25,864 bases of DNA. It comes from a virus. Made by a program: the position numbers and the translations under genes. The notes under the pieces are model-generated. The model saw only the letters and a list, made by a program, of their open reading frames with translations, was not told where the DNA came from and made no database searches. Of this stretch, positions 1 to 25,864 are shown piece by piece (positions within the stretch are counted from its first letter, which is position 1; every line of letters begins with the position of its first letter). Where the stretch lies: the IMG/VR virus record IMGVR_UViG_3300042870_001012, positions 1 to 25,864 of that record. One strand, written 5' to 3'.

Positions 1-2285
1 GGGACCGGCGCTGGTCCGTATGTGACCAGGTTTAACCATGTTACCTGAATGGTATTAAGGTTTTGAATATATGTAACTGCATCAGCAGTATTACCACTAG
101 CAAATTTTCCCAAATGCTTTCCTGTGGTCAAGTAATAATCCCGAGCGTCTGCATCTGAATAAATTCTTCCGTTAATAACTGGGGTGTACACAACTTCATT
201 GGCTCCGTCGTTAAAATAAGAACTCAACAAAGTGCTAATTGAACCATCAGTATTCTTTACTAAAGGTCTAGAAGTTAGCGTAATGTTTCCAGCCACAAGC
301 GGAGTTGGTCCAGATGACGGGTAAAGGGTGGAAGGAAGTCCTGCTGCCGATATCTGCCCACTCGTTGGGTATATAGGCATGTCAACCGTCCATGGCTTAG
401 CAGTCCTATTCAGTATACTTTCTACTGATTTTGGAAATCTGTATTCAAGAACTTCTTTTTGTATTAAAACCAATAGTTCTATATATTTATTTGCCTTTTC
501 TCTACTAAGAAATATTCCATGATGCAAGTCTTCTGATTCATATTTTGTTTCTGCTTGGGCTGTTGTTAGTACCGTTGGTACGTTGTCGCACCAAAGGCGT
601 TCCGTTACAACAAATACGCCAGCAATAGAAAATACCCACGAAGCAAGAGTTCCAGAACCACCAAATGCAGTGCAATCCATTGTCAAAGTTGTGCCCACAA
701 CAGTAATAATACCTTCCATGTAGTTTGCTGCGTTTGCCGTGCTGGAAGCGCGAACTTTTTGACCAGTTGCAAAAGAATTGACTGATGGTGTGATTGTAAA
801 CACTTTTGAGCCAGTTCCTATTGCTCGTGAGGTTGTTGACACAGCCAAAATAAAACCAGCATCTAAAGGAATTCCTGTTGCTGCTATTGGATAAACGTGA
901 GGATTTAAGGTTGGACCTGCCAATGCTCCGTATTCATACTCAAGACTGATAGGCCTGTTGTAGCAATCAATATTTCCAGCAACTAAAATATCCGCAGGAA
1001 TTAATCCAGAACCTTTAAAAGAAAGTAGTTCCGATTTTGAAATTGGATAAGTTTTGAGTCTTCTTGAGTTTGGAATTTTTGCAACATTCTGAGGGCCGAC
1101 AGGATTTATCGTTGTGCCAACTCCAACAAATTCTGGAGTTCTTTCACCGAAAATTGGAAGACCAATACTTGTTGCTCCAAGTTTTGGTGAAGGCTGAAAA
1201 TAGGAACTCTCAAATTTTTTACCTACTGGTAGTTGAGGTATCTTAGGCTCTTTTCCATTTACCTTCAAACGCTCTGGTGTTCTAAATTCAACAGAAACTG
1301 GGTCTGTTATCTGTTCCCCAAAAGAAACGCTGGTAATCAAATAAAAACTACTCATGTTGGGAACGTTGTTTATTCTGATTGTCATTCCGGGTCTTAGTTG
1401 AACACCGTTGTCTCTGGCAACAAGGAGGTTCCCCTGACCTTCAAGCGGGTCGTTACCCGAGTCTCGCAACGAAGGAAGACTCAATACTTCAAATTTTCTA
1501 GTATTTGACCTAAGAGATAGACCAGAAGAACTGTTGTAATAATCAGTTGGAGCGTATTCCATTGGAATAAAAAATCTGTCTGCATATTTTTCAGGAAGTT
1601 TATTTGCGCCAATTATTGGCTTACCATTTTTTAATTTTATTCTTCCTTCAATTTTTTCAGTTCCCCATTTATACATAAGCCATTTATGTGTACCAAAATA
1701 TAAAGTTCCATCAGCAACAAATACTACATATTGAGAATTATCTGCAATACTTTTAATTACTGTCCATACTGAGTCCTGTTGATTATCGCCAGAGTTTTTG
1801 GAAGCACTTTTTATTCTTGCACTTTTTTCACCAACAAAACGAAGACCATAAAAGTTTGCCGCTTTTTGAACAAAAGCATAACCAGAGCCACCAATAGCGC
1901 TCGGTTTCTTGTCTCTCTTCATTTGCTGAATTGCTTTTGGCATAGCCTCAATTGACCATTGAGGAGACGCACTTCCTTGCTGCTGAACACTTACAGAAGC
2001 AATCTCGTAAATATGTCTTTGTCTGTTTATGATTGGTTCTCCAGTCGTTCCTGGAGAGTTAGCAATTTTTATTTTTGACACTGAAGTCGTTTCATAAACT
2101 ACATCACGGCCAATAATGAAATAATTACTAGAAGCCATTTCAAAACCAGGGTCAATTACGGTAAACGATAACTGACTAGCCATATCCATTGTGTAACTAA
2201 TGTTTAGTGTCAATAAGTTTGACGCTACTGAAGACATTTGTTTTGTTGTTAAGTCACCTATTTGTAGTGATGTTGATGTAAACAT
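1..2285 (-). CDS. Baseplate hub protein, XkdQ/gpD-like, partial
   Basis: Open reading frame of 761 codons without a stop, running off the left edge, so the C-terminus is missing. The start is an ATG at 2285, with AGG six bases upstream and three bases after the stop of the preceding baseplate gene. The first ~390 residues read like the XkdQ / late-control-D hub family: a beta-rich N-terminus, then a segment with SVWTVIKSIADNSQYVVF followed by DGTLYF, and a region dealing with NGVQLRPGMTIRI. This type of protein forms the hub ring at the tail tip on which the tube is built. Residues about 480-555 form a separate beta module (IGTGSKVFTIT ... GSGTLASWVFSIAG) that recurs in unrelated phage tail and receptor-binding proteins. 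The protein is much longer than the ~330 residues usual for XkdQ, so it is probably a hub with extra C-terminal domains. The hub call is by pattern and gene order, not by search. Confidence 0.65.
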   Translation of the reverse strand, partial: MFTSTSLQIGDLTTKQMSSVASNLLTLNISYTMDMASQLSFTVIDPGFEMASSNYFIIGRDVVYETTSVSKIKIANSPGTTGEPIINRQRHIYEIASVSVQQQGSASPQWSIEAMPKAIQQMKRDKKPSAIGGSGYAFVQKAANFYGLRFVGEKSARIKSASKNSGDNQQDSVWTVIKSIADNSQYVVFVADGTLYFGTHKWLMYKWGTEKIEGRIKLKNGKPIIGANKLPEKYADRFFIPMEYAPTDYYNSSSGLSLRSNTRKFEVLSLPSLRDSGNDPLEGQGNLLVARDNGVQLRPGMTIRINNVPNMSSFYLITSVSFGEQITDPVSVEFRTPERLKVNGKEPKIPQLPVGKKFESSYFQPSPKLGATSIGLPIFGERTPEFVGVGTTINPVGPQNVAKIPNSRRLKTYPISKSELLSFKGSGLIPADILVAGNIDCYNRPISLEYEYGALAGPTLNPHVYPIAATGIPLDAGFILAVSTTSRAIGTGSKVFTITPSVNSFATGQKVRASSTANAANYMEGIITVVGTTLTMDCTAFGGSGTLASWVFSIAGVFVVTERLWCDNVPTVLTTAQAETKYESEDLHHGIFLSREKANKYIELLVLIQKEVLEYRFPKSVESILNRTAKPWTVDMPIYPTSGQISAAGLPSTLYPSSGPTPLVAGNITLTSRPLVKNTDGSISTLLSSYFNDGANEVVYTPVINGRIYSDADARDYYLTTGKHLGKFASGNTADAVTYIQNLNTIQVTWLNLVTYGPAPV

Positions 2286-2287
2286 TC

Positions 2288-3901
2288 TTAACCTACGGTG
2301 GGTGTTTTTTCTGGAAGAGCAATTGAGGGCTGATTTCCCATAGGGGTAGGAGTAAGAAAATTTTTCCCGGTTAAAAGATTATTTTTTGGGTTTGCGGGCG
2401 TGCACGGTTTTGGTTTACATGCCTTGGGCACCGGGTTGTCTGGAGCCAATGGTGGGAGGGGAATAATGTCTCTGGCAATAATTGGGTATTCGTTCAAAGT
2501 TATTGAAACTTCTGCTGCTGCCATTTTGCGACCATTTGGTGTCATTCTTGTTGCTGTAATTGACATGTCGGCAATTACCCATTGGATATTGCGAGTGTTG
2601 TTTACATATGGAAATCTAAAAGAGGTAGACGTCAATGTGTTTAAGTTATGCAAGATAACTGGATATGGCCCACCACCCATTGCTCTCAGGTTTTCTATTT
2701 GTCCTTCAATATCAACATCAAGTCCATCGTTTACCACTACTGATTTTACATTAGCGGTGCCGGCGTCAATTGTGTCCGTTCTTTTGCCAGCAATTAAAAA
2801 TCTAAAAGTACACTTAGTTAAGTTATATTTAGACCAATCAACCATTGCGTAGTTTCCACTTCTTTCAACCTCGTTCCAGACTGAAGAAAGTTGACTAAAT
2901 TCAAAACTATTAGGAATTATATTAAACACGTGAGTTCTAATTATTCTTTCACGGGTATTGGTAACTGAATTAAAATCCGTAATAGTCTGCTGCATATATG
3001 GAAGATTAGTATTCTGTCCACCTATTTTTCTATCCGGCAAAAAATTAAGAACGGCTGTTGATTCGCCGTAAGATGGGTTCCCTCTTGCTATGGCATATCC
3101 ATTTGGATTTTTTTTACCACCGGATACGCTTGGGTTGCTTCCGCCACCAGGCGATGCGACGGTGCCAACACCGAAACCTAATGCTTCTTCCGCTTCGCGT
3201 GCTGAGGTGAATCTTCTGGTGGCGGCTCCTGCGCCAAATCCACTGTTTCCATTTGCGTCTGTTCTGTTCATTTGAGCAGGAGTCAGTCCGGCACCAAATC
3301 CACTATTTCCGTTTGCGTCTGTTCTGTTAATGGCTGAAGCACCGCTTCTACCATTTGATTCGGTGTACAAATAACTGTACATCTCTTCCATTTCTCTAAA
3401 TGATTTAGTAAGAACGCTTACTAATTTAGAGTCAGCACCAGTTGAAGCAACGGTAGTTGTTGACTCAGCAGAAGTTACTGGTTCACCTTTTATGAACTTA
3501 TAATCAGAGTCAGTAATGCTTATAAATATAAACGACCCCCAGTTCTTTACACTGTATTGACCACCTCTGTTGAGTCTTTTTATTACAACGGCACTGGAGT
3601 AAGTAATTTTTGCTCCGCTAGAAGAAACGGCTGATGGTTCGTTTCCGGATTTACCCATGTTTACAAGAACTTTATAAACAGTTGTTGGTTTTTGTGTTGC
3701 TGTGTTAAAAAGCGCCCATACTGGTTCATCGTTCAATGACTTGTATGAAGTACAAACGTACGTATCTCCACTTATTGGGTCGTCTGCGTATTTTCCTGCA
3801 ATCTGACTGTCAAATGCCTTTTTCCCTTTTTCCCACAAAAGAGAACCGCTAGACGAATAAAACCTAATTGGGTTTTGATAAGAGTTTCCTTCTTTTGACA
3901 T
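2288..3901 (-). CDS. Tail/baseplate protein with internal 20-residue repeat
   Basis: 537 residues. The start codon shares a base with the tape measure stop (TAATG at 3903-3899), and a GGAG ribosome site lies inside the tape measure end, so the two are translationally coupled. The N-terminal ~190 residues are an unrecognised beta-rich domain. The middle (about 190-285) is a Gly/Asn/Ser-rich linker with the 14-residue unit NRTDANGNSGFGAG twice. The C-terminal part (about 300-480) has the pattern FNIIPNSFEFSQLSS, VDWSKYNLTKCTFRFLIA and PYPVILHNLN. I associate this with distal-tail or LysM-type baseplate proteins that link tube end to hub, where the adjacent domain clamps the tube and fixes the hub. 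The tail end is proline-rich (PLPPLAPDNPVPKACKPKPC). Its position between tape measure and hub fits a tube-to-baseplate connector. The exact family is uncertain. Confidence 0.6.
   Translation of the reverse strand: MSKEGNSYQNPIRFYSSSGSLLWEKGKKAFDSQIAGKYADDPISGDTYVCTSYKSLNDEPVWALFNTATQKPTTVYKVLVNMGKSGNEPSAVSSSGAKITYSSAVVIKRLNRGGQYSVKNWGSFIFISITDSDYKFIKGEPVTSAESTTTVASTGADSKLVSVLTKSFREMEEMYSYLYTESNGRSGASAINRTDANGNSGFGAGLTPAQMNRTDANGNSGFGAGAATRRFTSAREAEEALGFGVGTVASPGGGSNPSVSGGKKNPNGYAIARGNPSYGESTAVLNFLPDRKIGGQNTNLPYMQQTITDFNSVTNTRERIIRTHVFNIIPNSFEFSQLSSVWNEVERSGNYAMVDWSKYNLTKCTFRFLIAGKRTDTIDAGTANVKSVVVNDGLDVDIEGQIENLRAMGGGPYPVILHNLNTLTSTSFRFPYVNNTRNIQWVIADMSITATRMTPNGRKMAAAEVSITLNEYPIIARDIIPLPPLAPDNPVPKACKPKPCTPANPKNNLLTGKNFLTPTPMGNQPSIALPEKTPTVG
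3230..3331 (-). repeat. In-frame tandem repeat, 60-bp period
   Basis: Two copies of a ~42-bp unit at about 3230-3271 and 3290-3331, offset by exactly 60 bp. They differ at only a few positions, some of them third codon bases, and encode NRTDANGNSGFGAG twice. The period keeps the reading frame, and the two copies are separated by six residues. It lies in the flexible linker of the tail/baseplate protein. The near identity indicates a recent duplication. Confidence 0.9.
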
Positions 3902-6900
3902 TACATTCTCTCCGAGTTAGAACGTTCTGTGTCCTTAACTCTTTGCATAACTATGTTTGCTATCTCATTAGCCGAAGCGTTTTGGCTACCAGTTACATAG
4001 AAGTTGTACTGATTACCCTTACCGCCTGAACCCATAACCATAGGTTGCTGAGGCAAACCGGCAACTGGCATTCCAGTGTCGCCCATTGCACCAGAACCAG
4101 GAACAACATGAAGGTGTCTTGATTTGTTAACTCCGTGGAATTCAGCAAAACCACCAGTTGACCTTACAAGGGATTGGTACTGTCCGAGGTTTTGTCCAAC
4201 AAGGTCATATGCTCTTCCGGTCACATGGTCGGAGTTCATTGAGCCAAGACCGTAGTTTCTGTATCCGGAAGTAACAGTTCTCTTTCCAGTTAGCATTCCG
4301 TTCATTGACGCATGGCGACTCATTGTCTGAGAAAGACGACTTGACGTTGTGTCGCCAAACGCCTGTCCACGTGGGGTGGAAGTGTCGTTCTTTTCCCACC
4401 AAGATGGTGGCGTGTTGTACCAAGAAGGAACTGCCTTGTCTGTCTCGGAGAAAAAGATTTTCATTTGGTCAATGAGTTGCGTTGTTTTGTTTGCCATTTC
4501 TTCAGGAAGTTTAGCCAGGTCTATGTTGTCTTGTTTTGCTGCTGCTGTTGATGTGACCAGGTCGCCCATACCAATCATTGTTAACAACGCTTTTGTAGCA
4601 TCTCCACCTGCTGCTTCAACCAGGTCCATACCGGCTCGCCCGGAAGGTAATGCAAAACCTGACGCTGATGCTTCCTGAAGTTTTGCTTGTTGTTCCGGAG
4701 AAAGCGTTTTGAATCTTTTTGTAAATTCGTTTGCGTCAATTGACTTGCCGGACTTCAATAGTTTTGTATTCAGGTTTCCACCATATTCGTTGCCTAGTTC
4801 TGTTCCTGTTTTATCAAGATATTCCAAGAACGCAGGGCTCTTCATGAAGTCAAGTTGTTTAGGGTCAATATTTTGAAAAGTTCTACCTTTATTAAAAGCC
4901 CCACCTTGCTCATAGTCTATACGCATTTGCGCAAACGCTTTTCCGCCTTCACCAAAGTAAGCGGTGTAATTTTTGGCCTGGTCAGAAAGATATGTATTTA
5001 TATCTTCTTCTTTTACTTTTCCGCCACCTGCGGCAAGTTCTCTCAAAGACTCTGCTCGTTCGTCAATTATTTTGGGAGCAGCAAGAGATTTGTTACGTGC
5101 ATCAAAAATTGATGTATTATCTATCACTATGCTTGTTGTGGCTGCTGCTATTTGCTGAGCAGTTTTAACTGTTGTCAAGCCAAGTTCTTTAAGAACTTCA
5201 GTAAAGTCTTTAGTGCTGTCCATCAAGTTGACGCCCATTGTTTTAGCAAGGGCTATGTTCTCTTGGTCAGATTTTCCTGTTATTTTTGCCAGAGCATCAA
5301 GACGACTGTTGTAGTTCTTTTGAAGTGGAGCCATCGCTGCTTCGCTGACTTCCATATCTTTTCGCATTTTTCTCAAAGCCTCTCCAGGCTTCTTCATCAT
5401 GTCTTTGTATTGCTTTTCTGAAATTGATGTTCCGTACTTGGATTGATTTCTATAAACATTAGTTAATGTTGATTCTTGCTTCTGCCTGTCAACGTCTTTT
5501 TTGTTATTTGTTCCATAGCCGAGAGGATTCAAAACCCTGTTATCCAAAAGGCTCTTACCACCAAGTTTGGAAACAATACCAGCAGTAACGTTTCCTATTA
5601 TGTCCATGTTTGTAGTTATGCCACCAAGAAGTTTTCTTGCAATTTTTGGCATTCTTTTACCAGTTAGGTTTTCAAATGCAAGTCCTGCTTGTCCACCAGT
5701 AGCGCCACGGTTAAGAACATCGGGAACTATTCCAGCGTAGTTCTTTCTATTTAGTGGAACCCCTTCCGTGTCTGCAAGGAGTTGTTTATTGTATTTTGAT
5801 GCAGTTCCAAAAGCGTCTCTAGTTGCGCTTCTGCCAACCCCAGTTTCTTTACGTACGGCATCAAGAGTAAACGAAAGCGAGTTATTAATAATGCTCTGTA
5901 CTGCTTCACCAGCAGCGGCTTTTGATGCTTTGACTTCTAGTTTTTTCTTATTGAGGGTTCCCATGATTGCGCCAGAAACAGAACCAATAAGACCACCAAT
6001 AATTGCACCTGCCGCTATTCCTAGAGGGCCACCCATCGTGCCAATCATTGCACCAGCCGCAGCACCGCCAGCAAGACCACTAACCGCACCGCCTGTTGCC
6101 GTTCTTGATTTAAATGCAGTTCCAAGACCTGCTACAGCAATACCTGCAAGTGGGTTAACTGAACCTACGGCACCACCTAAAGCAAGCGCACCCTGTGCCT
6201 CTTCTGGGGCAAACTGAGACATTGCACCGAGAGCAAGACCTGTTCCCATCCTTGCTCCTGCCGAACCTTGGAACTTTTCCATTCTTTTATAGCCCTTGGA
6301 CTGTCTGTCTCCAGAACGAGCAGCACGTTGCGCCGCTGTTCTTCTTGCCAGTTTTGCTCTTGTTGTTAATTCACCTTTTTTGTTGGTTCGGTTCATTTTG
6401 TTGGTTAGTGCTTTTTCACCCGTGGGGTCTCCGGCATCCGCAGTAAAAGTGTCGTATGAAGCCTGTCTTGCGAGAGTTGAAAGCATGGCCAATTTAGGAT
6501 TTTTAAATTTTGAAACGCCAACTTTATAATCACGCGAGTTGTAAATTATGTTCCCGCTTGGGGATGTTTGTTGTGAACTATACGTTCCGGAAGGAACTGC
6601 CATTCTTCCACCAAGTGAAGACGATGGACCAACAGGACCAGTGAATCCCACTCTTCCTAAAGCGCTAGGACCAGCAATTCCAAAAGCAGGACTGCCAGGC
6701 CCACGTGGACCGTAAACGCCACCAGGTCCACCTGTTGCCGATGAAAAACTACCGCCACGCAAAGGCATGACCCCACCACCTCCGGGAAGCACGCCGCCCG
6801 AAGGAGCAACACGGGTTCCGGGAAATACAGGACCACCAGGACCGTAATGAGCCCCAGTTGTTCCCAGTCCACCGCCACCAGTTACTCCGCCTGCTCCGCC

Positions 6901-8622
6901 ACCTGGAGCATAACCACCAGGTCTTGAGTTAGTAACTATTGTTGCATTCGGAGCATTGATAGTTGCGTTTTTTGTAACGGCACTGGCGACCATTCCGCCT
7001 TTTGTGTTCTTCATTGCGTTCAGTCCGCCACGCATACCAAGCATCATCGCAAGCGCGCCTATGGTTCCTCCGCCACTTAATGAACGCATACCCTTCATGA
7101 AACTTGTCATTTGGCTAACCATCGCAGAAATACCATTGACAACATCGTTAATAAAAGGCATTAAGTCTTGTAGCAACTTTTTCATTTCTGCTTGAAACTT
7201 CATTATCTCGCCAATGAGTTCACCAATTCTATCTCCGAACTCAATTACGGTTGCTTTGTTATTTACTAGCCAATCATTGAACTGTCCAAAACTTGATGCG
7301 GCAACATTCTTTACATGCACCCAAATTGCGCCAAACATGCTTTCAATTACACGCGCACCATCTATGAATGGTCTTAGTCTGTCAAGCGTGGCATCCCAGC
7401 CGTATCTAAACTCTTTCCACCATCCAGCCATCTTGTTAAACATTCCAGTAACAGAGCCAAGGTTTTCGTTAATCAAGTTAACTGAAAGGTCTGTAAGTTT
7501 TTGAACCATGCTTACAAGACCATCAAGCATTGACGTCATGCCGAATCTTTGTGTGCTTCCTGAAATCTTTGCAAACCCACGACTAAGAATATTGAAAATC
7601 TTAAACATTGATTCTTTAATTGGCTCCAGAAGCGGTTGACCCATGTCTCCAAATTGAACTTTAAGAAGATTAAAGTATCCTTTAAGTTTGCTAATCAACG
7701 TTCCGGACACTGCTTCAAACTGACCTTCAAGACCAGCAGCCTTTGAAAGTTCACCAGAGGTGATTGCTGCTTCAAGAGATTTCTTGTTAGTTATTTTTAA
7801 CTTCTTAAACGCTTCGTCAACTTTTGCTTTATCAGGAAATAGTTTTTGTGCGGAAACTTTTGCTTCAGAGAATGATTTCTTTGAATCTTGAAGAAGCGCA
7901 ACCAGGTCTGCTGCTTTTTTAATTCCTTCTTCAATCGGCTGACCTGCTGAAGCGAAGTCCATGAGTCCTTTAAGAAGCCCTTGGCTTTTTCCTGTGAAGG
8001 TTGAAGTTTTTGAGATGGTGGCAAAAGCAACGTTTAGATTTTCTACGCCAACAGAAGCAAGGTCCACGTCAGCATGAAGACCACGCATGACTTGTCTTGT
8101 TTGGTTGAGGCTAGAACCGAACTGACCTTTGCTGGTCGTTTTGTACGCAAACATTGCGGCTTGCTGTTCACGTATTGCAGCCGACGCAGCAGCCGCAGCA
8201 GCCACTACAGCGGCCATACCAGCAGCAAGTGGACCCATAGTAGACCTCATGAGTTTCATGGCTCCATTACCCAGCAGGAACGCAGCATGAACACCTAGCA
8301 TTGCAGCACCCATGAGTGCCATTTCTATTGTGGCACCTTTTAGGGAAAGACTCAAACCTTTTAATCCGACGGTTCCAACCATCTTGATTGCTTTGTCAAA
8401 TTGGTCAAAAGAGCGTTTCCATTTAACGAGGGTTTTTGTAATAGGACTAGAACCGCCAGCACCCCCGCCTGCGCCCCCGCCAGTGCTTGACGCAAAACCA
8501 GAACCAATTTTATTGATTCTTCTCTCAAGTTTGTCAACAGAACTTTCAACGCTCTTGAGTTGTGCTTTAGCCCTAGCAGCACCGTCTACATCAATCTGTA
8601 GTTCAATTTTCGCTTCGGCCAT
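3901..8622 (-). CDS. Tape measure protein with C-terminal M15-like peptidase domain
   Basis: 1573 residues, the longest gene here and directly after the G/GT chaperone pair, which is diagnostic for the tape measure. It sets tail length and is released at infection. A GGAG site lies seven bases before ATG 8622. Order: charged helical start; Ala/Gly hydrophobic segment about 100-150; long helical region; Gly/Pro-rich low-complexity stretch about 567-677; Arg/Lys-rich patch; glycine-zipper segment about 840-890 that could insert in a membrane; further helices; then a peptidase-like domain about 1430-1510. That domain has SDHVTGRAYD (His1466, Asp1473) and RHLHVV (His1503, His1505), the H-x6-D ... 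H-x-H arrangement of M15 / D-Ala-D-Ala carboxypeptidase-like zinc enzymes that cut peptidoglycan stem peptides. This suggests local wall digestion during genome injection. The tape measure call is firm; the peptidase call is by motif. Confidence 0.93.
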   Translation of the reverse strand: MAEAKIELQIDVDGAARAKAQLKSVESSVDKLERRINKIGSGFASSTGGGAGGGAGGSSPITKTLVKWKRSFDQFDKAIKMVGTVGLKGLSLSLKGATIEMALMGAAMLGVHAAFLLGNGAMKLMRSTMGPLAAGMAAVVAAAAAASAAIREQQAAMFAYKTTSKGQFGSSLNQTRQVMRGLHADVDLASVGVENLNVAFATISKTSTFTGKSQGLLKGLMDFASAGQPIEEGIKKAADLVALLQDSKKSFSEAKVSAQKLFPDKAKVDEAFKKLKITNKKSLEAAITSGELSKAAGLEGQFEAVSGTLISKLKGYFNLLKVQFGDMGQPLLEPIKESMFKIFNILSRGFAKISGSTQRFGMTSMLDGLVSMVQKLTDLSVNLINENLGSVTGMFNKMAGWWKEFRYGWDATLDRLRPFIDGARVIESMFGAIWVHVKNVAASSFGQFNDWLVNNKATVIEFGDRIGELIGEIMKFQAEMKKLLQDLMPFINDVVNGISAMVSQMTSFMKGMRSLSGGGTIGALAMMLGMRGGLNAMKNTKGGMVASAVTKNATINAPNATIVTNSRPGGYAPGGGAGGVTGGGGLGTTGAHYGPGGPVFPGTRVAPSGGVLPGGGGVMPLRGGSFSSATGGPGGVYGPRGPGSPAFGIAGPSALGRVGFTGPVGPSSSLGGRMAVPSGTYSSQQTSPSGNIIYNSRDYKVGVSKFKNPKLAMLSTLARQASYDTFTADAGDPTGEKALTNKMNRTNKKGELTTRAKLARRTAAQRAARSGDRQSKGYKRMEKFQGSAGARMGTGLALGAMSQFAPEEAQGALALGGAVGSVNPLAGIAVAGLGTAFKSRTATGGAVSGLAGGAAAGAMIGTMGGPLGIAAGAIIGGLIGSVSGAIMGTLNKKKLEVKASKAAAGEAVQSIINNSLSFTLDAVRKETGVGRSATRDAFGTASKYNKQLLADTEGVPLNRKNYAGIVPDVLNRGATGGQAGLAFENLTGKRMPKIARKLLGGITTNMDIIGNVTAGIVSKLGGKSLLDNRVLNPLGYGTNNKKDVDRQKQESTLTNVYRNQSKYGTSISEKQYKDMMKKPGEALRKMRKDMEVSEAAMAPLQKNYNSRLDALAKITGKSDQENIALAKTMGVNLMDSTKDFTEVLKELGLTTVKTAQQIAAATTSIVIDNTSIFDARNKSLAAPKIIDERAESLRELAAGGGKVKEEDINTYLSDQAKNYTAYFGEGGKAFAQMRIDYEQGGAFNKGRTFQNIDPKQLDFMKSPAFLEYLDKTGTELGNEYGGNLNTKLLKSGKSIDANEFTKRFKTLSPEQQAKLQEASASGFALPSGRAGMDLVEAAGGDATKALLTMIGMGDLVTSTAAAKQDNIDLAKLPEEMANKTTQLIDQMKIFFSETDKAVPSWYNTPPSWWEKNDTSTPRGQAFGDTTSSRLSQTMSRHASMNGMLTGKRTVTSGYRNYGLGSMNSDHVTGRAYDLVGQNLGQYQSLVRSTGGFAEFHGVNKSRHLHVVPGSGAMGDTGMPVAGLPQQPMVMGSGGKGNQYNFYVTGSQNASANEIANIVMQRVKDTERSNSERM

Positions 8623-8658
8623 GGGCTACTCCAGAATTACATGAGCGACCAAAGGTTT

Positions 8659-8832
8659 TTACGCTTTTTGCGCTTTTTGTTGTTCTTCGCGGTCGTTAGA
8701 AACCACTTTAGCACAAGCAAGGCGTATCAACCATTCATCATCGCTACAATCAAGGAGTCTTACAGGGTCTGTTCCAAACAGTTCACCTAATCGCGCAGCA
8801 GAGACGATTAGGGGGTCATTTACTAACTCCCC
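8659..8832 (-). CDS. Tail assembly chaperone GT extension (-1 frame)
   Basis: There is no separate start codon in this stretch. The -1 frame relative to gene G is open from a TGA about 25 bases upstream of the slip site until TAA at 8661-8659. From the GGGG at 8832-8829 it encodes about 57 residues beginning GELVNDPLIVSAARLGELFG, with a middle like DDEWLIRLACAKVV and a charged Glu/Gln/Lys end. That is the typical composition of the T part of phage G/GT tail chaperones. It sits exactly between G and the tape measure gene, where GT extensions are found. The product is expected as a G-T fusion spanning 8659-9362, made by a minority of ribosomes. The fusion binds tape measure protein and recruits tube subunits. 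Without frameshifting the 160-bp gap would be unexplained. Confidence 0.82.
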   Translation of the reverse strand, partial: GELVNDPLIVSAARLGELFGTDPVRLLDCSDDEWLIRLACAKVVSNDREEQQKAQKA

Positions 8833-9362
8833 GAAGACTCCGTCGTAGGGTCCGAGGTGTCAATTGTATCCGAGTAACCGGAAGCGTCAAGAATCGCCAA
8901 AGCGGCGGCTTCAAGGTGAGGGTCTACACCAAAGAAGGCACGAACTGCTTCTGGGATTGGTCTAGTTGTATCTGTCATCGCAAGAATGTCGGCTGCTGCG
9001 AAGTTCATCGTGTAGCCATTCTCGTCATAAACTTCTTCGTTATCAAAAACGATACCTACGGTGGTGCTTCCGATTACGTAGCAGGAGAACTTAATGGAGT
9101 CCATTCCGGCCTTGCTGTCTTCTCCGGAGTTCTTACGCCACTGACGCAATTGGTGTTGCGTAATGTTTGGGCTGATTCGCAAAGAAACACCTGGACGTTC
9201 TGGCACGTCAAGACGAACGACTGGTCGTTCAACTTTCTTTTGAATCACTTCTTTAAGGCGTGAAAGGACATTTGGTTCTTCAATCTTTTGAATTGATGAA
9301 GTCTTTGGCTCAGCCTTTTTCGGGGAATCAGGCTCGGTATAAAGGGAGTTATTTTCTGTCAT
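8823..9362 (-). CDS. Tail assembly chaperone G
   Basis: 179 residues. The N-terminal ~70 residues are charged and probably disordered (many Lys, Glu, Pro). They are followed by a compact domain (LRQWRKNSG, SIKFSCYVIGSTTVGIVFDNEEVYDENGYTMNF) and an acidic Ser/Thr/Asp tail. Role inferred from position: between tube and tape measure, and followed by a -1 frame extension, as for lambda G and its many analogues. It would coat the tape measure protein and keep it soluble during tail assembly. The ATG at 9362 has no recognisable ribosome site, unlike most neighbours. A possible -10 element lies only six bases upstream, so the message may be leaderless. Confidence 0.82.
   Translation of the reverse strand: MTENNSLYTEPDSPKKAEPKTSSIQKIEEPNVLSRLKEVIQKKVERPVVRLDVPERPGVSLRISPNITQHQLRQWRKNSGEDSKAGMDSIKFSCYVIGSTTVGIVFDNEEVYDENGYTMNFAAADILAMTDTTRPIPEAVRAFFGVDPHLEAAALAILDASGYSDTIDTSDPTTESSGS
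8829..8832 (-). other. Programmed -1 ribosomal frameshift site
   Basis: On the minus strand the end of gene G reads TCG GGG AGT TAG. A glycine tRNA on GGG can slip back one base onto an identical GGG within the run of four G, entering the frame GGG GAG TTA GTA that continues through the GT extension. The run lies two codons before the G stop. This is a single-tRNA slip rather than a classic XXXYYYZ heptamer, so the exact site is inferred. The overlap window between the upstream TGA of the -1 frame and the G stop limits the choice to about 35 bases. Confidence 0.7.
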
Positions 9363-9368
9363 GACAGC

Positions 9369-9399
9369 ACATTAGCACAACATCACATGGATGGCGCAA
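9369..9399 (-). promoter_or_regulatory. Candidate leaderless promoter before chaperone G
   Basis: On the minus strand TTGCGC (9399-9394) is followed after 19 bases by TAATGT (9374-9369), preceded by TGC as in an extended -10. TAATGT ends six bases before the ATG of gene G, so transcription would begin at or next to the start codon. This matches the TAnnnT leaderless layout common in Actinobacteria. It occupies the 64-bp tube/chaperone gap and would let the chaperone and tape measure be expressed separately from sheath and tube. Motif reading only. Confidence 0.3.
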
Positions 9400-9426
9400 C
9401 TAGGCTGTAAAACGTTTATTTAATTT

Positions 9427-9882
9427 TTAGACAACGCCTTGAACAGCAAATGTGAGAGCAAACGTTGCTGGAGCACCAGATGATGAATCACCGTCTGGTT
9501 CAGTCATTCCAACGAGAAGGCAATTTGCATAGGTGCGGTCAAGACCTTGAACTTTGATGTCGCAGTCGTACGTTGTGACAGTTACGTCGTAGTACACGCG
9601 ACCAATAAGCGGTCTCAATGTCTTAATCTTGGCTGCGATACCGGTTTGGGTGTCTGATTCCACTCTGTCGTCATCGTAGTGAGCAGTAAGTGTAATGTCA
9701 CCAATCTCTGCTGGTGCACAAAGAACTTCCGGGAACTTTGCTCCACCTGGGTAGATTTTCTCAACGGATGCGGTGATTTCTCCACCTGAAACCTGGGCAA
9801 ATCTAAAACCTGTCCATTTTGGTGAATTAGCGCCAATTGGCGCAATTTCTGCGAGGATTTGCCTCTGTGATACTTTAGCCAT
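9427..9882 (-). CDS. Tail tube protein
   Basis: 151 residues starting at ATG 9882, with AGGAG six bases upstream. It is directly downstream of the sheath gene (13-base gap) and upstream of the chaperones, which is the fixed sheath-tube-chaperone order of contractile phages. The composition is that of a beta-barrel tube subunit: PKWTGFRFAQVSGGEITASVEK, then DITLTAHYDDDRVESDTQTGIAAKIKTL, then YYDVTVTTYDCDIKV and a C-terminal PATFALTFAVQGVV strand. Subunits stack as rings forming the inner tube through which DNA passes. Note the size: about 150 residues is normal for tube proteins. The assignment rests on context and strand pattern and is quite secure. Confidence 0.85.
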   Translation of the reverse strand: MAKVSQRQILAEIAPIGANSPKWTGFRFAQVSGGEITASVEKIYPGGAKFPEVLCAPAEIGDITLTAHYDDDRVESDTQTGIAAKIKTLRPLIGRVYYDVTVTTYDCDIKVQGLDRTYANCLLVGMTEPDGDSSSGAPATFALTFAVQGVV

Positions 9883-9895
9883 CGCTTACTCCTGA

Positions 9896-11371
9896 TTATA
9901 CTGTAACAGTTGCTGTTAGATTTGATTTGACAATTGTAACTTCAATCTTGTCACCGATTGGCGAAACTCGTACACCGAGTTGCGCTTTCACTGTTCCTCC
10001 TGCAAGTTGTGCAGTCGTATTGATTGAAGCGTCGCACTTGACCGAGTAACCAGGGTCAATAAGTTTTCCGTTGACATCAAGTGCTTCGTAAAGAGCACCG
10101 ATAGCCTTCATTCTTTCGCAGATTCCGGTCAGTCTTCCCTCAATTGAGGAGAACAAACCACCGCGACCATCAACAACGGCGAAGATTAGGTCTTCCATTG
10201 AAGCGTTAGCCTCAGCGACAACGCTGTTGACCGTATCTTGAGTCGTAATAAATCTGAAGTTTTCTGTGTCTAGTGAAAGAGAGCGCGCTCCGTAGATTCT
10301 TACCGTGTTGGCAATAATTCTGATTGCGTTTACGTAGTCTGTATCAAGCGAGTCTCCAAGAGTTCTATTGACATCAACTTCAACACCAGTAACAAAACGA
10401 GCAGCAGAGATGAGACCAGCATATGGCTGATGAGGGCCAGTCTGGTTGTGTGCAAGTGCACGCTTTCCAGCAGCGTAACCATCTGGTGGAATCAATCTTG
10501 TTACACCAGCAACGTCTGTTGGAACGTAAACCCAAGGATAGTAGAGGGCGGCATGCTCAGAACCCGTTTCAGCAGCAAGTGATGCTGCTGCTGCGGTAAT
10601 TCCCGTTGCTGCTTCTGCAAGGTGGCAGATTGCAATTCTGTTGTATGTGTTTGCGTGAGCAATTAGGTCTGCGTTGATTGCGTTTGTCTCTGGGCAAGAA
10701 ACTGCACCAGGTCCAAAAGAATCGTTGAACAAAGAAAGAGCAGTAGAAAATGCTGTGAATGTAGTATCAACCGTGTTTTCAGTTCTGTCGTCATCACCAT
10801 CAACAAAAGTTCCAGCACCAAACGCTGTTACTGCACTGACTTCTGGCATTCCGTCTGTCAACTTTACAGCCGTCATGTACTTTGAGGCAATGGCACTACT
10901 ATTAATTGCGGTAACTAGTTGCAACGTTGTTGACTTGAGTCCTGTTGCAAAAACAAGAACATCGTTGTAGTACAACTTAATATTTTTACTTGAGCCACTA
11001 GCAACAACTTCAATATCCATATCGTGTGCCCATGTACCAGGGCCATTTGCCGTAAGGCGAATACAGTTAGCACCACCTACACCACCTACGTTAAGAAGGA
11101 CTTGTGCCGAAGTTGCGCCAGGTCCTACGACTCTTGCGATGTAGCACTGTGTGCCACCTTCTTCAAAGAAGGTTTGAACGGTTGGGTGAAGGTATGCATA
11201 TGTTACATATCCACCGAATGTTTCTTCAAACTCTGCAAGGCTTGTTACGAGAACTGCCTCATCAGCAGGACCGCGCTCAGCGAGTCCAACGAAAAATGCC
11301 TGCGACGAAGCGCGCACTGTTGTGCTTGTAGGACCTGTTCTAACTGCTGTAGTAATTGTTACGCCTGGCAT
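9896..11371 (-). CDS. Tail sheath protein
   Basis: 491 residues. GGAGG lies four bases before ATG 11371, one of the strongest ribosome sites in the window and in keeping with a protein needed in many copies. The N-terminus MPGVTITTAVRTGPTSTT followed by AFFVGLAERGPADEAVLVTSLAEFEETFGG is the hallmark of contractile sheath proteins (PGV start, then the G-x-A-x-G-P segment and a 'F...FGG' motif). The C-terminal domain includes ARFVTGVEVDVNRTLGDSLDTDYVN, the region LIDPGYSVKCDASIN, and the final strand pair QLGVRVSPIGDKIEVTIV, the inter-subunit mesh of sheath proteins. It forms the contracting outer tail cylinder and proves the virus is myovirus-like. Its length is typical. Confidence 0.95.
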   Translation of the reverse strand: MPGVTITTAVRTGPTSTTVRASSQAFFVGLAERGPADEAVLVTSLAEFEETFGGYVTYAYLHPTVQTFFEEGGTQCYIARVVGPGATSAQVLLNVGGVGGANCIRLTANGPGTWAHDMDIEVVASGSSKNIKLYYNDVLVFATGLKSTTLQLVTAINSSAIASKYMTAVKLTDGMPEVSAVTAFGAGTFVDGDDDRTENTVDTTFTAFSTALSLFNDSFGPGAVSCPETNAINADLIAHANTYNRIAICHLAEAATGITAAAASLAAETGSEHAALYYPWVYVPTDVAGVTRLIPPDGYAAGKRALAHNQTGPHQPYAGLISAARFVTGVEVDVNRTLGDSLDTDYVNAIRIIANTVRIYGARSLSLDTENFRFITTQDTVNSVVAEANASMEDLIFAVVDGRGGLFSSIEGRLTGICERMKAIGALYEALDVNGKLIDPGYSVKCDASINTTAQLAGGTVKAQLGVRVSPIGDKIEVTIVKSNLTATVTV

Positions 11372-11385
11372 GTGACCTCCGTGTC

Positions 11386-11763
11386 TTAAAGTTCGTCGCT
11401 GTTAAGCGTCTTACTGTCGTCTGGCAAGTCTAATTGTACAGAAACTTGCTCGGTAGAATCTGCAACTGTTGTTAAAGTTTCTTCTTTTACTTTTTCAACT
11501 TTTGTTTCTTCAATTTTTGTTTTTTTGGACTTTTCTTTTGTTTCTTCTGTCTTGACAATTTCAAGTTTGTAAGACTTTACGGCAGAAAGGATTTCCGGGT
11601 TATCGTCGCAAGAAAATGCTTCATCCTCCGGGTATAGCAAAACAGGGGGCAAACCAATAGTTATATTTCTTCCGGAAATATTCTTGACAACAATATGTCC
11701 AGAGCCGTCATTTTCAAAGTCGGATTGGCCTTTGATTTTTTCAACTTTGTGTGAATGGGTCAT
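11386..11763 (-). CDS. Hypothetical protein between tail terminator and sheath
   Basis: 125 residues starting at ATG 11763, with AGGAG five bases upstream. Residues about 20-70 form a small beta-like domain (GSGHIVVKNISGRNITIGLPPVLLYPEDE) resembling short phage proteins that carry a 'KN-x-S-G-R-x-I' strand and a proline-rich turn. The rest, about 70-125, is a highly charged Lys/Glu run with many KxEE and EETK stretches and an acidic end, probably disordered or coiled. Small genes of this kind are often found between connector and sheath genes, and their role is mostly unknown. It could be a decoration or neck accessory protein. I do not assign a function. Confidence 0.75.
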   Translation of the reverse strand: MTHSHKVEKIKGQSDFENDGSGHIVVKNISGRNITIGLPPVLLYPEDEAFSCDDNPEILSAVKSYKLEIVKTEETKEKSKKTKIEETKVEKVKEETLTTVADSTEQVSVQLDLPDDSKTLNSDEL

Positions 11764-11802
11764 TTTTGCTCCTGATTGACTTTAATTAGTGTACATCACT
11801 AT

Positions 11803-12387
11803 TTACGGCGTTAAGTCTAGATTACTAAATTCAATTACAACAGAAGATGCATCAGCGAGTGGTCTTCTGTCAACAACTTCGTCAATAGATAAGTCATAAG
11901 ATATGTATGCCCCAGCAAGGACTCTGTCCCCCTTGAGGAGCGTTAAGTCAGAAAATTGTTCCTGCATTGAGCCTTCGTCTATCTGCAAGCGAAACGTTTC
12001 TTGTGGGTCTGTTGCTTTTAGACATGGGTAATCTAAAAGAGCCGACCTAACGACCGTCGTGAATCTGTCTCTCATTAGTGTTGTTTCTGCGGAACCAACA
12101 TCTCTAACCCATACGTAGGTGCGCATTGTGTAGTTAACCCTGTAGAGGGGGTTGGAGTCGGAATACCCGATTCTTTCAATTCTGTTGGTTGACATGACAA
12201 CGGTTATTATTGTTGGCCATTCGTCTAAAGCAATCGGCTCGTAAGTAAGAAACTTGACCGGAGTTGGGAGTTGCTCATCGTCTGCGTTCCAGCCATTTCT
12301 GTAGTCAATAATTCTTATAGGAATATCGTCACTAAGGTAAGAATTAACATAAGCCTTGGCAAATTGAGCACCGTACATCAGTTCCAT
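11803..12387 (-). CDS. Putative neck / tail terminator protein
   Basis: 194 residues. The ATG at 12387 shares a base with the stop of the gpS-like gene (TAATG), and GAGGG lies six bases upstream. Visible elements: an N-terminal helix (MYGAQFAKAYVNSYLSDDIP), a strand region with IITVVMSTNRIERIG, then YRVNYTMRTYVWVRD, a helix RDRFTTVVRSALLDYP and a C-terminal ISYDLSIDEVVDRRPL. The 'short variable N-terminus, paired strands, helix with RFTT..RSALL, final strand' layout and the place between tail completion protein and sheath match tail terminator (lambda U / neck type) proteins that cap the tube and sheath at the head side. No catalytic residues. The call is contextual and moderately sure. Confidence 0.6.
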   Translation of the reverse strand: MELMYGAQFAKAYVNSYLSDDIPIRIIDYRNGWNADDEQLPTPVKFLTYEPIALDEWPTIITVVMSTNRIERIGYSDSNPLYRVNYTMRTYVWVRDVGSAETTLMRDRFTTVVRSALLDYPCLKATDPQETFRLQIDEGSMQEQFSDLTLLKGDRVLAGAYISYDLSIDEVVDRRPLADASSVVIEFSNLDLTP

Positions 12388-12821
12388 TAGTTGCCCTCGG
12401 CGATGTAGCGCTCAGCATCTTTGGCTAGTTTCTTTGCAAACATAGGAGGTTCAAAAATAATCTCACGTTTTGGCATGCTCCAGGTTCCATATTGATGAAA
12501 TTTTGCCACTGGTGCGTCGGTACCAAATCTCGCTGATTGACGATTTATTTCGCTAACTGAAAATGTTTCAATACTTTTAAACAATCCGCCAGACCTAACA
12601 AGTGTTGGTGCACCTGGAAAACGAACAGACTTCCATGCCCCATATTCGGCATCTAGCGGAGCCCATTTACCACTGCCGTTAGATAAGAAATGTTTTGTGT
12701 AGATGTCTGATAAATCTTTTTTTGCTCTTCTAAAAACAGGGCGCAAGTCTTCCACTCTGTCTCTTACGTCTTGCAGGAGTTCCTGTGCATCGTTCGTGTT
12801 TACTTCAACCCGTACGCGCAT
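12387..12821 (-). CDS. Tail completion protein, gpS / virion morphogenesis family
   Basis: 144 residues from ATG 12821. The frame is also open to a TTG at 12830, but the ATG one base after the connector stop (TAA-A-ATG), with AGGG nine bases upstream, is better. The middle KWAPLDAEYGAWKS, the phrase FPGAPTLVRSGGLFKSIE and the later VAKFHQYGT are the signature of the phage virion morphogenesis / P2 gpS / Mu gpG group ('W..L...Y..wK ... LvrtG.L..Si ... a..HQ.G'). The end MPKREIIFEPPMFAKKLAKDAER also fits ('P.R.f...'). It acts at the head-tail joint during neck completion. Fusion or truncation signs are absent and the length is usual for the family. Confidence 0.8.
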   Translation of the reverse strand: MRVRVEVNTNDAQELLQDVRDRVEDLRPVFRRAKKDLSDIYTKHFLSNGSGKWAPLDAEYGAWKSVRFPGAPTLVRSGGLFKSIETFSVSEINRQSARFGTDAPVAKFHQYGTWSMPKREIIFEPPMFAKKLAKDAERYIAEGN

Positions 12822-12822
12822 T

Positions 12823-13710
12823 TTACGCAACCCTGACTCTTCTGTATTTTTTAACAGACATTAGTTCTCTGTCGGTAAATCCTGTTTCAAGTGGAGCGAC
12901 ATTTCTTGGCTCTAAATCTTTAATACCGACAACGTCATCATGCATGTTCTGCATTTCCCTAGTTGCTGCTCTAAGAATCAAAAGTTTGAATACTGGTATT
13001 GAGGCTCCATCCAATCCGGCCTCATAGGTAATCGTTACAGTATCGTCAGCAACAATGTTGAAAATGTCTATTCCGTATCTTCTTACTGTGTAGTTGCTAC
13101 CTATTGCCTCTGCAAAACCTCCAGAAACATAGGCGGATAAAGCGCCAGCCTCAACTACAACAACAAACGTATTCGCAGTAACTTCTGTTATTTTTTTATT
13201 TAGAACATTGTAACCAATAGGCGTAATTCCCGTAACTGTTACATATTGACCAACTGTAAATTTATGATTAGCAGAGGTAAACGTTATTTTTGTTCCGACT
13301 TTAGTAGCCGAAGTAACAGTTGCTTCCCTGCTCACCGCTTCACCCAGGTATGTAGGTGTTGTCCATTGGTTTTGTATCTGAACACTTAATACTCGGGCAA
13401 CGGGAGAATTACGAAGATAGATAGTTTCTGGCGGCATTGCGTAGTTCATTGAAGATTGACTTGAGTTGCCGTTGGCGGTATAAAAAGAAGACTCAAGACT
13501 ACTTTGGTAAAAAAATGAAGACATTGGTATGGCGTTGTGAGTAGTGGGAACTTTATACTCCTCAACAAATTCAACTACCTCAATTGGTCTTCTTAGGTAT
13601 GATTCCAGTTCGCTTTGAAGACCGGACAGCACAATTTCAGCAGCATCTTGCTGCCTTAGGGACAGCGATATGTCCATGTATGTTACGAGGTCTCGTACTT
13701 CAACTAGCAT
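12823..13710 (-). CDS. Head-tail connector protein with inserted beta module
   Basis: 295 residues from ATG 13710, with a very G-rich ribosome site (GAGGGGG) five bases upstream. The N-terminus (VRDLVTYMDISLSLRQQDAAEIVLSGLQSELESYLRRP) and the C-terminus (FKLLILRAATREMQNMHDDVVGIKDLEPR) together give the helical layout of gp6-like connector proteins (gp6/gp15/HK97 gp6), which form the ring below the portal. Residues about 131-200 are an extra beta domain (ATVTSATKVGTKITFTSANHK, VGQYVTVTGITPIGYN, EVTANTFVVVVEAG). That motif is a recurring phage module ('T.A.H.f.vGd.VtvtG....gYN') sometimes annotated as ubiquitin-activating-enzyme-like. It makes the protein longer than the ~110-200 residues of plain connectors and may project from the neck. 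Confidence 0.7.
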   Translation of the reverse strand: MLVEVRDLVTYMDISLSLRQQDAAEIVLSGLQSELESYLRRPIEVVEFVEEYKVPTTHNAIPMSSFFYQSSLESSFYTANGNSSQSSMNYAMPPETIYLRNSPVARVLSVQIQNQWTTPTYLGEAVSREATVTSATKVGTKITFTSANHKFTVGQYVTVTGITPIGYNVLNKKITEVTANTFVVVVEAGALSAYVSGGFAEAIGSNYTVRRYGIDIFNIVADDTVTITYEAGLDGASIPVFKLLILRAATREMQNMHDDVVGIKDLEPRNVAPLETGFTDRELMSVKKYRRVRVA

Positions 13711-13715
13711 TGATT

Positions 13716-13727
13716 CCCCCTCGGGGA
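13716..13727 (-). promoter_or_regulatory. Hairpin covering the connector ribosome binding site
   Basis: On the minus strand TCCCC, GAG and GGGGA follow each other, forming a five-base-pair stem with a three-base loop. The G run is also the ribosome site of the connector gene (five bases before ATG 13710). The stem would mask the site unless opened by an incoming ribosome from the arginine-rich gene upstream, whose stop is only nine bases before the stem. A translation-coupling role is inferred. Confidence 0.35.
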
Positions 13728-13735
13728 TGTATTAA

Positions 13736-13933
13736 TTATCTTCCAGGACGACCACGACGGAAAAGGGCGTTAGCACCTTCTCTTACAATGTCTCTGGCTC
13801 GTTCGCCCTGAACTCCGCCTCTACCCAAGCGCCTGCGACCTGTCTGGAGAATGGAGCGAGCAGTACGGCGAACACGGCCGGCGCGTTCGGCTCCTAGAAC
13901 TCTTCTTAAAAAACCAGTTTTTGGTACGTCCAT
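13736..13933 (-). CDS. Small arginine-rich protein, function unknown
   Basis: 65 residues from ATG 13933, with AAGGAG seven bases upstream, so it is clearly translated. It has 18 arginines, many in pairs or triplets (LRRVLG, VRRTAR, TGRRRLG, FRRGRPGR), and almost no hydrophobic core. The codons are richer in G+C than the surrounding genes. Strong net positive charge suggests binding to DNA, RNA or an acidic protein partner. The position is between the second ParB-like gene and the connector gene. Possibilities are a DNA-condensing or virion-associated basic peptide, or a connector accessory. Nothing in the sequence separates these, and I do not recognise a family. Confidence 0.75.
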   Translation of the reverse strand: MDVPKTGFLRRVLGAERAGRVRRTARSILQTGRRRLGRGGVQGERARDIVREGANALFRRGRPGR

Positions 13934-13977
13934 TGCTTAACTCCTTGAATTGGGTGCTCGGCAAATTGTACCATTAA

Positions 13978-14529
13978 TCACCTATCGGCATTTGGTGGAC
14001 GCTCAATAGCGACCTGTAATTCCGTTGCTTTCGCGTCTGCTTCAACTGGAACCCATGCACGAGAATAGTTGTGTTCTGAAATTTTACGATGTTTAAGCAG
14101 GGACCCATCAAGCATTAAGTGAAACTCGTCGTGATGCATCTGTAGGAGTTCTTGAAAATCTTCTTTACAGTATTTTTTTGAATTAATTAAATTCCTAACA
14201 ATGCTAGATACTGGCTTAGCAAGAAGATTTCCCCGAGAACGGTTAAGCCTAAGATGCATGAATTGAGCGTCAAGACTGTCGCATTCAACATAAATGACAG
14301 GACAATCATCCTTCATGAGGCTCTTTACGTGCTTGTTTTTGGTAGCAAGCATAAATCGCTCGTTTCCATCAATAATGATATTTGTGTCTTTTTGTACAAC
14401 TATTGGCAACATAAACCCAAAATCCATCAAAGACCTAGAAAGCGCAAGAAGGTCAGGTCGCAGCATGTACGTAGCCTTAAATGAGGCCACTTGTAACTCC
14501 GAGAATGGAACCATCTCAATATTGTTCAT
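13978..14529 (-). CDS. ParB-like (IbrB-type) protein
   Basis: 183 residues from ATG 14529, with an AGGAG site and overlapping the end of the PP-loop gene by 14 bases. Residues about 5-80 carry the ParB/sulfiredoxin-fold pattern: VPFSELQV, RPDLLALSRSLMDFGFMLPIVV, then IIIDGNERFMLATKN and a final strand DDCPVIYVE. DGNERFMLA stands in for the ParB 'GeRRlrA' box. The C-terminal half is helical (RLNRSRGNLLAKPVSSIVRNLI, EDFQELLQMH) and unfamiliar. In E. coli IbrB/YbdM is a ParB-like protein linked to the PAPS-reductase-like IbrA/YbdN. The same pairing here argues for joint action. The fold can act as nuclease, NTP-using enzyme or DNA binder, and which applies here is unknown. Confidence 0.7.
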   Translation of the reverse strand: MNNIEMVPFSELQVASFKATYMLRPDLLALSRSLMDFGFMLPIVVQKDTNIIIDGNERFMLATKNKHVKSLMKDDCPVIYVECDSLDAQFMHLRLNRSRGNLLAKPVSSIVRNLINSKKYCKEDFQELLQMHHDEFHLMLDGSLLKHRKISEHNYSRAWVPVEADAKATELQVAIERPPNADR

Positions 14530-15658
14530 TATTTAACTCCTGCTCGGCTGCTTTCGCCCTAAGTGTATGTGCTTTAGTTTTTGGCCCCACTGGTGCTGCT
14601 GCGGAAACTGTTATCTCATTAAGAATCAGGTTTCTAATAAGCCAGTTGATTGGGTATGAGTATGGGTCCTTGATGTGCTTTTTTCTAAAATCTGCCGTAT
14701 ACGCCCGAGCGCGTCGTTTGTCAATCTCGTCAAGCATGTTTTCGTTAATGCAGCGTTTAGCACCTTCAAAACCATCAATTGCATAACTTTCAATAAACTT
14801 CTCAATATTAAAATCCGGCCACCAGCGCCTCTGCGCGTCAATGTTGGGCCATATGTCGCAAAGGGTGTCATAGAAGCCTGGCTCTGTTGCAACTAGGTCA
14901 CCGATGCGCCTGATGGCCACTGCGTGCAATGGTACGCCAACTCGGGTATTGGAGCCGGTCATGGCGGCAAGGTCGTAGTACTCGCAGTACTCGGCATCGT
15001 GCTCTTCTGATATGAATTTAAGAACATCATCCATTTGCCAGTCGTAAATGACTTTAGCAAATTTAAGAGGTATTGACTTTTTCATTTTATAGGGAGAGAC
15101 GATGTAGTTTTCATGTATCTTCTGAACTAGCGACCTATACCGAACCATTGATTCGTTTGCCCTGACTCCAGTTATGAAAGCAATGCTTCCAGTCTTTCCC
15201 TGCATTGTGTAGTAGTCAATGCCTTCTGGCATCACTTCGTCACCAGGAAGACCGAAATGTCCAGCATGAATTGCCCATTCTGGCATTTCTCTGACTAGAC
15301 GACCTTCTCGTTTTCTAAAAGAATCCCATGAAAGGATATTTTCCCTAACACCAAGAACCCACACTTCTTGCGGATACGGAAGGCAGTACCACTCCATGTC
15401 AACCCAGTCGTACTGTCTGACCTTATTGACATAGTCATGAACGAGCGGACTGACCATTTCTTGGTCTCTGAAAATTACTTTTACAGGACCAAGACCACGC
15501 TCTTCGTGAATTTCTTTAGCAAGATACAAGACGGCAGTTGAGTCTTTTCCACCAGAAAACTGGACACATACAGTGTCAAAGTTGTCATAGACATGGCGAA
15601 TTCTCTGACGAGCAGCATCAACGCACGATATGTCCAAGAACATTCTCTGCTTAGTCAT
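14516..15658 (-). CDS. PP-loop ATPase, PAPS reductase / IbrA-like
   Basis: 380 residues. Its ATG overlaps the stop of the small coiled-coil gene (TAATG at 15660-15656), and no good ribosome site is seen, so translation is probably coupled. Residues 35-40 are SGGKDS, the PP-loop that binds ATP pyrophosphate in PAPS reductases, sulfurtransferases and tRNA thiolases. GVRANESMVRYRSLV (about 165-180) and the following SPYKM and VIYDWQMDDVLKFI segments match the PAPS reductase / DUF3440 (YbdN, IbrA) layout, including the 'W...DV..fI' element. The extra C-terminal ~120 residues are Arg- and Trp-rich (RRWWPDFNIEKFIESYAIDGFEGAKRC). Expected chemistry: adenylation of a substrate for sulfur transfer or reduction. 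The substrate is unknown. It sits between two ParB-like genes. Confidence 0.85.
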   Translation of the reverse strand: MTKQRMFLDISCVDAARQRIRHVYDNFDTVCVQFSGGKDSTAVLYLAKEIHEERGLGPVKVIFRDQEMVSPLVHDYVNKVRQYDWVDMEWYCLPYPQEVWVLGVRENILSWDSFRKREGRLVREMPEWAIHAGHFGLPGDEVMPEGIDYYTMQGKTGSIAFITGVRANESMVRYRSLVQKIHENYIVSPYKMKKSIPLKFAKVIYDWQMDDVLKFISEEHDAEYCEYYDLAAMTGSNTRVGVPLHAVAIRRIGDLVATEPGFYDTLCDIWPNIDAQRRWWPDFNIEKFIESYAIDGFEGAKRCINENMLDEIDKRRARAYTADFRKKHIKDPYSYPINWLIRNLILNEITVSAAAPVGPKTKAHTLRAKAAEQELNNEQY

Positions 15659-15828
15659 TAGTATTTTGCAATCTGCGATAGGCGAGAAACTTCTGCCTGA
15701 AGTTCGTCTACTTGACGAAGTAGAGAATCACGTTCTTCGGTCATCTTTTGAAGTTCTTCCCAATAAGAAGGAACACCAGTGACGGTATGGGCTCTATTGA
15801 TACGGTTTTTGTATTCGTCTATGTTCAT
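15658..15828 (-). CDS. Small coiled-coil protein
   Basis: 56 residues from ATG 15828, with GAGG six bases before it and one base after the ParB-like stop at 15830. A longer reading to 15861 would overlap that gene without a ribosome site, so the short form is preferred. Sequence: MNIDEYKNRINRAHTV, then a strongly heptad-like helix (EELQKMTEERDSLLRQVDEL, VSRLSQIA). It probably forms a dimeric coiled coil. No known family is recognised. Its location inside the ParB / PP-loop cluster, coupled at both ends, suggests it is a subunit or adaptor of that system, but this is context only. Confidence 0.7.
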   Translation of the reverse strand: MNIDEYKNRINRAHTVTGVPSYWEELQKMTEERDSLLRQVDELQAEVSRLSQIAKY

Positions 15829-15829
15829 C

Positions 15830-16621
15830 TCAAACCTCGGTATGCATGTCAATAAAGTCAATTAATTTTTCTGCTGTAGTAACTCCAGATATTCCTGGGT
15901 CATTTCGGAGATAGCGTACAAAGTCATACCATCTACGCTGCTGGTCTGGGTTGTCAAAAACTATTGTGTACTGAACCACTGCTTGCGGTGAAGAGCCAGG
16001 AGAAACAAGAGTGCTTCCGCTAACTGCCACTTGGTTGTGGTCAACGTTGTTGCCAGCAACAATTCGTCTAACACCATCTTCCGATTCTTCAATATTTATA
16101 TTGATTGGAGTACTGATAGGAATGTTTCCGTCTGGGTTCTGGATTGTTGGAGTGAAGTACGCATCTGCAATGGGGGAAATAATTTCTGATGAAATCTGAG
16201 TCTCCTCCATTGCTGCCACTTCAAACTCGTCCCATCCAAGACCCTCAAAGAGTTCGGGGTAGTCTTGATACAGGTCAATCACCATGTCGTTAAGCAGCGA
16301 CGGGTCAGTGTGTCCCAATTCCATCGTCCTGTTGTCGGCAAGTGCAAACGCAATCGCTTCGTCGTTATTGGCGTCCATTTTGACGACAGCAATCTTGCTC
16401 CACCCAAGACGCCTAGCAGCCTCCAGTTGGTGGTTTCCAGCAATGACTGTAAATGTTCCGTTGTCGTTAGGGCGAGCAACTATTGGCTTCATCTGCCCGA
16501 ACTCTTCGTAGGAAGCCATAATTGCTTCAATGTTTCCCTTGCGAGGATTTTTCTCTAAAGGGATAAGAGAATCCATCTCTACAGCAAGGGGTTTAAGGTC
16601 TTCCGAAATGTTATTTTTCAT
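15830..16621 (-). CDS. ParB N-domain protein
   Basis: 263 residues from ATG 16621, which overlaps the coiled-coil-like gene stop by four bases. Residues about 12-85 form a clear ParB-N domain: VEMDSLIPLEKNPRKGNIEAI, then SYEEFGQMKPIVARP, then TFTVIAGNHQLEAARRLGW and KIAVVKMD. The 'NPR' and 'G-x-H/R-x-x-x-A-A-R-R-L-G' boxes are the hallmark of ParB, Spo0J and phage ParB-like nucleases. Residues about 90-140 continue with NRTMELG and a helix (DPSLLNDMVIDLY). The C-terminal ~120 residues (VVQYTIVFDNPDQQRRWYDFVRYLR) resemble no family I know. There is no ParA partner, so plasmid partition is unlikely. It is best seen as the other ParB-fold partner of the adjacent PP-loop enzyme. Confidence 0.85.
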   Translation of the reverse strand: MKNNISEDLKPLAVEMDSLIPLEKNPRKGNIEAIMASYEEFGQMKPIVARPNDNGTFTVIAGNHQLEAARRLGWSKIAVVKMDANNDEAIAFALADNRTMELGHTDPSLLNDMVIDLYQDYPELFEGLGWDEFEVAAMEETQISSEIISPIADAYFTPTIQNPDGNIPISTPININIEESEDGVRRIVAGNNVDHNQVAVSGSTLVSPGSSPQAVVQYTIVFDNPDQQRRWYDFVRYLRNDPGISGVTTAEKLIDFIDMHTEV

Positions 16622-16965
16622 TGTCCTACCTGAACTCTGACGTTAGCGTTTAGGGTTCGCATAGCATCAATAGAAGTGCGGAGAGAAAGAAGTTTCTCTC
16701 GTTTAGCCTTCAAGAGAGCCTCGGCAATTTTGTAATCAAAGTTTTCGTCAGCAAGTTTGTAATCTGCCCATGCTTCACGTTCTTTGATTGAGCCTTTTGC
16801 TGATAGATATTCTTTAGCCCAATTTGCTTTGTAGAGAGATTCTTTTTTTGCAGAATCTTCCGCAAGTGACTCAAACGCTTCTGTTTCTTCTTCCAACATC
16901 TCAAGGAGTCGCATTAACTCGTGTTCAATATCTACTTGACTAATAGGACTATTTCGCGAAATCAT
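16618..16965 (-). CDS. Hypothetical helical phage protein
   Basis: 115 residues from ATG 16965, with GGAG four bases upstream, overlapping the RuvC-like gene by 17 bases and the next gene by four. It is nearly all helix: EHELMRLLEMLEEETEAFESL, AKKESLYKANWAKEYLSAKG, REAWADYKLADENFDYKI and LLKAKREKLLSLRTSIDAMR. The aromatic/charged segment KANWAKEYLSAKG is reminiscent of a small family encoded beside recombination genes in phages, and a link to DNA-repair complexes is possible. No catalytic motif is visible. Length and composition are consistent with a helical bundle or coiled coil. Confidence 0.7.
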   Translation of the reverse strand: MISRNSPISQVDIEHELMRLLEMLEEETEAFESLAEDSAKKESLYKANWAKEYLSAKGSIKEREAWADYKLADENFDYKIAEALLKAKREKLLSLRTSIDAMRTLNANVRVQVGQ

Positions 16966-17488
16966 TATTCTCCATTAAGTGTTCCATTGGTGACCAATCT
17001 ATCTTTTCAAAAGAAGAAAGTTGCTCTTTGGTCCATTGATATGCAGATAATCCTACTTTAGTAATGGCCATCTGTTCAAGCACCCATGCATCACATTCGT
17101 CATTGCCCGAAGCGCCGCTAAAAATAATTCCAGTCTTTGCCGAGATTGCCGAGATTACTTCTCCCTTTGATGCATTTCCTCGTCCAGTTGCAAACTTTGC
17201 TCGGCAGGTAGGCGGTATTTCAACAATCGGAATACTGCATTCAAACAGCGTCATTCTGATACAGCCACCCAATTCACCAATACTGAACGCTTGACCACTA
17301 CGGGAGGCAAACGAGTACCCCTCAATTACCACGCAGTCAATTTCGTTTTCTAGACACTCATGCAATACGCTCTTTGTAACCTCGGACAAACGCTCGGCAC
17401 CTCGTGCTTTGGAGCGGACAACGCTAGTTACGCCGTCCATGGACATACCCGTAGATGTAAGCGAAAGGTCAAGACCCATGAGTCTCAT
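16949..17488 (-). CDS. RuvC-like Holliday junction resolvase
   Basis: 179 residues from ATG 17488, chosen because it overlaps the HNH stop as ATGA and has AGAGG nine bases upstream. The frame also opens at TTG 17497. The RNase H-fold active site is complete: MGLDLSLTSTG (Asp7), CVVIEGYSF (Glu56), and GNDECDAWVL (Asp130, Asp133). The segment TGRGNASKGEVISAISAKTG contains the basic K-x-x-V loop typical of RuvC-type enzymes. It would cut four-way junctions during phage recombination or before packaging, using two metal ions. It sits in the recombination block next to an HNH nuclease and Rad52-type annealing protein. Length is close to bacterial RuvC (about 170). Confidence 0.88.
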   Translation of the reverse strand: MRLMGLDLSLTSTGMSMDGVTSVVRSKARGAERLSEVTKSVLHECLENEIDCVVIEGYSFASRSGQAFSIGELGGCIRMTLFECSIPIVEIPPTCRAKFATGRGNASKGEVISAISAKTGIIFSGASGNDECDAWVLEQMAITKVGLSAYQWTKEQLSSFEKIDWSPMEHLMENNDFAK

Positions 17489-17787
17489 CTCTCCCAACCT
17501 CTTTTGGCTAAACCCAGGTCAAATGCAAGTTGAGGATAGTTTCCTATACGGGTGTGACAGGGGCGACATACAGCCATCAGATTATCTTCTTCAAGAATAG
17601 AGCCACCCTGGGAGCGGCGAACTATTTCGTGAATATCCTGCGAAGAACGACGCACATACGTTGCAAGTCCGTCATGTTCGGCAAATACTGGACAGGCTTC
17701 GCATAGTGGTCTCTCTTCAAGAAGTTTCTCCACAAGGGGCCTACGGAGTCTATATTCCGCTTCTTTTTTCTTTGACCTGTGACGCAC
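17485..17787 (-). CDS. HNH endonuclease
   Basis: 100 residues. The start is GTG 17787; only a TAG and three codons lie before it in frame, and no ATG is near, so this start is well limited. Visible motif: C-x2-C at Cys29 and Cys32, then DIHEIVRRSQGG (His53), NL (Asn69) and VCRPCHTRIG (Cys74, Cys77, His78). This is a small HNH beta-beta-alpha-metal nuclease with structural zinc cysteines. The N-terminal ~28 residues are basic (HRSKKKEAEYRLRRP). In phages such free-standing HNH proteins near the terminase may assist packaging or act as homing endonucleases. Here it is translationally coupled to the RuvC-like gene, which suggests a role in recombination or nicking. Confidence 0.88.
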   Translation of the reverse strand: MRHRSKKKEAEYRLRRPLVEKLLEERPLCEACPVFAEHDGLATYVRRSSQDIHEIVRRSQGGSILEEDNLMAVCRPCHTRIGNYPQLAFDLGLAKRGWER

Positions 17788-17831
17788 GGACAGAGTCTAG
17801 TTCAATTTATAACCAGTAGACGAGATGCGTA

Positions 17832-18338
17832 CTACAAATTTCTTTCATTAATGTCATCAAATTCCCAGTTGCCATTTATTGCAGCCCATAAAGCCCTGTC
17901 AATTGATGTGTCCTCAAGGTCGTATTCTCGTAAAAGGTTTTTATGTTTAATGATTGCATTTTCAAGAAACGAAGCCCTACCCCAGCCGTCGGAAGATACT
18001 GTTTCTCCGGTTTCTATCATTGTCATAACTTCATCAAGGCGATGATTTACATAGAATTTAAATCTGTCAATCTTTTTTATTCGGTGCTGATATTCACGAG
18101 CCGCTTCAGCAGCAAGTCTCTCGCCACTCCTGCCCATTGACAAATATCTTTCAGCATCGGCATCGGCATCGTCCTTTATGCCCTCAATCTGAATGTCAAG
18201 GTTTTCAACCAAAAGAAGCAAACCGTCTTTCCATCTGTGCCAATTTTCAGGCTCAAGAAGGATTTGTTTCTGAACGGAAGAAAGTTTGTTTTTAACTTCC
18301 TCAGATACCATTCGTGCGAATACGTCGTCGTTAATCAT
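17832..18338 (-). CDS. Hypothetical protein in recombination block
   Basis: 168 residues from ATG 18338, which overlaps the RecB-like stop as ATGA. An in-frame ATG at 18356 would give 174 residues but has no ribosome site. It is mostly helical and charged: VFARMVSEEVKNKLSSVQKQ, WHRWKDGLLLLVENLDIQIEG, then DDADADAERYLSMGRSGERLA and YQHRIKKIDRFKFYVNHRL. The end has a conserved-looking aromatic patch (DRALWAAINGNWEFDDIN). I do not recognise a family or catalytic motif. It is translationally coupled to the nuclease before it and is followed by a 44-bp gap before the HNH gene. A partner of the nuclease or annealing protein is possible. Confidence 0.7.
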   Translation of the reverse strand: MINDDVFARMVSEEVKNKLSSVQKQILLEPENWHRWKDGLLLLVENLDIQIEGIKDDADADAERYLSMGRSGERLAAEAAREYQHRIKKIDRFKFYVNHRLDEVMTMIETGETVSSDGWGRASFLENAIIKHKNLLREYDLEDTSIDRALWAAINGNWEFDDINERNL

Positions 18339-19093
18339 GACCGCCATGCAGGACATATCTTTTTAAAGGAACACCAATTACAGAGTATTGATTTGTTTGG
18401 TTCAAACTCGCCAGTCTCGCACTTTATGTCTATTTTCTTTTTTGTCTCAGTCACGGTTGCTTCAACTTTGTAAAGGTCTTCCTCGGTTACTGCCTGACTA
18501 AACTGAACGCCGTCTTTTAGATACAGGAGTTCAACTGTAGTTGCTTTACCAACGCCTGTTGATTCAAGCAAATGAGAGTAAATCAAGAGTTGAAAAAACT
18601 TATCGCTAATCCAGTTTTTCTTTGGGGTTTTACCAGTTTTATAGTCCGAAATAGTAAAACCAGTTTCGTTCTTGTCAAATCTATCTATAAACCCCTTGAT
18701 ACGAACTCCGCCTATTTCGCCATTTAGTTCATGCTCAAGACCTATTGGGGCAACAAGGGTAGGTTCTTCTATTCTCCACAGGTTCTGAATGCACCACCAG
18801 GATTTCCACCTAAACATACGCAATGCTTCGTCGCCACGAACCCACGGCTTAACTCTGTCGCTCCACCCATTTTCCCATAGTTGGGCCGCTATGAGTTTTG
18901 CTTCGTCCTGCGTTCTCTCTTCGTGATTGCAGTGATAAAGAGTTTCTAGAACATCGTGCACAAAGTTACCCATCAGGGTTGCTTCTGTTGGGTCGTCTTT
19001 AAGCATGTCAATTTTTGAATACTTAAATTTTAATGGACACTGCTCAAAGGTCCCCATTGACGATGGGGACAAATGTGGCGGAGGGGTAAACAT
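18335..19093 (-). CDS. RecB-like PD-(D/E)XK nuclease with Fe-S cysteines
   Basis: 252 residues from ATG 19093, directly adjacent to the annealing-protein stop (TAA-ATG). The N-terminus HLSPSSMGTFEQCPLKFKY is the classic RecB/Cas4 start motif with Cys19. His46 (GNFVHDVLE) follows, then GFIDRFDKNETGFTISDYKTGK with Asp137, Asp150 and Lys152 as active site, FFQLLIYSHLLE (the Q-x-x-x-Y motif), and LCNWCSFKKICPAW (Cys238, Cys241, Cys247). Four cysteines fit a 4Fe-4S cluster as in AddB and Cas4. The activity is metal-dependent DNA exonuclease or flap processing. With the Rad52-type annealing protein just upstream it forms a recombination pair analogous to exonuclease plus annealing protein, though the nuclease class is unlike lambda Exo. 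Confidence 0.92.
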   Translation of the reverse strand: MFTPPPHLSPSSMGTFEQCPLKFKYSKIDMLKDDPTEATLMGNFVHDVLETLYHCNHEERTQDEAKLIAAQLWENGWSDRVKPWVRGDEALRMFRWKSWWCIQNLWRIEEPTLVAPIGLEHELNGEIGGVRIKGFIDRFDKNETGFTISDYKTGKTPKKNWISDKFFQLLIYSHLLESTGVGKATTVELLYLKDGVQFSQAVTEEDLYKVEATVTETKKKIDIKCETGEFEPNKSILCNWCSFKKICPAWRS

Positions 19094-19834
19094 TTATTGA
19101 CCGTCGTTAATGCTGTACAAAATACACTGCTCAATAAGGGCGTGTAGGTCAACAACGGTTGCTGTTGTCTTTGTTGGTTTTGGTCTATCCCCAGCATGCT
19201 CAATCCAGAAAGAATTCAGTTTTGTCTTCATTTCTGAAGTCAAACCCTTAGACAGGCTGACGAACTGTTCCCACAATTCTTCAATCATCGGGTCAATAGA
19301 AACTTCTGCTTCAATTTCCATTGCCTCTTCTGAGCGAGCAAGGTAAAGACCAATGCCAAGCGCTTGAGCGGCTTTTTTCAATGCGTCAGAAACAGCCCCC
19401 TTGAATTCGTCACCGAGGTCAACAATATCGCCAGCCTTTGTACGCTTAATCTTCTGACCACCAAATCCGTCTTTCACAACGTTGATAAAGTCGTCTTTTG
19501 AAAGCACGCTGAGACGTACGTGAGCAACAATAAATTCTGGGTCAAGAGCATCACGTTCACACTTGATGATTTCATATGCCCAACCGTCAAATCCAAGAAC
19601 TTTATTAAGTCGTGAAATTACTTCGCTGACAGGAATGTAAGTTAGGGAAGTTCCGCCTTTTTTGAGTTGACGTTCAACTTCTTTGGGAAACGGCTCGTTT
19701 AAAGATGCTTGAATATCGTTTCTCCCAGCAATTGCCTTAATGCGAAGTTCTTCTTGACGACGCAACCACACATCTACATCAATCATATTTTCTTCAGTCT
19801 CAGTATTGTCTAGAGCAATTTTTTTAGCAGTCAT
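19094..19834 (-). CDS. Rad52/Rad22-family single-strand annealing protein
   Basis: 246 residues from ATG 19834, with AAAGGTGA about nine bases upstream inside the end of the preceding gene. Residues about 45-170 carry the Rad52 core: LNEPFPKEVERQL, TYIPVSEVISRLNKVLGFDGWAYEI, VRLSVLS, VVKDGFGG, and EFKGAVSDALKKAAQALGIGLYLAR. The last block ('K.A.sDAlKRaar.lG..LY') is strongly diagnostic. The C-terminal ~75 residues are helical and variable, as in phage Sak-type proteins. It anneals complementary single strands for genome repair, circularisation or concatemer formation. Next gene: the RecB-like nuclease expected to make its single-stranded substrate. Confidence 0.9.
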   Translation of the reverse strand: MTAKKIALDNTETEENMIDVDVWLRRQEELRIKAIAGRNDIQASLNEPFPKEVERQLKKGGTSLTYIPVSEVISRLNKVLGFDGWAYEIIKCERDALDPEFIVAHVRLSVLSKDDFINVVKDGFGGQKIKRTKAGDIVDLGDEFKGAVSDALKKAAQALGIGLYLARSEEAMEIEAEVSIDPMIEELWEQFVSLSKGLTSEMKTKLNSFWIEHAGDRPKPTKTTATVVDLHALIEQCILYSINDGQ

Positions 19835-19836
19835 TG

Positions 19837-20334
19837 TTATTTTTCACCTTTTGTATAGATAGCGATATTTGTTTTTGGTTCACCAACTTCGCAGTACTGG
19901 TCTGCGTTGATGCCTAAGTCGTTTAGTGCGCCAACACGCCAGTACGAGGGTTGGACATAATCAAGTATTCTATTGACAATTTCTTCAGTTGACAACGTCA
20001 CTTCGCCAGTATCCATATCAACGGAAGACTGCTGAAGTCGTTCAAACACTTGCATCATAAGGCCTTTGCTGTCCCATGATTTACGAGCAGAGCCAACTTT
20101 GCATTTGATTTCAGCACCGGTACTAAGTGTTAATTCTGTCTTCTTTTCGGACTGCATTTTGTCAACCATCTTGGTTGCAAACGAATCGTAAATTGAAGCA
20201 ATATCTTTCTTTACGTGGTTAAGCATTACAAGATGCTCAGACCAGACGTCAAGGTCGGCTTCGGTGACGCCTTCGCTATTGAGGAAGTTGTCAAGGGTTA
20301 CGAGCATGATTCGTAAATCCGCTGGAGTTATCAT
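19837..20334 (-). CDS. Conserved hypothetical protein, recombination-associated
   Basis: 165 residues from ATG 20334 with GGAAAC upstream. It is the first gene after the terminase, separated from it by the repeat element at 20343-20386. Visible features: an N-terminal helix pair (RIMLVTLDNFLNSEGVTEADL, VMLNHVKKDIASIYDSFATKM), a strand region (TELTLSTGAEIKCKVGS), then SARKSWDSKGLMMQVFERLQQ and a C-terminal YWRVGALNDLGINADQYCE. This last motif, with the R-K-S-W-D segment, is one I recall from small actinophage proteins of unknown function beside recombination genes. It is probably DNA- or protein-binding. No catalytic signature. The stop lies two bases before the annealing-protein start, so the genes are coupled. 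Confidence 0.78.
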   Translation of the reverse strand: MITPADLRIMLVTLDNFLNSEGVTEADLDVWSEHLVMLNHVKKDIASIYDSFATKMVDKMQSEKKTELTLSTGAEIKCKVGSARKSWDSKGLMMQVFERLQQSSVDMDTGEVTLSTEEIVNRILDYVQPSYWRVGALNDLGINADQYCEVGEPKTNIAIYTKGEK

Positions 20335-20342
20335 TTTGTTTC

Positions 20343-20386
20343 CGTCTAGTAGTAGGTACCTATGGTTAGTAGTGGGTACCTAGACG
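20343..20386 (-). promoter_or_regulatory. Direct-repeat and hairpin element between terminase and recombination genes
   Basis: Two direct copies of TAGTAGTRGGTACCTA (20347-20362 and 20367-20382) match at 15 of 16 bases with a 20-bp spacing. Each contains the palindrome GGTACC, and the first is part of the perfect 10-bp palindrome TAGGTACCTA. CGTCTA (20343-20348) and TAGACG (20381-20386) pair outside, giving a 12-bp imperfect stem with a 6-base bulge and a 14-base loop. It overlaps the terminase stop and ends nine bases before the next start. It may be a repressor operator pair or an RNA processing or termination signal. No clear T run follows. Confidence 0.5.
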
Positions 20387-21687
20387 ATGATACTGACGAT
20401 TTTCCTCTGTGGCAACCCCAGGCCAGTCAAATGTGTAAATGCCCCAACAACCGAGTCAACCTGGTCGTCGTGGTCGCAAGCCTCTGGAAACGACGACATT
20501 TCGTCCAACCAGTCGCTCAACCACGTACCCCTTACAACTCTTACGTTTCCATTGGCTACAGCAGCCGCAAAGGGTCTAGCACGAGTCAATTTATCGCCAG
20601 TTGCCCGTATTCCTGAAAAATCAAACCCTGGAACAACGTATCTGGCGTATTGGTCCACGAGGGCTTTTCCTGACGAACCAGGCTCTTGCTCCATCCTAAT
20701 GGCAACTCCTCTTCCGTCCTCGTAGGCAGTCTGGGCAACTAGTTGCTCCACCTTCTCTCCCTTCACACGAGCCCTCTTAACGTCCAAGACGTAAGCAACC
20801 CCACCGTCAAAAAGGACCAAAGTTCCAACTGTCCAGTCGGGGTTGGGTGTCTGTGGGGAAGGTTCGGTGGCTGCAAGGTCCCAGAAACGCACAGCCCTGG
20901 CCGCTGACGTGACGGTTGGCACCTCAATACTGTCAATTATTACGATGTTTTCTCTCTCAAATAGAGTTCCCAAGGTGGTGCTCCACCAGTCTCCCTCTTC
21001 AAGCCTGCGCCGTTCAATTGGGTCAAGAGCCTGCAGGGCTTGGCGATAGGAGTCAGCGTCAATTCCAGGGTTGTCCGTCAGTTTACTGGGAACGAAAATT
21101 CTTCCTTTTTCGGTTCCCTCAACGATAAATCTCTGCCTAACCCAGTTTGGAGCAGGGTTTGAGGCACACCGCATTCTCAATGGAACCTGAGATAACGGTC
21201 CTGAGTTGGGGCGGCGCAAACGGGAGAACATGTACCGATAGTCCGATTCACGGATTTCGGTGACCTCATCCATTCCAATAAACTGAAATTCTGACCCTTT
21301 ATAACGAAGGTAGTCGTTTGTGTTGTTTAGGTACCCAAAAGATATTCTTGCTCCAGAAGGAAATGTCGCTACGTAACTGTTTGCGTTCCAGTGAATATCG
21401 TCATGACCGTCTATCCATGTCTTGAATCTATCCATGAGGGCACCAGGGAGCGCCAAGTCAGCATATGTACGACGAAACAAAATGGCTGAATATCCAGGAA
21501 CATCAACATATTGCAGGGCTGACATTAAAAGTGCTGAACTTTTTCCACCGCCTGCGGCACCACCGAATAATGCTTCAATACCATTCGTTCTCAAAAAAAC
21601 TCTTTGAGTGATAGATGCCTCTTCTGGACAGAATTCAGGTTTCTTTGGTTCTAAGTATTCAAGAACTTTTATCCAGTCAGTAGTCAT
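20380..21687 (-). CDS. Terminase large subunit
   Basis: 435 residues from ATG 21687, chosen over an upstream ATG at 21723 because a purine-rich AGAAAGAA site precedes it and the longer form lacks one. The N-terminal packaging ATPase has Walker A GGAAGGGKSSALL (about 43-55), RRTYADLALPG, and Walker B FQFIGMDEVTE. The C-terminal RNase H-like nuclease has RFWDLAATEP (Asp), RMEQEPGSSGK (Glu) and HDDQVDSVVGAF (Asp), the three expected metal ligands. It cleaves concatemers and drives DNA into the prohead through the portal. No small subunit is seen in the window. It is the first gene of the leftward unit and is divergent from the portal gene, which is unusual. Length is normal for the family. Confidence 0.95.
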   Translation of the reverse strand: MTTDWIKVLEYLEPKKPEFCPEEASITQRVFLRTNGIEALFGGAAGGGKSSALLMSALQYVDVPGYSAILFRRTYADLALPGALMDRFKTWIDGHDDIHWNANSYVATFPSGARISFGYLNNTNDYLRYKGSEFQFIGMDEVTEIRESDYRYMFSRLRRPNSGPLSQVPLRMRCASNPAPNWVRQRFIVEGTEKGRIFVPSKLTDNPGIDADSYRQALQALDPIERRRLEEGDWWSTTLGTLFERENIVIIDSIEVPTVTSAARAVRFWDLAATEPSPQTPNPDWTVGTLVLFDGGVAYVLDVKRARVKGEKVEQLVAQTAYEDGRGVAIRMEQEPGSSGKALVDQYARYVVPGFDFSGIRATGDKLTRARPFAAAVANGNVRVVRGTWLSDWLDEMSSFPEACDHDDQVDSVVGAFTHLTGLGLPQRKIVSIIV

Positions 21688-21708
21688 GGTTTTCTTTCTA
21701 TAAGGCAA

Positions 21709-21740
21709 TTGCACACTAGGCATGTTTTATGCGCTACGGT
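21709..21740 (+). promoter_or_regulatory. Candidate rightward promoter in divergent gap
   Basis: TTGCAC (21709-21714) and TACGGT (21735-21740) are 20 bases apart. TACGGT is a TAnnnT-type -10 ending eight bases before the ATG at 21749, so a leaderless or very short leader is possible. The gap between the two start codons is only 61 bp and must hold promoters for both directions. No clear leftward promoter was found. The arrangement TTGCNC, 19-20 bases, TAnnnT resembles that at 9369-9399. Motif reading only. Confidence 0.3.
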
Positions 21741-21748
21741 GTGAGCAT

Positions 21749-21973
21749 ATGAATAATTTCATCACTAAAACGAAGTCTGCAAGTGTAAAGAGTATTAAGT
21801 TTTTATGGGGGGCGATAAAAGAATTAGCGACTCGCCCATTCTTTGCCAACGTTTTAATGGTAGGATTTATATTATTTACAAGTATAGGGGCGAGCATGGT
21901 TTCGCCTGCTTTGGGTTTCATTTCGGCGGGTGTTACATGCGGAATTTTAGGTTTCTTGCTAGGTCTTGAGTAG
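21749..21973 (+). CDS. Small two-helix membrane protein
   Basis: 74 residues from ATG 21749. The frame also opens at ATG 21722, but that would overlap the divergent region. The first ~30 residues are basic (MNNFITKTKSASVKSIKF), followed by two hydrophobic stretches, FFANVLMVGFILFTSIGASMV and ALGFISAGVTCGILGFLLGLE, with a short turn. It is a membrane protein with a positively charged N-terminus, probably inside. It is the first rightward gene and ends three bases before the portal start, so the two are co-transcribed. Small size and two helices allow a holin, but there is no adjacent lysin. A prohead-assembly or membrane-anchoring role is also possible. No family recognised. Confidence 0.65.
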   Translation: MNNFITKTKSASVKSIKFLWGAIKELATRPFFANVLMVGFILFTSIGASMVSPALGFISAGVTCGILGFLLGLE

Positions 21974-21976
21974 AAA

Positions 21977-24031
21977 ATGGCTTGGAATAACTTTAATAAT
22001 AAATCACTGAACAATCAGTCCACAAAGAGCGTCGGTCCTGGCGCTCCAATTGCGCACAACCCTGGCTATGCCGGAAAAGCGTATTCTGACTCGTGGGATA
22101 TTGAGCGTGTTTATAAAGAAGGAATGCAGAAGGTAACTTGGGTTGCTCGTTGTATTGACGCAATTGCTGGAAACCAAGCAAGACTCCCAGTGATTCTTAG
22201 GAAAGACAACTCTCCGCAGGGTGAGATTATTGTAGGTTCAAAAGCAAAAAATTCAGAGATATTAAAAATTCTGAACACAAAATCCAATATAGGTGAAAAT
22301 TCATTTATATTTAGATACAGGCTTTCTTCTCAACTCTTAATGAGCACACGAGGGGTGTTTATTGAAAAAATTTATGGCAGGGACGGCGGAGTAATTGCTC
22401 TCAACCTTCTACCCCCACAAAGCACTTCACCAATTCCTGACCCAAGAAATTTTGTTGCTGGTTACGAAGTGAAGATGCCAAACGGCGGCACCATAATCAT
22501 GAAACCAAAAGATGTTATTTGGATTCGCAAACCACATCCATTAGACCCATACCTATCAATGACCCCATTAGAGGCTGCTGGTATTGCTGTTGAGATTGAA
22601 AACTTGGCAAAGGTTTACAATAGAAACTACCTTCTAAACGATGGTCGTCCAGGAGGTCTTCTTGTTCTTCGTGGAGAAATTGACGATGATGACAAAGAAG
22701 AACTAAAGAGCAGATTCAGGGGAAACATTGCTCGTGCTGGAGCAACGACCGTTATCTCTTCTGACGATGGTGCTGACTTTGTTGATACATCCGCCAGTCC
22801 TCGTGACGCTGCATATATTCAAATGCGTCAAATTACTAAGGAAGAAATTCTTGCATCTTTTGGTGTTCCGGAATCAGTTATCGGAAACGCTGCTGGCAGA
22901 ACATTCTCTAACGCTGGTGAAGAAATCCGAGTCTTTTGGAACGAAACAATGCTTCCGCATTTAGAGCCAATTGCTCGTGCCTTAGATGAACTTGACGACC
23001 AGCATTACATTGACTTTGACGTCAGGAATGTTCCTGTTCTTATTCTTTACGAACAGGAAAGAAACAGATACCTCAAGGATGAACTTGGTCAAGGTCTAAT
23101 CAGCACAAACGAATACAGAACTGGAACTGGCAGAAAAGAAGTTGAGAGCGACCTTGCCGATTCTCTTTTATGGAACCCAAACCTCACTCCGATTGCAAAC
23201 ACGAAGAAGAAGATGGAAGAGCCTGCTCAGGCCGGTGTAATGGGGGCTCCAGGAGTCCCTGGGGCACCAGGAATGCCCGGAATGCCAGGAATGCCAGGAA
23301 TGCCTCCAGGTGCAGAGGGAATGCCTCCAGACCCAACAACCATGCAGGGTGCTATGGAACTCGCAACACAGGGTGAACAGATGGCTCAAAACGCAGGAAT
23401 GCCACCAGTTGACGGTGTCATGTCTCCAGAGCAGGGAGCCATGCCAACCGCGCCAGCGCAAGCATCCGCAAACTACTCGGCGCTTCAAAGCAAGAGCGAA
23501 CAAGAGTGGCAAACAAAAGTTGACACAACATTTAACCGATGGACAGAGATTCTTGATAGAAGCCTGGAAAGAGTATTTGAGAGACAACAGAGAGTTGTTC
23601 TTGAGAAAGCCTCTGGTATTAAATCTAGAAAACTATTGGCAACAGGAGCGCTTGATGTGGAAAGCATTTTCAGCGCAGATGTATGGGCTAAACAGATGGA
23701 CGAAGACATTAGGCCTGTTCTTAACGCAATTATCAATGATGCACAAACAACATATTCCGAAAAAAATCTTGTCAAGATGCCGTTAAAAAAAGAAGATATC
23801 GTCGCTCATGTCAACTCGCAAATAACCAGAATCAAGTCAGTCAACGATGAAACTGCACAGGAAATCAACAATGCCGTGTTTGCAACACTTGGCGTACATG
23901 GCGAAGAAGACAAGGTAACTACTTTGCGCACTGCTCTTGTTGGAACATTTACCAATCTCCTAGCAAAAAAGAAATCGCAAATTGCTGAAGACGAAACGCG
24001 TCGGGCGTGGTCAATGGGTTCAAACATCTAA
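21977..24031 (+). CDS. Portal protein with MuF-like C-terminal region
   Basis: 684 residues from ATG 21977. The N-terminal ~400 residues are an HK97-type portal: VTWVARCIDAIAGNQARLPVI, FRYRLSSQLLMSTRGVFIEK, PLEAAGIAVEIENLAKVYNRN, and EEILASFGVPESVIGNAAGRT with FSNAGEEIRVFWNETMLPHL. The portal ring is the DNA entry channel at one head vertex. Residues 423-443 are seven Gly-x-Pro triplets (collagen-like), inside a long Met/Pro/Gln/Ala linker. The last ~190 residues are helical and end TNLLAKKKSQIAEDETRRAWSMGSN, resembling the 'IA..ET..A...G' end of MuF/SPP1-gp7 minor head proteins, so portal and minor head functions seem fused. Much longer than ordinary portals (400-550). The ribosome site is weak. 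Confidence 0.93.
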   Translation: MAWNNFNNKSLNNQSTKSVGPGAPIAHNPGYAGKAYSDSWDIERVYKEGMQKVTWVARCIDAIAGNQARLPVILRKDNSPQGEIIVGSKAKNSEILKILNTKSNIGENSFIFRYRLSSQLLMSTRGVFIEKIYGRDGGVIALNLLPPQSTSPIPDPRNFVAGYEVKMPNGGTIIMKPKDVIWIRKPHPLDPYLSMTPLEAAGIAVEIENLAKVYNRNYLLNDGRPGGLLVLRGEIDDDDKEELKSRFRGNIARAGATTVISSDDGADFVDTSASPRDAAYIQMRQITKEEILASFGVPESVIGNAAGRTFSNAGEEIRVFWNETMLPHLEPIARALDELDDQHYIDFDVRNVPVLILYEQERNRYLKDELGQGLISTNEYRTGTGRKEVESDLADSLLWNPNLTPIANTKKKMEEPAQAGVMGAPGVPGAPGMPGMPGMPGMPPGAEGMPPDPTTMQGAMELATQGEQMAQNAGMPPVDGVMSPEQGAMPTAPAQASANYSALQSKSEQEWQTKVDTTFNRWTEILDRSLERVFERQQRVVLEKASGIKSRKLLATGALDVESIFSADVWAKQMDEDIRPVLNAIINDAQTTYSEKNLVKMPLKKEDIVAHVNSQITRIKSVNDETAQEINNAVFATLGVHGEEDKVTTLRTALVGTFTNLLAKKKSQIAEDETRRAWSMGSNI
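23270..23305 (+). repeat. 9-bp tandem repeat in collagen-like portal linker
   Basis: Four consecutive GGAATGCCN units encode Gly-Met-Pro four times, the tail of seven Gly-x-Pro triplets at portal residues 423-443. Nearly identical units indicate slippage-type expansion. The triplets join the portal core to its MuF-like C-terminal part. Copy number may vary between related phages. Confidence 0.9.
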
Positions 24032-24139
24032 TTTCTGTAAATAGCAAAACCTATTTAAAGAAACGTTAATATCTGTATTCAATACTTGCAATCGTTTGAC
24101 TCCTTATCCTTTATTATCAATTAAGACATTAGGAGCGAC
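24032..24139 (+). promoter_or_regulatory. Portal-protease intergenic region with possible promoter
   Basis: A 108-bp A+T-rich gap. It has a short stem TAAATAG / CTATTTA (24038-24057, seven pairs, six-base loop) directly after the portal stop, without a T run. TTGACT at 24096-24101 matches a -35 box, but no well-spaced -10 box is evident (AATTAA at 17 bases, TATTAT at 10). TTGCAA with TATTAT at 20 bases is another option. AGGAG at 24131-24135 is a good ribosome site four bases before the protease ATG. An additional promoter for the head genes is plausible but not proven. Confidence 0.3.
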
Positions 24140-25864
24140 ATGAGTCAGCAAGATATTCAATTTAAAGCCATTCCAGGCCAATTCAACATTGACGAGGCCC
24201 AAGGCGTCGTTGAGTGTTTCGTCGCCGGCATCGGCAATAAGGACTCAGTAGGAGACGTTCTAATTACTGGAGCATTCACCAAAAGCCTTACCCGCCGCAA
24301 GCCCCGTGTTGTTTGGGGACACAACTGGAACGACCCAATCGGTAAAGTTCTTGAGATTTACGAAGTTGCCCCAGGGGACAGAAGACTTCCAACAAAGATG
24401 CTCAACGCCGGTATTGGTGGCTTGTACGCAAAGGTTCAATTCAATCTCAACTCAGAAAAAGGTCGGGAAGCCTTCGCCAACGTCGCGTTCTTCGGACAAG
24501 AACAAGAGTGGTCAATCGGATACAAAACGCTTGATTCAATTTTTGACCCGAACATCCAAGCAAACATTCTAAAAGAAGTTGAACTTTACGAAGTATCGCC
24601 AGTACTACATGGTGCCAATCAATTGACTGGAACAATTTCTGTAAAGTCTGACGAAACAGCCGAAAAGCACATGCCCGGAATGATGATGCCTCACCATACT
24701 GGAATGAACCAAGGTCCAAAAATTATCGTCGTTAGACAGGGTGATGATGACGACGATGACGACGACAAACCAATTTTCTCAGAGGGTCTTGCTCGGGCGC
24801 TTGGTGACAATGAAAAAGAAAGATTGACACGCGAACTACAAAGCAGAAGCGGTTCCTCAATTCAACTAGTTTCCGCTACTGAAAGCACGGCAAAGTTCAG
24901 AAGAATGACCTCTGATGGTCGTTCTGTAATGTACAGAATCGGATATCACACTCCAGACAATTACGTTACCTTTATGTTTGGCAAGCCTGAACTGGCAGAC
25001 GGACAACAACCGAGTGGTTCACGTACGGTTGTTCCGTCACAGATGCCTTCAATGCCAATGCAGGTCAAGCCTGGCGTGCCAACTGGCGCAACGAACTTCG
25101 TTGTTAGTCCTGAATACGTAATGCCTAAAGGTGAGGATTATGAAAAATCAGCCTTTGACGAAGAACTAGAAAATCTTGCTCAGATTCTTGACGAGACATT
25201 TGATGTAAAAGTTGGAAGAACGCTTAGTTCCCGCAATATGTCAAAACTAAAAACAGTCCTAGAGACACTTCAAGACATTGTTTCATCAGCGGAAAAAGAT
25301 GTTGAATCAAAAAGTGATTACCTAATTCCTGTCAAACTGGAAAACGCGTTTGAGACCAAGCAATTACTTGACCCAATTTTTGATTATCACAGGGTTGAAT
25401 CTCACGTGACGGAAGATGGCATTGTCATCACAACCGAAGTAACACAAGAATTTATAGAGGCTATTGGCGTAGCCGAAAAAGCCCTGGGGCGAACGCTAAG
25501 CGGGGGCCTGGGAAAATTAGGCCGCGCCGGTAGGGGCGCGGTAAACTTTGACCCAAAAGCATGGGACGGTGACGGAGACGGAATCGTACAAGAAGGAACG
25601 CCGTACTCACGTCCTGCAATTCCTGGAGTAAACGACCGTGCATCTGGTGGAAGAGTTGACACCAATGCTGCAACCCGCGCATGGCAAAATCAACGCAGAA
25701 GCGGAATGGCTTCCCGTATGGGTAGCGATGACAACGCTGATGAATACGACGAAGCAATGGGACCACCAATGCGACGCCCAAGCAGAGGTATGGCTGACGA
25801 CCCAGTTGGTGACGCTGCTTCAGAAAACCTTGATAGAGACAGAAACGCTGGCGCTGTAAGAAGT
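24140..25864 (+). CDS. HK97-family prohead protease, long, partial
   Basis: 575 codons, open to the right edge, so the C-terminus is missing. AGGAG lies four bases before ATG 24140. Residues about 1-190 are an HK97-type prohead serine protease: DSVGDVLITGAFTKSL, RVVWGHNWNDPIGKVLEI (His61), QEWSIGYKT (Ser125) and VELYEVSPVLHGANQLTGT. It cleaves the scaffold domain and itself during head maturation. Then comes an Asp run (202-209, eight Asp), a region (about 210-275) resembling neither protease nor capsid, Pro/Met-rich linkers, a helical stretch (FDEELENLAQILDETFDVKVG) and an acidic EF-hand-like loop at residues 476-487 (DGDGDGIVQEGT). The long extension is unusual; protease domains alone are about 200 residues. 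It may be a scaffold or capsid-binding region. Confidence 0.9.
   Translation, partial: MSQQDIQFKAIPGQFNIDEAQGVVECFVAGIGNKDSVGDVLITGAFTKSLTRRKPRVVWGHNWNDPIGKVLEIYEVAPGDRRLPTKMLNAGIGGLYAKVQFNLNSEKGREAFANVAFFGQEQEWSIGYKTLDSIFDPNIQANILKEVELYEVSPVLHGANQLTGTISVKSDETAEKHMPGMMMPHHTGMNQGPKIIVVRQGDDDDDDDDKPIFSEGLARALGDNEKERLTRELQSRSGSSIQLVSATESTAKFRRMTSDGRSVMYRIGYHTPDNYVTFMFGKPELADGQQPSGSRTVVPSQMPSMPMQVKPGVPTGATNFVVSPEYVMPKGEDYEKSAFDEELENLAQILDETFDVKVGRTLSSRNMSKLKTVLETLQDIVSSAEKDVESKSDYLIPVKLENAFETKQLLDPIFDYHRVESHVTEDGIVITTEVTQEFIEAIGVAEKALGRTLSGGLGKLGRAGRGAVNFDPKAWDGDGDGIVQEGTPYSRPAIPGVNDRASGGRVDTNAATRAWQNQRRSGMASRMGSDDNADEYDEAMGPPMRRPSRGMADDPVGDAASENLDRDRNAGAVRS

Follow-up and report, generated by a model that had tools for sequence, protein, structure and literature searches.

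A PP-loop enzyme and two ParB-fold proteins recur together in several unrelated viruses and perhaps modify or mark viral DNA

Our analysis shows that four adjoining genes in a stretch of viral DNA (the window, 25,864 nucleotides in full) form a neighbourhood that is more than chance, and that within it the genes for a PP-loop enzyme and a ParB-fold protein, here called ParB2, represent a core with near-obligate pairing. Together with a second ParB-type protein, ParB1, this core makes up a trio that, as far as homology can tell, recurs in several unrelated viruses, where it perhaps modifies or marks viral DNA. The labels usually given to such proteins, i.e. ‘PAPS reductase’ and ‘ParB partition protein’, are contradicted here by active-site residues. 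Should a role in DNA modification prove true, this would represent new chemistry, perhaps directed against host restriction. Since the triad is present in cultured mycobacteriophages, the old question of what IbrA–IbrB-like proteins do has become testable in a laboratory host.

An ORF check of the window confirmed the original prediction of four coupled genes, which are real, correctly placed and all on the minus strand: ParB1 (15830..16621; 263 aa), a small coiled-coil-like protein (15658..15828, starting with the ATG at 15828; 56 aa), the PP-loop ATP-pyrophosphatase-type enzyme (14516..15658; 380 aa) and ParB2 (13978..14529; 183 aa). The junctions are tight, with an ATGA overlap between g115 and ParB1, a 1-base gap between ParB1 and the small gene, a TAATG overlap between the latter and the PP-loop gene, and a 14-base overlap between the PP-loop gene and ParB2. 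The proposed location inside a structural operon holds in so far as connector, sheath and tube genes flank the cluster on one side; on the other side, however, lie TerL, Rad52-like, exonuclease, HNH and RuvC genes, i.e. the cluster sits at the border with terminase and recombination genes and outside the structural block proper.

An important question is how regularly these genes accompany each other elsewhere. Strict counts include only loci with enough DNA to show the partner, whereas looser neighbourhood counts also admitted short stretches of DNA provided that the partner was present and therefore lean upward. The underlying lists comprise the best 80 of at least 599, the best 80 of 596 and the best 80 of 127 matches; the same contigs recur among the seeds, and near-identical loci are frequent, the 88 that carry all three genes reducing to 56 at 95% identity of the PP-loop enzyme. 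By strict counting among the matches listed, ParB2 lies downstream of the enzyme in 69 of 75 viral loci seeded with the window and follows the PP-loop gene in 70 of 72 bacterial loci; it does so in 25/25 loci seeded with mycobacteriophage Phlyer, and conversely the PP-loop gene was present in all ParB2-seeded (25/25) and ParB1-seeded (23/23) loci. Seven loci (L051, L054, L056-058, L069 and L071) do not have ParB2 beside the enzyme. ParB1 was found upstream in 44 of 48 related viral loci and in only 3 of 64 bacterial pairs (strict counts, among the matches listed); it is mostly a phage addition to the core of PP-loop enzyme and ParB2. Where terminase-seeded loci among the matches listed had room, 29/29 contained the PP-loop enzyme and ParB2, and 26/29 also ParB1. 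Moreover, between-family distances correlate across the 56 dereplicated loci (r 0.93 for the PP-loop enzyme with ParB1, r 0.81 with ParB2).

As had been proposed, a survey of related genomes thus finds the trio genes recurring together in neighbourhood counts. They are present in annotated Mycobacterium, Arthrobacter, Bacillus and Rhizobium phages, and because the trio recurs in isolated phages the arrangement can no longer be regarded as unusual or, in the words of the original prediction, as not standard; a description of the triad as a unit was not found in the open-access literature searched. In Phlyer, prophi79-1, Shrooms and an Amycolatopsis plasmid that carries phage genes, the trio lies within about 2 kb of a terminase gene; the examined stretches of 031MP003 and P11VFA have no terminase annotation in its vicinity. 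Records with a related PP-loop enzyme number 212 for phages and 563 for plasmids, with many near copies among them.

The small protein is a non-conserved component. Its Pfam matches, mostly of coiled-coil types, all fall under the cut-off, and of 98 distinct starts only 8 had a small gene ending in IAKY, a near variant in L020 not being counted. ParB1 and the PP-loop gene overlapped or lay at most 40 bases apart in 28 of 91 loci, were separated by 100–300 bases in 27 and by more than 300 bases in 30, with 6 loci in between. This spread and the rarity of the IAKY-ending gene rule out the coiled-coil gene as the steady fourth partner it had been taken for.

Both ParB assignments have stood up to profile searches. 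ParB1 scores 35.1 bits against Pfam ParB_N (cut-off 26.3) and matches phrog_723 (E 4.6e-37). Its C-terminal block (about residues 215–258; 15848..15979, minus strand) is shared in an alignment with the Mycobacterium, Arthrobacter and Amycolatopsis versions, with Y218, F222, Q227, L238 and T248 kept in 73–76 of 76 sequences. ParB2 remains below the ParB_N cut-off (13.5 bits versus 26.3), but its ParB fold is borne out by phrog_2159 (E 3.3e-24), by ParB/Noc chains in the PDB matching its profile at 4e-8 and by structural comparison of its model, in which KorB is the top match by Z (Z 12.6, 146 residues, 3.6 Å, spanning residues 2–157) and ParB-CDP also matches (Z 11.0, 94 residues, 2.1 Å). By its modelled shape, ParB2 resembles the DNA-binding ParB/Noc/KorB proteins over both the N-domain and the helical part; DndB or DpdB structures were not among the matches listed, which does not speak against a likeness to them. 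The relationship between ParB1 and ParB2 themselves is only distant in profile comparison. With the catalytic-Glu column after the box II Gly placed by the E93A entry 7o0n, this glutamate was found in 0/76 ParB1 sequences (box II G-N-H-Q, residues 62–65, 16427..16438, minus strand, with neither Glu nor Cys after the Gly) and in 0/87 ParB2 sequences (D-G-N-E-R, residues 54–58, 14356..14370, minus strand). Sulfiredoxin carries a Cys in its G-C-H-R motif; neither ParB1 nor ParB2 has a Cys at this box II column.

The PP-loop enzyme scores 35.3 bits against Pfam PAPS_reduct (cut-off 22.5) and matches phrog_2302 (E 8.6e-74). Its PP-loop site is intact: in the SGGKDS motif (residues 35–40; 15539..15556, minus strand) S35, G37, K38, D39 and S40 are kept in 93/93 aligned enzymes and G36 in 91/93, and so are D65, E67, R166, E169, D206, W207 and D211 in 93/93. 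Its model falls within the PAPS reductase (CysH) fold, the nearest structure being the PAPS domain of FAD synthase (Z 16.9, 173 residues, 2.9 Å), an enzyme that transfers AMP to FMN; APS/PAPS reductases and CysD are also close, with TilS lower. ECG.H is the catalytic cysteine motif of PAPS reductase, and its absence (0/93) rules out a PAPS reductase in the sense of a sulfur-metabolism gene. Fusions of PP-loop and ParB proteins were not detected among L002-L189 with three profiles, and the single long PP-loop frame (L187-L189) is an intein.

What could such an assembly do? We tentatively favour, at somewhat less than even confidence, that the enzyme adenylates a target on DNA while the ParB-fold proteins hold or guide it. 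The IbrA-like PP-loop enzyme and the IbrB-like ParB2 would constitute a two-protein machine, to which these phages add ParB1 and which would covalently alter the DNA of the phage itself, before or during packaging. Fuelled by ATP, the enzyme would adenylate some group of the DNA (AMP plus pyrophosphate chemistry); ParB2 would bind DNA and position the enzyme there, and ParB1 would supply targeting or tuning. What the sequences show is the intact PP-loop site, the ParB kinship of both partners, the near-obligate pairing of the enzyme with ParB2 and, in several lineages, the recurrence of the trio close to genes for terminase or recombination; DNA as the substrate, the modification reaction and its timing, the chemistry and what either ParB protein does are inferred. 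Against this speak the 3.8 kb between TerL and the trio in the window, the loci in which ParB2 or ParB1 is missing and the reported phenotype of a relative, which is gene-expression activation (IbrB and Eib, in an excerpt of PMC7649339). Shrooms, prophi79-1 and 031MP003 each have an annotated methyltransferase close to the trio, none of the three having a Pfam match at E 0.001, and no N6/N4 methyltransferase was found in ten long related contigs. In a 132-kb relative, a scan of 20 out of 100 ORFs (110–1500 aa; four longer ORFs were left out) met no plain base-modification gene, though a 2OG-Fe(II) oxygenase and a glycosyltransferase were among those scanned. A broader version, in which this represents a widespread but undescribed sulfur-free DNA modification, with an adenylating PP-loop enzyme resembling lysidine or FAD synthase that ParB-fold clamps without the hydrolytic glutamate bring to phage DNA, and with a second ParB guide in several phage lineages, seems unlikely.

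The main rival, possible but rather doubtful, is transcription control, with the PP-loop and ParB-fold proteins co-activating or repressing phage genes, much as reported for IbrA–IbrB and the eib genes, and the enzyme perhaps adenylating a regulator or making a small signal. KorB, the top match of ParB2 by Z, is a transcription repressor, such genes are labelled co-activators of prophage gene expression in some records, and Eib expression is higher when IbrB is present (Sandt 2002, cited in an excerpt of PMC7649339). A plain regulator, however, would not need a kept catalytic site, the trio lies among packaging-side genes in several phages, and regulation by IbrAB is, by the title of Sandt 2002, exerted on prophage genes by an island of the host.

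Distinctly unlikely is a substrate other than DNA, i.e. an enzyme of the TilS/FAD synthase kind acting on tRNA or the nucleotide pool, with the ParB proteins binding nucleotides. The fold matches listed above would suit this, as would the dCMP deaminase or ThyX genes that adjoin the cluster in some relatives, but the likeness of the ParB2 model to DNA-binding proteins argues against it. So does an upstream gene of a kind whose checked member is SNF2-like, seen in 17 of 78 bacterial loci among the matches listed, which points to a DNA theme, although just 2 of the 10 long contigs related to the window contain SNF2.

Sulfur transfer, which the original prediction had also considered, either as DndC-like phosphorothioation of DNA or via a single sacrificial cysteine, is highly improbable. 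DndC profiles match the PP-loop region weakly (27.5 bits; PADLOC E 3.7e-8), as does the LarE profile (18.6 bits), both far under their cut-offs (290.4 and 150). LarE is a sacrificial sulfur transferase that works with one cysteine, and because its structures fit the PP-loop model as well as those of TilS do (Z 11.4, likewise for TtuA) we gave this possibility slightly more weight. C225, the only well-kept cysteine, is present in 84/93 enzymes (C92 in 76/93), but gives way to Asn or Pro in the seven sequences of IbrA-like or Microbacterium type. Neither CxxC nor ECGxH occurs in the 93 enzymes, and no cysteine desulfurase or DndD was found in 10 related contigs of 67–156 kb, which may be incomplete; a host desulfurase could serve, and the DndD control itself stayed under the cut-off in the 9 of 14 genomes in which it scored. 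A DndC likeness of such genes is remarked on in an excerpt of a M. abscessus prophage paper (PMC8092301); phosphorothioation is nevertheless disfavoured by these negative results, and the lack of a cysteine pair favours, without proving, a transfer that needs no sulfur, like that of TilS or FAD synthase. Least probable of all is that the ParB-type proteins mark or clamp a packaging site, as their position near TerL in several different phages might suggest, given that both lack the box II glutamate, that IbrAB-like pairs also occur on plasmids and in bacterial genome contigs and that a ParA-type ATPase (PF13614) was found in 0/10 long related contigs, which may be incomplete but on which plasmid partition was rejected.

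Adenylation of DNA, the reading we prefer, can be set against several known systems. DndB and DpdB are ParB-fold proteins beside DNA-modifying enzymes, and DndC is, as here, a PP-loop enzyme next to a ParB-superfamily protein (excerpts of PMC12839542 and PMC10853773); the window enzyme differs in having no cysteine motif for a cluster or sulfur transfer, and no DndD or desulfurase was found in the 10 related contigs. In the DpdB (7-deazaguanine) systems and where ParBc adjoins CmoX, a ParB-fold protein likewise lies beside a base-modifying enzyme, which is, however, a TGT homologue or a cytosine carboxymethyltransferase rather than a PP-loop enzyme; ParBc is also fused to methyltransferases, its function there not being established (excerpts of PMC12839542 and PMC12783734). 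Since DndB is a proposed negative regulator and DpdB is proposed to be dispensable in some clusters (excerpts of PMC12839542 and PMC10853773), these precedents differ from guiding. With FAD synthase, PAPS reductase and CysD the window enzyme shares the fold of the PP-loop domain (Z 14–17), but it has an added C-terminal helical part (about residues 260–380) hardly covered by structure matches.

Closer relatives share the gene order itself. Phlyer (genes 1–5: ParB1, small genes, PP-loop, ParB2) and Arthrobacter phage Shrooms (genes 5–7: ParB1, PP-loop, ParB2) both have the terminase close by, although they belong to other phage lineages, with a PP-loop enzyme about 33–35% identical to that of the window and a different order relative to terminase. 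In IbrA–IbrB of E. coli and YbdN–YbdM of K-12, a PP-loop gene is followed by a ParB-like gene as in the window, and the proposed kinship is borne out by profile–profile matches of both proteins to a pair on an E. coli plasmid: the enzyme matches the IbrA/YbdN-kind protein (hhalign probability 99.8, E 2.7e-30, 295 columns) and ParB2 the IbrB-like protein (probability 99.6, E 2.4e-24). In contrast to this IbrA/YbdN-kind protein, in which DUF3440 scores 116 bits, the window enzyme has no Pfam match to DUF3440 up to E 1; it retains C225, a position occupied by Asn or Pro in IbrA-like proteins, and ParB1 has been added. On these profile comparisons, the PP-loop enzyme and ParB2 appear to be a sister of IbrA–IbrB.

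The ParB and PP-loop cluster of the window, a virus record of 25,864 bases, belongs to a minus-strand gene row that starts with the terminase large subunit gene (20380-21723), continues with matches to a Rad52-type annealing protein, a PD-(D/E)XK exonuclease, HNH and RuvC, and goes on past the cluster with neck protein, tail sheath, tail tube and tail chaperone genes. The cluster encodes, also on the minus strand, ParB1 (15830-16621, 263 aa), a small protein (15658-15828, 56 aa), the PP-loop enzyme (14516-15658, 380 aa) and ParB2 (13978-14529, 183 aa), linked by overlaps or a one-base gap. The four-gene cluster of the original prediction is thereby borne out, but not its place inside a structural operon, since annotation of the gene row puts it on the edge of the structural genes. 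The portal gene (21977-24031, plus strand) is transcribed away from the terminase gene and the remaining row, as it also is in those related loci whose DNA extends to the portal. Directly behind ParB2 lies a minus-strand gene (13736-13933) for a short arginine-rich protein of 65 aa, which found no match in a PHROG search; in several relatives this position is held, as judged by eye, by other small arginine-rich frames.

Our data show that the cluster is a real, conserved PP-loop plus ParB module akin to IbrA-IbrB of E. coli. Partners were called by family profiles made here and counted only in loci with enough DNA (looser counts including short-DNA loci give a similar picture), with contigs shared between seed sets. 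At least 599 viral stretches matched the enzyme of the window; among the 80 best, ParB1 was upstream in 44/48, ParB2 downstream in 69/75 and both were present in 43/46. The enzyme of phage Phlyer as seed (30 loci) gave ParB1 in 19/19 and ParB2 in 25/25, and a PP-loop gene accompanied the seed in 23/23 loci for ParB1 (36 collected) and 25/25 for ParB2 (33 collected). With the terminase as seed, a choice that assumes nothing about the cluster (80 best of 596 taken, 51 too short), PP-loop enzyme and ParB2 were found in 29/29 and ParB1 in 26/29. For the three families, evolutionary distances climb together across 56 dereplicated loci, a joint rise that also mirrors common phage descent.

Seven loci, all fragments (L051, L054, L056, L057, L058, L069, L071), have the enzyme without ParB1- or ParB2-type neighbours; two of these records carry a ParB1-type gene elsewhere on the opposite strand, and none of the seven holds a good ParB2 match. 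Their enzymes are about 70% identical to that of the window, and in six of the seven the adjoining genes are, by eye, not all on one strand. The records of L311, L312 and L332 gave no ParB1 match; the L187 record does have ParB1, ~7 kb upstream. Other genes adjoin some clusters: dCMP deaminase-type genes stand beside ParB1 in L048 and L063 (by Pfam) as well as, judged by eye, in L052 and L055; the gene inserted next to ParB1 in L034 is a ThyX gene. A 132-kb relative (L363) has a tryptophan-halogenase-type gene (10045-11562, 346 bits) adjoining a 2OG-Fe(II) oxygenase gene (9483-10064).

The triad of ParB1, enzyme and ParB2 is already visible in public annotation. At E 1e-5, 212 public phage records match the enzyme, 74 of them across at least 80% of its length, and a ParB-type gene, a PP-loop gene and a ParB2-type gene occur together in Phlyer (Mycobacterium), prophi79-1 (an M. 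abscessus prophage), Shrooms (Arthrobacter), 031MP003 (Bacillus) and P11VFA (Rhizobium), as well as on a plasmid from Amycolatopsis that carries phage terminase and portal genes. The plasmid and three of the phages (Phlyer, prophi79-1, Shrooms) have an annotated terminase within about 2 kb of the trio; the examined stretches of 031MP003 and P11VFA show none. Phages of Streptococcus, Flavobacterium, Faecalibacterium, Microcystis and Pseudomonas combine an IbrA-like enzyme with a ParB2-type gene on one side or the other; the 5.2-kb stretch examined in a Microbacterium phage shows no ParB gene next to the enzyme. In bacterial genome contigs (80 loci taken of 127 confirmed), ParB2 follows the enzyme in 70/72 loci with room and a ParB1-type gene is upstream in 3/64; the two loci lacking ParB2 behind the enzyme are L264, where ParB2 precedes it, and L191, with a ParB2 match far off in its genome. 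These phage and bacterial counts identify PP-loop enzyme and ParB2 as the core and ParB1 as mostly a phage addition. A related upstream gene recurs in 17/78 bacterial loci, its single checked member being SNF2-like, and SNF2 domains occur in two of ten long contigs of the window's viral kin.

ParB1 scores above the Pfam ParB_N cut-off and matches phrog_723; ParB2 stays below this cut-off but matches phrog_2159, and a PDB search with its profile returned ParB and Noc chains at 4e-8. As modelled by AlphaFold, ParB2 matches ParB, Noc and KorB; the mean pLDDT is 82.1, with low values from about residue 141 onward. ParB1 and ParB2 share only distant likeness (hhalign probability 65, E 6e-5). At the residue after the box II glycine, i.e. 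Glu93 of Myxococcus ParB (position set via an E93A entry), 87 ParB2 sequences have F, N, S, H, T, Y or A and 76 ParB1 sequences N or H. Because neither Glu nor Cys occurs there (0/87 and 0/76), the residues do not bear out the names CTPase partition protein and sulfiredoxin. In Arthrobacter phage Shrooms, gene 2 (L082:226-1422), upstream of the triad, apparently holds two ParB-type stretches in one protein, as seen by eye in an alignment.

The PP-loop protein exceeds the Pfam PAPS_reduct cut-off. Over residues 1-260 its model matches FAD synthase and PAPS/APS reductases; the mean pLDDT is 85.7, with low values at positions 1-6 and 171-182 and no more than 60-66 across the final 30 residues. 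TilS, GMP synthetase, LarE and TtuA come next at Z 10.8-12.6; since PP-loop enzymes that use sulfur chemistry and others that do not both match, the fold cannot decide the chemistry. Among 93 distinct proteins (the window's own, viral relatives and representatives from phages and plasmids), the SGGKDS residues are conserved in 91-93, and D65, E67, W111, R123, G164, R166, E169, R173, D206, W207, D211, Y228 and R239 are invariant. The reductase motif ECG.H and CxxC occur in 0/93, so that PAPS reductase is a misfit as a name. In L187-L189 the PP-loop gene contains an intein with a LAGLIDADG domain, inserted immediately before the residue equal to C92 of the window; in the one checked (L187:3759-5861), LAGLIDADG scored 34.2 bits and the splicing domain 28.9 bits, below cut-off. 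Inteins tend toward conserved, important proteins, and this one agrees with an important enzyme without proving one.

We rank first an adenylating enzyme that would act on DNA together with a ParB-fold partner. Behind this reading, catalytic site, fold, pairing and, in several lineages, the place near terminase or recombination genes are established; we infer that DNA is the substrate, and likewise which reaction takes place, when it does so and the roles of ParB1 and ParB2. Alternatively, though with much lower probability, sulfur may be transferred by a LarE-like single-cysteine route via C225, the most conserved cysteine (84/93, ahead of C92 with 76/93); seven of its nine exceptions are IbrA-like and Microbacterium sequences from named records. 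Two-cysteine sulfur chemistry is disfavoured, because the cysteine motif is absent and neither desulfurase (PF00266) nor DndD was matched in ten related, possibly incomplete contigs of 67-156 kb (controls: PF00266 in 14/14 genomes, DndD in 9/14 and only below cut-off). The same ten possibly incomplete contigs gave no ParA-type ATPase (control 14/14) and no N6/N4 methyltransferase (control 11/14, nine above cut-off).

Searches of open-access literature brought up no paper on the triad; its interest lies in the question of the module's function, which is testable in a cultured phage. ParB-superfamily proteins of DNA-modification systems include DndB, a proposed negative regulator, and DpdB, dispensable in some clusters (PMC12839542, PMC10853773), and ParBc proteins of unassigned function adjoin a phage cytosine carboxymethyltransferase (PMC12783734). 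PMC11662687 treats the DUF262/ParB-like superfamily and the cluster cysteine of DndC; prophage PAPS reductase-like genes have been compared to DndC (PMC8092301), and phage PAPS reductase homologues are called worth study (PMC11437467). As for IbrAB, published work reports repression of ybdNM by CitR (PMC9068703), cites Sandt 2002 for IbrB and Eib (PMC7649339) and describes phage-borne IbrA/IbrB (PMC4541368, PMC4490671); three further papers give annotations alone (PMC10434257, PMC5874904, PMC10695390). The phage form is a recurring variant of the IbrAB-like module with a second ParB protein.
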